DNA of 64,000 bases. It comes from Verrucomicrobiota bacterium. Lineage in GTDB: Bacteria > Verrucomicrobiota > Verrucomicrobiia > Limisphaerales > PALSA-1396. This document shows, one piece after another, positions 1-64,000 of the stretch. Position 1 is the first letter of the stretch; each line of letters starts with the position of its first letter. Location: positions 1 through 64,000 of the forward strand of contig JACQFP010000062.1 in the NCBI GenBank assembly GCA_016200005.1. Direction: 5' to 3'. Below the pieces are notes generated by a model that saw nothing but the letters and a program-made list of their open reading frames with translations, was not told where the DNA came from and made no database searches. Both the position numbers and the translations under genes were made by a program.

Positions 1-1
1 C

Positions 2-85
2 CCCGATGGAGACATTTACTACCTCCGCCACGCTCCAGACCCAGAAGCCAAACCCATCGTTCTGCTCCATTGCCCAGTGTTCTGA
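2..85 (+). CDS. 3' end of an upstream gene (partial)
   Basis: An open frame enters from the left edge and ends at a TGA at 83-85, giving about 27 residues that look protein-like (acidic start, then a hydrophobic tail ending PVF). Too little is visible to name a family. It is followed by about 135 bases without a gene before the kinase start. Confidence 0.3.
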   Translation, partial: PDGDIYYLRHAPDPEAKPIVLLHCPVF

Positions 86-220
86 ATCCATTCCAACTTT
101 GATCGCACACTCTTTTCCAACTTTGTTTGCTACACGACACAGAGTGAATTATCACTTGCGCTGAATTCGGGAAGAGCGGATAAATAGCACTCCTCGGACA
201 GACAAATCAGGAGCAACCAA

Positions 221-2638
221 GTGAAAGAACTCATCCGGATCAAAATAATTGCGGCCTTTGGGTTGGCGCTGGCGGTGTTGGTTTTTACCGGTGGTGTGAC
301 GTACCGGGCGACCATCCAGTTCGTTGCGGAAAGCCGGCAGGTGTCCCATGCACACGAAGTAAAGGGACAGCTTGAGGAGTTGATGTCCAGTATCAAGGAG
401 GTGGAATCCGCCACGCGCGGCTATTTGCTGACGGACTCGGAGTCATTCCTTGATCCGTATCGGCGCGCCATGGCCGCCGTGGTGCCGCAGATTCAGCGGT
501 TGCGTGCCCTGACCAACAATGATCACGACCCAGATCAACGTCGTCGCTTTGAGGTCCTTGGAGGCGCGATCATGGCAAAACTTACCCAGGCCAGACAATC
601 CATAGAGGTTCGTCGGACACAGGGTCTCGACGCCGCGCGACGTCTGGCTGAAACGGCAGCCGGCAACCAGCAAATGGAAAAGATCCGCCAGTTGGTTGAG
701 GAGATGAAAAAAGCTGAAGATCAATTGCTGCTTCGTCGCTCCCGGATTTCCGAAACCGGTGCCCAACACCTCAAGCAAAATGTCGCCGTGGTGGTCTCGG
801 TGGCCGTTCTGCTGCTTGCCTTGGCGGCTTTCTACATCGATCGCGACCTGGCGAGGCGCAAACAGGCGGAGACCGCGTTGCAACGTCAAAAGGATTTGTA
901 TGAAGCCCTGCTGAAGGCGCAGAGCAATCTCGGGGAAGGGGTGGGGTTGATCGAGGTCCAGACCCAGCGCCTGCTCCATGTCAACGATGCGCTTTGCAAT
1001 ATCTACGGTTTTACCCAGGCGGAACTGGCCGCGCTGCCCTCTTATTTCGATTTGGTCGCGCCGGAGGAAAGGGCCTTGCTGCGCGAACGGTTGAGTCAGC
1101 GGTTGAGCGGCCAGGGTGTGCCCAATCGGTACGAAACCATCGCCCTCCACAAAAACGGCGCCCGCATCCCGGTGGAAGTGGTGGTTAAAATGATTGAAGG
1201 TGAGGGCGACGCGCGCCTCATGGTCCTCACCCGCGACATTACCGAGCGCAAGCAAGCCGAGGCGGAGTTGCAAAAGGCGCATGTCGAATTGGAACTCCGG
1301 GTGCAGGCGCGAACCGCCGAACTGGCCCGCGCCAACGCGCTGTTGCAGCAGGAAATCGCCGAGCGCAAGGAGGCCGCCAAATCCCTCCGCCAAAGCGAGG
1401 AGCGCAAAGGCGCGATCTTGCAAGCGGCGCTTGATTGCATCATCACCATCGATCAGGCAGGAAAAATTGTGGAATGGAATCCCGCAGCAGAGCGAACCTT
1501 CGGCCACCCGCGCTCCGATGTCTTGGGCAAAGAAATGGCCGGGTTGATCATCCCCGAACCCATGCGCGAGCTGCACCGGCGGGGGTTGGCGCGGTATCTG
1601 ACAACCAACGTGGGACCCGTTTTGGGCAAGCGGATCGAATTGACCGCACTCCGCGCCGATGGGAGTGAATTCCCCGTGGAACTGACCATCTCGCGCATCG
1701 GCTCGGAGCCGCCGCCCAAGTTCACAGCGTTTTTGCGCGACATCTCTGACCGCAAACAGGCCGAAGAGGCGTTGCAACGCGCGCATGACGAGTTGGAAAC
1801 GCGCGTGGCGGAGCGCACCGTCTCCCTGCAACGGGAGGTCATCGTGCGGCGACGGGCGGAAGCGGCATTGGAAACGGCGGCCGCCAAACTGGAACGGAGC
1901 AATCGTGAGTTGCAGGATTTCGCCTCCGTGGCCTCGCACGATTTGCAGGAGCCGTTGCGCAAAATCATTTCCTATGGCGACCTGCTGAAGGAGCAAACCG
2001 CCGCGACCCTGACCGAAACGGACCGCGACTACCTCGCGCGTATGCAAAATGCGGCGAAGCGCATGCAGTTATTGATCAATGACCTCCTCACGTTCTCCCG
2101 CGTCACGACGCTGGCGCAATCGTTCGTGCCAGTGGATCTCGAAACCGTGGCGCGCGAAGTGGTGTCGGATTTGGAAATGCGCCTGCAGGAAACCGGCGGT
2201 CGCGTCGAGTTGGAAAAGCTGCCGACCATCGACGCGGACCCGATGCAGATGCGGCAGTTGTTGCAAAATCTCATTGGCAACGCGCTGAAGTTCCATCGCG
2301 ACGGCGAATCGCCGACGGTCAGAGTCCGCTCTGAACTCGTACCGGGGACCCAGCCGCCGTTCGCCGATCCCCGCCCGGTCATTGATCGCTGCCAGATTCT
2401 GGTGGAGGACAACGGAATTGGCTTTGACGAGAAATATCTGGATCGTATCTTTACGGTGTTCCAGCGGCTGCACGGGCGGGGCACCTACGAAGGCACTGGC
2501 ATGGGGTTGGCCATCTGCCGCAAAATCACCGAGCGCCACGGTGGCGAAATCACCGCCAAAAGCGTGCCGGGACAAGGCGCAACTTTTGTTGTGACACTGC
2601 CGGTCAAACAAGCTAGGGTCAAGACATCCAATGAATAA
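221..2638 (+). CDS. CHASE3-PAS-PAS hybrid-less sensor histidine kinase
   Basis: This is a membrane-bound sensor histidine kinase of 805 residues. A first membrane helix lies at about residues 8-28 and a second at about 185-205; the helical segment between them has the CHASE3 pattern (ESATRGYLLT). Two PAS domains follow at about 240-345 and 395-510, each followed by a coiled coil. The phospho-acceptor histidine is H573 in a SHDLQEPLR H-box, and the ATPase domain shows the N box (NLIGNALKF), DNGIGF and GTGMGL motifs. There is no attached receiver domain. The GTG start at 221 is chosen because AGGAG lies 7 bases upstream. The stop overlaps the start of the next gene, a response regulator, so the two are probably translationally coupled partners. 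The signal it senses cannot be read from the sequence. Confidence 0.93.
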   Translation: MKELIRIKIIAAFGLALAVLVFTGGVTYRATIQFVAESRQVSHAHEVKGQLEELMSSIKEVESATRGYLLTDSESFLDPYRRAMAAVVPQIQRLRALTNNDHDPDQRRRFEVLGGAIMAKLTQARQSIEVRRTQGLDAARRLAETAAGNQQMEKIRQLVEEMKKAEDQLLLRRSRISETGAQHLKQNVAVVVSVAVLLLALAAFYIDRDLARRKQAETALQRQKDLYEALLKAQSNLGEGVGLIEVQTQRLLHVNDALCNIYGFTQAELAALPSYFDLVAPEERALLRERLSQRLSGQGVPNRYETIALHKNGARIPVEVVVKMIEGEGDARLMVLTRDITERKQAEAELQKAHVELELRVQARTAELARANALLQQEIAERKEAAKSLRQSEERKGAILQAALDCIITIDQAGKIVEWNPAAERTFGHPRSDVLGKEMAGLIIPEPMRELHRRGLARYLTTNVGPVLGKRIELTALRADGSEFPVELTISRIGSEPPPKFTAFLRDISDRKQAEEALQRAHDELETRVAERTVSLQREVIVRRRAEAALETAAAKLERSNRELQDFASVASHDLQEPLRKIISYGDLLKEQTAATLTETDRDYLARMQNAAKRMQLLINDLLTFSRVTTLAQSFVPVDLETVAREVVSDLEMRLQETGGRVELEKLPTIDADPMQMRQLLQNLIGNALKFHRDGESPTVRVRSELVPGTQPPFADPRPVIDRCQILVEDNGIGFDEKYLDRIFTVFQRLHGRGTYEGTGMGLAICRKITERHGGEITAKSVPGQGATFVVTLPVKQARVKTSNE

Positions 2639-3059
2639 ACGCGCTCAACCACTGACCATCCTCATGGCGGATGATGACGAAGACGACCGGATTTTGACCC
2701 GCATTGTTTTGCAGAAGAGCCGCGTCGTTCACCGGTTTCTCACGGTTGAAGATGGCGAGGAACTGATGGACTACCTGTATCGGCGCGGCAAGTTTAGCGA
2801 CCCGGCCAGTTCCCCGCGGCCCGATTTGGTCCTGCTCGATCTGAACATGCCGCGGAAAAATGGTTGGGAAGCCTTGTGCGAGATCAAACTGGATCCGCGC
2901 TTCCGCGACATACCCATCGTGGTGTTGACCGTCTCGAAAGACTTTGAGGACATTTACCGCAGCAATAATCTGGGCGCGGACTCCTACCTTACCAAACCGA
3001 TTACGATGCAGTCGCTTGAAAGTTTGATGAATGAGCTTCGACCACTTGTGGCCACCTGA
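2631..3059 (+). CDS. Single-domain response regulator (Rcp1/CheY-like)
   Basis: A stand-alone receiver domain of 142 residues with no output domain. The acidic pocket is at residues 14-18 (DDDED), the phospho-acceptor is D70 in LLDLNMP, and the conserved lysine lies in a TKP motif near residue 122. The insertion after the second strand (LMDYLYRRGKF) is typical of the Rcp1-like regulators paired with phytochrome-type and PAS kinases. Its ATG overlaps the last codons of the kinase gene by 8 bases, which makes the upstream kinase the likely phospho-donor. About 200 bases without a gene follow before the next regulator. Confidence 0.93.
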   Translation: MNKRAQPLTILMADDDEDDRILTRIVLQKSRVVHRFLTVEDGEELMDYLYRRGKFSDPASSPRPDLVLLDLNMPRKNGWEALCEIKLDPRFRDIPIVVLTVSKDFEDIYRSNNLGADSYLTKPITMQSLESLMNELRPLVAT

Positions 3060-3265
3060 GGGCAGAATCGCCCAGCGGCGCGCCCGACGGCCATTTCAGA
3101 AGAGGTCGCAAAAAAAAGAGGATTAAACTGGAATTTCGTGCAAGAATTGGTTATGAATGTATTGGCTGTCCGTTGAACAGGAACTCGATTAATGAAGAAT
3201 TGTTTTGCTTTATACATTTCGAAACCGCGTGAACAGTCTTTCAGCCCCCCAGGCACAAACCTACC

Positions 3266-3727
3266 ATGCTCAGGCGCCAGAAATCTATCGCTATTCTGAT
3301 GGCGGATGACGATCCGGATGACCGTCTGCTGACCCTGCATGCTTTTCAGAGAAGCCGGTTGCGGGGTGAATTGCGCTTCGTCGAAGATGGCGAAGACTTG
3401 ATGGATTATCTGAAACGGCGGGGCAAATATCTCAGCCCGGCAACTTCGCCGCGCCCCGATCTGATCCTGTTGGATTTGAACATGCCGCGCAAGCAGGGCC
3501 ATGAGGCGCTGCACGAAATCAAGGCGGACCCGCGGTTGCGGCAGATCCCCGTGGTCGTCCTGACCACTTCGCGGGCGCAGGAGGACATTTTTCGCACCTA
3601 TGATTTGGGCGCCAACTCGTTTATTTCCAAACCGGCGACGTTTGAAGGGATGCTGGGCATGGTCAGGAACCTGGCCGACTATTGGTTCAAACTCGTGGAG
3701 CTTTTGCCCGAACGGAGCGGATTATGA
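3266..3727 (+). CDS. Single-domain response regulator (Rcp1-like paralogue)
   Basis: A second stand-alone receiver of 153 residues, clearly a paralogue of the regulator at 2631-3059: same DDD acidic pocket at 14-16, same LMDYL..RRGKY insertion, D70 in LLDLNMP and a SKP lysine motif near residue 122. The pair probably arose by local duplication. It may compete for, or share, phosphate from the upstream kinase. Its TGA overlaps the ATG of the following regulator in an ATGA arrangement, so those two genes are coupled. Confidence 0.92.
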   Translation: MLRRQKSIAILMADDDPDDRLLTLHAFQRSRLRGELRFVEDGEDLMDYLKRRGKYLSPATSPRPDLILLDLNMPRKQGHEALHEIKADPRLRQIPVVVLTTSRAQEDIFRTYDLGANSFISKPATFEGMLGMVRNLADYWFKLVELLPERSGL

Positions 3728-4437
3728 GTTCAACCATCGATCCACGCATCTTCAAAGTCCTCTTGGTCGAGGATGACGAGGATGATTATCTGCTCACGCG
3801 CGGTTTGCTCTCCCGCGCCATTTACGGTTCGTTCGATTTGGAATGGGCCGCCACGTTTGAAGATGGATTGAAAAAAATGGCCGAACACCGGCACGATGTT
3901 TATCTGATCGATTACCGTTTGGGCGCGCACAACGGGATCGAACTCATGAAGCTGGCAGGGTCAAATGGTTGCCGCGCGCCGCTGATCCTCGTCGCCGGAC
4001 AGGGCGACCACCAATTGTACATCGAAGCCATGGAATCCGGCGCCGCGGATTATATGGTCAAAGGCGAAATCAACGCGCCTCTGCTGGAACGTTCCATCCG
4101 TTACGCCATCGCCCGCAAACAGGCGGCCGAAGAGCAGGAGCGCTTGATTGCCGAACTCAAGGAGGCGCTGGCGCAAATCAAGACCATCAGCGGTTTAATC
4201 CCCATCTGCGCCGGTTGCAAAAAAATTCGCGATGACGAAGGTTTCTGGCAACAATTGGAAAGCTACATCAGCCGGCATTCCGACGCAGTCTTTTCGCACG
4301 GTTTATGTCCTGAATGTGTCAAGCGGCTCTACCCTGATTTTGTGGAAACCGGCACCAACGCCCCACCGCCCGGCTCCGCCAACGACGTCGATGGGCCGTT
4401 GGAATCTGCCAAAGCCAGCAAGCAGAAGAAAGCGTGA
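3724..4437 (+). CDS. Response regulator with C-terminal cysteine-rich module
   Basis: A receiver domain (residues 1-130; phospho-acceptor D63 in YLIDYRLG, lysine in MVKGE) is joined by a coiled coil (about 130-160) to a short module reading PICAGCKKIRDD, then FWQQLESYI and HGLCPEC..LYP. This CxxC...CxxC module recurs at the end of many bacterial receivers and PAS/GAF proteins and looks metal-binding, though its role is not established. A longer reading frame opens at 3682, but the ATG at 3724 is preferred: it overlaps the preceding TGA (ATGA) and begins right at the receiver fold. It is the last gene of the kinase/regulator cluster. Confidence 0.88.
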   Translation: MSSTIDPRIFKVLLVEDDEDDYLLTRGLLSRAIYGSFDLEWAATFEDGLKKMAEHRHDVYLIDYRLGAHNGIELMKLAGSNGCRAPLILVAGQGDHQLYIEAMESGAADYMVKGEINAPLLERSIRYAIARKQAAEEQERLIAELKEALAQIKTISGLIPICAGCKKIRDDEGFWQQLESYISRHSDAVFSHGLCPECVKRLYPDFVETGTNAPPPGSANDVDGPLESAKASKQKKA

Positions 4438-4587
4438 GCCGTCGCGGCATTTCGCTTTTTTCGGTGGCACCCCGGTTGGACTGAAGGAAATCTGTTTCGC
4501 CGCGCCACGCCCGTCTCACACCGAAGCTTGCCCGGGGCGATTGGAATCAAGCTTGGCAGCCACGGGCTTTTTTTCTACCGTGCCGGC

Positions 4588-5121
4588 GTGATTGTCTTCC
4601 TTCGATTTGTCGGAGTGGTGAACGCCGGGGTCTGGCTGGGCGCCGCTCTCTTTCTCACCTTGGGAGCGGGTCCGGCATTTTTCTCGCCGGAGATGAAATC
4701 GTTGCTTGGGCCGCGCGCGTTTCCGGTCTATTCGGGTGCCGTGGCACAAATCGTCATCGAGCGCTATTTCGTTCTGCAATACTGGTGCGCCATCATCGCG
4801 CTGGCGCATCTGATCGCGGAGGGGTTGTACACAGGAAAAGCGCTGGAAAAATTCACCCTCACCCTCTTGCTGGGGCTTTTTTCCTTGAGTCTGATCGGAG
4901 GCTACTGGCTGCAACCGAAATTGAAACGACTTCATGCCACAAAATATCAGGCCGCCACACCGGAATTGCGCGACCAGGCCGCCCGCTCGTTTCGCGGCTG
5001 GCACGGCCTGGCCCGGGTGGCAGACGTGGTCATGATGGGCGGCTTGTTGGTCTATCTTTGGCGGAGCCTTAATCGTCCTGATGCCCCGCGCTTTGTCAGC
5101 ACGGAAAAGTTCCGTAGTTGA
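4588..5121 (+). CDS. Integral membrane protein, DUF4149-like
   Basis: A 177-residue membrane protein with about four hydrophobic helices (residues 3-25, 55-80, 88-108 and near 150-165). The first helix begins with arginine and runs into GVWLGAALF, and conserved basic and histidine residues sit between helices, as in the DUF4149/TMEM205-like family; that assignment is by eye. An ATG at 4528 would add 20 residues upstream, but they are unlike the family, so the GTG at 4588 is preferred. No strong ribosome binding site supports either start. Function is unknown. It follows the regulator cluster by 150 bases and is not obviously part of that operon. Confidence 0.7.
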   Translation: MIVFLRFVGVVNAGVWLGAALFLTLGAGPAFFSPEMKSLLGPRAFPVYSGAVAQIVIERYFVLQYWCAIIALAHLIAEGLYTGKALEKFTLTLLLGLFSLSLIGGYWLQPKLKRLHATKYQAATPELRDQAARSFRGWHGLARVADVVMMGGLLVYLWRSLNRPDAPRFVSTEKFRS

Positions 5122-5142
5122 CAAACCGGAAAGATTGTCAAC
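5117..5142. promoter_or_regulatory. Inverted repeat upstream of the PUR-family gene
   Basis: GTTGACA (5117-5123) and TGTCAAC (5136-5142) form a perfect 7-base inverted repeat with a 12-base spacer, just after the stop of the membrane-protein gene and about 55 bases before the next start. The left arm contains a consensus-like TTGACA. No good -10 lies at the right distance, so it may be an operator rather than a promoter. The regulator is unknown. Confidence 0.35.
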
Positions 5143-5198
5143 ATTTTGGGATAGAGTTTTCGGTGGCGGTTGCCGGGCATTAACGGGAAAGGATAAAC

Positions 5199-5489
5199 AT
5201 GTTTTCAAACGACCGGTCATCGCCTCGCGGTTATCATTCTCACGGGGAGTTGTCTCCCAAACCCCCGATGAACGAGGAAACCTTGAAGGCGGCGAAAATC
5301 CAGATCGAACGCAAAACCTTTATCTTGTCGCTCAAGGAGAATCTGCGTGGTCGTTTCCTGCGCATCACGGAAGACGTCGGCGGCCGGCGCGACACGATCA
5401 TCGTTCCCGCGCCTGGTCTTGATGAGTTCAAAAAGTTGCTGGATGAAATGGTCAAGGCGGCGGCGGAGACTCCCCCCAAAACCGGCTGA
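5199..5489 (+). CDS. PUR-family (PurA-like/DUF3276) DNA/RNA-binding protein
   Basis: A 96-residue protein whose central part (residues 38-85) carries the single PUR repeat seen in bacterial PUR-alpha-like proteins: ERKTFILSLKENLRGRFLRI, then the RDTIIVPAPGL segment and a final helix (EFKKLLDEM). These proteins fold as a whirly-type beta sheet and bind single-stranded nucleic acid as dimers; a regulatory role here is an inference. The first 25 residues look disordered. AAAGGA lies just upstream of the ATG at 5199. The gene stands alone, facing the minus-strand rsfS gene. Confidence 0.85.
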   Translation: MFSNDRSSPRGYHSHGELSPKPPMNEETLKAAKIQIERKTFILSLKENLRGRFLRITEDVGGRRDTIIVPAPGLDEFKKLLDEMVKAAAETPPKTG

Positions 5490-5539
5490 TTTTCCCTGGG
5501 CGCGTTCGCGCCGCGGCGGCCCGCTTCTGCGGCTGCAGT

Positions 5540-5905
5540 TCAGGTTTTGGTTTGAACTTTCTTCCTCGGCTTCACTCGCGGAGCGTCGCCCCACAAACTT
5601 TCCAGATCGTAATGTTCCCGCACGTCCGTCCGCATGATGTGGACGATGACATCAAAATAATCCAGCACCTGCCACGCGGCGTGCAGCGTGCCATCCACCG
5701 CGCGCGGTCGCAAATGATGCTCTTCCCGCAGCTTGTCGGTCACTTCATTCACAATGGCACGCAGATGCGGTTCGCTGGTGCCGGAGGCGATGACAAAAAA
5801 ATCCGTGATCGATGAAATCTTACGCACGTCTAGGATGACAATGTTCTCCGCCTTCTTGTTGTCGGCCAGTTCCCGACACAACAACGCCAGTTTTCGTGAA
5901 TCCAT
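5540..5905 (-). CDS. rsfS: Ribosomal silencing factor RsfS
   Basis: RsfS (Iojap/YbeB family) binds ribosomal protein L14 and prevents joining of the ribosomal subunits when growth slows. The 121-residue product begins MDSRKLALLC and shows the family pattern: KKAENIVILDV, the SSITDFFVIASG signature, and the C-terminal DYFDVIVHIM and YDLESLWGDA segments. The frame is open to a TTG at 5935 that overlaps the nadD stop, but the ATG at 5905 matches the usual family start. It lies directly downstream of nadD, the common nadD-rsfS order, and is probably translated from the same message. Confidence 0.92.
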   Translation of the reverse strand: MDSRKLALLCRELADNKKAENIVILDVRKISSITDFFVIASGTSEPHLRAIVNEVTDKLREEHHLRPRAVDGTLHAAWQVLDYFDVIVHIMRTDVREHYDLESLWGDAPRVKPRKKVQTKT

Positions 5906-5931
5906 TGCGTGTGAAATTGCCCCAGTCTTGC

Positions 5932-6504
5932 TCAAAGATAAAGTCGATTATTGTGAATGGCCTCCGCCACTGTGGGCGGCACCAGCCAATCAATCGGCAA
6001 ACGGCCTTTCACCCTCGCCCGGATTTGTGAAGAAGAAACACCTAGCGGGAAACCAATTAGCGTCCGTCCGCGAAACGGCGCCGGCAGCGGCGCCGATTTC
6101 TCCCCCGGACGGGGAATCACGACAAACTCGACGAGCTTTGCCAGTTCACCGGCTTCACGCCACTTCGGCAATTGCGCGATGTGATCGGCGCCAATCAGAT
6201 AAAAAAGTTTCGCCTGCGGAAATCGCCGGGTGTAGTCGCGCACCGTGTCGATGCTGTAGGAGACGCCGCCGCGGGTGATTTCCTGGTCGTCGATTTCACA
6301 AAACATTTGTCCAGCCAATGCAAGTCGCAGAAGACGCAATCGAAGTGGTGCCGGCGTTGGTTCGATCGCCGGCTTGAACGGCGATTGCGCCGCCGGAATG
6401 AAGTACAGTCGCGTCAACTCCAGTTCCTCCCGTGCCGCCTGCGCCACCAGCAGATGGCCGAGATGAACCGGATCAAATGAACCGCCGAATAAACCGAGTT
6501 TCAT
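5932..6504 (-). CDS. nadD: Nicotinate-nucleotide adenylyltransferase
   Basis: NadD joins nicotinate mononucleotide to ATP to make deamido-NAD, the penultimate step of NAD synthesis. The 190-residue protein has the nucleotidyltransferase start GLFGGSFDPVHLGHL (residues 4-18) with the HxGH-type site, and the late ISSSQIR-type motif (here VSSSQIRARV) that binds the ATP phosphates. Length is normal for the family. It is upstream of rsfS on the same strand, with ends overlapping or nearly so. Confidence 0.93.
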   Translation of the reverse strand: MKLGLFGGSFDPVHLGHLLVAQAAREELELTRLYFIPAAQSPFKPAIEPTPAPLRLRLLRLALAGQMFCEIDDQEITRGGVSYSIDTVRDYTRRFPQAKLFYLIGADHIAQLPKWREAGELAKLVEFVVIPRPGEKSAPLPAPFRGRTLIGFPLGVSSSQIRARVKGRLPIDWLVPPTVAEAIHNNRLYL

Positions 6505-6552
6505 TTAACGTAGCCGCGTTCCAGAGATCGCGGGAAATTCTTTGCCGCAAAG

Positions 6553-9000
<2,448 letters not shown>

Positions 9001-9102
9001 CTGCTGATTCTCGTCTTTGCTTTGTTCCCGGTCATGAATTGCGCACAGCTTACGGGTTTGAGTGGTCGGGATTCAATCTCCAAGATGGATGGGCAGAGCC
9101 AA

Positions 9103-11715
<2,613 letters not shown>

Positions 11716-11851
11716 ATGCCACCGGGATCGTAGCAAAAGCTTCAAACGCAAGTAACAATTTAATTGGCCTGTGCTTGGATGTTGGACGGGCCTTCGAAAT
11801 TTCTTGTCGCCACGTTTCCGCACAGCATAATCCTCGTCTGAGAAGCAGGCG

Positions 11852-11926
<75 letters not shown>

Positions 11927-12103
11927 GCTCCAGATGCATGTGCATCAAGGAATTAGAAAGAGAGACGGGGCCAACCTCCAGTAAAAGCTCCAGTAGTTTT
12001 ACTATCAGGTCACAATCCTCGCAGAATCCTGCGAGCATCCGGCCAGTATCTCCTAACGCAGCTTCCCCGACCGTCGGTATCCTCAGAAACCATGAGGATA
12101 ATT

Positions 12104-12754
12104 ATGAAACTGCGTTACCGTTTGTTCCAACGAAACAACGGAATATTCTTCATCGAGGACCGGGTCACCAGGAAGCAGGAAAGCCTTCGAACGAAGCTCA
12201 AAGAGGCCGCGCGACGGATTTTCAACGCCCGCAACGAGGCGCATCAACAACCGGCGATCAATCTTCAAATTGCGCGAGCATACTTGATGGTGAGCGACCC
12301 CCACGCTGCAACGAGAACCTGGCAGCACGTCATGACTGAAATGGCGAAAACAAAGAAAGGCGCTACGCGAGCCCGCTGGGAGCGGGCCATGAGAGAAAAG
12401 CCCTTCGATTTTATCCGTGATACAAAACTTATCGAAACACAGTCGGAACATTTTTTGCGGATTCTCTCCATTGGCACGATCAGCACGAACGTCTTTCTAC
12501 GACGCCTTCACAACTTTGCCTTCGGCATGGATTGGATTGTGAAGGCGATCATTCCGAAGACGCAGTGGCCGAAGATCGATATTAGAGAGAAGCGAGGCGT
12601 CACTTTGCAGGAGCATCGGAGAATCCTCGCCGGCGAACGCAATGCAGAGTGGCGGGCCTATTACAACGTGCTTTGGCACGTGGGCGGCTCCCAGTCCGAC
12701 ATTGCGAATCTTTGCGCGGAAGATGTGAATTGGGATGACAACGTAATCAGCTAA
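12104..12754 (+). pseudogene. Tyrosine recombinase (integrase), 3'-truncated
   Basis: The 216 residues match the N-terminal part of a phage-type integrase: an arm-binding start (MKLRYRLFQRNNG), the helical core-binding domain (about 60-150) and the first part of the catalytic domain, where GGSQSDIANLCAEDV replaces the usual G-x-R-x-x-E region. The frame stops right after NVIS, so the HxxR box and the nucleophilic tyrosine are missing, and nothing like them follows. ATG 12104 is preferred over 12092 because GAGGA lies 5-6 bases before it. Its place 178 bases after tRNA-Thr fits an element integrated in that tRNA. The gene is probably inactive; removal of its 3' half suggests a later deletion or nested insertion near 12750. 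Confidence 0.75.
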
Positions 12755-12913
12755 CGCTCGCCGATTTGCTCCAACTCGGATTCAACTGATGACCCAAGAT
12801 AGGAAGGAAATGGAAAGGTTTCAAACACGTCTGATGGCGTGTAGCGAAGGTCGCTCTTCATTGTGGACGCATACTGCTCATGGCACCGGCGACCCAACGA
12901 GTGGAGGAGGGTT

Positions 12914-13531
12914 TCATGGCGTCGAGTCGGTGAATTGCTCGAAGCGGTGCTCCCAGATTTTCATGAGCGGCTGCCAGTCATTCTGGTCACCGGCGTGCAG
13001 GGCAGCAAAGTAGGTTTTCGCCCCGCCAGCATCGGTGGGAACAAGGTCCACGGGCGGCAATTCCAAGCGGCGCAGCAGTTCGCGGAGGAAAAGCCGGGTG
13101 ACCCGGCCGTTGAAATCGTTGAACGGATGAATGGAAAGCAGGCGGCCCTCGGCGAAGGCGAGCGTTTCCAACAGCAGTTCATCCATGTGACCGGAAGTGT
13201 TTTGCAAGCGGACAAGGAGGTCTTCACCGTAGTCGCGCATCAATGGGGCGACTTTGTAAGGCGGTGGCGGATGATGTTCGCCCACGCGCACCTCGGCATC
13301 ACGCCAGCGTCCCGCCCAGTTGGGAACGAGGTCGCCGCAGATTTTAAAATGAAACTGAAGGATGAGTTCGCCCGCGAGCGGGTGCTTCGAGAAATCGCCG
13401 GAGGCAAGGGCACGTTCCACGGCCAGCACGCGCTCGGCAAGGAGCGGTGCGAGTTGGGAATAGCTCAGGAGACCCCGAGTGGTTTCAATGAAACGGGTAG
13501 CGCCGCCTGGTGGTGTAGTTTCTCCAGCCAT
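12914..13531 (-). CDS. Fic-domain protein (putative AMPylating toxin)
   Basis: Fic enzymes transfer AMP or related groups to hydroxyl side chains of target proteins. The 205-residue protein carries the core motif at residues 135-143, HPFNDFNGR, with the catalytic histidine H135 and the phosphate-binding N-G-R. The usual HPFxxGNGR has glycine where this one has phenylalanine, which may alter activity. No inhibitory helix motif of the form [S/T]xxxE[G/N] is evident inside the protein. The start overlaps by 67 bases a small upstream gene on the same strand whose product could supply the inhibitor. It lies between the truncated integrase and the SNF2 remnant, as is common for toxin modules in defence islands. 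Confidence 0.8.
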   Translation of the reverse strand: MAGETTPPGGATRFIETTRGLLSYSQLAPLLAERVLAVERALASGDFSKHPLAGELILQFHFKICGDLVPNWAGRWRDAEVRVGEHHPPPPYKVAPLMRDYGEDLLVRLQNTSGHMDELLLETLAFAEGRLLSIHPFNDFNGRVTRLFLRELLRRLELPPVDLVPTDAGGAKTYFAALHAGDQNDWQPLMKIWEHRFEQFTDSTP

Positions 13532-13662
13532 GACAGGTCAACCGCCTCCCTTTCGAAGGCCATGGACAGAGCGACCTGGCGGGGAATTCTCCTCCAGTAA
13601 ATCTCCTGCCGGGACTCGGGTTTGAGTCCGCGCCAGCGCTGGATGTTGTCGGTCCATTTCAT
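13465..13662 (-). CDS. Small protein overlapping fic, candidate antitoxin
   Basis: A 65-residue basic protein (MKWTDNIQRW...) encoded just upstream of the Fic gene and overlapping its start by 67 bases in another frame. Residues 33-38, SMAFER, resemble the [S/T]xxxE[G/N] inhibitory helix of Fic antitoxins such as VbhA, except that arginine replaces glycine or asparagine. A longer frame starts at 13698, but the internal ATG looks better. It could also be the displaced N-terminus of the Fic protein after a frameshift; the two readings cannot be separated by eye. Confidence 0.45.
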   Translation of the reverse strand: MKWTDNIQRWRGLKPESRQEIYWRRIPRQVALSMAFEREAVDLSWLEKLHHQAALPVSLKPLGVS

Positions 13663-13725
13663 GTGCAGCCAATATAGCCGAAGCGAGACCGGGAGCAAAG
13701 CGGCAAATGGAGAGGCGGTAAGTTG

Positions 13726-16569
13726 TCATGAATTGATGTTGTCCGGCAAAAGGACGTAAATGCCCAGCACATCCATCGGCAGGACGGGATAGACGACTTG
13801 GAACTGCTTCTGATCCATGAACTGGCTGAAGCGCTCGTGAGCTTCGACCAAGTGTTTCGAGCGGTCCTCGGCAACTTTGTCGAACTCGTCCTTGAGCGTC
13901 GGCAGTTGGGCTAATTCGTTTTGGAGGAATCCGGTGCGCGCTTCTTTGGTCAGGTTGGTGGAAGCGCGGGCAGTGTCAACCAAGCTTTTGGCTTCGTCAC
14001 GTGTGAGGAAGTCCTTTTGCGATGGGCTGCCGCGGTAGCCCCACACCAGCATCTCCTCAGCGATGATCTTGTTCGTCCCCTTGCGTTCCTCGATGACATT
14101 GCGACAACGGAATAACAGCACAGTGGTCTTGGTGGAAACCTGGCTGGTGCGGATGACTGCTGAGCGAGCCGCACGCGGAGAGCGCCGCGAAACTGAATTG
14201 GCCAGGATGATCTGACAAAGTTGTTCGACGAATGGATGGTTGCGACCAAAGTAGAGATAACCCTCCGGCGTCGGCGACTCGAAGGTGATTGGTAAAATGG
14301 AGTTCTCGGGCAGGAGGGATTTGAGCGACGGCGGCAGGTTGGCGGTGTGCAACTTGTACCCCTTCTTGTCAGTGACGATTTGTGCGCCGACAACTTCCAA
14401 CGCGGCGAGTACGAAATCGCGCACGGCCTTGGGATCGCCGATGGACTCGTCCACTTCCTTGAGGTCAGCCTCAATCTCGTGGGCTTTGATGGCGTGTTGA
14501 GCGAAGATGCTGCGCGAGGCGACTTCACGTTTCTCGGCTTCAGCGAGCTTATTGCTGATTTTTAGCCTGGCTTGTTTCGCTTCGTCGAATTCCTCGAAGT
14601 CGAATTCAGGATGGGCGATCGGCCCGGTGATTCTGACTTTGCGATTTGGGTTCAAGAGCAGTGCCTGGGCAATGGTGTCGATGACGCTCTTGCTGTCTTC
14701 GGGGAACGGAATGGTGATGCCAATGGAACGGCGGATTTCCCGAATCTTGCGCAGGATGACATCGAGCACGATGCCATCAATTGGGTTGTCCTTGCCGTAA
14801 ATCAGCCCGGTCTTGACAAGCGGCGCGGTTTGACCAAAGCGGTCCACGCGGCCTTCACGTTGTTCAAGGCGGTTGGGATTCCACGGCAGATCATAATGAA
14901 GAACGGCGGTGAACCATTTCTGGAGATTGATACCTTCGCTGAGGCAGTCGGTGGCGACGAGCACGCGAAGGGGAAACTTCTCCATGTCTTCGATGCGTTG
15001 CCGGCGAACATCATCCGGGTCCTCGCTGGTGATGACCTGAACGTCGAGTTTGGGAAACTTGGTCTTGAGCAGGGGCGCAAGCTGCTCGCCAACGTATTTG
15101 GCGGTGGCGATGTAACGGCAGAAAATGACCGGGTTGAGTTTTTCCTTCAGCAAGTCCTCAGCGATCTGCCGCGCAGCCGTGAGCTTGAGATCATCTTTCG
15201 GGTTGGCCAGCGCCTGAAGGTCTTGAGCCAACTCACGGAGATGGCGTCTTTGGGTGTCGGACCATTCGGCCTTTTCCACGACCTGCGTGGGAGTGAAGTC
15301 CGATTCAAAGCCGGGTTCGCTGTCATGGACGGGGTTTTCGTCGGGCTCAGCAGTTTCGGAAGGCGATGTTTGTTTGTCGGCCAGGCGGGATTCGAGCATC
15401 TCCACGCCGGCAGCCGGACTGGACATGACACCGCGAAGCAAGCCGAGGGCGGTCCAGTATTGGACACGTTTACGGCCTTCCGAAGCGCCGTCACGGGCAA
15501 CCAATTTGCGGGCAAAGGCGAGGATCTTTTCGAAGAACAGTGCGTAGCCGGGCGAAAGGTCCTAGCCGAACTCCTTGGGATCGCGTTTTGGGAATGGTGT
15601 TTCCTCGCCGAGCCACTTCTCAACATCGGCGCGCTTGCGTTGGATGAAATGCCGGGCGAGTTCCTTGCGCTGCAGTTGGGATGAGTTGGGCAGGTCGAGC
15701 GTCTCGAATTCCGGCCTAAGCAAGCCGAGGAGAGACTGAAACTCCTCGGGTTTGCCACTGTGAGGTGTCGCGGTGAGCATCACCAGGTGTTGATTGGGCC
15801 GCTGCGCAATGCGATGCAGAAGGTGATGACGCAATTGCTGGCTCGGCGCTGCACCTGCGGGTTTCGCACAGGAATGGGCTTCATCCACGATGACCATTTC
15901 AGGGCACTGCTGGATGAAAATATCTCGTCGCGTCTCAGACTTGATGTAATCAACCGAGATGACTTGGAACGGGTAATAATCGAAAACGCTGGTATCGCCC
16001 TGAATTTCGCGGTCGAGCCGGGCCTGGGTGTTGGAACGAATGATGACGGCATCGAGTTCGAGTTTGTTTTTGATTTCCTCCTGCCATTGCTCGCACAAGT
16101 GCGGCAGGCAAACGACTGCGAAACGTTGGATGAGTCGGCGCAGCAGCATTTCCTGAATGATGAGCAACGCTTCGATGGTTTTGCCCACACCCACGTCGTC
16201 GGCGACGAGCAAGCGGACGATTTCCTGGCGCAGTGCCATGATGAGCGGCACCATCTGGTAGGAACGTGGACGAAAGGAAAGTTTGGCGAGGCTGCGGAAC
16301 GGACCCGCTCCACTCCGGAAAGAAAGGCGGGCCGCGTCGTGCAACATCCGGGCGGTGCTGATGTCGCCGATGTCATCCGGAGTTGGTAGAGGAAATTCGG
16401 CGGGCCTCGGTTTGTCCTCCTCGAATCCGAGCGGGAGGTAGATGGCAGTGCTTTCTTCGTCAGCGCCACCGAGCGGCTTCACGACCAGCAAGTCGCCCGA
16501 TTCGGACGGAAGGACAACCCAGTCGCGATTGCGCAAATTGACCAACATGCCGGGGCTGAAGGTGTTCAT
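13726..16569 (-). pseudogene. SNF2-family helicase (HepA/DrmD-like) split by one amber codon
   Basis: Two open frames in the same phase, 15562-16569 (335 residues) and 13726-15504, are separated only by a TAG at 15562-15564; reading through gives 947 codons of continuous SNF2 helicase. The N-terminal part has Walker A (ADDVGVGKTIEA), the DEAH box (VDEAHSC) and motif III (LTATPHSG). The C-terminal part has the second RecA lobe with VLVATDCLSEGINLQ and the motif VI region LEQREGRVDRFGQT. The residues after the stop (DLSPGYALFFEKIL) continue the family pattern, so this is a nonsense mutation, not two genes. Size and order suggest a DrmD-like helicase. Its ATG overlaps the stop of the large helicase gene upstream (ATGA), so the pair formed one operon. 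Confidence 0.85.
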
Positions 16570-19500
16570 TTCACTTTTTTGAAGATGTCAGACCGTGAGG
16601 CAATGCGCTCAGCAAGATTCTCCTTGTAGTAATACGCAAAAACCTGATCGCCGCGGTTGCGGATGGCCTGACGTTTGGATTCGTCATCGGCTTTCACGCC
16701 CGGGTTGTCGTGCGGGGTGCCGTCGCAAAAAACCCAAAGATCCGGTTGATAAAAGAAGTCCGGCTGGACGTAAATTCCATCAACACGCTTTTGGGTTGAG
16801 TCGGGCAGACGCAATCCGAGTTGGTGAAGATAATCGAGAAACTTCCGTTCGGTTGAGGAATTGGGGTCAATAAACTTGAGCAGCCATTGGTAGTGTTCCT
16901 CGTAACTCTGGAATTGCTGGCTGGTGAGCAGTTCGAGCGAACAGACCAGCAGCCGTTCCAGCGCCGGTTTGATCAGGTGGCGGTCAATGATCTTGTGTTC
17001 CCGTTGGTTGTAATAGCTCAACAGATCGTCATAGGAGGCCGGGCCTTTGTATTCGGTGTCATCGTACCGGCAAACGCGAATGGCCTCCTCGACGACTTTG
17101 CGGAACACCTCCTGGGATTCCACAAACTGTGTGAGCACACCCAGCGTACCTTCGGACGCTTCGTAGAGGAGGATGTTCGGGGCGTCAGGCATACCGAGCG
17201 TCGTCACGCCAAGTTCGTTCGGTTCCAATTGAAAGATGTTTTCGATGGCCCGCTTCAGAGCGTATTGAAGAGTGATGACGCCTTCTTTTGACAGTGCCAG
17301 CGCTTTGATCGGTTCAATGTAAAGCGCGTCGGCGGTTTCACTTGTGTGAAGCATGACCCGCTTGATGGGTTCGCGCTGCTTATCACTTTCGAGGTCTTTT
17401 TCCTTTTTCCATTCGCCGGTGGTAAGGCCCAGCGGAAATCCCTCGGCGGGACGGGTGCGCCACTTGCGATTCAGATCCACCAACCGTGCGGCAGGCAGAA
17501 AGCGGAGGTTCAACAGCGGCTCATCGTCGGTGCGGACCACGGCCTTGCCGATGCGGGATGACTGAATGTCGTCCACCGAAAAAAAGGTGCGGATGTCAAA
17601 GCCCCGGGAGCGGCGTTCTTCTTCCTCGCAGGAAATGCGCTCTTTGCGGCGGGCACGTGTTTCGCCCATTTCCAACAGGTTGGCCAGAACTTCGCGGTTG
17701 GCATCATCGGAAAGGTCGGCTCCCGAAAAGGGGCAGATTTCCAGTTTCGTTTGTTCTCCGCGTAGAAAGTAACCAGCCTTGAGGCTGATTTTGGCGAGGT
17801 CGAGACTGTTCTCAAGGTCCTGCGCCAGCATTTGGAACACTTCGTATTTTTTGCCGTTGTAGTAAATGATGTTGCCCGGCCCGAACTCGCGCAAAGCGAT
17901 GGCGCGGGGACGGGACAAGTATTCGCCACCAGTGTCTTCGGTCTGAATGAAACAGCGCAGCGGCAGACGCGCAAAGTTGTATCCCGGCAGAAAACCCTCT
18001 GATGCCAGATAGCGGTAGGGATAAAACTCGGACAATTGGCCCGCAAATCCCTTCTGGCTGTTTCGCAGGAGATCAAGTTGGCGCGTGGCATGATCCTGAT
18101 TCCGCTTGGCGGTGCGGTATTCGGGGCTGCCCAAAGTGTAGCGACCACTGTTCAAGGTTTGGGTCGCTGTGCTGAGGAGTGATCGCGCCGAAGAATAGAG
18201 AATACGCCAACGGTTTAGAGACGCGTCGAGATTGTCCGCCAAATGATTCAATTGCCGATCAATCCATTCTTCAGAATACCAAGGTGCTTTTGTGGCGGTG
18301 AGGAATGATTCAAAATCTTTAATGGCACGTTTGAAGGCAGACTTGATGTTCAGAGCTGCATTGGGCGTGAGTTTGAATTTTTCACGCACTATGGCACTGA
18401 GCGGCAGACCTTTTTCTTCTTCGGTGATCAGGCTGAGAATACTGGAGTCCAGTTCGCTTAATCCGACTTCGGAAAGAAAGAGCGCGTGCAGATGGTTGTG
18501 CAACAGTTCCTCGTTGGCGAGGTCAAGCCTCGGCGCGGCCACCACACCCGCCACCATCTCCACCTGCCGGGCAAAGTAGTGACGATCATGGTTTGAATAG
18601 GAGGAACAGTAGGTGAACACGAGCGCGGCCTGCCCGGTCCGGCCGGCGCGACCGCTGCGCTGGACGTAATTGGCCGGGTTCGGCGGCGCATTGCGCATGT
18701 GAACGACGTTGAGATTGGCGATGTCGATGCCCAGCTCCATTGTGGGTGAGCAATACAAGGCGCTAATTTCCCCTTTGCGAAATCGCTCCTCACGCTCGAT
18801 GCGCATTTCCGCCTTGAGCTGACCGGTATGATCCTGACCTTCCAAGCGTTTACTCTTAGAAAAGTCCCGTTGGTACAATTCCTGAAAGAACCGGTTGGGT
18901 TTCACCTTCACGTCTTTGTAGGCGCGCAGGCGAACGACTTCAGGCTTTACATACTTGCCATCCCCCACTCGCCATCGGATGGCGTCGAGTCGAAGTTGAT
19001 AAACCAAGGTCTGTTGATTGTTCAGGTTTTTCGCTGATTGGGAGTGAAGAAAATCGGCGCTTTCAAGCTTGGCCAGCAACAGCTTGATAAAATCCTGATA
19101 AATCTCTCCGCGCAGATCCAAGCCGGGGTCTTTTTCTTTCGCCAATGTGCGAAGATATTTCCCAAGGCTGCTGGCGGGCCCAAGACTCTTGGCCGGGAGA
19201 CTGACAAATGCCGGCAAGGTTTCGTAACGAAGATGAAACGGAGCAAGGATGTGCTCATCATCGTCGTATTTCCACGGGGCTTTCAACTTCTCCCGGATTT
19301 CCACTTCGGCCTGTCTGATCCGGTCGGCCGTGAGATGATTTTCACTGTAGAGAGCGTATTCCTGTCGGAAGAAATCAAGCACGTTCGCGATCAGTTCGGC
19401 GCGCTCCTCCGGCGTCACCCGGTTGAACAGGGGGATTTTGCTCCAGGCCTCATTCGCGGCGGCCACTTCATCCAGGTCTCGATAGCCTATGGACAGAAGC

Positions 19501-21668
19501 GCGCACTGCTCCAGATTTGGCAGGACCACGCGCCAACCACGTCGCAGATCATAAACCGCCCGGTAGATTAAATATTTTTCCAGAGCCTCTTCATACTGGC
19601 GACGGGTGCTGGGAAAGTCCGGTATGGCGTTCGTGTTGGCGAACTCAAGAAAGCCCAACCCCAGCGCATTGCGAATCGCCGCGCCGAGCGTGCGGTAATC
19701 GAGCGGTTGTTCTCCGGCAGTTTTCAAAGCACGGTAAATCGCACTTCTCAATTGGACAACGTGGAGGAAGTCGTTGAAATGGCCTGCTTGCAAAGCCGCG
19801 TCCTGGCGGTTGTCGGTAAAACTGAGGAGTTTTTGGTCTCTGGCCTCGATGCCGTTCTCTTCGAGTCGCCGCAAGATGGAAAAAGCCGTGATGGTGGTGG
19901 AAGTGCTACGGCCTTCGTAACCCAGCGCGGTAAGTTTGGTGCTCTCATTCGTCTTGGTGTCGAAGAACACGCCAGCAGTTGGATCAAACAGCAGTGGGGC
20001 AGGCATGAACCAAGCCCAATACCGGAGCGGCTCCTGGTCTGAAAACCGCCCAAATTCGTCATAGTAGATTTTAGTTGGCAGCCAGGGCGCATAGTTCTTC
20101 GCAACTTCCACGCTGCCATTGGGCCGCCGTTTCAGCCAGGCATCGGGTAAATTTTCCCGGTCAACAATCGGGTCCCAAATGTCATCGCCAACGATCAGGT
20201 ATCCATCGGTCAGGTCTTCCTCCTCGTCGCTATATTCCCGGAACTCTCGCGGCTCCAGCAGATGCGTATTCAAATTCTTGGTGACGCAAACGAAGGCATG
20301 GCCGAGGACGCGGCTGAACACGTTTGGGAAAATGGCCTTCTTCTGTTCGGAGTCAGCCCGATAAACACCCGGCTCCAAAGTAATATAACGCCCGGCGTCC
20401 TGGTCGAGCGTGGTGTAAACGGAACCCGTTTGGGAAATGAATTGATGGAGTTTGAACGGAAGATAGGTATAACGCTCGTGCTTGTGGGTTACGTTCGTCC
20501 AAGTGATCCACTGCAAGACTGCCTGAAGATGTTCGCGACATTTTAAGGCGTCAAGAGCCGTTGCCTCTGCCAGACGGCGAACAATGTCGCTGAATTGGGA
20601 CGGCTTCCGGCGAACCTGTAATCCCTCTTTTTCTTCGAGCGCAACGGCGTTCTCCAACCAGATGGCCGTGGGGTGTTCTTTCAACTGTTCCAAAGCAGCT
20701 TTGGTATTGACCGGCGACGCCACTGCCTGCTTCAACGCTTCCGAACCCGGCAATATATCGTGCCAGTTGAATGAGCGATCCAGTGTTTCACTGACGACTT
20801 GTTGGGCGATGAATGGTTTGCCGAAAAGTTTGCTGGCCGTTTCAGCCACCGCCTTTTTCTGCTCTTTGGGCGAAGCACCGCTCACCATGGTCGCAGACGT
20901 GCCGATGCAAGTGACGTCGTTGGCACATTGCGCTCGAATCCGGCGGATGAGCATGGCCACATCAGCGCCCTGACGCCCCCGATACATGTGGAGTTCATCA
21001 AACACCAGATAACGAAGTCCGTTGTAGATGGCCTCCCGCAGACTACGCTCACGAATACGCGTCAGGATCAACTCCAGCATCATGTAGTTTGTCAGCAAAA
21101 TGTCGGGCGGTGAATCCTGAAGTTCCTTGCGCTGCTCCTCTTTCTCCTGCCCGGTGTATTTCCCGAATCGAATCGGAAAAGGTTGACCGCTCTGCTTCTC
21201 GAATTCCGTTTCGTAGCGCTCAATTTCGTCCGACTGCGAATTGATGAGTGCGTTCATCGGGTAAACAATGACCGCAGTGACTTTGCCAGGTTGCGGTCGC
21301 TTCAACAGGTGTTGGAAGATTGTTCCCAGATAGGTCAGTGATTTGCCGGAACCGGTACCCGAAGTAACGATGAAATCCGAGTCGGCGGCCCCCAGTCGCA
21401 ATGCCTCCACCTGATGTTGGAATAGCCGGTATCCGCGAAAAATGTCCTTCAGCAACGGATGAAGTTTCTCGCTGGCCACGAGGTCGGCGAGATCGCCCGT
21501 ACTCTTGTAGCTCGGATTGAATTGAATCAGCGGCTCCGGCCAAAGCCGGCCTTGGGCGAGCGCCTTTTCCACCTCGTTCAGGATGCTCTCGTCGCGGATG
21601 TTGATGAAGCTTTCAATATAGCCGCGATAATCGGCAATCACCTTCTTGTGGATGTTGAAGCTGTCCAT
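16566..21668 (-). CDS. DEAD-box helicase with MZB/DUF1998 region and C-terminal nuclease-like domain
   Basis: A 1700-residue protein. The N-terminal helicase core has Walker A TSGTGSGKS (near residue 109), a DELH box (VFDELHMYRG), SAT (GTSATMV), and in the second lobe MELGIDIANLNVVHMRN and QRSGRAGRTG, the pattern of DUF1998-type helicases. The C-terminal third contains the MZB/DUF1998 region (LGMPDAPNILLYEASEGTLG). The last 100 residues (ERKFLDYL..., PDFFYQPD, VFCDGTPHD, then KRQAIRNRGDQVF) resemble Vsr/DUF559 PD-(D/E)XK endonucleases. DrmA of DISARM and DruE of Druantia are the closest architectures I know, but neither is certain. ATG 21668 is chosen over GTG 21695 because GGAGG precedes it. 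It overlaps the SNF2 gene by 4 bases. Confidence 0.85.
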   Translation of the reverse strand: MDSFNIHKKVIADYRGYIESFINIRDESILNEVEKALAQGRLWPEPLIQFNPSYKSTGDLADLVASEKLHPLLKDIFRGYRLFQHQVEALRLGAADSDFIVTSGTGSGKSLTYLGTIFQHLLKRPQPGKVTAVIVYPMNALINSQSDEIERYETEFEKQSGQPFPIRFGKYTGQEKEEQRKELQDSPPDILLTNYMMLELILTRIRERSLREAIYNGLRYLVFDELHMYRGRQGADVAMLIRRIRAQCANDVTCIGTSATMVSGASPKEQKKAVAETASKLFGKPFIAQQVVSETLDRSFNWHDILPGSEALKQAVASPVNTKAALEQLKEHPTAIWLENAVALEEKEGLQVRRKPSQFSDIVRRLAEATALDALKCREHLQAVLQWITWTNVTHKHERYTYLPFKLHQFISQTGSVYTTLDQDAGRYITLEPGVYRADSEQKKAIFPNVFSRVLGHAFVCVTKNLNTHLLEPREFREYSDEEEDLTDGYLIVGDDIWDPIVDRENLPDAWLKRRPNGSVEVAKNYAPWLPTKIYYDEFGRFSDQEPLRYWAWFMPAPLLFDPTAGVFFDTKTNESTKLTALGYEGRSTSTTITAFSILRRLEENGIEARDQKLLSFTDNRQDAALQAGHFNDFLHVVQLRSAIYRALKTAGEQPLDYRTLGAAIRNALGLGFLEFANTNAIPDFPSTRRQYEEALEKYLIYRAVYDLRRGWRVVLPNLEQCALLSIGYRDLDEVAAANEAWSKIPLFNRVTPEERAELIANVLDFFRQEYALYSENHLTADRIRQAEVEIREKLKAPWKYDDDEHILAPFHLRYETLPAFVSLPAKSLGPASSLGKYLRTLAKEKDPGLDLRGEIYQDFIKLLLAKLESADFLHSQSAKNLNNQQTLVYQLRLDAIRWRVGDGKYVKPEVVRLRAYKDVKVKPNRFFQELYQRDFSKSKRLEGQDHTGQLKAEMRIEREERFRKGEISALYCSPTMELGIDIANLNVVHMRNAPPNPANYVQRSGRAGRTGQAALVFTYCSSYSNHDRHYFARQVEMVAGVVAAPRLDLANEELLHNHLHALFLSEVGLSELDSSILSLITEEEKGLPLSAIVREKFKLTPNAALNIKSAFKRAIKDFESFLTATKAPWYSEEWIDRQLNHLADNLDASLNRWRILYSSARSLLSTATQTLNSGRYTLGSPEYRTAKRNQDHATRQLDLLRNSQKGFAGQLSEFYPYRYLASEGFLPGYNFARLPLRCFIQTEDTGGEYLSRPRAIALREFGPGNIIYYNGKKYEVFQMLAQDLENSLDLAKISLKAGYFLRGEQTKLEICPFSGADLSDDANREVLANLLEMGETRARRKERISCEEEERRSRGFDIRTFFSVDDIQSSRIGKAVVRTDDEPLLNLRFLPAARLVDLNRKWRTRPAEGFPLGLTTGEWKKEKDLESDKQREPIKRVMLHTSETADALYIEPIKALALSKEGVITLQYALKRAIENIFQLEPNELGVTTLGMPDAPNILLYEASEGTLGVLTQFVESQEVFRKVVEEAIRVCRYDDTEYKGPASYDDLLSYYNQREHKIIDRHLIKPALERLLVCSLELLTSQQFQSYEEHYQWLLKFIDPNSSTERKFLDYLHQLGLRLPDSTQKRVDGIYVQPDFFYQPDLWVFCDGTPHDNPGVKADDESKRQAIRNRGDQVFAYYYKENLAERIASRSDIFKKVK

Positions 21669-21778
21669 GGTGCCAAACGAGCCTCCATGCTTCACCTAAA
21701 GGAAGGCTGGAAGGCTGCGCGAATTTGTAGCGTACGGTGTGCGAACTTCACAGGAAAAGTTTCGGAGGGGTTAGCTGG

Positions 21779-22375
21779 TTAGCCGCGCGACCGGGGAAGA
21801 CGCGAGGATGAGCCGCGCATCGCGGACGCGACGCCTTTGACTTTCAACATGGCCCTGGCCACTTCACGCATCGCGTCGTCCGGCACTTTTGGCGGGAGCA
21901 ACTGCGCGAACCGGCCTTTTACTTCGTCCGTGCCGGTGTCTTCGGTTTCGCCGAAGCCAAAGAGCTTTCCATTCCCACTACGGATGATGGACGGATACTT
22001 TTTCGAGTGCCCGCTGCGCGACTCACCCATGAGGACGATAACTTCGCGACGGTTACTCGCTTCGGACGGCACTTCGGTCATGTCGAACTGCTCACCGGGT
22101 TTCGCGAATTTCGCCCAGGCTTCCAGGAGCATGACGCACGCCGTGGCACTGTGGGCGATGCACATAAGCTGCGCCATTTGGGCGAAGTCATCTTTGGCGT
22201 GTTCATCGGCGAGACTCTCCGGGACGAACATGACCGGTCCGTCCGGTCCTGTGAGAAACAGCGCTGGAGTGACCCGACCTGTTCCGCGCATACAGTAATT
22301 GGCATAGTGCTCGGCCTGCGTTAGAAGGTCGTCGAGGTTTTCGAGTTTTGATTTCGGCTGCACTGAGAGCCTCAT
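21779..22375 (-). CDS. Hypothetical protein upstream of the helicase
   Basis: A 198-residue protein of no family I recognise. It begins MRLSVQPKSKLENLDDLLTQ, has a mixed alpha/beta middle (GPVMFVPESLADEHAKDDFA, then a hydrophobic helix with AHSATACVMLLEAWAKF) and a strand-rich part (REVIVLMGESRSGHS). The last 25 residues are basic and serine-rich. It lies about 110 bases upstream of the helicase gene on the same strand and could be the first gene of that operon. A start at 22399 is also possible. Confidence 0.55.
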   Translation of the reverse strand: MRLSVQPKSKLENLDDLLTQAEHYANYCMRGTGRVTPALFLTGPDGPVMFVPESLADEHAKDDFAQMAQLMCIAHSATACVMLLEAWAKFAKPGEQFDMTEVPSEASNRREVIVLMGESRSGHSKKYPSIIRSGNGKLFGFGETEDTGTDEVKGRFAQLLPPKVPDDAMREVARAMLKVKGVASAMRGSSSRLPRSRG

Positions 22376-22516
22376 AGCCCGAATAAGCAAGACAGACAAG
22401 ATGCGATGCGGTCAGTGGTGCATGACGGGCCGGAGCGTCGGTGGATTCCTTTTTCTTCGACAAAGTCTTTCGGGAAGGTTCTTGAGAGTGTACCGCAAAA
22501 GTTGCACCGCGACAGT

Positions 22517-23038
22517 TCATTGTGGGGCCAACCATTTGGGAGCATACAATTGCTGCGGTTGCGATTGGCCGCCATGCTGCCACAAGTATTCTGCCACGTC
22601 CGGATGCCGCCACTTGATGGCCCGGTCGAAGGGCGTCCAACCCTGATTATCCAAGGCGCGGATGTTGGCTTTATAGGTCAATAAAAGCTTCACGATTTCC
22701 AGGTTGCCATTTTGCGCCGCCTCGTGAAGGGGGGTAATCCCGGTGCTGGTCCTGGCATTCACGTTGGCGCCGTGCTCCAGGAGGAATTCGGCCACGTCCT
22801 TGTGATTATGCACCACAGCCAAATGAAGCGGTGTCAAGTTTCCCCAGTCTTTGGCTCCAATCAGTTTTGGATTCTTTTCAAGAAGACCTTTGACCGTAGC
22901 CAAATCCCCGCTCTCGGCCGCGGCATGAATGGGTTTGTAATCCAGGATGTCGTGGTGCGAGGGGATAAACAGGCTGCAGCCCGGATTTGAACAGGTCAGG
23001 ACGACGAGGAATGCGAACCATTGAAGGCGTTTCTTCAT
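22517..23038 (-). CDS. Secreted ankyrin-repeat protein
   Basis: A 173-residue protein with an N-terminal signal (hydrophobic residues 6-16, possible lipoprotein cysteines at 16 and 21, neither in a perfect lipobox). Four to five ankyrin repeats follow from about residue 33 to 160, with clear repeat motifs such as NLTPLHLAVVHNHKDVAEFL and GITPLHEAAQNGNLEIVKLL. Ankyrin repeats mediate protein contacts; the partner is unknown. It is 21 bases upstream-side neighbour of the phosphoesterase gene on the same strand, with the phosphoesterase transcribed first. Confidence 0.85.
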   Translation of the reverse strand: MKKRLQWFAFLVVLTCSNPGCSLFIPSHHDILDYKPIHAAAESGDLATVKGLLEKNPKLIGAKDWGNLTPLHLAVVHNHKDVAEFLLEHGANVNARTSTGITPLHEAAQNGNLEIVKLLLTYKANIRALDNQGWTPFDRAIKWRHPDVAEYLWQHGGQSQPQQLYAPKWLAPQ

Positions 23039-23059
23039 AGGGTGGAGCGCGTTGACTGA

Positions 23060-24418
23060 TTATGGTGGGAAAGCCTGTTCGAGTTCTGCAAATTTGCCGG
23101 TGGTGTTTGCCGGGTGATTTCGAATCGTGTCCAAAGCCTGTTTGAAGCCCTCGCCGATTTTGGATGGCGGTGGGGTGCCCGGTGTATAGCCCGCGGCCAA
23201 CGGTTGCTTTTTCAGATAATCAATAAGTGGTGGGACCACTGGCGTATCCGACCGCGCCGCATCCAGGTTGATCACATCCACGACGCTGACAACCTGTCGT
23301 TGGTTCACGAGATTCGAGTACGGGACGCCTTTTCCAAATTTCTGGGCAATGAACTTCAAGACAGAAGTGTGATCCAGAATTCCGTTAAAAACTGTCTTTG
23401 GCTTTACGAAGGGCGAAAGCACGAGGCCTGGCACACGAACTCCCAAGGTTTCGAATCCTTCCGTATAGTTGGCGCCGGGTGGCGGATCGGTTTTGAGCGC
23501 AGGGGGAGACACATGATCGAAAAATCCGCCGTGTTCATCGTAGGTAACAATCATGACCGTACTTTTCCAGATATCCGGGATCAGGCTCATGTCCCGATAC
23601 ACCTCCAATAAGAACTGTTGCCCTCCTTTGACCGCAGAAGGGGCGTGGTCATCGGTGCTCGGACCGAAATGCGGAGCATCTGTGTACACGGGTTCCACAA
23701 AAATCACTTGAGGGAATTCATCCGGTAGCTCGTTTTGAACATCATCCCAAAGGCGCTTGAGCGGGCGAAAGTGGATTTCCTGCAAAAGGTCCGGAATCCA
23801 ACGGAGCATCATTGCGAAGAATGGCATTCCTTCGTGATAAACCCGCCAGCGGATTTTATTCTTGGTCAGCCAATCATAAACCAACGGCTGATCAGGAAGA
23901 GGAAACTGATTAACCGCGATGTTGGAAAAGCCGCTCATGGCCATCAGGCGGTTGGGTTGAGTGCCGGCGGGAAGCGAGGAGAACCAATGGTCACAAATGG
24001 CAAAATTCTGTGCGAAGAAGTCGGTGACAGGAACCTGGTCGGGAGTGAAATAGCCCGTGACGGGAGGAGTGTCACCGGGGTTGATCAGTGGCGCTCCTGT
24101 GGCGCCGGCATAATTGGTTACGAATCCATTCATCGGAAACACTCCGTTTGTCGGAGTCCCCATTTGAAGCGCGATGTTGTCCCGTTCGTGTGGCGGATCA
24201 CCAACCATCAAATCGTAGGGGTCGGTCAGCAGAAAAGGAGGATAGAGCGAGCCCTGGTAAACACTGGAAGCCTTGGTTCTCCAAGTCCCGTCATCGCGAA
24301 TGCCGTCCACGTTCGGCCAACTGAAGGGCGGCAAGCTCAGATAACCAAGGAGATGGTCGAAAGAGCGATTTTCCATCATCACAACGACGATGGTATTGAT
24401 GAGATTCAAGTCTGGCAT
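23060..24418 (-). CDS. Phosphoesterase family protein (phospholipase C / acid phosphatase type)
   Basis: A 452-residue member of the phosphoesterase family that includes bacterial phospholipase C and AcpA acid phosphatases, which hydrolyse phosphate esters with metal ions and a catalytic threonine or serine. The N-terminal motif VVVMMENRSFDHLLGYL (about 11-27) holds the metal-binding Glu-Asn and the Ser-Phe-Asp-His segment, and TYDEHGGFFDHVSPP (about 285-300) is the second family signature. No signal peptide or Tat motif precedes the domain, which is unusual because most relatives are exported; no better upstream start was found. It is probably co-transcribed with the ankyrin gene downstream. 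Confidence 0.88.
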   Translation of the reverse strand: MPDLNLINTIVVVMMENRSFDHLLGYLSLPPFSWPNVDGIRDDGTWRTKASSVYQGSLYPPFLLTDPYDLMVGDPPHERDNIALQMGTPTNGVFPMNGFVTNYAGATGAPLINPGDTPPVTGYFTPDQVPVTDFFAQNFAICDHWFSSLPAGTQPNRLMAMSGFSNIAVNQFPLPDQPLVYDWLTKNKIRWRVYHEGMPFFAMMLRWIPDLLQEIHFRPLKRLWDDVQNELPDEFPQVIFVEPVYTDAPHFGPSTDDHAPSAVKGGQQFLLEVYRDMSLIPDIWKSTVMIVTYDEHGGFFDHVSPPALKTDPPPGANYTEGFETLGVRVPGLVLSPFVKPKTVFNGILDHTSVLKFIAQKFGKGVPYSNLVNQRQVVSVVDVINLDAARSDTPVVPPLIDYLKKQPLAAGYTPGTPPPSKIGEGFKQALDTIRNHPANTTGKFAELEQAFPP

Positions 24419-24566
24419 AAACCCCTCAACTTCTTGTCCGGTATAGGGTGCTCAAATTTTCAAGACAAGGTTTATCTTCGAGGAATTCACTCGGAACTCG
24501 ATCCAAGGTAATGAATTTGATATTGATGAACCGCGGAGGAAGAAGGCGAAACGACCGAAACCTTTA

Positions 24567-24863
24567 TCATGCATAGTTGTGCTCCATTTTTCTACTGTTC
24601 TGTTTTCGGTTTTTGTCCTGCAGATGCTTGGTTAGAATGCGGCTCGCTTTATCGAGCCAGTCACGATTTTGTGACAACGCTTGGATTTCAGCGGCGCTGA
24701 AAAATTTCCGTCCATTAGGCGCCGGCCTCCCAAGTGGATGCAGAAGACCCAAACGCACAAGGATGGCAATTTCATAGGCCAGGACCCCCAGCAGCAGCGC
24801 GACCTGCTCAACAGTCAGACGCGCCGGCAATCGCCGATAGTGGAACAGGTCCTGGTTGTTCAT
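24567..24863 (-). CDS. Small helix-turn-helix protein
   Basis: A 98-residue protein whose residues 14-60 (RLTVEQVALLLGV..., EIAILVRLGLLHPLG, RKFFSAAEIQAL) look like a MerR/excisionase-type winged helix, followed by a basic, lysine-rich tail. It is the last gene of the minus-strand operon that begins near 31 kb, 36 bases after the 492-residue secreted protein, and could be a regulator or recombination directionality factor of that module. The assignment is by eye. Confidence 0.6.
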   Translation of the reverse strand: MNNQDLFHYRRLPARLTVEQVALLLGVLAYEIAILVRLGLLHPLGRPAPNGRKFFSAAEIQALSQNRDWLDKASRILTKHLQDKNRKQNSRKMEHNYA

Positions 24864-24898
24864 CGCGCTTTCTTTGCGGGATTCGATTGCGATTGAAA

Positions 24899-26377
24899 TC
24901 AGCGATGTGTGTTTAAAGGCGAAACTTGGTTGCCGTTAGTGACAATCCTCACGGGGTCGATGCGCGCCCAGTACTTGCTTTCGTCCCGATGTGAACTCTC
25001 CCATCCGTTGTTTCCTTTTGGTGCCTCAATTTCAAATTCACCATAGAAGGATTTGCCTTCGTAAAACACAACGACTAGGCCACGCACCGGCGAGGTTTTG
25101 CCGGCAAAATAATTAACGTAGCATCTCACGTCGTTCAGATCGACCTGGCCCTTAAGTTCCACATATTCGTAGTCCACACCGGCATTGCTGTTGCGGTAAT
25201 CATGGAAATAGCGTCCCTCTTTTGTTTTCGTGCGGTTATAAAACAACTCTTGAGCTGAAGGGCTTGCTTTAACATAAAGGTCACAGTCCACCGGATCGCT
25301 CCACATAATCCCGATTCCAAGACTGTCGACCTTTGGTTTGATTGGAAACGAGTGCGCCGAAAAAGAAGTGACCGGCGCCGGGATGTTGGTTGCGAATCGG
25401 TGTTCTGCGACCGCCGCCGGCGGTGTGTTGGTGACCGCTGGCGCGTTCGCAGTCGGCGTTAGCCGTGTGTTCCGTTTTTCTTTGGGCTCAACCGCAGCGA
25501 CGGGCACGTTAGCTTGCTCAAGAACTTTTTGGATCATGTTTGTTGGACCAAACCAGACAGGGATGGCGCGGCGTGCGACTTGCCGCATTTCGATCTTGGT
25601 GTCGTTCAGGTCCAGCTCCGCGGTCATGCATGGTTCCTGGATATTCTCCCTGGCGCGGCGCAACGCCAGCGCGACATCCGGCGCGAAGGTTGCAAGCACG
25701 CCCGACCGCTGTTGGCATAGCAAACACCAGAACCGACAAATCCTTTCCTGGTGAAAATCGTTCACAAAGCATTGCCGTAGATAAGCGTAGTGAACCGTGA
25801 CCCCATTCATCGTTCCTTTCTTGAGCGCGCAGCCAAATACGGATTCATGTTGATCGACAACCAGCGTTCCGTCAGAGGGGAAGGCTTCCTGCATGTTATA
25901 GCCTTCTTCCCCGGCGTTGCTATAGAAGGGCGACCCGATGAGGATGATTCTGAGTGGTTCGTTGGGCCTTCTGATTTGCGTGGCTGCCAGGTCAAGGAAT
26001 TGCGGAACATCAATTAGGCCGGCCGTTTCAGACGGACGCGTGCGCTCGGTCATCAGGAACTTCTTGAGGGCGACGATTTCCGAAGCGAGCCGTTGCGCTC
26101 GTGCGCGAGCGTTGGCTTGGAAGAATCCCGGATCAGGAATCTTAAACCGGGTGATGGCCTGAAGATTGAGCGCATCGTACACCTGGATTTCATCGCCCGG
26201 CGACGTGCCTTCAAGAACCAACAAAAGGAGTTCCCGGAGAACCATCGGTCGGTCTGGCGGCGAGTAGTTGGGTGAAAGACCGATCCCGTAGGAGGTCGCA
26301 AGAACGGGTCTGGTTGGAAATATCATCGCAGCCAGAAAGACTGCTCTGATGAGTTTTTTGATGGTATTTGTATTCAT
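24899..26377 (-). CDS. Exported protein of unknown function
   Basis: A 492-residue protein with a clean Sec signal (residues 8-28, ending near VLATS). The N-terminal half (residues 40-260) has a vWA- or Rossmann-like look, including LRIILIGSPFYSN; the middle (310-370) is proline- and alanine-rich and probably flexible; the C-terminal 120 residues form a beta-rich domain containing MWSDPVDCDLYVKASP. It lies 30 bases downstream of the multi-pass membrane protein in the same operon, so it may act on the outside of the ATPase/membrane module. I do not recognise a family. Confidence 0.65.
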   Translation of the reverse strand: MNTNTIKKLIRAVFLAAMIFPTRPVLATSYGIGLSPNYSPPDRPMVLRELLLLVLEGTSPGDEIQVYDALNLQAITRFKIPDPGFFQANARARAQRLASEIVALKKFLMTERTRPSETAGLIDVPQFLDLAATQIRRPNEPLRIILIGSPFYSNAGEEGYNMQEAFPSDGTLVVDQHESVFGCALKKGTMNGVTVHYAYLRQCFVNDFHQERICRFWCLLCQQRSGVLATFAPDVALALRRARENIQEPCMTAELDLNDTKIEMRQVARRAIPVWFGPTNMIQKVLEQANVPVAAVEPKEKRNTRLTPTANAPAVTNTPPAAVAEHRFATNIPAPVTSFSAHSFPIKPKVDSLGIGIMWSDPVDCDLYVKASPSAQELFYNRTKTKEGRYFHDYRNSNAGVDYEYVELKGQVDLNDVRCYVNYFAGKTSPVRGLVVVFYEGKSFYGEFEIEAPKGNNGWESSHRDESKYWARIDPVRIVTNGNQVSPLNTHR

Positions 26378-26407
26378 AATGGAGTCGCTTCGTTAGGTTT
26401 GATTGGA

Positions 26408-27499
26408 TTAGCCGTTTAGAAAGTCGTCGAGGTGTTTGTGGTCCGCCGCGAGTCGGACGGCGGCCCGAAAGCTTGCCACGGCGCGCTCGACAAATTGTCG
26501 CCGCGACTCGTCAATCGCGCGCAGTTTGCCGGTGAGATGACCAGCCAACTGCGAGTTCTCGCACTTGCGGTTGTGCCAGTCATCCAGGTCAGCTTGAACT
26601 TTTTGGTAGGCTGGATTGTCGACCCGAGCGGGCGATTGATGCTTTTCAACGATCAGTTGAATACTCAGCCAGCACCCTGCGGCCAGGAAGGCTTCGGAAA
26701 GAAGCGCCACGAATATAAAGCCGCCATTGGCGACGTGGTCGGCACTATTGGCATTGGTGTTGGCGAGGTTCTGGACGAGGGTAGCGGTATCCTGCGTCAA
26801 TCCTGGAAAGGTCGCCGCAAATAGACCGGCCCAAATGATTCCCAGAACCAACCCGATTGTCCAAACCAAGAACGTGTAAGCGAGGCGTCGTGAGCGGAGC
26901 TCGAGGTGAGATCCCGGAACTTTCAATGCGGCCGCGATGCCGATGGGAACTAACGAGAATAAATAGGCCCGAATTGGGCTGGAGAACGCGCTGATGCCGG
27001 AAGACAAAAGGACAACCGCGTTGGTGTTGATGCCAACCGAAAGCAGCAGCCCGGAAAGGATAATAAAGAAAATGACCTGCCCGCGTGCGAATCGTGTCCA
27101 TGGAATGGTCGTACCCGTTGATTCGAGATAGGGATCGGTCGCAGCGAGCAGGTTCGAACGCTCCTTCACGTGGCGGTGCGCGCCCGCTTCTTCACCGCAG
27201 ATCAGGTCGATCAATCTTCGGCATTCTTCCTCCAGCTCCGCATTTTCGGCGTTGAATGTACGCACCGCGTAATCTCGTATGTCGGACTCTCCGCCAAGGC
27301 CGTTCGTAATAGCGACCGCGCGAAAGTGATCGCGATCAAGTTCAGGGTTAACAATCGTTTTCTCAGCCGCCCGGAGTACCGCCTTGGGCAGGTGGCGGCT
27401 ACCGTAGTGGCACGTGTTTCCCGTGCCGTCACGAGGAGCGATGCGGCGGACACGATCATTTCGCGCCTCGTCGTACGATGCTGTAGCTAATGTCTTCAT
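26408..27499 (-). CDS. Multi-pass membrane protein
   Basis: A 363-residue protein with a charged N-terminal domain of about 125 residues, four hydrophobic helices (roughly 140-165, 175-195, 210-235 and 260-290) and a C-terminal coiled-coil-like cytosolic tail. ATG 27499 is used; the frame is open to a TTG at 27529 that would overlap the preceding gene's stop. No family is recognised. Its place next to a two-helix membrane protein and an ATPase suggests a membrane complex. Confidence 0.65.
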   Translation of the reverse strand: MKTLATASYDEARNDRVRRIAPRDGTGNTCHYGSRHLPKAVLRAAEKTIVNPELDRDHFRAVAITNGLGGESDIRDYAVRTFNAENAELEEECRRLIDLICGEEAGAHRHVKERSNLLAATDPYLESTGTTIPWTRFARGQVIFFIILSGLLLSVGINTNAVVLLSSGISAFSSPIRAYLFSLVPIGIAAALKVPGSHLELRSRRLAYTFLVWTIGLVLGIIWAGLFAATFPGLTQDTATLVQNLANTNANSADHVANGGFIFVALLSEAFLAAGCWLSIQLIVEKHQSPARVDNPAYQKVQADLDDWHNRKCENSQLAGHLTGKLRAIDESRRQFVERAVASFRAAVRLAADHKHLDDFLNG

Positions 27500-27525
27500 A
27501 GTTGTGTTGAGATTTTGGCGGAGAA

Positions 27526-27750
27526 TCAATCGCGTCGGTTTTGAGTGAGCAGGCGGACGATGGCGACCAGCACCGCGCCGCAGATTCCAATGACAATCAG
27601 ACCGAGCGTCATGTCTTCCGGTGAATGTCCAGGTCCAATGCGTTTTACCGTGGCTAGAAATGCGGACACCTCATGACGATGACGCAAAAACAAGACTATC
27701 GCGGCTAGTCCCAGGCAGGCTGCAAACACGTTGTTCCAGTTAATTTTCAT
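27526..27750 (-). CDS. Small two-helix membrane protein
   Basis: A 74-residue protein with two membrane helices (residues 5-23 and 47-66) joined by a short loop holding several histidines. Small proteins of this kind occur in conjugation and phage operons but share little sequence. Its ATG overlaps the stop of the preceding gene (ATGA), and the next gene follows closely, so it belongs to the same operon. Confidence 0.65.
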   Translation of the reverse strand: MKINWNNVFAACLGLAAIVLFLRHRHEVSAFLATVKRIGPGHSPEDMTLGLIVIGICGAVLVAIVRLLTQNRRD

Positions 27751-28208
27751 GATGTTTTCCTTTCAGCAGGTGGTTTTGTAGAGGGATTTAATGTCTTGAT
27801 GTCACTCGTGACATTACGTGTGGACATTATCGGACAATTATTCGCAACCCACTGAAGGGCAGCGCCAAACGGCATGACCCGAATTGGACTGGCGGAAAAG
27901 GGCGCACGGTTGGTGAATCGATTAACAGCAGCCTTGGCAGCCCGAGCAGTGCGAGCATCCGGTGTGATGATCAAGAACAAATCGGCACGGAGCAGCTCGG
28001 CTTTGGCAACGTCGTTGGGAATTCGTGCGGTGGTACGTTCGATCTCCATGGCCACGCGTCGGCCGTTTGCTTGGAACATGATGTCCACAGCACGCGGATG
28101 TTTTCCGTGACGAATTGGGTATTCCAAACGGACAGGGTAGCCGCACAGGCGAAGTGCCAAAACTATTGTCGCCACCATAACTTTACTGTGCAGAAATTTT
28201 CCTCTCAT
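27747..28208 (-). CDS. Restriction-endonuclease-like fold protein
   Basis: A 153-residue protein. Residues 38-60 read PRAVDIMFQANGRRVAMEIERT, the D...ExE strand-turn-strand pattern of PD-(D/E)XK folds (D42, E55, E57), but glutamate stands where the catalytic lysine is usual. Proteins with this segment often accompany conjugative-type ATPases and may be inactive or structural. It overlaps the ATPase gene by 4 bases upstream and the small membrane protein by 4 bases downstream, so it is translated with both. Nuclease activity is an inference only. Confidence 0.6.
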   Translation of the reverse strand: MRGKFLHSKVMVATIVLALRLCGYPVRLEYPIRHGKHPRAVDIMFQANGRRVAMEIERTTARIPNDVAKAELLRADLFLIITPDARTARAAKAAVNRFTNRAPFSASPIRVMPFGAALQWVANNCPIMSTRNVTSDIKTLNPSTKPPAERKTS

Positions 28209-29884
28209 AATGGGTTCTCCGGGTTGGCTCGCACCGCTTCGATGGCGGGTGCAAGGGGTTCAATGACGATGGAAGCGCGTCCGCGCGGACGCAGAGCCAG
28301 GGCATGCTCGCGGATGTAACCCTGGTTCAACAGACGCTTGCGGATCTCGGCCAGTCGCCGACCGTTGAGCCGGGTTACACGACAATAGTGACTGACTGAC
28401 TGGCCAGGTTTGTTCACGACCGCCCGCAAGAGACGGAGTTCATTTTCGGTGAGAATCGGCACCTCCGCTTTCGGCGGTTCCTGAACTTCAACTACTTGAT
28501 GCGGCTGCCAGTGGGTGAAGCGGTCGTCGAAACGCGTCGGCAACTTGTGGAGCGGTGCAAGGCTCTGTTCGACTTCGGCATTGGTAAGACCGGCGGGCAA
28601 CTTGGCCAGTGGCACACGAAACAGAAATGGCTCGGTGTGGGTGCCGAGCCCCACTTGGCCGACAAACGTGCCCGGCGACAAATGTTGGCGGATATAATCG
28701 AGTTGTTCCGGGTTCAGGTTGCAGTCCGCGGCGAGGGTAGCGTAGTCCTCGTGACAACCCAGGCGGCCAAAGGTCCGGATCACAAGATTGGGCCGCAGCC
28801 GCCTTGAGAAGGCAATGGTGGATTGAACGATGGGCCAAAGTCCTATCCCGGCACCGCGGATGATACCGGCGAGTTCATCTAATGGGGTGATCTCACCGCT
28901 GGTGGACATCCGCTCGGAGAAGATCCGCTGGCCGTCGTCAAATATAAGGAATAATTCAAGCGGGGTATTGACCAGTCCTTGCGCGATGCGGTGGTGGAAG
29001 ACATTGAATAGAAGCGACTGGGGCAGTAGATTGCGAACCGACTCTGAAGCGCCGCGCATCTCGAACACGATATTGCAGCGGGCCAAATCTTGTGGGGTCC
29101 AGCCTCGCGTCCAAGCACCACACGCCGGAGTGAGTGCCAGCAGGAACGCACCCAGCCGGTCAAGAATCGCATCCCGACTGGCAGCATTGAGGTTCTTTTG
29201 AGTCCGTACCCATTCGAATAGGTGAAACAGCGTCGGACAATGGACGGCGTCCTGATGCCAGACACCAAATTCGGTATAGAGGGCGTAGATCCCCTGGCGC
29301 AGGATTGCGGCGGCGCGACCGGGAAGGTCCAGCGTGCGCACGAGCAAATCTAGCGCAGTGGCCGCGTGTTGACGCGGATCGCAACCATTGCATTGGAGGA
29401 GATTCCATCGCCATCGCTGCCAGGGAAGAATGACCAATGACTTTCCGGCGCGTTGGTAGATTGGCAGGAGCAGTCGGAGTTGTAACTTATATGGCTCGAA
29501 AAGCCAGGTGGAGCAACAGAACCAGGCGAATTGCGAGGCCAGCCAGTAAACCAAGTTTGATTTGCCACTGCCGGTATTGGCGACGGTAAGCAAGCCCGAG
29601 CAGAGCCAATCGAGCATCAAGTGAACGGGCGACCCGTGGACGTCTTGACCAAGCACAAGCTCGCCCTGCAAGAGGATCGCCATTTTAAATGGCGACAGCC
29701 GCCCCGATCTCTGTAGGCGCTCCAGGTACCGGATGCGGCTCTCCGCCAATTGCCTCGTCAGTGAGTCCTGCGGTTCGGCAGCAAGAATGCGCGTAAGGCT
29801 GCGCCCCAGGCGGTCGTTGAGCGCCCCATGCGTACGAGCCCATTCCAGCCGTTCGAAAAACTGATCATATCGTTCTGCATTCAT
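28205..29884 (-). CDS. HerA/VirD4-type ATPase with C-terminal winged helix
   Basis: A 559-residue P-loop ATPase of the FtsK-HerA superclass. Walker A is ANTGSGKSN (lysine K108) and Walker B is LELFLIFDDG (about 305-314), followed by an arginine-rich second half with a SERMSTSGE loop. The last 90 residues (NELRLLRAVV..., SVSHYCRVTRL, LAEIRKRLLNQGYI) form a winged-helix domain. No transmembrane helix of the VirD4 kind is seen at the N-terminus. It may pump DNA or couple it to the membrane proteins in this operon. Ends overlap or nearly touch those of its neighbours. Confidence 0.8.
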   Translation of the reverse strand: MNAERYDQFFERLEWARTHGALNDRLGRSLTRILAAEPQDSLTRQLAESRIRYLERLQRSGRLSPFKMAILLQGELVLGQDVHGSPVHLMLDWLCSGLLTVANTGSGKSNLVYWLASQFAWFCCSTWLFEPYKLQLRLLLPIYQRAGKSLVILPWQRWRWNLLQCNGCDPRQHAATALDLLVRTLDLPGRAAAILRQGIYALYTEFGVWHQDAVHCPTLFHLFEWVRTQKNLNAASRDAILDRLGAFLLALTPACGAWTRGWTPQDLARCNIVFEMRGASESVRNLLPQSLLFNVFHHRIAQGLVNTPLELFLIFDDGQRIFSERMSTSGEITPLDELAGIIRGAGIGLWPIVQSTIAFSRRLRPNLVIRTFGRLGCHEDYATLAADCNLNPEQLDYIRQHLSPGTFVGQVGLGTHTEPFLFRVPLAKLPAGLTNAEVEQSLAPLHKLPTRFDDRFTHWQPHQVVEVQEPPKAEVPILTENELRLLRAVVNKPGQSVSHYCRVTRLNGRRLAEIRKRLLNQGYIREHALALRPRGRASIVIEPLAPAIEAVRANPENPL

Positions 29885-29890
29885 AGGGCA

Positions 29891-30337
29891 TCATTTTTGC
29901 GTTTCGTTGAGTGAGTAGAATGGGCTGAGCGCCGCCGACCAGAAGCGTCGCCAAAAGCGGCGACGGCGCATCGCCCCGCGGCAGTGCGCGCAGACGGTGA
30001 TGGCGCAGTCAGTTAAATCCACCTGGTGGGCGTGAAGCAGACAAAGACCGACATTGCACGAGGCGCAGCGACGAAAACACTCCTCGCAAGACACATTGAA
30101 GCAACCATCCTCCCCACAACATCCACCGCGCTTGCGTTCAGTGCTGTGACAACAGTGATAATAAAAGTCGGGGATCCAGACCTTCTGAACCACAGCACCC
30201 TCGGGTGACAGAACAACCGTCCTGCGGTATTCCAATCGATCGTAAAGATGGCCGGCCTTGTCCCGGCATTGCCGTTCGAGTTGGTCCTCGCGCAAGGGGA
30301 CTTGCGGGTCAGCTTGATTTTGATCGTTCGTGTTCAT
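29891..30337 (-). CDS. Cysteine/histidine-rich zinc-binding protein
   Basis: A 148-residue protein with at least 14 cysteines between residues 60 and 120, arranged as CxxC and HCCH-like pairs (YYHCCHS, GGCCGEDGC, SCEEC, CASC, CAHC). This is a treble-clef or B-box-like zinc cluster. The C-terminus has an aromatic and arginine-rich stretch (RRRFWRRFW) that could contact membrane or nucleic acid. It lies 6 bases before the ATPase start and overlaps the previous gene by 4 bases. Confidence 0.65.
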   Translation of the reverse strand: MNTNDQNQADPQVPLREDQLERQCRDKAGHLYDRLEYRRTVVLSPEGAVVQKVWIPDFYYHCCHSTERKRGGCCGEDGCFNVSCEECFRRCASCNVGLCLLHAHQVDLTDCAITVCAHCRGAMRRRRFWRRFWSAALSPFYSLNETQK

Positions 30338-30549
30338 GGTGTGTGGTGTGCTGCGGTTACCATGGCGCTGAAAACAGGGTGCGGTTCAGAAACCTCAGGA
30401 AGAACCAGCAAACCTTGCCCGTGATGCAGATCGAGGTGAGCGATAAAAATATCGCATTGACGAACAAGGCGCCACGCACCGTGAAGGTCAGCTTTTCCGT
30501 CCAGCGGTCGATATCTTTCAATTTCCAAGACATATGAGGTTAATTTCAC
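30334..30549 (-). CDS. Small hypothetical protein in ATPase operon
   Basis: A 71-residue protein with a GTG start at 30549, overlapping its neighbours by 4 bases at both ends. Residues 8-60 suggest an alpha/beta fold (ADLHGAWRLVRQCDIFIAHLDLH). No family is recognised. The overlaps are the main reason to accept it. Confidence 0.5.
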   Translation of the reverse strand: MKLTSYVLEIERYRPLDGKADLHGAWRLVRQCDIFIAHLDLHHGQGLLVLPEVSEPHPVFSAMVTAAHHTP

Positions 30550-31022
30550 GGAGCTATGGATTTTCTAACGATTGTAACCAGCGGCTGCGTCGACGTCCGT
30601 GCATGGTCCGGCGTGACTCGTGATGCGCTTTGCAGGATTCCGCCTGCTCGCGCACTGGAATGCTTCTGACCGTCACGCCAAGCGTTTATTATTGTTGGCC
30701 ACCCATCAATCCAAGCGGGGATTTTGTGATTCTGTGGGCATTGAATAGCTGCCATGGCTTGACCGCTACTATCGAAGCGATTCACCTCCCACGTTTGACC
30801 GGCATAAACTATTGTTACGTCAACATGCTCTTCGCGATGATTCACGAGGACGGCAACTCGCATTGGGGTGCCTGTATCCGACGTGCCCGGAGACAGGCAG
30901 GATTGTGTCGGATGATTTGGTTTGCGCCGCTCTTTAGATCGTTGGCGGCCCATGTCTGGCTTGCCGGGTCGTTTGTCAGTTCGAACCGGCGTGATGTGTG
31001 ATATGTGGTTTAGTTTTTTCAT
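30546..31022 (-). CDS. Hypothetical basic protein in ATPase operon
   Basis: A 158-residue protein with a basic, probably disordered first 50 residues and a short beta-rich centre (MRVAVLVNHREEHVDVTIVY). It overlaps its downstream neighbour by 4 bases. No family is recognised. Codon use is less convincing than for the ATPase, so it could be partly non-coding, with a real start at an internal ATG. Confidence 0.42.
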   Translation of the reverse strand: MKKLNHISHITPVRTDKRPGKPDMGRQRSKERRKPNHPTQSCLSPGTSDTGTPMRVAVLVNHREEHVDVTIVYAGQTWEVNRFDSSGQAMAAIQCPQNHKIPAWIDGWPTIINAWRDGQKHSSARAGGILQSASRVTPDHARTSTQPLVTIVRKSIAP

Positions 31023-31273
31023 ATTTTTAAGTGAGTGATTTGTGATGAATGATAGGGAAGACTTGGTGCCACATGGTTTCCGGTCATCCTTGCGGCTTTA
31101 GGTGCTGTGATGCAGGAGAAGAAAAGAAGGCATGCGAGAATCACGCGGAGCGTCCGGGCAGAAAGCGAGGCGATGGACCAGGCGGTAGGGCGGACAAAGG
31201 TACGGACGGACGACTCAACTGGACGATCAACTGGACTCGCGGTGACCAATGGCATTTGTACGATCACTTCCAT
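31019..31273 (-). CDS. Doubtful small membrane protein
   Basis: An 84-residue frame with one hydrophobic stretch (LRVILACLLFFSCI, about 43-56) that overlaps the next gene by 4 bases (ATGA). No ribosome binding site precedes the ATG, and both strands are open here, so it is kept only because it continues the chain of overlaps. It would be the first gene of the operon. Confidence 0.25.
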   Translation of the reverse strand: MEVIVQMPLVTASPVDRPVESSVRTFVRPTAWSIASLSARTLRVILACLLFFSCITAPKAARMTGNHVAPSLPYHSSQITHLKI

Positions 31274-31394
31274 AATAATAAAAAAGCTGGCGCTACTATA
31301 GGGCCGCCGAACGCGTTGAATACGGGTGCTGGTTGGGGGATGCCGGGCGATTTTTCGAGGAATTGAGAACGTTCATGGGAATAACATCGAAATT

Positions 31395-31949
31395 TCATGC
31401 TGGTAGTGCGCAACGTTGGGAATTCGTGGGAATCCCAACTTTAGCGTTGACGGTGAGGAGGAACTGTTCCCGGTAATGATCGTGGACTTTCTCGTCCCAG
31501 ACTTCAATCGTGCGACCGGCGCACACGAGGACCTCATCCTTCAACCCAGCGCGTGCAACGGATCGCGCTGAAAAGCCAATGCGGTGCTTGGCGTCTATCC
31601 GGACGGGTTCTGAATTGCGGATAAACTCCTCAACAAAGTGTTCACAGCCGAACTTGGCGAGTGTCGCGCGTGTCTCGTCCAAGTATTCGTACCAGACCTC
31701 GTACGGCACGAGCACGAGTTGGCCCTCAAGACCCAATGTAACTCTGACAAGCTGTGAAAGGCCGTGAAATGATTTAAAAAAAGATTTTGGCAGCCGAAGG
31801 CGATTTGTCTTTTTACCATAACTATCTGTTTCGCGAAAGCTGACGATTTCAGGGCTGCCCTCCGCCAAACGGCGACGGAACTCTTGCAGCGTCAGTCTAG
31901 TCCCGTTCAGGCGTTTTAGCTTCTGGCACCTTGTAGTTCTGTGTGGCAT
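31395..31949 (-). CDS. MraZ-fold protein (AbrB/MraZ-like DNA-binding)
   Basis: A 184-residue protein with two tandem segments resembling the SpoVT/AbrB-type halves of MraZ. The first half contains RLRLPKSFF and LVLVPYEVW; the second reads RIDAKHRIGFSARSVARAGL then DEVLVCAGRTIEVWDEKVHDHY, close to the MraZ pattern of a strand, the D..GRI turn and the leIWd ending. MraZ normally sits at the head of the cell-division cluster and binds its promoter; this copy stands alone in accessory DNA, so it is probably a diverged regulator with other targets. ATG 31949 is preferred to 32009. Confidence 0.6.
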   Translation of the reverse strand: MPHRTTRCQKLKRLNGTRLTLQEFRRRLAEGSPEIVSFRETDSYGKKTNRLRLPKSFFKSFHGLSQLVRVTLGLEGQLVLVPYEVWYEYLDETRATLAKFGCEHFVEEFIRNSEPVRIDAKHRIGFSARSVARAGLKDEVLVCAGRTIEVWDEKVHDHYREQFLLTVNAKVGIPTNSQRCALPA

Positions 31950-32009
31950 TCTAAACGTTAAGAGTTGAGGGTGATCGTGTTGGCGGAAAGCCAAAGGTCG
32001 TTTTGGCAA

Positions 32010-32430
32010 GATTGGTGCGACGTATTAGGTTGTGTCATTGTATTGCGGCATGTCGCGAGCTGGCCGATCGCAAATAATGTCAAGGATATGAAGGTCGCGA
32101 AACCTGCAGAAGGGACGTTGGGGCGAGCATCGCCGAACCATCGGTGGGCGCAGGAGATGATTTCTTCAGCGGAGGAATCGGCGGGCTGCAAGCGACAATG
32201 TGGTGGTCGGGATCCGCCCAAGCAGGTGACAAGGACTTCGCAGATCCACGCTTGAGGCGGTAGACGGAGTTTCCATAAGGGCACGACGATCCTTCGCAGC
32301 AGCAAGGCCGACACTCGATTGGGTAATACTATCCCGCCCAGAGACCGTATTTGATTCTTTCTCTTCACGGTTTCAATATCAGCGCTTCTGGCCCGTTTCC
32401 TCGTAAATTGCTTTTGACAGAACGTGTTAA
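32010..32430. other. Gene-free stretch
   Basis: About 420 bases between the MraZ-like gene and the palindrome. Several short frames exist on both strands, but none has a ribosome binding site or protein-like composition. A TTGACA lies at 32414-32419 without a matching -10 at the usual distance. Nothing else was recognised. Confidence 0.5.
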
Positions 32431-32452
32431 TTGAGGCTCAGTTAAGCCTCAA
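32431..32452. promoter_or_regulatory. Palindrome just upstream of the 391-residue gene
   Basis: TTGAGGCT (32431-32438) and AGCCTCAA (32445-32452) form a perfect 8-base inverted repeat with a 6-base spacer, extendable by one A-T pair. It ends 12 bases before the start codon at 32465, overlapping the leader with its AAAGG ribosome binding site. It could be an operator or an RNA hairpin that hides the ribosome binding site. There is no T-tract, so it is not a terminator. Confidence 0.5.
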
Positions 32453-32464
32453 TAAAGGTCCCGT

Positions 32465-33640
32465 ATGCTTGAGAAACCTCGGAACAGATTTGAAGTGGAT
32501 ATCGAGAGGCATACTCTGAAGCTCAGAAGCGATTTGTCAGCAGCCGAAGGCTGGGCTAACAAAGAGATCCTAATTCAGTTCGATACTTCCTACCCCGAGT
32601 TCCACCTGGGTCTAATCGCCTTGGTGGCGCGTGAATCCAAGCGACAGTCGAGTCTGCATCACTCTGTTCCGTTTGCGGCTATCCGCAAAGAAGTCGAAAT
32701 CCTCAACCGGTGCCCCTGTCTCAAGAACAGGACAAAGCTTGTTTCACAGTCCCCTAGCGCGGCGCTCTACCGCTATTTCCGGAACGGGATTGACCTTGAG
32801 AACGATGACCTCAAGATCCTTCTGGAGAATGTTCGCCAAGGTCTAGACACAATACCGGCCAGTTTACGGTCTTCGCTCAAAGACATTGTACGGTCGCAGG
32901 GAGCACCGCCGGAGCGTGTGCGTTACGATATGCGTGGCTTGCTTGCCCTTGGGTTGAAGCCCACGGACATCGCCGAGCGTAGTTTTGAGAAATTGGAGCA
33001 GTTTTTAGTGGATCTCGAGCATCGCTCACGCGGCTTTAGCTGCGCTGAGGTTCTCAAACCGCCTGAACGGATGCTGCTGGACACTTGCCATACCCTTGGG
33101 ATTTCCGGTGTGAGCGAGGCCGGATTGTCTAGGGCGGAATTGCGATTCGGTACGGCGAAGGAGATTCGTATTCTGGCTTTCACTGCTTTGGGACTTATTA
33201 GAAGCAGTCAGCAAGTACTGGCCACTGCTGTATCGGCAGGCGCAACTATTCGTGTGATTCTAGCAGATCCAAAGTCCCGCATATTTGAATCCAGTGCGAG
33301 GATGACGTTCCGAGAGTCGTACCCTAGGAGCCCGTCCAATGCTATCAAGGAGACTGAATCGCGCCTGAAACAAATCGTGCCACGGTCAGGCGCACGTTCG
33401 AGTTCCGGTCGATCAGGTTGCATTTACCTTGGGCACTTCGACAGCGAGTTTCGATGTTTTCTGACGATTTGCGACGATTCATGGGGATGGCTCACTTTGC
33501 ACTTGCCCCCCAAGGATTCGATCGCGACCCCATCTTTTGAGTTGGTGCATGGCAAACTCCTCAACGACTGCATCTCTTATTTCGACAATTTGTGGAAGCT
33601 TCTCGAAAAAAGGAAGAAGATCAGGAAGCTCAAAGGCTAG
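32465..33640 (+). CDS. Hypothetical protein with putative PLD-like C-terminal segment
   Basis: A 391-residue protein preceded by AAAGG. The first 220 residues are mainly helical and not recognised. Around residues 230-270 the sequence KEIRILAFTALGLIRSSQ then AGATIRVILADPKS resembles the start of phospholipase-D-fold effector or regulator domains, where a helix is followed by a strand ending in DP. No HKD motif is seen, so catalytic activity is unlikely or divergent. The gene stands alone on the plus strand behind a palindrome, as expected for an autoregulated single gene. The domain call is weak. Confidence 0.6.
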   Translation: MLEKPRNRFEVDIERHTLKLRSDLSAAEGWANKEILIQFDTSYPEFHLGLIALVARESKRQSSLHHSVPFAAIRKEVEILNRCPCLKNRTKLVSQSPSAALYRYFRNGIDLENDDLKILLENVRQGLDTIPASLRSSLKDIVRSQGAPPERVRYDMRGLLALGLKPTDIAERSFEKLEQFLVDLEHRSRGFSCAEVLKPPERMLLDTCHTLGISGVSEAGLSRAELRFGTAKEIRILAFTALGLIRSSQQVLATAVSAGATIRVILADPKSRIFESSARMTFRESYPRSPSNAIKETESRLKQIVPRSGARSSSGRSGCIYLGHFDSEFRCFLTICDDSWGWLTLHLPPKDSIATPSFELVHGKLLNDCISYFDNLWKLLEKRKKIRKLKG

Positions 33641-33773
33641 ACCATAAACCTGACTATCAACTGCTCACGCACAGCCTCGGAAGTGATGAGCTGGGTGCCC
33701 GACATCAGCGTGGACATTGGTCCTGAGTAGTAGCACCACGATCAGATTCATAGGACCAGCGATCGACTGCGTC

Positions 33774-33980
33774 ATGGACGCCGTCAGCTTCCTCGAACAG
33801 CACTGCGATCTGGCCGTCCAGCTTGAAATTGTTCCGGCGCTCTGGAAGGTCGTGAGCCTCGATGGCGAGATCGATGCGGTATTCACCGACGCGGAGATCG
33901 TCAACTTCGCACAGGGCGAACGCGACCTGCTGGCGGTGAACGAGCCGTGGAGCCGCTGGAAGAGGGAGGGTGCGTCATGA
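33774..33980 (+). CDS. Small hypothetical protein
   Basis: A 68-residue acidic protein (MDAVSFLEQHCD...) with no family recognised. The frame is also open to 33717. Its TGA overlaps the ATG of a following small frame that carries a strong ribosome binding site, which supports a former two-gene unit. Confidence is low because the minus strand is also open here. Confidence 0.35.
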   Translation: MDAVSFLEQHCDLAVQLEIVPALWKVVSLDGEIDAVFTDAEIVNFAQGERDLLAVNEPWSRWKREGAS

Positions 33981-34105
33981 AATAGCAACCGATTGACACA
34001 GTCGAGTGGGCGATCCGCTTTTTGCGAATCCTGGATGTGGCAGTACGGATGGATGTGCGCGGCGTCACGCTGGGCAACGATGAGATTGAGCTATGCTGCC
34101 CGTGA
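33977..34105 (+). pseudogene. Small coupled gene with amber at codon 3
   Basis: GGAGGG lies 7 bases before an ATG at 33977 that overlaps the previous stop (ATGA). The reading is Met-Lys-TAG followed by 39 further sense codons (QPIDTVEWAIRFLRILDVAV...) to a TGA at 34103-34105. The downstream residues look protein-like, so this seems to be a small gene killed by a nonsense mutation, or one that restarts further on. Confidence 0.35.
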
Positions 34106-34456
34106 CCCAAACAGTGATCCGGCCTTTGGGCCGTGGGGTTTGTGTTGAGCTGATGCTGGTAGAGAGAGGATAAGAATGGCCCGGAACATTGATATACGCC
34201 AAGGACTTACAAGGTTCGTTCAGGTTTGTTCTGAGGTTTATTCTGCCCGGTTTCCCGTCGCACCTCTTCCGGTGTAATTGCACGCAGCTCACAGCGAGGG
34301 GACAGCAGTGTTTGTTTTATCAGCGGTCACTTGGTGATTGGTTGCCGATGGGTTGCGTATGTTGAGTCCACTGAATGGGAAGTGGCGTCATAGCCTTTAC
34401 GGCCGCGATAATGCGGATAAATGGCTTGCTTCCGAGAACAAAGTTGGCAGGCTGCC
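34106..34456. other. Gene-free stretch before the giant secreted protein
   Basis: About 350 bases with no convincing frame on either strand. It includes a GGCC-rich near-palindrome around 34120-34137 (GGCCTTTGGGCC). It presumably holds the promoter of the gene at 34457, but no convincing -35/-10 pair was identified. Confidence 0.4.
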
Positions 34457-37400
34457 ATGAGCACCAACTTGCATTCGATGAATGCCCTTAAAGCAAATAG
34501 CTTGGCGGGATTCGAACGCGGACGTCAGCCTAGGCGCGCATCCGAAACGACGAAGGGAGCGAGCTTTACCCTGTTGTGCGCAGCAGTTGGTCTGAGCCTG
34601 CTTCTCTCGCCGCAGGATGCGCAATGTCAGAATGGTGGAATCTCCTGGGGACACGACCTGGTTTACTGGTTCGACGCCCAAGATCGGAATATCAGATCAA
34701 ACCGGTTTGATCTCAACAATTACCCACCGGATGCTACGGTTACCGCCTCGATCGACGCATGGACTGTTCCTGATCTATATTTTTATTCGTTCGATCCTTT
34801 TTCGGATTTGAGAATCCATTCCTACACATACAGCCCGAGAGTTTGGGTTTATCACCAGAACAAGGGCTATGACCTCGCAGATGATTTCGTCACGGCAACG
34901 GTCTGGTGGAGAACGTCGCCGTGGCCGCCATGCGACGACGTACCAGGCATCTGCGTTAATGTAGTCTACACTATGCTTGAAAAAATTCTCATCGACGGCT
35001 TACCTACGCCGGAAATGGCAGGACCGTATCGAGGAGACGTAACCGCTTTCAGTGAAAACCATCTCCGCGCTGACCCGGAATACCATTGGGGTTTCGAAGC
35101 GATTGTCCGGCGCATCTCGCCCGGACATTTGCGTGATCCCGATAATTCCATTTCTAATTGGACGGCCGCGTCAGACATAATCGTCGGAGACATCGCACAG
35201 GTAAACTATGCACTCCATCTGCAAGCCATCACGAATGCCCTGCAGTCCGGGAAAACGCTGGTTGTCAATCACGGCACCTATACAAATTTACTGTCAGATC
35301 TGCAGGCCGCCGCGCAAAGCGAACAGGCCTACCTGCTGGCCGATCCCGTGGGCGAATATGCTGACGAGGGATATGTGGATAGGTGGCATAAGGTTGAACC
35401 TTTTGAAGTTCATTTCACAGATGTGCTAAACGGCAGGGTCATTGACGGGTCGTGGCTGACGCAGGACTGGAAACTCGGTTGGTACGGCCGGTTTGCTTAC
35501 GGAAGCATTCACCCAGTCGGCCAATACCGGGACTTGGCACGGGTGTTCAATCGATTGGTCAGGAACACACCGCCTCCACCTGCCCCTCTAGCACCCTTCG
35601 TCACGTTGGCGACGCCCGACCATCAAACGATATTCCTGGATCCTCCGGCAACGATTATGTTGCGGGCCTATTCGACGACCAGCAATCAGGTCGTGAAAGT
35701 TGAGTATTACCAGGACGACGTGAAGATCGGCGAAGACTATGCATGGCCTTATGCTCTGATTGTGAACGAGCTTGGAATTGGAAATTACACCTTTCGCGCC
35801 GTGGTCACGGATACATCAGGGATGATGGTTTCCAATTCCCTGCAGATAATCGTAGATACAAATATTGCACCCACGGCTGAACTCACCGGTCCGACAAACG
35901 GAGCCGTGTTCGGGCCGTTTGCGAACATCGCGCTGAACGCAAGTGCCACCGATGCTAATGGCAGCGTGGCTCAAGTTGCTTTTTACGCCGGTACAAATTT
36001 ACTGCGCGTGCTAACGAACGGTTCTTTCGGAATGGCGTGGAGCAACATGATTGCAGGCAACTACTCTTTGAAGGCTGTAGCGACCGACAATTATGGCGTC
36101 AGCACAACTTCGGCCCCGGTGGTCATAACGGTTGAGTCTGCAGTTGCATACGTCAGCCCTGCCGGCTCGGATGCTAACAATGGCTTGTCTTGGGAAACTG
36201 CTAAGCGGACCGTTCAAGCCGGAATCGATGCCCTCGCTGTGCCTGGTGGAGAAGTTTGGGTGGCGGCAGGCATATACCAAGAGAATCTCAATCCCCGTCC
36301 TCTAATCACCCTGTACGGTGGATTTGCCGGGAATGAAACCAATCGAACCGACAGAAACTGGACTGCCAACGAGACCGTCTTGGATGGTGCAACGAACGGA
36401 AGCGTTGTGGAGTTTGTCAACACCGGTTCAACCCTGTCTCGCATCGACGGTTTCACGATCCGCAACGGAAATGCCGCCAAGGGAGGAGGCATCTACTGTT
36501 CGAACGCGGCCCCGGTCATCGCGAACAACAAGATCATCCTCAATACCGGTTCTGGAATCTTTTGTGACTATGCCGAGTCAACCATCACCAACAACTTGAT
36601 CGCCACAAATAACCCAGTCGCGAATTGTGGCGACTTCAATTTTTGTGGCGCCGGGATTTCCTGCAGTAATTCTGCGCCCGAAGTGAACGGCAACCTGATT
36701 GTCGGTAATGGAGGCGACGGCATTAGCTGCTGGTATGGCACCGCGAAAATCGTGAACAACGTGATTACGGACAACTCCGGCAGCGGGGTTCATGGTGTGC
36801 TCTCTTCGCCCCTGGTTTCTAACAACCGAATCGAACGGAACAGTGGGAGCTTTGGTGGAGGCATTGTCTTCTGGGGCGGCAATGGGAGTGATTCTCGACC
36901 CATGATTGCGAACAACTTGATTTTGTCCAACAGCGCATCTAGTGGTGGAGGGATCGCGCTGATATGGTCGCAAGGAATGATCGCGAATAACACGATTGTG
37001 TCGAACGCGGCTGGGTTTATTGGAGGTGGTGTTTACACATTCTCGTCGTACGTGCAGTTGAAGAATAACATAATCGCCTTCAACGGGCCCGCATCCGGAA
37101 TCTCCGTCAGGGGAGTGGCTGGACCCGAATCTGCGCGAAACTGCGTATTTGACAATAATCCTGAGAACTATGACGCGACGGATGGCCCGACGGACATAAT
37201 TGCGGCTCCACAGTTTGTGGATATGGCGAATGGCGATTTTCACTTGTTGGCGACCTCTCCCTGCATTGATGCCGGCATTGACGCATTAGTGCACGGTCCG
37301 AAACAGGATACATCTATTTATCTTGTACCTGACCGCGACATGGATGGCGAAACAAGAATTTCTGGTCCGCACGTGGACATTGGCGCCGATGAATTCTTCG

Positions 37401-40400
37401 TCGCGATCACCAACACGGCGCCAACACTGGATGCCATCGCTGACCTGACAATAAACGAAGACGCGGGCTCGCAAACGGTCAATCTTACCGGCATTACGTC
37501 CGGTGCGACCAATGAAAACCAAGTCCTGACTGTGACCGCAACCGCGAGCAATCCGTCCCTCGTTCCCAATCCCGCCGTGAGCTACAGCAACCCAAACAGC
37601 GCGGGCACGCTAACGTTCACACTTCCCCCCAACGCAAATGGCACAGCCACCATTACCGTAACGGTCCATGACGGCGGCGGAACCGCAAGCGACGGACAGG
37701 ATACGTTCAGTCGATCGTTCCTTGTCACGGTGAATCCGGTCAACGACCTTCCGACAATCTCGCGGCTGCCAAACCGAACAATTTATGAAAACACCCCGAC
37801 CCCGACGCTTCGATTCCGCGTGGGAGATGTGGAGACACCTTTGAACGAATTGGTTGTTTCCGGCAGCTCTTCAAATACGAATCTGGTTCCCAACGAGAAC
37901 ATCATCTTGGGGGGGTCTGCGGACCGCCGTTGGTATCGAATCATCCCGGCGACGAATCAACTTGGCAGCACGGCGATCACGATCAGCGTGAGTGACGGTA
38001 CCGGTACCGCAAGTTCAACTTTTGTCCTGACCGTGGAACCACAGAACCACGCGCCCATACTGCCGCTCGTCTTCGACTGGACGATCGACGAGTTGACCAC
38101 GTTGACGGTGACAAATTCTGCCACCGACGCCGAAAGCCCTGTTCTTACTTATTCGCTATTGGTTGCCCCGAGTGGGGCCAGCATCAGTACCAACGGTGTG
38201 ATCACTTGGACGCCAACAGATGCCCAGGGTCCTGGCATTTACGTCATTACGACGCTCGTTACGGATGACGACGCGCTGCCATTAACTGCCATCAATACTT
38301 TTAAGGTTACCGTCAACGATCTCACGCCGACCGTGGTGATGGATTTGATGGATCCTTTTGCTTACGAGGATGGCCTGAACCAGGGTTTTGTACTGATTAC
38401 CAGAATAGGTCAGACAAACGCGCCTCTTACAGTGAACTACACGGTTGGCGGCACGGCGAGCAACGGCATTGATTACGCGTTCCTCCCTGGTTCATTAGTC
38501 ATCCCGGCCGGATCTGCATCCGCGGCACTTTGGGTGGCACCGGTTGACGACACGGATGTGGAAGGCAACGAGTCAGCGATACTGACGCTTTTCACGAACG
38601 GAAGTTATTACGCTGGCTCGGCAAATAGTGCCACAATCATCATTCAAGACAACGATTTCACGCCGACTGTGGTGATGGATTTGATTGATCCTATTGCTTA
38701 CGAGAATGGCCCGAACCAGGGTTTTGTACTGATTACCAGAATAGGTCAGACAAACGCGCCTCTTACAGTGAACTACACGGTTGGCGGCACGGCGAGCAAC
38801 GGCATTGATTACGCGTTTCTCCCTGGCTCATTAGTCATCCCCGCTGGATCTTCATCCGCAGCGCTCTGGGTGTCACCGGTCAACGACACGAATGTGGAAG
38901 GCAACGAGTCAGTGATACTGACGCTTTCCACGAACGGAAGTTATTACGCTGGCCCAGCAAATAGTGCCACAATCATTATTCAAGACAACGATTTTCCCCC
39001 ACGTGATGTCAGGTTTGATTCCCCAACCCGATTACTGGATGGCAGTGTGGGATTGAACCTCGCGGGTAATTCAGAACGCAGCTATTTCATTGAAGCCTCT
39101 TCCAATCTGCTGCACTGGGTTCCCTTGCTGACGACAAACGTAGATATAAACGGACACATACAGTTCAAAGATCTTGAAGCAACGAACTTCTCCAGCCGTT
39201 TCTACCGGGCTCGACTCTCCGCGAACCTTTCTTTTGGGGGTAGCTTAATAGGTTGGTGGCCGGGAGAGGGAAACGCGAACGACAACGCGGGCACAAATCA
39301 TGGCACGCTTCGGAATGGAACCACCTTCGCGGCCGGCGCAGTTGACCAGGCGTTTAGTTTTGATGGCGTTGACGATTTCGTTGAAATACCTGATAGCCCC
39401 CTTTGGGACTTCGGGACAAATGGCTTTTCAATTGCAATGTGGCTGAATTTTAGAACCGTTAAGAGCACAGTGATAATGGGCCAAAGTGTTGGCGAAGGGA
39501 ACCAAAACAAGTGGCTTATTGAATACGACCCTGCACCAGGACCCGGCCTACACTTTTATATCAACAGGGACACATTCGTTGAAGGGATATCCACGGTCCA
39601 AACGGACTTCATGCCAGTTGCGGGCCAATGGTATCACATAGTTGTCACTCGAAATGGAATCGCGTACAATCTTTTTATTGACGGAGCGATTGCTGCCACA
39701 GGGAACGATAGCAACTCGATCCCAAATCCGAATTCCTTGCTCTACATCGGCCAGGCCGAATTTGCTCCGGGTGAATCGGCCCAATACATGGATGGGTTGA
39801 TCGACGAAGTATCGATCTATAATCGCGTGCTTCCTCCGCAAGAAGTTTCACTACTTTACAACACCAGTCCTCTTGCATCCCTGAGGTCTGGCTTGATCGC
39901 CTATTACCCGTTCAACGGGAACGCGAACGATGCCAGTGGGAACGGGTGGCACGGAACCTTTGTAAATGGCACCGCCATTTGTGCATCGGCCCCCGGCCCC
40001 GGCGAAGCCGCGTGTCTTGATGGAGTGGATGATTATCTGACCCTACCTGGTCAAGTGTTAAGCGGGATGCCGCAAGGTACGGTCTTCGCGTGGGTTTATC
40101 TTGACGAATACGAGCCTCCTGACCGAAGCACGCCTATTCTCTCAAAAGGAGACCAAAATTGGACAGATTTCGCCATTATGTTAGACCCGTCGCAAGGCGA
40201 AGTCCTTTACGCACTGATTGGAAACGAAACCATGGCAGGCAGCACCAGTATCCCGGTCGGAGCATGGGTTTCCGTCGCTTTCTCCTGGGATGGAGAACAC
40301 TGGCGGCTCTATGCCAATGGCCAATTGGATGCGGAGATCCAGCGTGTCACCGGGTTGGGCACAGATGAGTCCACCGTCAACCTCGGCCACCATGAGCACT

Positions 40401-40507
40401 GCTGTACAGCTCTGTACACCCATGGAAAATTCAATGGCTTCCGCATGTACAACCGCGCCCTCTCTGCACCGGAAATCCTGCTACTTCACAGGATGGCAGC
40501 AAACTGA
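34457..40507 (+). CDS. Giant secreted multi-domain surface protein (beta-helix, Calx-beta, LamG)
   Basis: About 2016 residues. The N-terminus has a long basic region and a signal helix (about 38-52, cleavage near DAQC). In order come a beta-rich N-terminal domain, two Ig-like domains (about 370-560), a right-handed beta-helix of the choice-of-anchor/pectate-lyase type starting YVSPAGSDANNGLSWETA (about 560-985), cadherin/Ig-like repeats (about 990-1285), two nearly identical 112-residue Calx-beta domains, a short verrucomicrobial-type module (FIEASSNLLHWVP...SRFYRARL), and two LamG/concanavalin-like domains. No sorting signal was seen at the C-terminus. Such proteins probably bind extracellular polysaccharide. 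ATG 34457 with a nearby GGCAGG is preferred to 34421. Confidence 0.88.
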   Translation: MSTNLHSMNALKANSLAGFERGRQPRRASETTKGASFTLLCAAVGLSLLLSPQDAQCQNGGISWGHDLVYWFDAQDRNIRSNRFDLNNYPPDATVTASIDAWTVPDLYFYSFDPFSDLRIHSYTYSPRVWVYHQNKGYDLADDFVTATVWWRTSPWPPCDDVPGICVNVVYTMLEKILIDGLPTPEMAGPYRGDVTAFSENHLRADPEYHWGFEAIVRRISPGHLRDPDNSISNWTAASDIIVGDIAQVNYALHLQAITNALQSGKTLVVNHGTYTNLLSDLQAAAQSEQAYLLADPVGEYADEGYVDRWHKVEPFEVHFTDVLNGRVIDGSWLTQDWKLGWYGRFAYGSIHPVGQYRDLARVFNRLVRNTPPPPAPLAPFVTLATPDHQTIFLDPPATIMLRAYSTTSNQVVKVEYYQDDVKIGEDYAWPYALIVNELGIGNYTFRAVVTDTSGMMVSNSLQIIVDTNIAPTAELTGPTNGAVFGPFANIALNASATDANGSVAQVAFYAGTNLLRVLTNGSFGMAWSNMIAGNYSLKAVATDNYGVSTTSAPVVITVESAVAYVSPAGSDANNGLSWETAKRTVQAGIDALAVPGGEVWVAAGIYQENLNPRPLITLYGGFAGNETNRTDRNWTANETVLDGATNGSVVEFVNTGSTLSRIDGFTIRNGNAAKGGGIYCSNAAPVIANNKIILNTGSGIFCDYAESTITNNLIATNNPVANCGDFNFCGAGISCSNSAPEVNGNLIVGNGGDGISCWYGTAKIVNNVITDNSGSGVHGVLSSPLVSNNRIERNSGSFGGGIVFWGGNGSDSRPMIANNLILSNSASSGGGIALIWSQGMIANNTIVSNAAGFIGGGVYTFSSYVQLKNNIIAFNGPASGISVRGVAGPESARNCVFDNNPENYDATDGPTDIIAAPQFVDMANGDFHLLATSPCIDAGIDALVHGPKQDTSIYLVPDRDMDGETRISGPHVDIGADEFFVAITNTAPTLDAIADLTINEDAGSQTVNLTGITSGATNENQVLTVTATASNPSLVPNPAVSYSNPNSAGTLTFTLPPNANGTATITVTVHDGGGTASDGQDTFSRSFLVTVNPVNDLPTISRLPNRTIYENTPTPTLRFRVGDVETPLNELVVSGSSSNTNLVPNENIILGGSADRRWYRIIPATNQLGSTAITISVSDGTGTASSTFVLTVEPQNHAPILPLVFDWTIDELTTLTVTNSATDAESPVLTYSLLVAPSGASISTNGVITWTPTDAQGPGIYVITTLVTDDDALPLTAINTFKVTVNDLTPTVVMDLMDPFAYEDGLNQGFVLITRIGQTNAPLTVNYTVGGTASNGIDYAFLPGSLVIPAGSASAALWVAPVDDTDVEGNESAILTLFTNGSYYAGSANSATIIIQDNDFTPTVVMDLIDPIAYENGPNQGFVLITRIGQTNAPLTVNYTVGGTASNGIDYAFLPGSLVIPAGSSSAALWVSPVNDTNVEGNESVILTLSTNGSYYAGPANSATIIIQDNDFPPRDVRFDSPTRLLDGSVGLNLAGNSERSYFIEASSNLLHWVPLLTTNVDINGHIQFKDLEATNFSSRFYRARLSANLSFGGSLIGWWPGEGNANDNAGTNHGTLRNGTTFAAGAVDQAFSFDGVDDFVEIPDSPLWDFGTNGFSIAMWLNFRTVKSTVIMGQSVGEGNQNKWLIEYDPAPGPGLHFYINRDTFVEGISTVQTDFMPVAGQWYHIVVTRNGIAYNLFIDGAIAATGNDSNSIPNPNSLLYIGQAEFAPGESAQYMDGLIDEVSIYNRVLPPQEVSLLYNTSPLASLRSGLIAYYPFNGNANDASGNGWHGTFVNGTAICASAPGPGEAACLDGVDDYLTLPGQVLSGMPQGTVFAWVYLDEYEPPDRSTPILSKGDQNWTDFAIMLDPSQGEVLYALIGNETMAGSTSIPVGAWVSVAFSWDGEHWRLYANGQLDAEIQRVTGLGTDESTVNLGHHEHCCTALYTHGKFNGFRMYNRALSAPEILLLHRMAAN
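38315..38986 (+). repeat. Two tandem 336-base repeats encoding Calx-beta domains
   Basis: Copies 38315-38650 and 38651-38986 are in register at a 336-base (112-codon) period and nearly identical over long stretches, including synonymous positions. Both encode a domain reading GFVLITRIGQTNAPLTVNYT. The near identity at DNA level indicates recent duplication or ongoing gene conversion. Confidence 0.9.
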
Positions 40508-40542
40508 GTTTAGCTGGGTAGCGTCTGTTCAGTCGCTTAAAT

Positions 40543-41706
40543 TTACCGGGGGAGCTGTTTTCTTTGCAATGCGGATTCAACCTCTGTCATTGTTGGATTT
40601 AAATTCAACACCTTCGAAACAGTGTTCAGATTTGTCAGTAGGAGTTCCATAGTTTCTTCCATGCGTCGAATCTTTTCGTCTTTGATACGGGCCGCCTGTT
40701 CCAATTTCGCAATGTCGTCCTTGAGTGTGCCTAATTCAGTTTGAGTGAATTTCTCGTCAAGCGCCTTCGTCTCCATGCCACTCCGCGCAACGTAAGCGTC
40801 GACCATTGACGATGAAAATCGCCATCCGAATTTGTAACATAATTCTTGTCGGTTAAGTTTGGTGGCGTAATAGGTCGCCGAACTGTGCCGAAACAAGTGA
40901 TAATGAACCGGACGGTTAAGGACACTCTGGCCCAGTCGTTGAAGGAACTTTCGGGTCGCCGTGTAATCGCCCCGGAACACGGGATCAGCCGGTTTGATGC
41001 CCTCGGCAACCCGCTCCGCAAGATATTCTTTGATAGTCTCCAAGGAATATTTCCAATATAGCGCGATCGTCCGTCCCAGCGTCTTGGAGTATTCCTGCTT
41101 CAGTGTAATCCTGACGAAGTTTTCTTTGCCCTCGGGCAGTTGAACATCTTCAAAGCGGATGTTGTGAAACTCCTCGGCGCGTGCGCCACTGTCGAAAAGC
41201 ACGGCAATCAAGAATCGCTGCCGGGCATTGCGGCAATGTTTGTAGAGCCGTTCGATCTCGGCCTCCTTCAAGAAGTCCGGAGTTTTTGGCCGATAGTGAG
41301 TGTCGAACCAACCGGTCAAAGCGAGCGCCTTTGGGATCCCCAAACGCCAGCGAAGGAATATTTTCAAGAACTTGCGCATTTCCACTTGGGTGTTGTGAGC
41401 ATAAGGTCGCCCCGTGGATTTATTGCAAAGGCCACCGGAACTCAGCGCCTTCTCAAAGTTTTCAACATCTCGCAGCCTTAACTGCGCCATGGATTTGTTG
41501 AAAAACTCCAGCGGGACTCGCAGCGCATTCAGATATTGGAGTTGCCGCTCGCCTGAAATCTTTTTGCCCCGGTTGACCTTGCCCAATCCGAGGTCGTCGA
41601 GGAAACGCAGGACTTCCCGTTTCACGGTCTGGGGAAATTTCCAGTGCTGGAGCTGCTCCTTACGATTTTCAAAGCTCTCCCGATGAATCCGAATCCGTTC
41701 TGCCAT
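40543..41706 (-). CDS. Tyrosine recombinase (archaeal-like integrase)
   Basis: A 387-residue site-specific recombinase. The N-terminal 130 residues form a helical core-binding domain. The catalytic domain shows the first arginine in DSGARAEEFHNIR, then HLFRHSSATYY (H-x-x-R) and KFGWRFSSSMVDAYV, where tryptophan replaces the second histidine and the tyrosine of DAY is the likely nucleophile. This R-K-HxxR-W-Y form and the YSKTLGRTIALYWK segment remind me of archaeal integrases. A coiled coil (about 325-365) follows the catalytic tyrosine. All catalytic residues appear present, so it may be active. It lies beyond the 3' end of the Argonaute operon on the same strand. Confidence 0.85.
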   Translation of the reverse strand: MAERIRIHRESFENRKEQLQHWKFPQTVKREVLRFLDDLGLGKVNRGKKISGERQLQYLNALRVPLEFFNKSMAQLRLRDVENFEKALSSGGLCNKSTGRPYAHNTQVEMRKFLKIFLRWRLGIPKALALTGWFDTHYRPKTPDFLKEAEIERLYKHCRNARQRFLIAVLFDSGARAEEFHNIRFEDVQLPEGKENFVRITLKQEYSKTLGRTIALYWKYSLETIKEYLAERVAEGIKPADPVFRGDYTATRKFLQRLGQSVLNRPVHYHLFRHSSATYYATKLNRQELCYKFGWRFSSSMVDAYVARSGMETKALDEKFTQTELGTLKDDIAKLEQAARIKDEKIRRMEETMELLLTNLNTVSKVLNLNPTMTEVESALQRKQLPR

Positions 41707-41788
41707 GGTTTGAGGTGTTGTCAGAGGTATTTAAGTCTTTCGGAAAGTGGGACATGAATGGCCACTTTCTTCCCAGGAGCCGTGACAA

Positions 41789-41941
41789 TTATGTCCCAGT
41801 TGGTGGTTGTTCAGCCGCCTGCCGCTCACGCATCTGAAGAATCAACAACGCCGCTTCGAGGACCTCCGCCGGGAATGCCTCCAACTGACGGATGATATCC
41901 TCGTGATTCCGGGTTCGTTGAATGTCGTGGCTTTTGTCCAT
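41789..41941 (-). CDS. Small hypothetical protein
   Basis: A 50-residue frame (MDKSHDIQRTRNHEDIIRQLEAF...) with a strongly helical, acidic centre. The frame is open to 42037 but the upstream residues are unlike protein. It lies between the Argonaute operon and the integrase on the same strand. No family recognised. Confidence 0.35.
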   Translation of the reverse strand: MDKSHDIQRTRNHEDIIRQLEAFPAEVLEAALLILQMRERQAAEQPPTGT

Positions 41942-42050
41942 GCCTGCCGATTGGGGTTGGAACTTAAAAGGCTGTGGTGCGATGGGTTCGGAGAGGAAAG
42001 GATGGACAATTGAATGGGGGAGGATTCTCCCACACATATACTATGTGTAA

Positions 42051-42383
42051 TCAATCAGACTTTTTACGGAGATAAATCCGATACGGCCGGTGCGACTTGT
42101 TCTTTTGTGCCGCAATGCGGTCATAGAATACGGGCGGCGCCTCGTGACTGCCAAGAGGTACCGTGTTCGCCAGGATCCGCAGTGCCAGGGTGACGGTCTC
42201 GCCGCCCCGGTTGCACAGCTTCATCAGCCGGGACAATGACAGCGGATAGCGATAACAGGGCCGCGTGCCATGCAGTTCCCGGTAATACAGTTCGATCTTG
42301 GAGAGCACCAACCCGATCAAGCGAGATTGCCGGGCATCCAACTCCTCGATGACACCCGATCGAATCCACACCCGTCTTTCCAT
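42051..42383 (-). CDS. Small basic protein at end of Argonaute operon
   Basis: A 110-residue basic protein (theoretical charge clearly positive) with a possible winged-helix core: LSLSRLMKLCNRGGETVTLALRIL, ending in RPYRIYLRKKSD. It could bind DNA. The start codon directly follows the stop of the HerA-like ATPase gene with no gap, so the two are translated together. No named family is recognised. Confidence 0.6.
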   Translation of the reverse strand: MERRVWIRSGVIEELDARQSRLIGLVLSKIELYYRELHGTRPCYRYPLSLSRLMKLCNRGGETVTLALRILANTVPLGSHEAPPVFYDRIAAQKNKSHRPYRIYLRKKSD

Positions 42384-43712
42384 CTAGCTGCCCCCGGCCT
42401 TAAGCCCTGCGACCAAAGGAAACTCCACCAGACACGGGTTAACGCGCCCCTTGATTTTTACGATACCCTGACCGACCTTCAACCGGTCGAGGAACGCCTC
42501 GTCACCGTCATCCAGAAAGAGCGCCCGCTTAGCGGTATGGATGTCGTCCTCGTGTTGGAGGCCGAGATAAATCTGACAATTGCAATTTCCCAAGACATAT
42601 ATCGGCATGAGCGATGGATGTTGGGTTATGCTGACCAGTCCTTCGCCAAACCCTCGAATCTCCCGAAACACATTTTCCAGGCTGTTGCTGGATTGCTTCT
42701 CCGAATGACTCCGCGGAAACAGATTGTGGACCTCTTCCAGAAAAGTCACATGGCGCAACTGATCGGTCTCGCCCTGGCCCAGGCGATACAGATGAATCCA
42801 CCGGAGCAGTATGTCGCTCAGGAACACTCGCAGCGGCTTCGGCAACTCTTGATCCAGTTCGATGATGGCGGCTTGCTCCAGAACTTCCTCGAGGCGGACC
42901 GGGTTGCGGGCATTGAATGCCCCCGACGCCGGTCCAAAGGTAAAGGTGCGTAAAATCCGGAGACAACTATCCTGCCAGAGCATACGTCGTCCGGTGAACC
43001 GCGTGCGTTCAAGCTCGGTCAGCGCATCGAAGAAATTTGGCAGCATGGAATGCTTCCCGTCATACACCCCCATTTCCTCGAACTTTTTGTCGAAAAGTTC
43101 AATGAACACGTCGGCCACTCCGGGACCGCTGACATGCGATTTCTCCAGCGCTTCGGCCAGCACGCTGATCCAGGTTTTGGGATGCATCCCGGGCGGAGCG
43201 CGCAGCGGATTCCAGTTGAATTCATTCCCGGTCTTCCGGCCCACCGAATAAACCTGCAATCGTTCGACATCCGGATGATTCAGGGAACGCAGCGTGTGAT
43301 AGGACCGTTTCCAGTCCACGACGAGAAACGGAATCTTCTGCCTCAACAATCCCAGCACCAACAGTTGGGCAACATTGGTTTTTCCACCGCCAGTCATGGA
43401 CAGGATGCTTACCTGGCGAATGAAGTTTTCACGCCGCAGATAGATCGGACTTAATTTCAGGCGCCCATAGCGTGGAGTGCCGAGCAGAAATTCACCCGAG
43501 GCTGCCTCGGCCGACGGTGGTGGCAACAAGATTTGATCATCACCCACGGAGGTGGACAGATATTGTGAGGCCAGCATATTGATGAGAGCTTCCGCTTCCA
43601 GTTTCGAGTGGGGCGTCTCTGCCGTGGCATACGCTGTCCAGAGTGCATCCGCTCGCCTGCCCAAAATGGGTTTCAATTTCTTACAAAGACTCTTCAGTTC
43701 CAGTTCCCGCAT
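42384..43712 (-). CDS. HerA-like DNA-translocating ATPase of the Argonaute operon
   Basis: A 442-residue ATPase of the FtsK-HerA superclass (DUF87-type). Walker A is LSMTGGGKTN (K111), followed by FLVVDWKRSYHTL, typical of HerA/VirD4 relatives. Walker B is HVTFLEEVHNLF with adjacent E326 and E327, and the sensor region reads SITQHPSLMP. HerA-type motors work as hexamers on double-stranded DNA with a nuclease partner; here the neighbours are a Cas4-like nuclease and an Argonaute. Its start overlaps the preceding gene by 32 bases and its stop abuts the following gene. It is only distantly similar to the other HerA-like ATPase at 28.2 kb. Confidence 0.85.
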   Translation of the reverse strand: MRELELKSLCKKLKPILGRRADALWTAYATAETPHSKLEAEALINMLASQYLSTSVGDDQILLPPPSAEAASGEFLLGTPRYGRLKLSPIYLRRENFIRQVSILSMTGGGKTNVAQLLVLGLLRQKIPFLVVDWKRSYHTLRSLNHPDVERLQVYSVGRKTGNEFNWNPLRAPPGMHPKTWISVLAEALEKSHVSGPGVADVFIELFDKKFEEMGVYDGKHSMLPNFFDALTELERTRFTGRRMLWQDSCLRILRTFTFGPASGAFNARNPVRLEEVLEQAAIIELDQELPKPLRVFLSDILLRWIHLYRLGQGETDQLRHVTFLEEVHNLFPRSHSEKQSSNSLENVFREIRGFGEGLVSITQHPSLMPIYVLGNCNCQIYLGLQHEDDIHTAKRALFLDDGDEAFLDRLKVGQGIVKIKGRVNPCLVEFPLVAGLKAGGS

Positions 43713-44130
43713 GGTTGATGAAGATGGAGCGGCTCTTGGCCTGCTCGTGCGCCTCCCATGTGTTGAGGAAATCGCCCATAACCATCACCACATCGCGCCA
43801 GCACTGGATGTCCTCCTCACGCCGTCGCGCATCGAGTTGCAGAGAAGATTCGCGCAACCGGATGACCTCGTTCGGCTCCCGGAGATGATACCTCGCCAAT
43901 CGGGTGGACTGGTTTAACAGCGTCTCGACAATCTCCTTCTCGCCGCTGATGCGTTCGAGATTGCGGTCCCACATGGCAAATCTCGCCTGAATCTCGGAGG
44001 CCAGCACTTGAAGTTTGGTGCGCAGAATTCGGGATTTGGAATGAAGCAAATGATCGAGAGCACCAGGGTTTTCAGCTTCGGAATCAGTCGAAGCGGTGTA
44101 TGTTTGGAGATAATCGTCGTGGGTTTGCAT
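43681..44130 (-). CDS. Hypothetical helical protein in Argonaute operon
   Basis: A 149-residue, mostly helical and charged protein (MQTHDDYLQTYTASTDSEAE...), probably coiled-coil in part (ILRTKLQVLASEIQARFAMWDRNLERI). The frame stays open upstream through the gap to the previous gene and beyond, so a non-ATG start closer to 44224 is possible. It overlaps the ATPase start by 32 bases, suggesting a partner or adaptor for that motor. No family recognised. Confidence 0.6.
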   Translation of the reverse strand: MQTHDDYLQTYTASTDSEAENPGALDHLLHSKSRILRTKLQVLASEIQARFAMWDRNLERISGEKEIVETLLNQSTRLARYHLREPNEVIRLRESSLQLDARRREEDIQCWRDVVMVMGDFLNTWEAHEQAKSRSIFINHAGTGTEESL

Positions 44131-44224
44131 CCATTGCCCGAACCGCGGACTGCTTAAATAGCTTGTGGCTGAAGGATTCGGAGGAATGCAAGATAAGGCA
44201 GACGATTGCTGGAGTTCCAGGCGG

Positions 44225-45358
44225 TTAGCTCTTGCTTTGCAGTAAAGCTTCGGCGCTCTCTTTTTCCCAAGTGGCGAAAGTTTGCGGTGAGGTCCAGAAG
44301 CGGCTCCATGCTTCGTTAAGAATCTTTCGCACCTTGTCCTTGTCAGAGCCGGGCCATGGTTTACAGCCCATTCCGATAAATCCCTCGTGTGCTTCCACCG
44401 CACACTTTCGGAGCAGGTGCTTTGGATAATATCGATGGAAATCCGAAGGCTGGGAGTTCCCGGCAACGGCGAGCAGGGATTGCCATTTCTCATCGATCTT
44501 AGTGGCGGCCTTTCCTTCCTTAATTAGGCTCAAAGCTTCGAGCATCACCGCCATTCTGGGAGCGTCCGCGGGATGACTGGAGGAGCGGCGGGGCAATTGA
44601 AAAGAGTTCCTTCCCCGCTCCGCGTGAAGATGCAGGTGTGCCCATGCATACGCTGGCCCCGCCGAGAAGACACCGAACAAATCACAGAAGAATTCCTCCA
44701 CCCACTGGCACTGCCAGTTCTGGTATGCGGTGGCAACCGCCTGTCGGGTGGATTCGGGCATCCGGTCGCTTTCCAGTTTGACAATTTGCTTAGTGAAATA
44801 TGCGCTGATTGCGACTTGGACGTTGTTGTATGCCTCTAGCCACGCTTTGACCCGCGGGTCGTTCTCGACTCGAAAAAGTGGATGGGCAAGCTCATGATAA
44901 ATGTCGGGTAGATGCAGCAGGAAATGAAGCTCCATCAAGGGAATGCACATCAACTGAAAGTCCGTGCTAATGTAAAAGTAGTTTTGCGAGAGGAGGCTGA
45001 CGGTTGGAAATTCGATGGGGTAGATGATTTCCCGAGTCATCTCGTCGAGCAGTTGATTGACTGCGGATTCCTTTTCTGAACTGCGGGCCATCGCAGCAAT
45101 GGCGGCATTCTCAACACGGTCTATCTGGGCGGCAAGACGCCTGAATTCAAGCAAACGGAGCGGTTCGGCCTCCGAATCCTTTAAGTCGGGATCATCACGA
45201 AGTCTTTTTAGTTCAGCGATGACACCGTCAATTTTGATACAGCATTGAGACACCAGTCGTTGAAACCAGAGACGTGGTGGCCTGGGAATTTCCCCCTTAA
45301 GCGAAGTAGCCCGTTCAATCAACTGCGTGGCCGCGCCTCTTATGTAACCGTCAAGCAT
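44225..45358 (-). CDS. HExxH zinc metallopeptidase-like protein in Argonaute operon
   Basis: A 377-residue protein with a gluzincin-type zinc site: HELAH at residues 155-159, and 62 residues later EEFFCDLFG (E221/E222 and D225), which matches the E-x-x-x-D third-ligand helix of HExxH peptidases. The segments before it (STDFQLMCIPLME) and after it (YAWAHLHLH) look like the rest of a compact protease core. There is no signal peptide or membrane segment, so it should act in the cytoplasm. It overlaps the preceding small gene by 8 bases. Protease genes in defence operons often release or activate an effector; that is inference here. Confidence 0.7.
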   Translation of the reverse strand: MLDGYIRGAATQLIERATSLKGEIPRPPRLWFQRLVSQCCIKIDGVIAELKRLRDDPDLKDSEAEPLRLLEFRRLAAQIDRVENAAIAAMARSSEKESAVNQLLDEMTREIIYPIEFPTVSLLSQNYFYISTDFQLMCIPLMELHFLLHLPDIYHELAHPLFRVENDPRVKAWLEAYNNVQVAISAYFTKQIVKLESDRMPESTRQAVATAYQNWQCQWVEEFFCDLFGVFSAGPAYAWAHLHLHAERGRNSFQLPRRSSSHPADAPRMAVMLEALSLIKEGKAATKIDEKWQSLLAVAGNSQPSDFHRYYPKHLLRKCAVEAHEGFIGMGCKPWPGSDKDKVRKILNEAWSRFWTSPQTFATWEKESAEALLQSKS

Positions 45359-45716
45359 GGCCAGCCCTCATTCGCGCCAGAACAGCTACCCTTTCCTCGT
45401 CCAGTGACCATGCAAGCTGGTAGAGCTTCTGTTTCGCGTCCTGGTCGAGTATTCGCCTGGCGACGGCTTCCGCGACATGACTCCACTGGGCGGTTTCCTT
45501 ATCGACGCGTGTTCTCAAGCACGCCGCCACAGAGGATGCGGCCAGCGATGGTTTCCGTAGCGCGGCGAGTGTCTGGATCAATTCCAGCGTTTGCTGCCAG
45601 TCGGTTTCATGAGCCAACTCGGTTTTGCCTCTGGCGGCGAGCAACACATGATTGAGTGATCGGGAGAACTGGTCCAACCGGTCGTAGAAGCAGGAATCAA
45701 ATCCAATTGAGCTCAT
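45351..45716 (-). CDS. Small helical protein downstream of Argonaute
   Basis: A 121-residue, all-helical protein (MSSIGFDSCFYDRLDQFSRS...) with leucine- and alanine-rich helices throughout. Its ATG overlaps the Argonaute stop (ATGA), and its own end overlaps the metallopeptidase gene by 8 bases. This tight coupling suggests a partner of one of the two. No family recognised. Confidence 0.65.
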   Translation of the reverse strand: MSSIGFDSCFYDRLDQFSRSLNHVLLAARGKTELAHETDWQQTLELIQTLAALRKPSLAASSVAACLRTRVDKETAQWSHVAEAVARRILDQDAKQKLYQLAWSLDEERVAVLARMRAGHA

Positions 45717-48085
45717 TTGGTGATCTCTTCTTGTAGATCGTCTGTTTCGGTTTCCTCCTTGTGCTCGGTACCATCCTCACCAAGCCAGCGGTCATTGAGT
45801 TTGATGGTGATGGGATCGCGCGAGCAATCCTCGGGGCGTGTCCACGCCAAGCAACTCAGGGCAAAAACATCATCAAGGCAATCTTCAATGCTCATGCTCC
45901 CGTTGTTCTTGATAACGTGAAGTGGCTTTGCAGTGCCGCCATGTCGGAACGCTCGCCCGGTAGTACAAACGAATCCTTCCGTTGCATTCAGCGCATAGTA
46001 ATTCCCGATCTGTGGATTCTGGACATGTGGCCCGCCATAATCGGTGATAGAAAGATCGAACAGACGAAGTGCCACTGGTGCCGTCTTTGGAATTTCGACA
46101 AAAGTGACTTGGGTATCGGCGCCAACTATTCCATCTGCTTTGAGCTTAGCCAGTCCCAAGTTGATGCCTTTAATCTCCGTATCGTAAAGACGACCGTCTC
46201 GGTGAATAACGATGTGTTTGAGGGGATGACTGTCTTGCTGCAACAGGCGGGTGCTGACCTCACAGAAATAGTCTTTGCATTGCTTGGGCATCAACTTCTC
46301 TTTCTGCTGCGATTTTCGGTGAAACGGCACAATGATGTTGCCCGACTTATTGGTTGCGATGAACCCCGCCATGTTGCCTTTGACATCAATGCCGACGATG
46401 GCGTCAGCGTGCATTGGCGTGGCTAGCACGAACGGCCACTTTTGGTTGAGCAGCAGTATTTTGTTAATGGCGACGTTCCGGAAGTAGCCCTTGAGCCGCT
46501 TCTCTGCTCTTTGATCCTTCGGCTTATACACTGTTCGCCCGTGTCCATCCGCAGCGGAACCATAACAATTGTGCCCCACGGTTGTATGGATAACTGACGC
46601 CCGCAGGTCGAATTGCTCTCTAAGCTGCTGAATTATGTGTGAGGCAGAGGTGTCTTCTTGCCGGGGCCGACGACGTTGGTTCTCCGGAATCATAACCACA
46701 GCAAATCCGCCGCGCTTCACTTCACTGGCCGCCTTGCTGAAAATCGCGGCACATATTTGTTGAAACGTTCTAGCGTTGCGATCCGCATAGCTGACGAATT
46801 GTGGTGAGAACCCGCTTTCTTGTGGAAAAAGATCGTCCACGGTTGCGCACAGTGCGTTGAACAGCGCCGGGCCGAAGGTTTCGTGAACGCTTTGTGGCAT
46901 AAAGAAGCAAAAGTTGTCCAACGGGCTGGCTTCGTAAAAGCCAACACTCTTGTCTTTCAGCAAAGACAGACGTTTAAGACCAAGATCATCGAGGCTGACT
47001 TGAATCGTCCCTGGCGTGGCCCGCGTTGACAGCGTTGTTGAGCAACCGAATTGGAAGTCTGGAACCGGGAAGAGCTTGGGCGTCGTGCTGATGGGCTTGG
47101 AACTAACTTTCATTTCGCTATCTCCAAAGCGCAGTTTCTTAAGGTAATTTTCGACGAAGGAGTGGATGAACTGCCGTCTGACGCCCGGTTCAATTGAAAG
47201 GCTAGGAAATTCATCTTGGGCCGTTGGATCGTCATTGCCGACTACACGATAACAGAGGTTGGCGGCTGCTGACCGTTTGTCTTCGCGGTTGTCGTTATAC
47301 ATGACGACCGCGCAGTTTTTGGAGAGGTTGGCAATTTCAGGCGGCAGCGGTTTTTCGCATTGATCGAGAATATAATCGTAAAGCACAACCGGCTTCCCAT
47401 TGATGGGAAACTTTTGCTGCGACACATTAAAGGCGCTGAAGTCGGTCAGTGTGACCTCGTACCATTGCAAACCGAAGTGATAAATGAAGTGCTGGCCTTT
47501 GAAGCGTTGAAATTCTTGGCGGTCAAGATGTGTGGGCAATGCGTGGTTGAACACCAGTTTGGAAACAGCGTCAACGCAAAGGCCGATGTCCCCCGAAGGA
47601 GTGAGGATGGGCCGAATGGAATATCCGCGATACATGTTGAGCCTCTCACCCCGGTTACACGGCTGCCGTTCGAAAAACGCCTTGCCTGAGCCTGGCTGCC
47701 AAAGATTGCGGTGAACGCGTAGCGGGTTTTGCACGAGGAAGCTAATGAAGCGCATGCAGATGTCATCGTTCTTAGGAGAGCGCACCGTGTAATCGAGGTG
47801 GACTTGGTCTGCCAGTGGTTCAAAGACAACCTGTGTTCGGACGAGGAACATATCCTTGGGTGGCGCGGGAGCGTCATCCTTCACCACCAACACGGGCTCA
47901 CCATGTTCCTCGATTACTGCTACCGGCGACCGCAGCCTGAAGCTGAGCTTTCGCGTGATATGCTGGCGGTTCTGGTAGTATTCGTCTTGGTCCTTGTGGA
48001 GGTTTACAATCCGGTACGTGCGGTACTTGGACGATAAATCACCAAGATTGGTAATGCGGAATATGTTGGATTCGATCTCGCTCAT
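45713..48085 (-). CDS. Long prokaryotic Argonaute with intact catalytic tetrad
   Basis: A 790-residue prokaryotic Argonaute. The C-terminal PIWI domain carries all four expected catalytic residues: D567 in IVGIDVKG, E596 (glutamate finger, QQKEKLM), D630 in VIHRDGR, and D765 in PITIKLND, aligned by spacing with the active site of Thermus thermophilus Argonaute. The MID region (about 470-555) has FAVVMIPE and YKPKDQRAEKRLKGYF; the N-terminal half would hold the N and PAZ-like domains, which I cannot delimit. Such enzymes use short guides to cut invading nucleic acid. It is the third gene of the operon, overlapping its neighbours by 4 bases on each side (ATGA). Confidence 0.88.
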   Translation of the reverse strand: MSEIESNIFRITNLGDLSSKYRTYRIVNLHKDQDEYYQNRQHITRKLSFRLRSPVAVIEEHGEPVLVVKDDAPAPPKDMFLVRTQVVFEPLADQVHLDYTVRSPKNDDICMRFISFLVQNPLRVHRNLWQPGSGKAFFERQPCNRGERLNMYRGYSIRPILTPSGDIGLCVDAVSKLVFNHALPTHLDRQEFQRFKGQHFIYHFGLQWYEVTLTDFSAFNVSQQKFPINGKPVVLYDYILDQCEKPLPPEIANLSKNCAVVMYNDNREDKRSAAANLCYRVVGNDDPTAQDEFPSLSIEPGVRRQFIHSFVENYLKKLRFGDSEMKVSSKPISTTPKLFPVPDFQFGCSTTLSTRATPGTIQVSLDDLGLKRLSLLKDKSVGFYEASPLDNFCFFMPQSVHETFGPALFNALCATVDDLFPQESGFSPQFVSYADRNARTFQQICAAIFSKAASEVKRGGFAVVMIPENQRRRPRQEDTSASHIIQQLREQFDLRASVIHTTVGHNCYGSAADGHGRTVYKPKDQRAEKRLKGYFRNVAINKILLLNQKWPFVLATPMHADAIVGIDVKGNMAGFIATNKSGNIIVPFHRKSQQKEKLMPKQCKDYFCEVSTRLLQQDSHPLKHIVIHRDGRLYDTEIKGINLGLAKLKADGIVGADTQVTFVEIPKTAPVALRLFDLSITDYGGPHVQNPQIGNYYALNATEGFVCTTGRAFRHGGTAKPLHVIKNNGSMSIEDCLDDVFALSCLAWTRPEDCSRDPITIKLNDRWLGEDGTEHKEETETDDLQEEITK

Positions 48086-49026
48086 GATTGTACCTCAAAG
48101 CATAGTTTTCGGAAGTTGCAGGTTTGACAAACCCCGGCCCAGTTTGTCGTTGGAAAATCTTCGGCGGATAACTCCTTGTTTTCCCGCCCATCCACCGCCA
48201 ACAGCATTTGCTGAATTTCCGTGGCCATACGATCCTCGACCGCCTGAATGTCTTCTTCGCTGATCAAATGCGTTCGTGCTTCGTTGGTGAGCAGTTGTGC
48301 CTCGACCAGGCGAACGGTGTGTGCAGGATGCCGTCTCAGTTCTGCCGGCAATCCCTTGTGTTCGCCGCAGCGGGTCAGAGTGATGGCATAGGCGACAAGC
48401 TGTTGGTAGTAATCGTGAACCCCAAAATGGTGAACCTTCCAGTCTATGATCAAAGGCGACTTGTCGCGGAAAAGGCAGATGAGGTCCGGGACCGCGCGAA
48501 CCGTGGCACCCATGTAGCGGAAAGTGATGGGACACTGCGCAGCAAGCCAGTTGGCCGATTTGATATTGTCCCTGACTTCTTGAAATTGGGAGCTCTGAAA
48601 AAGGTTTGCCAGCGCCTTAAGCACTTCGGTCCTCGCGAGATCAATCTCGTCTTGTTCGGGAGTCCCTCCGTATTCCACCACAAAGAAAGCAGCTAGGTCG
48701 TCCTCGTGCTCGGACGCCTTGAAACCAATCTCTCGTATGCGGCGGTTCAACGCAAAGTCGAGTTGAGCGTCAAATATCTTGTTGGCCGCCTGTGTGGCAG
48801 TCTGAAGTGTTACGATGATTTTCCGTTGGAGGGCGGGAACAACAACCTTTTCGATAACTTGATCTACAACTTTTCCACGCCAAGCGCTGATAGAAGACAA
48901 TTTGCTCAGAAGGTATGCCTCTCGACGCCGGGGATCTTTGGAGATCGCGTTCGCAAGGCGCTTGTTAAAAAACCACTGACGTTGGCACTTCCGGAACAGC
49001 TTGCCTTCTGAGAACGACCAGATCAT
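48082..49026 (-). CDS. Cas4-like Fe-S PD-(D/E)XK nuclease
   Basis: A 314-residue RecB/Cas4-type nuclease. C14 (FRKCQRQWF) and the C-terminal C300, C303 and C309 (CQTCNFRKLC) form the four-cysteine iron-sulfur cluster pattern of Cas4 and AddB. The active site reads PDLICLF (D181), IIDWKV (D195, K197) and the QxxxY motif QLVAY (Q209, Y213). Cas4 nucleases process DNA ends; here one could make guides or degrade targets for the Argonaute. ATG 49026 overlaps the XRE gene's stop (ATGA), and its end overlaps the Argonaute start, so the three genes are translated together. Confidence 0.85.
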   Translation of the reverse strand: MIWSFSEGKLFRKCQRQWFFNKRLANAISKDPRRREAYLLSKLSSISAWRGKVVDQVIEKVVVPALQRKIIVTLQTATQAANKIFDAQLDFALNRRIREIGFKASEHEDDLAAFFVVEYGGTPEQDEIDLARTEVLKALANLFQSSQFQEVRDNIKSANWLAAQCPITFRYMGATVRAVPDLICLFRDKSPLIIDWKVHHFGVHDYYQQLVAYAITLTRCGEHKGLPAELRRHPAHTVRLVEAQLLTNEARTHLISEEDIQAVEDRMATEIQQMLLAVDGRENKELSAEDFPTTNWAGVCQTCNFRKLCFEVQS

Positions 49027-49379
49027 CTGCCCTTCCTCTTCTTCGCTCGAAGAAATTCCATGTAATCGATCAGTGCGTCTTCTTCTTCCGGAGTTGTCCG
49101 CCCCAGCCGGGCTAAGAGGTGCTGTTGTTTCGTGGCACCTGGCATCCCATCCGGCAATGGATAGCCAGCGTATTCCATGGCCAAGGCATACGGAATTTCG
49201 TAGAGCTTGCAAAGTTTGTGAAGGTCAACCGGGGAAGGGCGCTGGACTTTCGCACCCTCCATCTGGCTCAAATAGGCGTTCGAGATACCAGTCGATTCTT
49301 CGACTGCGCGCAAGGATAGCGCCACACGCTCTCTGCCTCGCTTGAGAAACTGCCCGAGTTTGTTTAGGTCGTTGTTCAT
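49023..49379 (-). CDS. XRE-family transcriptional regulator heading the Argonaute operon
   Basis: A 118-residue regulator with an N-terminal helix-turn-helix (residues 5-65): LGQFLKRGRERVALSLRAVEE, STGISNAYLSQMEGAK, then LHKLCKLYEI. The C-terminal 45 residues are helical and may dimerise or sense a signal. ATG 49379 is preferred to an upstream frame start at 49418 that would overlap the promoter. A palindrome overlapping the -35 element just upstream suggests that it represses its own operon. Confidence 0.88.
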   Translation of the reverse strand: MNNDLNKLGQFLKRGRERVALSLRAVEESTGISNAYLSQMEGAKVQRPSPVDLHKLCKLYEIPYALAMEYAGYPLPDGMPGATKQQHLLARLGRTTPEEEDALIDYMEFLRAKKRKGR

Positions 49380-49390
49380 GTCTTGTGCAT

Positions 49391-49420
49391 AAAATACAAA
49401 GCGTGCTTGATATGTCAAGC
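49391..49420 (-). promoter_or_regulatory. Promoter and palindromic operator of the Argonaute operon
   Basis: On the minus strand TTGACA (49413-49418) and TATTTT (49391-49396) are separated by 16 bases, a sigma-70-type promoter ending 12 bases before the XRE start. GCTTGA and TCAAGC form a perfect 6-base inverted repeat with a 4-base spacer (49405-49420) overlapping the -35. This is the expected place for an XRE repressor to block its own operon. The divergent gene at 49481 may share the site. Confidence 0.6.
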
Positions 49421-49480
49421 AACAAAATTATTGCAAGATTCTCCCATGCATTGCTCGCAAAGTTTATAAACCCCGTAGTG

Positions 49481-50077
49481 ATGACAAAACTGATGTCACT
49501 CACAAGGAACGACGTACCGTGGTTGAAGCGTGGTCGTCAGCGCGCCGCCGTAGCCCAGGCTTTGCGAAAGCCGATGACCGGCACGGAAATCTGCGCCACC
49601 GCCCAGGCCATCAACCCACACATTCAATTGCGCGACGTCTGGCACCTGCTGCGCCAGATGCAAGAACGCGAAATCGTCTATTGCATCAATCCTCGACTTG
49701 TCACCGGTCGTCTCTATGCCCTGACCGAGCGTGGCCGCGATGATGTTCACGCTGCCTTTGGCATCGGCGTCACGCATCCTCGATCAAACGTTCATTGGCG
49801 CAAATACTCCTGGGTCGTGCGCGCCAAGATCCGTCGGCTCACACTTGGTGCGGTCGGGTGCTTAGAGGAAAAAACCCATGAACCACAAACCGCGACGGCC
49901 ATGCGAAAGCATCTTCGATCTGAGCACGCCGTCGGGCTCAACCCAGTCATTCGTGCGTTGAAAGACCTCGTGAAACTGGCTCTGGTTCAACCGGTGGGCG
50001 TGACCGAGCAACGCGGTTGCAAACTCTACCGTCTCACGCCTTCCGGCCGACGCATCCTGGAGCAACTGAAACGGTGA
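49481..50077 (+). CDS. Divergent two-winged-helix protein
   Basis: A 198-residue protein with two winged-helix-like units, each ending in a wing of the form LTERGRDDVHAA (about 82-93) and LTPSGRRILEQL (about 184-195). This is the layout of many archaeal and plasmid transcription regulators. Starts at 49481 and 49493 are equally likely; neither has a ribosome binding site. It diverges from the Argonaute operon, with about 60-100 bases between, and may help control it. Confidence 0.7.
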   Translation: MTKLMSLTRNDVPWLKRGRQRAAVAQALRKPMTGTEICATAQAINPHIQLRDVWHLLRQMQEREIVYCINPRLVTGRLYALTERGRDDVHAAFGIGVTHPRSNVHWRKYSWVVRAKIRRLTLGAVGCLEEKTHEPQTATAMRKHLRSEHAVGLNPVIRALKDLVKLALVQPVGVTEQRGCKLYRLTPSGRRILEQLKR

Positions 50078-50125
50078 TCGCCGATACGATTAAATAGTCC
50101 GGGTTCTTTTTTCTGACGAGGGGAC

Positions 50126-51415
50126 ATGGACATTCACAAACTCATCGCTGCAATCAACCCCAAGCTGTATTGCGCCGCGCGGCGGCGCCGAGAGACAGCA
50201 ACGCATCTGCGAGACGCCCCGCTTAAGCGCGACCATTTCGCCTATGTGAAAGCGGCAGCCGTTGCGCAATCGGTCGAACCAAACGGGGTGAGCTTGGAAC
50301 GTTTGGAAGAAATCAATCCCTTCCGTCTGGCCGGCTTCCAAAGTCCAGTCGAGCAGCACACATTGGTTTACGAAAATCTTGGGGACAGCATTGAGGCGCT
50401 GTACTTCAGTCTGCTCGACGAAATCACCTCACATGAAACGTGGCAGGTCACGAAACTCACGGACAGTTTTATAACGTCACCCGGCTCAGGAATGTTTGCC
50501 GACCTGGCTCGTCGTCAAATCCAGATGCAGCAGGAAGCGATGAAGACGCTGTCGGCCGCGCAACAACGCGCGCAACACATTCTGCACCTCATTTCTGAGC
50601 TGCGGATTGACCGCGAGTCCCTTCAAACAGGGCAGGGGACGAGCCAACCCGATCCGGTGCTGGAGCAGCGGAAACTGATCGACCGTCGTCTGCTGCGCAG
50701 TCAGGTGGATGCCTTGAAACTGCAAGTGCGCTGGTTGAAACCCTACTTGAAAGCAGCCCGACAACTCGGTTCGACCGCCAAACCCACGGCCGCGCTGGTC
50801 ACGGTGTTCAACTCCGCGTTGTTTGAACTGACGTTGCTGGCCGAAGCCGAATATCACGTGGACGAGGCCGTGGACCGTGGCGACCTGCCGGCCCTGTTCA
50901 AGAAGTCAAAACTGCGCGCGCCCCGACCGGTCATCGTGATTGAACTCAGCGTTCGCGCCGTTCCGGAACGCATTGGCAGCGGGAGTTACGGATTTCGCGG
51001 GCGCACTCATATACGCTTCACCAGCTATGCCCTGAACCAACAAGAAATCACCGTGCTTCGTCGCGAACTCGACCGTGGCGAATTGCAGGAAACCTTCGAT
51101 GTGCTGAGTCCCGAGCCCATGGCCGACCTTGATATAATCGTGAACGAGATCGAATCGCTCATCGAAGAACCAAAAACGAAGGACACATCCGCCCCACCGG
51201 ACGACCCCAATCCGTTCAGCGCCCTGTTCTCCCTGCACGAACTGTTCGCCCCCAAGACTGCGGTCCCAAATTCAACTCAAGATGAGTTTGTTCCCATTCG
51301 ACCCGACTCGGACCTGGAGGAAGTGCTGCGGTCGGAGGCAATTCTGGAGGCACGTCGTCACTGCCAGAAGTTTTACGAGACCATGAAGCGTCGGCACCAC
51401 ATGGCTTGCGTCTGA
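50126..51415 (+). CDS. Hypothetical protein downstream of the winged-helix gene
   Basis: A 429-residue protein with GAGGGGA just upstream of the ATG. It starts with basic segments (YCAARRRRETATHLRDA), then a helical region with probable coiled coil (about 125-170 and 190-230), and an alpha/beta C-terminal half (VIVIELSVRAVPERI, then HIRFTSYALNQQEI). The end is acidic, then basic. No family is recognised. It lies 48 bases downstream of the winged-helix gene on the same strand and probably forms an operon with it. Whether it belongs to the Argonaute system or the plasmid-like region is unclear. Confidence 0.65.
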   Translation: MDIHKLIAAINPKLYCAARRRRETATHLRDAPLKRDHFAYVKAAAVAQSVEPNGVSLERLEEINPFRLAGFQSPVEQHTLVYENLGDSIEALYFSLLDEITSHETWQVTKLTDSFITSPGSGMFADLARRQIQMQQEAMKTLSAAQQRAQHILHLISELRIDRESLQTGQGTSQPDPVLEQRKLIDRRLLRSQVDALKLQVRWLKPYLKAARQLGSTAKPTAALVTVFNSALFELTLLAEAEYHVDEAVDRGDLPALFKKSKLRAPRPVIVIELSVRAVPERIGSGSYGFRGRTHIRFTSYALNQQEITVLRRELDRGELQETFDVLSPEPMADLDIIVNEIESLIEEPKTKDTSAPPDDPNPFSALFSLHELFAPKTAVPNSTQDEFVPIRPDSDLEEVLRSEAILEARRHCQKFYETMKRRHHMACV

Positions 51416-51429
51416 TTCGTGTCGCTCAC

Positions 51430-51702
51430 TTACCTCGAATCGTCGAGTGTTATTACTCCTATCGGTAATGCTATTTGCACGGCCATGAAAAAGCTCATCT
51501 TGAAGATGGGCAGGAAGAGTTTCACGGACGCGCCGCCGATGTAGAAGTCTTCCATCGGCGGGATGCCGACGATGGTGGCGGGATAGACGGCGTCTTTGCG
51601 ATGCGTGATGCCCGTGACATGGAACACGGGATACGGCTCGGTCGGGTCAACGTAGCCTTCGATAACGAAGTCGGCGTTGGAGGGGAGCTCGAGAGCGTTG
51701 GT
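51430..51702 (-). pseudogene. Remnant of a UbiD-family decarboxylase gene
   Basis: The minus strand encodes TNALELPSNADFVIEGYVDP, directly joined to YPVFHVTGITHRKDAVYPAT and VGIPPMEDFYIGGASVKLFL. These are strongly UbiD-like blocks, in order, but the glycine-rich EGPFGDHTG block that normally lies between them is missing, an in-frame internal deletion. The frame is closed by a stop upstream and runs into unrelated residues after PIFKM. It is therefore a fossil, not a gene, between two plasmid-like units. Confidence 0.75.
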
Positions 51703-51785
51703 CTAAAGTATTGAATTCCGCGGAACCCGGCTTCTCCGAATCCAATGCGCGCAATCCTTTTTAAGGTTGCGCCCTACGCTTGGGC

Positions 51786-51965
51786 ATGGCCAAGCGAAAA
51801 GTTTCTTCATTCAAGGATCGCCAGGCGGTTCTGCACGTATTGCGCGAACTGCGGAGCATGTTGCATGACATGAACCACAAGCTCGATCATCTCATCGAAC
51901 GCTACCGCAAGTTCTACTTCACCACCGACTTCTCCGATTCAAATCAGCACGAGTTCAAAGGCTGA
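51786..51965 (+). CDS. Small coiled-coil protein
   Basis: A 59-residue, basic, mostly helical protein (MAKRKVSSFKDRQAVLHVLR...) with a heptad-like stretch of leucine, histidine and methionine (LRELRSMLHDMNHKLDHLIE). The ATG at 51786 has no clear ribosome binding site. No family recognised. Confidence 0.5.
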   Translation: MAKRKVSSFKDRQAVLHVLRELRSMLHDMNHKLDHLIERYRKFYFTTDFSDSNQHEFKG

Positions 51966-52050
51966 CCTTCTCAGGTTGGCTCCCGGTCCCGGCTGTGCGC
52001 GTTTTGACGCCCACAACCCTCAACGGACCCCGAACTCAAGGAATGCATTT

Positions 52051-52068
52051 CGAGCCGGTCACGGCTCG
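52051..52068. promoter_or_regulatory. Short perfect inverted repeat
   Basis: CGAGCCG (52051-52057) and CGGCTCG (52062-52068) pair perfectly around a 4-base loop, GTCA. There is no T-tract. It lies about 110 bases before the SSB-like gene. It could be an operator or a structural RNA element in the leader. Confidence 0.35.
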
Positions 52069-52179
52069 GCGAGCGTGAGCTTTACGTTCGCGACAATTTC
52101 CCGATAGCGACAGCCCTGTGCCAGTGGGTGCTGGGTAGAGCAACGCCTTCGCGGAAAGAACAAGAAAGGAACAAGCAAC

Positions 52180-52491
52180 ATGAACCTGTGTGTGTTAGCC
52201 GGGCGCATCGTTCGGAATGCCAGCGTCAAGGGCGTGGACCGGAAAGTTCTGCGGTTTACCGTGGAGACCCGGGACGGCCATGACGAAGGCGAGACGAAGG
52301 AGCGCGTGAACCAAGTGCCCTGTGTCCTGTTTGGTCCGTCGCCGGAGTTGGAGCAGAAGCTCATCAGCCACGGGGAAGGATTGCGCGTGGAGTTACAGGG
52401 CCGGATCGCCTCGTGGAATGGAGAAGCCAATGGGAGGTCGAACGTAGAAGTCGTGGTTTTTAATCGCAGCCTGACCTTCGCGAAAGACTGA
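52180..52491 (+). CDS. Single-stranded-DNA-binding-like OB-fold protein
   Basis: A 103-residue protein with the SSB pattern: LAGRIVRNASVKGVDRKVLRFTVET, a central strand (VNQVPCVLF), VELQGRIASWNG and a last strand (NVEVVVFNRSLTF). It is shorter than cellular SSB and has no acidic C-terminal tip, so it may not recruit the usual partners. GAAAGGA lies a little far upstream. It precedes a terminator hairpin and then the primase gene, as in plasmid backbones. Confidence 0.8.
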   Translation: MNLCVLAGRIVRNASVKGVDRKVLRFTVETRDGHDEGETKERVNQVPCVLFGPSPELEQKLISHGEGLRVELQGRIASWNGEANGRSNVEVVVFNRSLTFAKD

Positions 52492-52514
52492 TTCCCTTCA
52501 ACCTCAAACCCGAG

Positions 52515-52553
52515 AGAGGAGAAGCTCAACGGCTTCTCCTCTTTCTTTTTTTC
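52515..52553 (+). terminator. Rho-independent terminator between ssb-like and primase genes
   Basis: A perfect 11-base-pair stem (52515-52525 with 52532-52542), loop TCAACG, followed by a T-rich tract to 52553. The next start codon is only 14 bases further on, so the ribosome binding site of the primase gene (CTGGAGG) lies directly behind the T-tract. Confidence 0.85.
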
Positions 52554-52567
52554 TGGAGGACCAAATT

Positions 52568-53557
52568 ATGAACAAGCAATTCATCGGTTTCGACCGATTG
52601 AAACAATCCATATCCATGGAGCAGGTGTTGGGGCGGTATGGATTATTGGAAACGCTGCGACGCGGCGCGGACAGCCTGAGCGGGGTCTGTCCGTTGCATC
52701 GCGGCCACAACTCGACGCAGTTCCGGGTGAACCTGGTGAAGAACTGCTGGATCTGTTTCGGAGACTGTCACGGCGGCGGGAGCATCGTGGACTTCGTGAG
52801 CCAGATGGAAAAGGTCGGCATCCGGGAGGCCGGGCTGTTGTTACAGGACTGGTTTAACCTCGAATCGGGCAATGGGCATGAAGCCCTTCGTCCGGTGGCA
52901 AAGGAGAAAGTCATCCCGATTCGGAAGGAAACCAATCCGCCCTTGCGCTTCTCATTGGGGGCACTGGACGGAGCGCATTCGTATCTGACAAAGCGCGGGC
53001 TGACACCAGAAACCATCCGCACTTTCGGCTTGGGGTATTGTTCGCGCGGAATGTTGCGAGGTTGGGTTGCGATTCCGATTCACGACGCGAAAGGAAATCT
53101 GGTGGCGTATGCCAGTCGCTGGCCGGGCACACCGCCGGACGAACAGCCCAAATACCGTCTGCCGTGCGGTTTCCGAAAGTCGCTCGAACTGTTCAACCAA
53201 CATCGGGCGGTGAAGGAAAGCGCTGCCGAATCACTGGTGGTGGTCGAAGGATTCTTCGGGTGCATGAGAATATGGCAGGCAGGCCATCGCCGGGTCGTGT
53301 CGCTGATGGGCAGCATGTTGTCACCGGGACAGGAAGATTGCATCGTGCAACTCGCCGGAGAGAGTGGTCATGTGCTGCTGTTGTTCGATGAGGACGCGGC
53401 GGGAAGAAAAGGCAGGGCCGAAGCACAGGAACGGTTAGGCAAGCACGTCGTTGTGAACATCGTCCGGCTGGCTGAAGGGCAACAGCCTGATTCGCTTGAA
53501 CCGGAAGCACTCCTGGCATTGATCGAGCAACATTCGGAGAAGGGAGTGGCCGCATGA
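52568..53557 (+). CDS. DnaG-type primase with CHC2 zinc finger and Toprim domain
   Basis: A 329-residue primase, much shorter than chromosomal DnaG. The zinc site is C41, H44, C60, C63 (VCPLHRGHN... CWIC), and the catalytic Toprim domain has E227 (VVVEGFFG) and D274-x-D276 (LLFDEDAAGR). The C-terminal helicase-binding domain is missing. Such primases are carried by plasmids and integrative elements to start their own replication. Its stop overlaps the radC start (ATGA). Confidence 0.9.
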   Translation: MNKQFIGFDRLKQSISMEQVLGRYGLLETLRRGADSLSGVCPLHRGHNSTQFRVNLVKNCWICFGDCHGGGSIVDFVSQMEKVGIREAGLLLQDWFNLESGNGHEALRPVAKEKVIPIRKETNPPLRFSLGALDGAHSYLTKRGLTPETIRTFGLGYCSRGMLRGWVAIPIHDAKGNLVAYASRWPGTPPDEQPKYRLPCGFRKSLELFNQHRAVKESAAESLVVVEGFFGCMRIWQAGHRRVVSLMGSMLSPGQEDCIVQLAGESGHVLLLFDEDAAGRKGRAEAQERLGKHVVVNIVRLAEGQQPDSLEPEALLALIEQHSEKGVAA

Positions 53558-54012
53558 AACCACCGCAGGAGTTCAAGGTGGTGTCGTTGCGGGAATGTCC
53601 GACCCCGGAAACGCTGCTGATCTGTGAGACGCCCGAACAGGTGGCGGAATACTGGCGGCTGAACATCACGAGCAATCCGTATTACAACTCGGATTGCGAA
53701 TGTCTGGCCGTGTTGCTGTTGAACACGCGAAGGCGGGTCAAAGGCCATCAACTGCTGAGCTTCGGCACGATCGACACTCTGCTTGTTGACGTTCGCACGG
53801 TGTTTCGCGGCGCAATCATTGCCAGCGCTGCCGCCCTGGTGCTGGCACACAATCACCCTTCGGGTGACCCCACACCGAGCGAAGCGGACATCAAAGTCAC
53901 ACGCGACCTGATTCGTGCCGGGCAACTGCTCAAAATTGAAGTCTTGGACCACGTCATCATTGGCGTGGGCCGGCATTCGTCTCTTCGAAGTCTGGGCTAT
54001 TTCGCCTGTTAG
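53554..54012 (+). CDS. radC: RadC-family JAMM/MPN+ protein
   Basis: A 152-residue RadC domain protein. The JAMM metal site is complete: HNH at 99-101, seven residues, then S109-x-x-D112 (HNHPSGDPTPSEAD). The family is common on mobile elements; despite the old name its role in DNA repair is doubtful, and peptidase or nuclease activity has been proposed. It lacks the N-terminal helix-hairpin-helix of chromosomal RadC. It is translationally coupled to the primase gene. Confidence 0.92.
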   Translation: MKPPQEFKVVSLRECPTPETLLICETPEQVAEYWRLNITSNPYYNSDCECLAVLLLNTRRRVKGHQLLSFGTIDTLLVDVRTVFRGAIIASAAALVLAHNHPSGDPTPSEADIKVTRDLIRAGQLLKIEVLDHVIIGVGRHSSLRSLGYFAC

Positions 54013-54024
54013 CGAACCGTTCAC

Positions 54025-54079
54025 ACCCGCCGTCCTCCGACTGCGGGTCTTCCCTTTCCCGACGGATCCAACCGTCGGG
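54025..54079 (+). terminator. Two successive hairpins after radC
   Basis: ACCCGC/GCGGGT (54025-54030 with 54043-54048) is followed by a pyrimidine-rich tract, and then CCCGACGG/CCGTCGGG (54058-54065 with 54072-54079, loop ATCCAA). A third small hairpin, ACGCC/GGCGT, lies at 54111-54124. The first resembles a terminator; the others shape the leader before the next gene. Confidence 0.55.
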
Positions 54080-54200
54080 GACTCAACCGAAGAACTCATA
54101 CCAAGTCGAAACGCCGCGAGGCGTCTGTGCGTATGCGCGCACACTGATGAGACTCAATCTCGCAGCCAACAAACGAACAATGAAAGGTTAGAACAACAGT

Positions 54201-54422
54201 ATGAAAAACATCACAGTCAAATACGGCGTGGACAGCATCACCAAGCAGGTCGAGGACGACTTCACGTTCGGCGACTTGCAGGAGAGTGATGTGTTCAAGG
54301 CCGCCCTCGGCTTTGGCGACCACACCAAGGCGCTGGTGGAAGGCATCGAACAGGACCGCAGCACGGTGATCCCGGCCGGGGCCACGGTGCGTCTGGAGAC
54401 CGCCGCCAACACCAAGGCGTAA
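54201..54422 (+). CDS. Candidate ubiquitin-like beta-grasp modifier
   Basis: A 73-residue protein whose pattern of strand-turn-strand, helix, loop and final strand (KNITVKYG...FTFGDL...KAALGFGDH...GATVRLETA) suits a beta-grasp fold of the ubiquitin-like type. It does not end in Gly-Gly but in NTKA, so if it is a modifier the tail would need processing or use another terminus. The main support is context: E2-like, E1-like and JAMM genes follow within 3.4 kb, as in PRTRC-like and other bacterial ubiquitin-like operons. It may correspond to the PRTRC protein C position. The fold call is inference. Confidence 0.5.
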   Translation: MKNITVKYGVDSITKQVEDDFTFGDLQESDVFKAALGFGDHTKALVEGIEQDRSTVIPAGATVRLETAANTKA

Positions 54423-54440
54423 ACCACAACCCCTGACTGG

Positions 54441-54480
54441 AGAGCCCGCTTCCTTCACCGGAGGCGGGCTTTCCTTTTTC
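54441..54480 (+). terminator. Strong terminator between the modifier and E2-like genes
   Basis: A long hairpin (54441-54454 with 54461-54474, loop TTCACC, with a few G-U pairs) centred on AGCCCGC/GCGGGCT is followed by a T-rich tract (54471-54480). The next ATG lies four bases after the tract, leaving almost no room for a promoter or ribosome binding site. Confidence 0.85.
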
Positions 54481-54484
54481 CACC

Positions 54485-55180
54485 ATGGAAACCACAGAAA
54501 TCATCATCCGGGAAAACGGGACTCTCACCCAGAGAGTCATACGCGAACGCGATCTGAAAGCCGAGCAATCGGTACTGGACGCGTTGACGGAGGGAATGAC
54601 GCGGATCATTCGGAATGTCCTGTCATTGCCTGAATGGGGCTTGGTACATGCCAATGTTGGCAACAACGACACGATCTGGTCGGCAGTCATTGACCGGATT
54701 CCGTTGCACGCACGGTTTCGGTTGATCAACAACGTACTTGTGCCGGCGTTCGCGTCGGCGAGCGACGTCGAGATGCAGCTGGTCTGGCGCGCGCCCAAGG
54801 AAATGCGCCTGGCCTTCGTGGTTCGCACCGCGGTCGAAAACGATTGCGTCAAAATTGACGGCAATTGGCTCTTCGCCTGTGACCAAGACCACCGAGGTTA
54901 CCGGCTGCCCCTGCCCAACCTGCACGACGATTGCCTGATCTGCACGGGCAATTTCGACGACCGGTACGACTCCGGCGGCGAGTGTGTCACCGCCAGCCTG
55001 GAGCAATTCCGCAAATCCAAGTGGAACGCCGACCTGATGCGAACGGTGGAGCGGTCGCAGAAGTTCTTCCGGTTTCAGCCGACGAACGAGACGTTTGAGA
55101 CACTGCCGATCGAGGCGGCGGATTGGACGTCGCTCTGTGACAAGGTGTCCACGGACATCATGGAAAGGGTCGTCGTATGA
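54485..55180 (+). CDS. E2-like/PRTRC-B-like protein
   Basis: A 231-residue protein. Residues 139-157 contain LPNLHDDCLIC: Pro-Asn, seven residues, then cysteine C153, the exact spacing of the HPN...IC motif of ubiquitin E2 enzymes, with the usual histidine replaced by leucine. The segment also resembles the N-(L/V)-(F/H)-x-D-G-x-V/I-C-x-G signature I recall from PRTRC protein B. The first 110 residues are less conserved. It would carry the modifier on C153. No ribosome binding site is visible, since a terminator abuts the ATG. It overlaps the next gene by 4 bases. Confidence 0.6.
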   Translation: METTEIIIRENGTLTQRVIRERDLKAEQSVLDALTEGMTRIIRNVLSLPEWGLVHANVGNNDTIWSAVIDRIPLHARFRLINNVLVPAFASASDVEMQLVWRAPKEMRLAFVVRTAVENDCVKIDGNWLFACDQDHRGYRLPLPNLHDDCLICTGNFDDRYDSGGECVTASLEQFRKSKWNADLMRTVERSQKFFRFQPTNETFETLPIEAADWTSLCDKVSTDIMERVVV

Positions 55181-55512
55181 CTGCCCCGGCCAAATCCAGC
55201 GGGCTGCTGCCGCTGGTCACAAAACTGAAAGCCTGCCCAACACTGGACGACAGCTTCTCTCAGAAGCTGCTAATCGAGACGTGGGGCTGCTTGAAACGAA
55301 CCGACCTGGAACACGGCGACGAACTCACCCCCTCCATCATGGCGGGTCTGGTGCTGTTTGACGAAGAACACTTTGTGCGGCTGCTAAACGAGGCGGAGCA
55401 TTCGCAACTGGCTGCCCTGGCCAAAACGGCCCTGGAGCGATTCAAGGAAAAATCCAATCCGCCCAACAAACTCGGCAAAACCATTGCCGCAGCCCTGAAG
55501 GAGAAAATATGA
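55177..55512 (+). CDS. Hypothetical protein between E2-like and E1-like genes
   Basis: A 111-residue helical protein (MTAPAKSSGLLPLVTKLKAC...) overlapping both neighbours by 4 bases (ATGA). No family is recognised. Its position inside the E2-E1 unit suggests an adaptor of that pathway. Confidence 0.6.
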   Translation: MTAPAKSSGLLPLVTKLKACPTLDDSFSQKLLIETWGCLKRTDLEHGDELTPSIMAGLVLFDEEHFVRLLNEAEHSQLAALAKTALERFKEKSNPPNKLGKTIAAALKEKI

Positions 55513-56168
55513 ACTACATCATCGGTTGCGGGGGCGTGGGTTCGGCCATCGTCCCCTCATTCTGCCTGCTCAGGAGTCCTGACGAGATCACCCTGATTGA
55601 CGGCGACACCATCGAACGGAAAAACCTCAACCGCCAGATGTTTGACGCCAGCCAGATCGGGATGAACAAGGCACAGGCCTTGGCAGGCAGATTCGGATGC
55701 CGCTCCCTCCCGGAGTGGTTCGCGCGCGGCAACATCCGCCATTTCAGGAATGATTGGCTGATCTGCCTTGTGGACAATCATCGCGCGCGCCTCGAAACGC
55801 TCGAGGAGTGTGACGACTACGGCTGCCAGGCCATCATCGCCGCAAACGAGATGCACTCGGCGGAAGCATACTACTACCGGCGGGTCTGGAAGGGCACACC
55901 GCGCGACCCGCGCGTTTACTACCCGGAGTTGACAACCGACCACAGCGGCGATCCGCGCGCGGCGTCGATTGGTTGCACGGGTGAGGTTCAGGAAAACAAC
56001 CGGCAATTGGTATCGGCGAACCTGATGGCGGCGGCCTTGGCGGAACACCTGTTCGTGTTGTGGCAGATGAAAGCACCACGGCTGGACAAGGAGACGGTCG
56101 AGTTGCTGCCCTACAGATTCGCGGCCAACCTGACCCAACTGGAAACCTACCGGCAGAAAGGAGGATAA
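55509..56168 (+). CDS. ThiF/E1-like adenylating enzyme
   Basis: A 219-residue E1-like enzyme that would adenylate the C-terminus of a modifier with ATP. It starts directly with the Rossmann nucleotide loop (IIGCGGVGSAIV, residues 4-15), followed by ITLIDGDTIERKNLNRQ (D31/D33, N41, R42) and K54 in GMNKAQA, the ATP-binding set of the family. C156 in SIGCTGEVQENNRQ is the probable thioester cysteine in the crossover loop. The zinc-binding CxxC pairs of MoeB/ThiF are missing. It matches the ThiF-related member of PRTRC cassettes. AAGGAG precedes the ATG, and it overlaps the previous gene by 4 bases. Confidence 0.85.
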   Translation: MNYIIGCGGVGSAIVPSFCLLRSPDEITLIDGDTIERKNLNRQMFDASQIGMNKAQALAGRFGCRSLPEWFARGNIRHFRNDWLICLVDNHRARLETLEECDDYGCQAIIAANEMHSAEAYYYRRVWKGTPRDPRVYYPELTTDHSGDPRAASIGCTGEVQENNRQLVSANLMAAALAEHLFVLWQMKAPRLDKETVELLPYRFAANLTQLETYRQKGG

Positions 56169-56169
56169 C

Positions 56170-56787
56170 ATGAGTGAAGTCATGACCGCGCCTCAACCAG
56201 TGGAGCGCAAATGTCGGCTCGAGGAAGTGTTCGATGCGAACTTTATCGGGCTCATCCGGCTCGTGCCAAGAAATCCGTTCGTCCGGGCGTTGATCCTGAA
56301 GCTGGCGGGGAAGATGCCCGGGCCGGAGCGCGAAACGTTCGAACAGATCAAGGAGTGGGTGGAAACGAACTGCGACAAGCGGGTCAGACCTGCGTCCGTC
56401 CGAAGGGGCAGAAACAACCCGGATGACGGCATCGCGATCAACGTCGAGTTCTCGGAGACGGAATACGGTCGGGCGGATTATTCTGTGCCGCGCTCCGGTA
56501 GCGAAGAGTTCCGCATCGACGCCGAGGACCTGATGGAGATGGTTCAAGCGGCCGTTGACGCGGGCGAGGGTGTTGACGGAATCGTGGAAGTCATCGCCGA
56601 GAAAATTGACGGTGACGCGTGGAACCAGTGCAACCCAGACCTGGATAACTACGGGGACTACGACTACAGCGAACAAGAAGCGACCGATTCTGGAAATTGC
56701 GGAACCAGCTACTCCAAAAACGAGATTCGCAATGCCGTGCTTGCCTTCGTGCGGGAACGGCATCCGGAACTGGCGGCGGAACTATAA
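56170..56787 (+). CDS. Hypothetical acidic protein in the E1/JAMM unit
   Basis: A 205-residue protein, acidic in its second half (about 115-180), with no family recognised. AAAGGAGG gives a strong ribosome binding site. One base separates it from the E1-like gene, and 12 bases from the JAMM gene. It may be a substrate, adaptor or PRTRC-type accessory protein. Confidence 0.65.
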   Translation: MSEVMTAPQPVERKCRLEEVFDANFIGLIRLVPRNPFVRALILKLAGKMPGPERETFEQIKEWVETNCDKRVRPASVRRGRNNPDDGIAINVEFSETEYGRADYSVPRSGSEEFRIDAEDLMEMVQAAVDAGEGVDGIVEVIAEKIDGDAWNQCNPDLDNYGDYDYSEQEATDSGNCGTSYSKNEIRNAVLAFVRERHPELAAEL

Positions 56788-56799
56788 CGAAAGGAAAAA

Positions 56800-57750
56800 A
56801 TGAAACTCATCAAGATCAACAAACCACAAGTCAGTGAAACGAAGGAAGTCCCCGGCCTCTTGAACTGCCGGATCGAGTACGAGGTCAAGACGGCCAAGGG
56901 AAGGTTGGAGTATGTCGGGCCGAAGTTCGCGCCGGAGATGTGGCATCAGGTGCTGTCGTTCTTCCGGTGGACGCACAAGGAGATGCAGAGCGAGAGCCAG
57001 GTGCGTCTCTACGTCAACCACAAGCTGGGACGTTGGGGCGCGTGGGCGTTTCCACAGGTGGCCCGCACAGGGATGAGCGCAAGAGAACTGCCGACGCCCG
57101 AGACACCGGAGCAGGCGCAGGAACGGTTTGCCTCGTGGCAATCCGAGCCGTCGGATGACTGGCTCTACTTCGGCACCGTGCATCACCATTGCTCGGCCAG
57201 TGCGTTCCAGTCCTCGACGGACGAGCAGAACGAATGGAATCAGGACGGGCTGCACCTCACGGTGGGCCGGATGGATGCGGAGCAGCACGACCTGCACGCC
57301 CGGCTGTATGTGGACGGCAATTGCTTCGAGCCGGACCTGAGTCAATTCTGGCCGATTGATCCGGGACTGGCGGCCATGATTCCGCCCGGCATGCTCAACG
57401 AACTGGCGCGTTTCCAGATGAGCGCGAAGGTCACGGTGGACTTTCCCGACGCCTGGAGAACGAACATGGTGGACGTGCAAACAGAACGGCCATCGTGGGA
57501 TCGCAATCCGCAGTGGGGCTTGGACCGATCGGAACTGGGGCCGCTCTTATACGCCCGGGTGGATGAAGCGCTGGAGGAAATCCATCGGCGCTGCGCGGCC
57601 GATTCGGTCGGAGAGGAAGAGTGGTTGGCTGAATTGAGCACGCTCGCGGCAAGCGAAATCAGCCAGATCATCATCGAGGCCTGTGTGAAGCACGGCGTCA
57701 CACCCGATGAACTCCTCGTCGAGATGGCCCAAGGCCCGTTCGACTACTGA
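56800..57750 (+). CDS. JAMM/MPN+ isopeptidase-like protein
   Basis: A 316-residue protein with a complete JAMM zinc site: H128-x-H130, seven residues, S138-x-x-D141 (HHHCSASAFQSSTDE), with a preceding glutamate candidate in APEMWHQV (E46). The following strand (DGLHLTVGRMD) and LHARLYVDG suit the JAB fold. In eukaryotes and bacterial ubiquitin-like operons JAMM proteases remove the modifier from its target; that role is likely here because E1-like and E2-like genes lie just upstream. The C-terminal 120 residues are helical and unassigned. GAAAGGA precedes the ATG. It may occupy the place of PRTRC protein A. Confidence 0.82.
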   Translation: MKLIKINKPQVSETKEVPGLLNCRIEYEVKTAKGRLEYVGPKFAPEMWHQVLSFFRWTHKEMQSESQVRLYVNHKLGRWGAWAFPQVARTGMSARELPTPETPEQAQERFASWQSEPSDDWLYFGTVHHHCSASAFQSSTDEQNEWNQDGLHLTVGRMDAEQHDLHARLYVDGNCFEPDLSQFWPIDPGLAAMIPPGMLNELARFQMSAKVTVDFPDAWRTNMVDVQTERPSWDRNPQWGLDRSELGPLLYARVDEALEEIHRRCAADSVGEEEWLAELSTLAASEISQIIIEACVKHGVTPDELLVEMAQGPFDY

Positions 57751-57820
57751 AAACTGAAACCGCCGGATGCAGAACCAATCCCTATGATCTGGTCATCGCC
57801 GGCGCACCCCACCCCTCAAG

Positions 57821-57846
57821 CCTGAGCCGGGTGGTTCAGGTTTTTC
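57821..57846 (+). terminator. Terminator after the JAMM gene
   Basis: CCTGAGCC (57821-57828) pairs with GGTTCAGG (57833-57840) around GGGT, with one G-U pair, followed by TTTTT. It closes the E2-E1-JAMM unit. Confidence 0.75.
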
Positions 57847-57867
57847 ACAAACCAAACAAACCCGAAG

Positions 57868-57899
57868 AAGCCGGAGTCGCCAGTGCGCGGGTCCGGCTT
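57868..57899 (+). promoter_or_regulatory. Second hairpin in the ligase leader
   Basis: AAGCCGGA (57868-57875) pairs with TCCGGCTT (57892-57899) in a perfect 8-base stem, 25 bases before the ligase ATG. It has only a weak T-tract after it. It resembles the GCCGG-type hairpins before several other genes of this region. Confidence 0.6.
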
Positions 57900-57924
57900 G
57901 TCCATTTCAACAAAACAAAATAAC

Positions 57925-58998
57925 ATGAAAGCAAACATGGAAACCCAAGTGCAAGTCACCCTGTATTATCGCGAAGGCAGCAGCGACAAGGTCTATCAAT
58001 GCGCCATCGAGCCCGCCGGTGATCTGTTCGTCGTCAACTTCGCCTATGGCCGGCGCGGTTCGACCCTGAACACCGGCACGAAAACCAGTTCGCCGGTTGA
58101 TCACGCGGAAGCCAGGCGCATCTATGACAAACTGGTGAAGGAAAAAAAGGCCAAGGGTTACACCGCAGGCGCGGACGGCACGCCCTATCAACACAGCGAG
58201 CGAAAAGCGGCGGGACTCGTGCCTCAGTTGCTCAATCCGATTGAGGCAGATGAGGTGCCCGGCCTGATTGAAAACGACGACTGGTGTGCGCAGGAGAAGT
58301 TCAACGGGAAACGCCTGTTGGTTCGCAAACAAAATGCGGCCATCGAAGGGATCAACAAGCAAGGCGTCGTCGTCGGACTGCCGGAGCCGTTGTTTCGAGT
58401 CATCCAGCAGTATGGCGCGGAGGTGGTGCTGGACGGCGAAAGCATCGGCGACACATTCCACGTGTTCGACCTGCTGGTGTTGGATGGTGTGGATATCCGG
58501 GGCTGGCCCTACCGGGAACGGCTGACGGCATTGATGAACTGGTTGGCTCCCATCCAGCAGCGCGCGATCAAACTGGTCGAAACGGCGTTCACCCCGCAAC
58601 AAAAGTTGCAACGGTTGGAGCAACTGCGCGTGGGCAAACGGGAAGGCATCGTGTTCAAGCAGGTGAATGCCCCCTACACCAGTGGTCGGCCCAACAGCGG
58701 CGGGACGCAGTTGAAGCACAAGTTCTGCGCCACGTTGTCGGCGGTGGTCGCCAATGTGAACCAGCGACGCAGTGTCGAGTTGCAATTGCTCGGCCACGAC
58801 GGCTGGCAAACCTGCGGCAACGTGACCATCCCGGCCAATCACATCATCCCCAAGGCCGGCGAGGTCGTGGAAGTTCGTTACCTCTACGCGCATCGTGAGA
58901 GCGGAGTGCTGTATCAGCCCATTTATCTCGGCCCCCGCGGCGACGTGAACGATCACGAGTGCCAGGTCTCGCAACTCAAATTCAAACCGGAAGACTGA
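57925..58998 (+). CDS. WGR domain-ATP-dependent DNA ligase fusion
   Basis: A 357-residue protein. Residues 8-75 form a WGR domain (YREGSSDKVYQ, FAYGRRGSTL), a nucleic-acid-binding module also found in PARPs. Residues 115-330 are an ATP-dependent DNA ligase: motif I with adenylated lysine K125 in QEKFNGKR, motif III DGESIGDTFHVFDLL, motif IV REGIVFKQ and motif V LKHKF. Motif I has asparagine where KxDG normally has aspartate, which is unusual. The C-terminal OB fold is present. It could seal nicks during element replication. Start 57925 is chosen over an upstream frame start at 57883. Confidence 0.85.
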   Translation: MKANMETQVQVTLYYREGSSDKVYQCAIEPAGDLFVVNFAYGRRGSTLNTGTKTSSPVDHAEARRIYDKLVKEKKAKGYTAGADGTPYQHSERKAAGLVPQLLNPIEADEVPGLIENDDWCAQEKFNGKRLLVRKQNAAIEGINKQGVVVGLPEPLFRVIQQYGAEVVLDGESIGDTFHVFDLLVLDGVDIRGWPYRERLTALMNWLAPIQQRAIKLVETAFTPQQKLQRLEQLRVGKREGIVFKQVNAPYTSGRPNSGGTQLKHKFCATLSAVVANVNQRRSVELQLLGHDGWQTCGNVTIPANHIIPKAGEVVEVRYLYAHRESGVLYQPIYLGPRGDVNDHECQVSQLKFKPED

Positions 58999-59027
58999 AA
59001 CGAAGACTCACCGAGTTCGGTTCAACG

Positions 59028-59061
59028 GGCCGGTCGCATCTCACGATGTGGCCGGCCTTTT
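59028..59061 (+). terminator. Terminator after the ligase gene
   Basis: A nearly perfect 13-base-pair hairpin (59028-59040 with 59045-59057, loop TCAC) built around GGCCGG/CCGGCC, then TTTTGATTT. The following 180 bases hold no gene. Confidence 0.85.
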
Positions 59062-59237
59062 GATTTCAAAAGCCATTTCGGGATCGGCAAGCCCGGAAGG
59101 CAGCGGAGTCATTCGCTTTCAAAAAAAGCAATCCCCTGTCAAAATCAGGCCGATGGTCTGATGCCGGCGCCCGCACTGTCACCTGACGCTGCGTCCGTGT
59201 TTTCGGGAGGGACATAACCAAGAAAGGAAAAAACCGT

Positions 59238-59723
59238 ATGGGAGCTGACCTCTACATCGAGAAAATCCGCAAACCCATCCTCGAAAAGTATGAACCGTTG
59301 TTCGAGGAAGCCGTGCGGCGGCGGGACCGCCTGCCGCGGGATTCGAAGGAAGCAACGGTGGCCCAGGAAGAAGTCGTGAAATATTACGACCTGATGTTAA
59401 CGGAAGGTTACTTCCGGGACTCCTACAACGTGACCTGCCTGCTGAACTGGCTGAGGTTGAGTTGGTGGCAGGATGTCATCCCGCTGTGCACTAAAGAACG
59501 CAAACTGCGGGCGGACCAACTCCGGAAGTTTCGCGAGCTGGTGGCCAGGGCGAAACTCGAACCGATCACGAAGGAGAAGATCGAGGCGCGGGGCGGCACG
59601 GTGGACGACCGGGAGAACAGCCTGGATGAGTGGCACCTCTACTTCATGGAGAAACACGCGGAGTTGGTGGTGTTTCTCGACCAGGCCATCAAGTTGAACA
59701 CCCATGTCACCTGTTCACTCTAG
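59238..59723 (+). CDS. Hypothetical protein
   Basis: A 161-residue, mostly helical protein beginning MGADLYIEKIRKPILEKYEPLF, a start often seen in plasmid-borne hypothetical proteins. GAAAGGA precedes the ATG. No family is recognised. It ends 12 bases before the Api92-like gene. Confidence 0.75.
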   Translation: MGADLYIEKIRKPILEKYEPLFEEAVRRRDRLPRDSKEATVAQEEVVKYYDLMLTEGYFRDSYNVTCLLNWLRLSWWQDVIPLCTKERKLRADQLRKFRELVARAKLEPITKEKIEARGGTVDDRENSLDEWHLYFMEKHAELVVFLDQAIKLNTHVTCSL

Positions 59724-59735
59724 GAGGAGATCAAT

Positions 59736-60170
59736 ATGCCCAACTGGTGCAACAACAAGCTCGCCGTGTATGGCCCCCACGAGGACGTGAAACGGTTCCA
59801 GGAACAAGCCGTCGGTCATTCACCGTGGCATACGGGAGAGAACCCCAACGTCCTCAACTTCCACAGCCTCGTGCCCATTCCCGCCGCAGTCATCGCCGCC
59901 GGATACGAAGCAGCGGGCTACGATTGGGAGCGGAACCACTGGGGCTGCAAATGGGGCGCGTGCCATGCCGAAGTGTTGGACGAATGGGAGGGGCATCTCA
60001 CCTGCGCGTTCGACACCGCTTGGTCACCGCCGCTGGCGTTCCTCGAAAAACTCGGCCCGCAATGGCCCACACTCATCTTCCTGCTCGATTACGAGGAAAT
60101 GGGCATGGGCTTCAAGGGCCTCTGCAAAATCAAGGGTGAGGTGGTGGAAGACCACTGCGTCACCCTCTGA
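59736..60170 (+). CDS. Api92/YubB-like ferredoxin-fold protein (DUF1281)
   Basis: A 144-residue protein with the family start MPNWCNNKLAVYG and the conserved NHWGCKWGA segment, plus LTCAFDTAWSPP. This ferredoxin-like family is spread by phages and plasmids; its function is unknown. An excellent AGGAGG ribosome binding site lies just upstream. Confidence 0.82.
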   Translation: MPNWCNNKLAVYGPHEDVKRFQEQAVGHSPWHTGENPNVLNFHSLVPIPAAVIAAGYEAAGYDWERNHWGCKWGACHAEVLDEWEGHLTCAFDTAWSPPLAFLEKLGPQWPTLIFLLDYEEMGMGFKGLCKIKGEVVEDHCVTL

Positions 60171-60191
60171 AACAAACACACCAACCGACAC

Positions 60192-60219
60192 GGGCCGGAC
60201 CGCGATCAGCGTCCGGCTC
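60192..60219 (+). terminator. Terminator-like hairpin after the Api92-like gene
   Basis: GGGCCGGAC (60192-60200) pairs with GTCCGGCTC (60211-60219) with one G-U pair, then GTTTCATTT. The next ATG lies 36 bases further on. Confidence 0.7.
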
Positions 60220-60255
60220 GTTTCATTTAACACTCAAACGAATGGACACAACATT

Positions 60256-60777
60256 ATGGGACAATATCTTTACCTCATCAACCTCGACAAAAAGCAGGTC
60301 GTTCATCCGCATCAGATCGGCAACGGTCTGAAGTTGCATGAACAAATCGGCTGGCGTTACTCCACCTCGACCGCACCGGTGATGTTGCTGGCCTCCAGCA
60401 GCAAGGACGGCGGGCGCGGCGGCGGGGATTTTCATGCGAAGCATCCGCTGGTCGGTTCCTGGGCCGGAGACCGCATCGCCTTCGTGGGCGATTACGCCGA
60501 ACCGGATGACCTTCCCGGCTGCGATGCCGCGCTTCTCTACGCGCAGTGCAACGCCGCCTGCAATCCCCGGGAAGCCGACCGGCGACCGGCGGGCTGGCAG
60601 GAATGGACGAACCTCTCGGCCCAGGTGCGCGAGATGATGATGGCCGAGTTCCACCTTCGCTACGTCGGCGAGGGCTGGATGGACATCGTGGAGGAGAACC
60701 GCAAAAAGGCGGCTCCGAATCTTTGTCCCGACCTCGTCATTACCTCCGCCGTCGGCGCCAATCCCGGCCTGAACTAA
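60256..60777 (+). CDS. Hypothetical protein
   Basis: A 173-residue protein (MGQYLYLINLDKKQVVHPH...) with a strand-rich first half and a helical second half (GWQEWTNLSAQVREMMMAEF). The start MGQYLYLINLDKKQ resembles phage and plasmid proteins I cannot name. An in-frame extension to 59965 overlaps the previous gene and is rejected. No ribosome binding site is obvious. Confidence 0.7.
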   Translation: MGQYLYLINLDKKQVVHPHQIGNGLKLHEQIGWRYSTSTAPVMLLASSSKDGGRGGGDFHAKHPLVGSWAGDRIAFVGDYAEPDDLPGCDAALLYAQCNAACNPREADRRPAGWQEWTNLSAQVREMMMAEFHLRYVGEGWMDIVEENRKKAAPNLCPDLVITSAVGANPGLN

Positions 60778-60816
60778 GACAGATCAGGTTTCTTCAACAC
60801 CAAACCACAAAACCGG

Positions 60817-60848
60817 AGAGGCCGGATACATCCGTGTGTCCGGCTTTT
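60817..60848 (+). terminator. Terminator-like hairpin before the DUF3150 gene
   Basis: GCCGGATACA (60821-60830) pairs with TGTGTCCGGC (60835-60844) around TCCG, extended by A/G-T pairs on the outside, then TTTT. The next ATG is 25 bases after the tract. Confidence 0.75.
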
Positions 60849-60872
60849 CCATTTCCAAGAAAGAAAAACATC

Positions 60873-61880
60873 ATGCAAGAAAATCAACTGTTGGACGTGC
60901 TCACTCGCGAGGGTGTGCTCATGAATGTGTCGGTGCGCTATTGGCGCGCGACGAAGAAACTGAACGCCGAAGACCTCGGACTCGATCCGGACAAAGTGAC
61001 CGACCGGCTGATCAGTCTCGGCCACAAGAAACTCCTGCCGAAGGAGGCGCTGGAAGGTTTTGCGCTGGTGGAAAGCCGGGCGCATGCGCTCGTCGAAGCC
61101 AGCACCTTCCCGTTCCTCAAGGGACTGAGCCGGTTCCTGCCGAATCCCAAACTTCCGGAAGTGCTCGACAAAATCAACCGCCTGGCGGGGGAATTTGCCA
61201 GGGCCAAGGCCGACTTCCTCGCCCGCTACGCTGAGATGCGCCAGCAGGCGTCGGCCGAATGGCTGGCCGCCGCGCGACAACTGGTGAGTGACCCCGAGCG
61301 TCTGGTGGCCGCCATCGAGGCTTCGTTCCCGGAGCCGGCCCGGATGGAAAAGTTCTTCGAGTTCTCGACGCAACTGTTCCAAATTCGCGTGCCGGAGGGG
61401 CTGGACCTGGCTTTGGTTTCGGCGGGCGAACAACAGGAAATCATCCGGGTTCGGGAACAGGCGGCGCAGGCGGCCGCCTCGCAAATCCATCGGGAGGTGG
61501 AAGCGTTTGTCGCAGATTGCGTGGGCTCGCTGCGAGCACAGACCGCCCAACTCTGCGAAGAGATGCTGGAGAGCATGCGCTCCGGCAAAACCGGCCTGCA
61601 CCAAAAGACCCTCAATCGACTCGTCCGGTTCATCGACGAATTCAAGCAACTGAACTTTGCCGGGGATCGGCAGATGGAAGCGGAACTGGAACGGGTGCGC
61701 CAGGAATTCCTGCAACGCACGGCGGCGGATTATCGCGACAGTGAATCGGCCCGCGCCCGGTTGCAGGCGGGACTGCGGGGACTGGCGGACACCGCGCGCG
61801 ATCTCGCCCGACAGGACTGTCGTCAGATCGTCGAACAGTTCGGCGCCCTGGGCCAACGGAAGTTCCATCTGGCAGCCTGA
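60873..61880 (+). CDS. DUF3150-like protein
   Basis: A 335-residue, helical, alanine- and arginine-rich protein. The N-terminal pattern (RYWRATKKLNAEDLGL, then SLGHKKLLPKEALEGF and FPFLKGLSRFLP) fits DUF3150, a family carried by plasmids and phages. The last 200 residues look coiled-coil. It is probably structural or linked to element DNA metabolism. The start is taken at 60873; the frame also opens upstream across the previous gene. Confidence 0.7.
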   Translation: MQENQLLDVLTREGVLMNVSVRYWRATKKLNAEDLGLDPDKVTDRLISLGHKKLLPKEALEGFALVESRAHALVEASTFPFLKGLSRFLPNPKLPEVLDKINRLAGEFARAKADFLARYAEMRQQASAEWLAAARQLVSDPERLVAAIEASFPEPARMEKFFEFSTQLFQIRVPEGLDLALVSAGEQQEIIRVREQAAQAAASQIHREVEAFVADCVGSLRAQTAQLCEEMLESMRSGKTGLHQKTLNRLVRFIDEFKQLNFAGDRQMEAELERVRQEFLQRTAADYRDSESARARLQAGLRGLADTARDLARQDCRQIVEQFGALGQRKFHLAA

Positions 61881-61894
61881 AAGGAGCCTGCATC

Positions 61895-62089
61895 ATGAGT
61901 CTTGAAATTAAAGTCAGGCTGATCAGCAAAAAACACGTACGGCAATTCGCCCTGGATATGGCGCAGAGCCGGGCGCACAAGTTCACCCGGGTGGGCGGCG
62001 CCTTCTTCATCCAATGCGAAGCTCACCTGAAGGAATTCATCCGTAACTACATTCATCGTCTGCCTTCCAAAGGCAAGACGATCCTGTAA
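61895..62089 (+). CDS. Small hypothetical basic protein
   Basis: A 64-residue basic protein (MSLEIKVRLISKKHV...) with AAAGGAG just before the ATG. No family recognised. It ends 6 bases before a terminator hairpin. Confidence 0.65.
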   Translation: MSLEIKVRLISKKHVRQFALDMAQSRAHKFTRVGGAFFIQCEAHLKEFIRNYIHRLPSKGKTIL

Positions 62090-62095
62090 TCCACA

Positions 62096-62124
62096 AGCGG
62101 CTCAGTTCTCTGGGCCGCTCTTTC
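62096..62124 (+). terminator. Terminator-like hairpin before the DUF1257 gene
   Basis: AGCGGCTCAG (62096-62105) pairs with CTGGGCCGCT (62110-62119) with one G-U pair, loop TTCT, then CTTTCC. The next ATG is 28 bases further on. Confidence 0.7.
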
Positions 62125-62152
62125 CATCAACCATTAACTCTCAACCAAAACC

Positions 62153-62527
62153 ATGAGTCACTTCACAACCATACAAACACAAATCAAGGACATTGAAGCA
62201 CTACGCGAAGCGTGCGCGGAGATGGGTTTCGACCTGCTCCAGAACAGCGAGGCGCGCGGCATCGGGACGCAGCAACGGGGCGAGTATGTCATCCGGCTGA
62301 AAGGGTCGTGCGACATTGCGCTCCAACGGGAGGCCAACCACACGTACGGCCTGGGCACCGATTGGTGGGGCGGTCACGTCGAGAAGGAGGTCGGCCAGAA
62401 TTACGGCCGGCTGCTCCAGCTCTACGCCGTCCACAAAGCCAGCCGGGAAGCCAGGAAACGCGGACTGTCGGTGCAACGGGCGTTGCGCACGGACGGTTCG
62501 ATCAAACTGACGATCGGAGGCTTATGA
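62153..62527 (+). CDS. DUF1257 (Ycf35-like) protein
   Basis: A 124-residue protein starting MSHFTTIQTQIKDIEALREA, the clear signature of the DUF1257/Ycf35 family of cyanobacteria, plastids and mobile elements. The later YVIRLKGSCDIALQRE and YGLGTDWWGG segments also fit. Function is unknown, but it is typically adjacent to DUF2997 and a Ycf46-like AAA ATPase, exactly as here. It overlaps the next gene by 4 bases. Confidence 0.88.
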   Translation: MSHFTTIQTQIKDIEALREACAEMGFDLLQNSEARGIGTQQRGEYVIRLKGSCDIALQREANHTYGLGTDWWGGHVEKEVGQNYGRLLQLYAVHKASREARKRGLSVQRALRTDGSIKLTIGGL

Positions 62528-62715
62528 AAATCATCGAAATCCTCATCAACCCACAGGGTCAACTCACGATCAACGCCGCGGGGTTTCAGGGGGCCGACTG
62601 CGAACAAGCCACGGCCTTTCTCGAATCGGCCCTCGGCCAACCCTCGAACCGGACGCGCAAGCCGGAATGGTTCCGGAAAAACGTCCGGGCGGTCAACCAA
62701 AAGGTCGGCACATGA
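62524..62715 (+). CDS. DUF2997 protein
   Basis: A 63-residue protein (MKIIEILINPQGQLTINAAG...) with the DUF2997 pattern: a first strand, a GxVTV-like strand (here QLTINAAGFQGADC) and a helix with FLESALG. It overlaps both neighbours by 4 bases (ATGA). The family nearly always accompanies DUF1257. Confidence 0.85.
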   Translation: MKIIEILINPQGQLTINAAGFQGADCEQATAFLESALGQPSNRTRKPEWFRKNVRAVNQKVGT

Positions 62716-62939
62716 CCACGCTGATGGTTCAACCCGACGGCCGGGTGCAGGGGCTGTACACCGAGGCGATTGAGCTCGCCGCGATCGGCCGCCTGCGGAT
62801 CGAACGCGCCACAAGCATCGAGTTCGACAACGAGCTGCAAACGTGGTGCGTGTTCAACGGCTACGGCCAGTGTCTGCATTCACATCCTTCCCGGCAGGAA
62901 TGCCTGCTTTGGGAGGAACAATATTTCGGGAGGGAATAA
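62712..62939 (+). CDS. Small hypothetical protein of the DUF1257 cluster
   Basis: A 75-residue protein overlapping the DUF2997 gene by 4 bases. It has an alpha/beta look (MTTLMVQPDGRVQGLYTEAIEL, then NELQTWCVFNGYG). No family name is recognised. It ends before a terminator. Confidence 0.7.
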   Translation: MTTLMVQPDGRVQGLYTEAIELAAIGRLRIERATSIEFDNELQTWCVFNGYGQCLHSHPSRQECLLWEEQYFGRE

Positions 62940-62962
62940 CGACCCCTCCGGAAATCCTCACC

Positions 62963-62996
62963 GACCCGCTCTGTTGGTTCAGGGCGGGTCTTTTTT
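62963..62996 (+). terminator. Terminator before the last operon
   Basis: GACCCGCTCT (62963-62972) pairs with AGGGCGGGTC (62981-62990) with one G-U pair, then six Ts. The next ATG is 36 bases further on and has GAAAGGA. Confidence 0.85.
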
Positions 62997-63031
62997 CATT
63001 CCACAAAAAACCAAGACCAGAAAGGAAACAC

Positions 63032-63361
63032 ATGAAATTAATTGAACTGCTGAAAGTCATCACGCCGTTGCCCTGGCGTTTTGCGGAGATGGATAACGAT
63101 AAAATCGTTCCCACGGTCCGGCTGTTGGGCCGCAGGAAACACGACCCGGCGAAAGAAATCTGTTTGGGACGCATCGACGCGGTGCGAGACGCGCAGTATG
63201 CCTGTCACGCGGCCAACGTGGTCCCGGATTTGGTGGCGGCGCTCCAGTTGCTTCTGGAAGACCAGCGGCGACCGAAATCGGAGCTTTCGCGGTGCCAGTT
63301 TGAATTCTGCGAAGCGGCGCTCGCCCAGGCCGAAAACCTCAAAGCGAAAGGAGCATCATGA
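63032..63361 (+). CDS. Hypothetical protein
   Basis: A 109-residue protein (MKLIELLKVITPLPWRFAEMDN...) resembling short phage and plasmid proteins that start with a leucine-rich helix followed by TPLPW. The C-terminal half is helical. It overlaps the ATPase gene by 4 bases (ATGA). GAAAGGA precedes the ATG. Confidence 0.7.
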   Translation: MKLIELLKVITPLPWRFAEMDNDKIVPTVRLLGRRKHDPAKEICLGRIDAVRDAQYACHAANVVPDLVAALQLLLEDQRRPKSELSRCQFEFCEAALAQAENLKAKGAS

Positions 63362-64000
63362 AAACACAAATCACAAACTACATCCGGGCCGGCTATCCCG
63401 GCCTCTACCTCGTCTCGTCCGAAGAAGCGCGGGTCGAAGCGGAGATGAAAGCCATCGCGACAACCTTGAAGTATCGTTTGTATGCCTGGACCATCACGGA
63501 GGGGTTGGTTGACACCGCGGACGGTCACGCGCGGGACGCCCAGGACCCCATTCAACTGATGACCGTCCTGGATGAATTGCCGGAGAATGCGATCGTTCTG
63601 CTCAAGGACTTTCACCAGTTCCTGGAGGACGGCAATCCCGTGCTGGTGCGCAAAGTCAAGGAGAGCCTGCGCGTTGGAAAGAGCAAAGGAAAAGTTCAGG
63701 TTATCCTCGGCTGCCGTTTGACGTTGCCCCCCGAACTGGAGCGGGAATTTGTCGTGGTGCCGTTTGCCCTGCCCGACAAGGCCACGTTGGAAACCGTGCT
63801 CGATGGCATTGCCCACTCCGCGAAACTGACCAAGCCGGAAGGCGATGCGCGGGAACAACTGCTCGACGGGGCTTGTGGCCTCACCTCGATCGAAGCGGAG
63901 AATGCGTTCGCACTGTCCGTGATCGAAACCAGCCAGCTCAACTCAAGGGTGGTGGCGCGTGAAAAGGCAAACGAAGTAAAGAAGAGCGGCTTGCTGGAAG
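63358..64000 (+). CDS. Ycf46-like AAA ATPase (partial, runs off the window)
   Basis: The first 214 codons of a protein that continues past 64000. It begins MKTQITNYIRAGYPGLYLVS, and reads YAWTITEGLVD, then DELPENAIVLLKDFHQFLED and KVQVILGCRLTLPPELEREF: the N-terminal domain of the Ycf46-like AAA ATPase family that pairs with DUF1257 and DUF2997. The Walker motifs would lie beyond the edge. It overlaps the previous gene by 4 bases. Confidence 0.82.
   Translation, partial: MKTQITNYIRAGYPGLYLVSSEEARVEAEMKAIATTLKYRLYAWTITEGLVDTADGHARDAQDPIQLMTVLDELPENAIVLLKDFHQFLEDGNPVLVRKVKESLRVGKSKGKVQVILGCRLTLPPELEREFVVVPFALPDKATLETVLDGIAHSAKLTKPEGDAREQLLDGACGLTSIEAENAFALSVIETSQLNSRVVAREKANEVKKSGLLE

What the first reader, a model, noticed from the sequence alone, without database searches (positions are those of the whole stretch)
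54201..57750. Candidate ubiquitin-like conjugation and deconjugation pathway in mobile DNA
Within 3.5 kb lie a beta-grasp-like small protein, an E2-like protein, a ThiF/E1-like enzyme and a JAMM isopeptidase, plus two unknown proteins. The content parallels PRTRC cassettes and the Bil-type phage-defence operons, but the order and the two extra proteins (111 and 205 residues) differ from what I know. The surrounding primase, RadC and ligase suggest that a plasmid-like element carries it.
Basis: partly seen in the sequence, partly recalled or inferred. Interest (0 to 1): 0.85.

Follow-up and report, generated by a model that had tools for sequence, protein, structure and literature searches.

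The report
Phage-borne ubiquitin-like tagging gene cassette
Six adjacent genes encode what looks like a complete miniature ubiquitin system (tag, activating enzyme, conjugating enzyme, tag remover, two unknown partners), and the same cassette recurs in dozens of uncultured bacterial viruses, which suggests that phages carry their own protein-tagging pathway.

Summary
All six ORFs lie at the stated coordinates, on one strand, in the order Ubl, E2, p111, E1 (ThiF), p205, JAMM. The 73-residue protein is predicted with high confidence to have the ubiquitin fold. The 231-residue protein carries the E2 signature (PN-x7-C, as in LPNIYDTGKICTG of relatives), with Asn and Cys invariant in 53 of 53 homologues, although its own fold model is only moderate. 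E1 residues and the JAMM E/HxHx7Sx2D are invariant in at least 64 of 65 and in 70 of 70 homologues. The Ubl ends in an almost invariant Lys-Ala, followed in some relatives by tails of 1-31 residues, as expected of a processed precursor.

The main new result is that the cassette is mostly viral: 69 IMG/VR loci (several near-identical); 48 of 48 loci with all four core genes keep order and strand. Some carry terminase and portal genes. It is a sister group of plasmid PRTRC cassettes, not a member of PRTRC, Bil or CBASS. A terminator-like hairpin follows the Ubl gene almost everywhere; a hammerhead-like leader precedes it in three members.

Conjugation itself and the targets are inferred, not shown.

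The parts
54104..54154 (+). Type II hammerhead-ribozyme-like leader; predicted cleavage after C54125, 75 nt before the Ubl start
   Evidence: Full catalytic core and three stems; only hit of a core-plus-stems scan in the window, with L008 and L013 the other independent hits in 2.9 Mb scanned; the L008 copy matches Rfam RF02276 at 21.2 bits (gathering 37), E 0.025; the window copy itself is not reported by Rfam
54201..54422 (+). Ubl: 73-aa ubiquitin-fold modifier ending ETAANTKA
   Evidence: AlphaFold2 pLDDT 90.5; Foldseek and VIA hits to ubiquitin, NEDD8, ISG15, Z up to 9.6; K72 in 52/52 and A73 in 51/52 homologues
54439..54480 (+). Terminator-like hairpin plus T-run between Ubl and the enzyme genes
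   Evidence: hairpin with z < -3 in 32 of 42 distinct gaps of the family, sequences unrelated
54485..55180 (+). E2-like conjugating enzyme, catalytic N145 and C153 (PN-x7-C-x-G)
   Evidence: hhalign to PRTRC_B score 41 against shuffle maximum 20; N145, C153, G155, D183, L184 in 53/53; AF2 pLDDT 75, top VIA hit UBE2L6 Z 5.5
55177..55512 (+). p111: small protein, unknown; position always between E2 and E1
   Evidence: A 77-190 aa ORF stands here in all 48 loci with the four core genes; no family match
55509..56168 (+). E1-like ThiF adenylyltransferase, single domain, Cys156, without N-terminal extension
   Evidence: PF00899 3.9e-13; hhalign 98% to PRTRC_ThiF; D31, D33, R42, K54, D89, C156, N171 in 65/65
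56170..56787 (+). p205: unknown acidic/Tyr-rich protein, present in the window's clade, not found in the marine clade
56800..57750 (+). JAMM metalloprotease (E65, H128, H130, S138, D141), presumed deconjugase and Ubl processor
   Evidence: HxHx7SxxD in 71/71; E65, H128, H130, S138, D141 in 70/70; weak PRTRC_A match
53554..54012 (+). RadC-family JAB protein, neighbour; also next to the cassette in G548
   Evidence: PF04002 2.7e-36; 57% identical RadC beside the cassette in G548

Best explanation
The cassette encodes a self-contained, reversible ubiquitin-like conjugation pathway carried by phages and other mobile DNA. The Ubl is made in excess from its own short transcript (the terminator-like hairpin limits read-through into the enzyme genes). 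Where a tail follows Lys-Ala, the JAMM protein removes it. The ThiF-like E1 adenylates the C-terminal Ala and takes it as a thioester on Cys156. The E2 receives it on Cys153 and, with no E3 in sight, transfers it to lysines of target proteins. The JAMM protein reverses the link. p111 (always between E2 and E1) is most likely an E1 or E2 partner; p205 a substrate adaptor or target. Biological role, by inference: modification of host or phage proteins around early infection (about 0.4), exclusion of competing phages by tagging their proteins (about 0.3), or control of element replication/maintenance as suspected for PRTRC-like loci (about 0.3). Shown: gene content, order, conservation of catalytic residues, predicted Ubl fold, viral carriers. 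Inferred: every chemical step, processing, transcript stoichiometry, targets.
For: Ubl fold. Conserved Lys-Ala terminus with variable tails, from none to 31 aa. E2 Asn-x7-Cys spacing and invariance, profile link to PRTRC_B above all shuffles, and a bridging E2 in L032 hit by both profiles. E1. JAMM residues 70/70. Same order and strand in 48 of 48 loci. Virus carriers: terminase matches (1e-28 to 1e-29) on two marine contigs and a portal/head-tail protein (2e-89) on one of them. Tree: window inside a 20-row clade with 14 viral contigs, 98/95. Ubl-E2 hairpin. Purifying selection.
Against: No experiment shows any conjugate. The E2 fold was not recovered by Foldseek and VIA Z 5.5 is weak. The Ubl ends in Ala, not Gly-Gly. 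The E1 lacks the N-terminal segment that holds the arginine finger in MoeB/ThiF (own knowledge). No E3-like protein recognised. p111 and p205 unexplained. Role within infection rests only on gene position.
Confidence: 0.8

Rival explanations
1. It is a phage-defence system of the Bil type: the mobile element tags structural proteins of competing phages.
For: Same enzyme classes as Bil (PMC11354881); the window element also carries a class II pAgo with a Cas4-like nuclease, and in G548 the cassette sits near AbiE-like genes by my reading.
Against: Most copies found are in phage genomes; in the marine clade beside what read as DNA-replication genes. No PADLOC match except generic E1-E2.
Confidence: 0.3
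2. It serves replication, partition or maintenance of the element, as suspected for PRTRC cassettes.
For: Closest enzyme relatives are PRTRC A, B and ThiF; neighbours are primase, SSB, RadC, ligase; ParB-like ORFs by eye downstream in L024 and L025.
Against: ParB-like reading not confirmed by Pfam; neighbourhood differs between clades; PRTRC function itself is unknown.
Confidence: 0.28
3. Sulfur-carrier pathway: the Ubl is thiocarboxylated by E1 as ThiS/MoaD are.
For: ThiF-like E1; JAB proteins occur with some sulfur-carrier operons (PMC1779556).
Against: E2 with invariant Cys accompanies the E1 wherever the locus is complete; no rhodanese or sulfurtransferase seen in the cassette; terminus is Lys-Ala, not Gly-Gly.
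Confidence: 0.06

Closest known systems
PRTRC cassettes (NCBIfam PRTRC_A, B, C, E, F, ThiF); apparently operon type 6d of Iyer et al. 2006 (PMC1779556), by content
   Same: Separate Ubl, E2, E1 and JAMM genes on mobile DNA; homologous E1, E2, JAMM by profile; Ubl tail ends T/A-K-G there, N-T-K-A here
   Different: All curated PRTRC cut-offs missed; no E or F homologue detected; order Ubl-E2-p111-E1-p205-JAMM versus E-C-F-B-A-ThiF; separate clade; mostly viral
Bil (BilABCD) anti-phage operons
   Same: Ubl, E2, JAMM, E1 in one operon; Ubl precursor processed by the JAMM (PMC11354881)
   Different: BilA has two Ubl domains and BilD has inactive and active adenylation and Cys domains; here one 73-aa Ubl and a 219-aa single-domain E1; two extra genes
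CBASS Cap2/Cap3
   Same: E1/E2 chemistry with JAB removal (own knowledge; PMC10097602)
   Different: Cap2 fuses E2 and E1 and conjugates the CD-NTase (own knowledge); here separate genes and a true Ubl; only generic ThiF-domain matches to PADLOC E1-E2 models
crAss-like phage ThiF + metalloprotease pair (cr126_1)
   Same: Adjacent JAMM-motif and ThiF genes in a phage
   Different: No Ubl or E2 detected with these profiles or the motif in the eight neighbouring proteins

Membership tests
Ubiquitin-like beta-grasp modifiers | ubiquitin fold | tested here: met
   predicted model pLDDT 90.5, Z up to 9.6 over 66-69 residues
Ubiquitin-like beta-grasp modifiers | conserved, exposed C-terminal tail usable for conjugation | tested here: met
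   flexible tail (residues 71-73 under pLDDT 50); K72 52/52, A73 51/52; extra tails in some relatives. Ala instead of Gly
E2 / Prok-E2_D | catalytic Asn and Cys at canonical N-x7-C spacing | tested here: met
   53/53; relatives read LPNIYDTGKICTG
E2 / Prok-E2_D | E2 fold | tested here: inconclusive
   pLDDT 75; Foldseek nothing; VIA best UBE2L6 Z 5.5
E2 / Prok-E2_D | Pfam PF14460 at gathering score | tested here: not met
   window copy no match; 3 of 6 members weak, best E 0.022
ThiF/E1 | GxGG, D, R, K adenylation residues and Cys | tested here: met
   PF00899 above cut-off; residues in 64-65 of 65
JAMM | E and H-x-H-x7-S-x2-D | tested here: met
   motif 71/71; E65 70/70
PRTRC system | curated scores for PRTRC_A and PRTRC_ThiF | tested here: not met
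   18.5 vs 101.8 and 34.2 vs 144.75 bits
PRTRC system | homologues of C, E and F | tested here: not met
   no NCBIfam hit, hhalign at noise for Ubl, p111, p205; very distant homology of the Ubls is not excluded
PRTRC system | gene order E-C-F-B-A-ThiF | tested here: not met
   against 119
PRTRC system | ParB-related gene next to cassette | tested here: inconclusive
   none recognised among scanned window neighbours; not every ORF scanned
Bil | two-domain BilA and two-part E1 BilD | tested here: not met
   73-aa single Ubl, 219-aa single-domain E1
Bil | tags phage structural proteins, gives defence | not testable with these tools
   needs plaque assays and mass spectrometry
CBASS | E1-E2 fusion with CD-NTase | tested here: not met
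   separate genes; no CD-NTase seen among genes scanned
Hammerhead ribozyme type II | catalytic core with three stems | tested here: met
   window, L008, L013
Hammerhead ribozyme type II | Rfam RF02276 gathering score | tested here: not met
   21.2 vs 37 bits in L008; window copy not reported

The most novel reading that the evidence does not exclude
A large set of uncultured tailed phages carries its own complete, E3-less ubiquitin-like conjugation and deconjugation pathway, with a Lys-Ala-ended modifier made from a separately terminated transcript, used to modify proteins during infection; the window copy is one that has settled in a bacterial chromosome.
Probability: 0.55. Interest if true: 0.88.

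Novelty: new variant of a known kind. Interest (0 to 1): 0.7.

Why it matters
Bacterial ubiquitin-like pathways are known as host defence (Bil, CBASS) or on plasmids (PRTRC, function unknown). A full pathway in dozens of phage genomes would mean that viruses of bacteria also tag proteins in this way, gives a compact five-to-six-gene system for study, and gives the PRTRC puzzle a testable relative. Papers found here describe no complete phage-borne Ubl/E1/E2/JAMM operon, but the library is partial. No INPHARED phage record gave a match to the window JAMM protein, and only the crAss-like pair matched a marine-clade E1.

Tried and rejected
Chance ORFs or pseudogenes: rejected (dN/dS, synteny). 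Plain PRTRC membership: curated scores and order not met. phrog_2 as proof of phage in L024/L025 from the whole-record search: it rings in 13 of 14 control genomes, so only single-protein scans are used (about 1e-7 for the L024/L025 contigs, 1e-28 to 1e-29 for marine ones). A tRNA-derived repeat to bound the element: none found. Ubl against phages and plasmids by tblastn: no match; E2 against plasmids: no match. Foldseek on the E2 model: nothing useful. Exact hammerhead pattern in viral contigs: 0. Rfam on the L024 leader and the L088 Ubl-E2 gap: nothing. p111 and p205 by Pfam, NCBIfam, PHROGs, PADLOC: nothing convincing. Terminase in the window's contig: no match there.

Full report
Observation. 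E2/p111 and p111/E1 overlap by four bases, E1/p205 and p205/JAMM are 1-12 bases apart, and only Ubl and E2 are separated (62 nt). Relatives in metagenome-assembled bacterial contigs have the same genes in the same order. Coding constraint is clear for all six (dN/dS 0.09-0.43 where dS could be estimated).

What each protein is. Ubl: AlphaFold2 with six sequences gives pLDDT 90.5, strands and helices in ubiquitin order and a floppy tail; Foldseek lists ubiquitin, NEDD8 and SUMO entries, VIA-align Z up to 9.6. E1: ThiF above the Pfam cut-off. E2: existing libraries miss the window copy; profile comparison with nine plasmid PRTRC_B proteins gives score 41 against a shuffle maximum of 20, aligned around the Cys. 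Homologues found later read LPNIYDTGKICTG or IPNVYDDGRICTG, with the Asn-x7-Cys of E2 enzymes (that spacing is from my own knowledge of E2 enzymes). The window E2's own structure model is moderate (pLDDT 75), Foldseek finds nothing, and VIA-align puts an E2, UBE2L6, first at Z 5.5, which is weak support. JAMM: the metal motif is intact. p111 and p205 stay unknown.

Wider family. Profile-guided scans of IMG/VR gave 69 loci with a JAMM relative. With four core genes found, 48 of 48 loci (46 viral plus two bacterial bins; several nearly identical to each other) keep Ubl-E2-E1-JAMM on one strand, always with a small ORF between E2 and E1. Sequence homology of that small ORF is shown only within the window's clade; elsewhere it is positional. 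p205 is detected in the window's clade and in L063-L065, but not in the large marine clade, where E1 and JAMM adjoin. Catalytic residues are invariant throughout. Two marine contigs carry terminase matches at 1e-28 to 1e-29, and one of them a portal/head-tail protein at 2e-89; the terminase match in the L024 and L025 contigs is only about 1e-7. In an E1 tree the window lies in a 20-row clade (98/95) of six bacterial-genome rows and 14 viral contigs, and the whole family is apart from PRTRC (100/95). Sampling is biased: the JAMM profile scan was of viruses only; in 384 genomes of the window's class only the window's genome and G548 have this JAMM. In G548 the cassette, with RadC, lies on a contig with phosphate-transport-like genes by my reading, so a second chromosomal copy exists.

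Expression anatomy. A terminator-like hairpin fills the Ubl-E2 gap; in 32 of 42 distinct gaps the fold is more than three standard deviations better than shuffles, with unrelated sequences. Upstream of Ubl in the window, L008 and L013 stands a type II hammerhead-like core with compensatory change in stem II; Rfam supports L008 only, below its gathering score. These suggest separate control of modifier and enzymes; neither was tested.

Ubl terminus. Lys-Ala is nearly invariant; tails after it vary from none to 31 residues (L061). Plasmid PRTRC C proteins mostly end in T/A-K-G and some cyanobacterial and viral relatives continue after it. Processing by the JAMM protein is the natural reading, as reported for BilA/BilC (PMC11354881).

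Setting. The window is 1-64000 of an 84.6-kb contig. tRNA-Thr (11852-11926) lies left, metabolic-looking genes right of about 66 kb; no att repeat was found, so element bounds are unproven. The same stretch has a class II pAgo with a Cas4-like nuclease, an integrase, primase, RadC, SSB, ligase and DUF1257.

Verdict. The chemistry is very likely a reversible Ubl conjugation pathway; the biology is open. New variant of a known kind, unusual for its viral home.

Noticed in passing
window 45713-49418, - strand: Class II prokaryotic Argonaute (PADLOC 6e-269) with Cas4-like nuclease (5e-105) and an HTH protein: a defence module near the cassette.
   Followed up: partly
Ubl-E2 gaps of L072, L074, L081, L088, L096: Conserved motif CCTCCTGAGCACGAGATGAAACTGC (one-base variants) between Ubl and E2 in part of the marine clade, twice in L088; no Rfam match in L088.
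   Followed up: partly
L010 1290-1441: Where other close members have the hammerhead-like leader, L010 has a different hairpin.
   Followed up: no
p111 position of L066-L117 (e.g. L074 8845-9177, L080 8811-9176): Marine p111 equivalents share an almost invariant GRKRGA(I/V)LRYI; the E1s lack an N-terminal arginine-finger segment, so p111 might supply it (speculation).
   Followed up: no
L009 4192-4404: A second copy of the last ~65 residues of the JAMM protein lies about 1.8 kb downstream of the full gene.
   Followed up: no
L118 (crAss-like phage cr126_1) 4373-6639: JAMM-motif protein next to a ThiF protein, without detected Ubl or E2.
   Followed up: partly
L032 10268-12071 and 12513-13376: In genome G296 an intermediate E2 and JAMM, hit by both the cassette and the PRTRC profiles, lie next to a reverse-transcriptase-like ORF (by eye).
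   Followed up: partly
window 62153-64866: DUF1257 and, by eye, a DUF2997-like ORF and an AAA ATPase resembling ycf46, downstream of the cassette.
   Followed up: no
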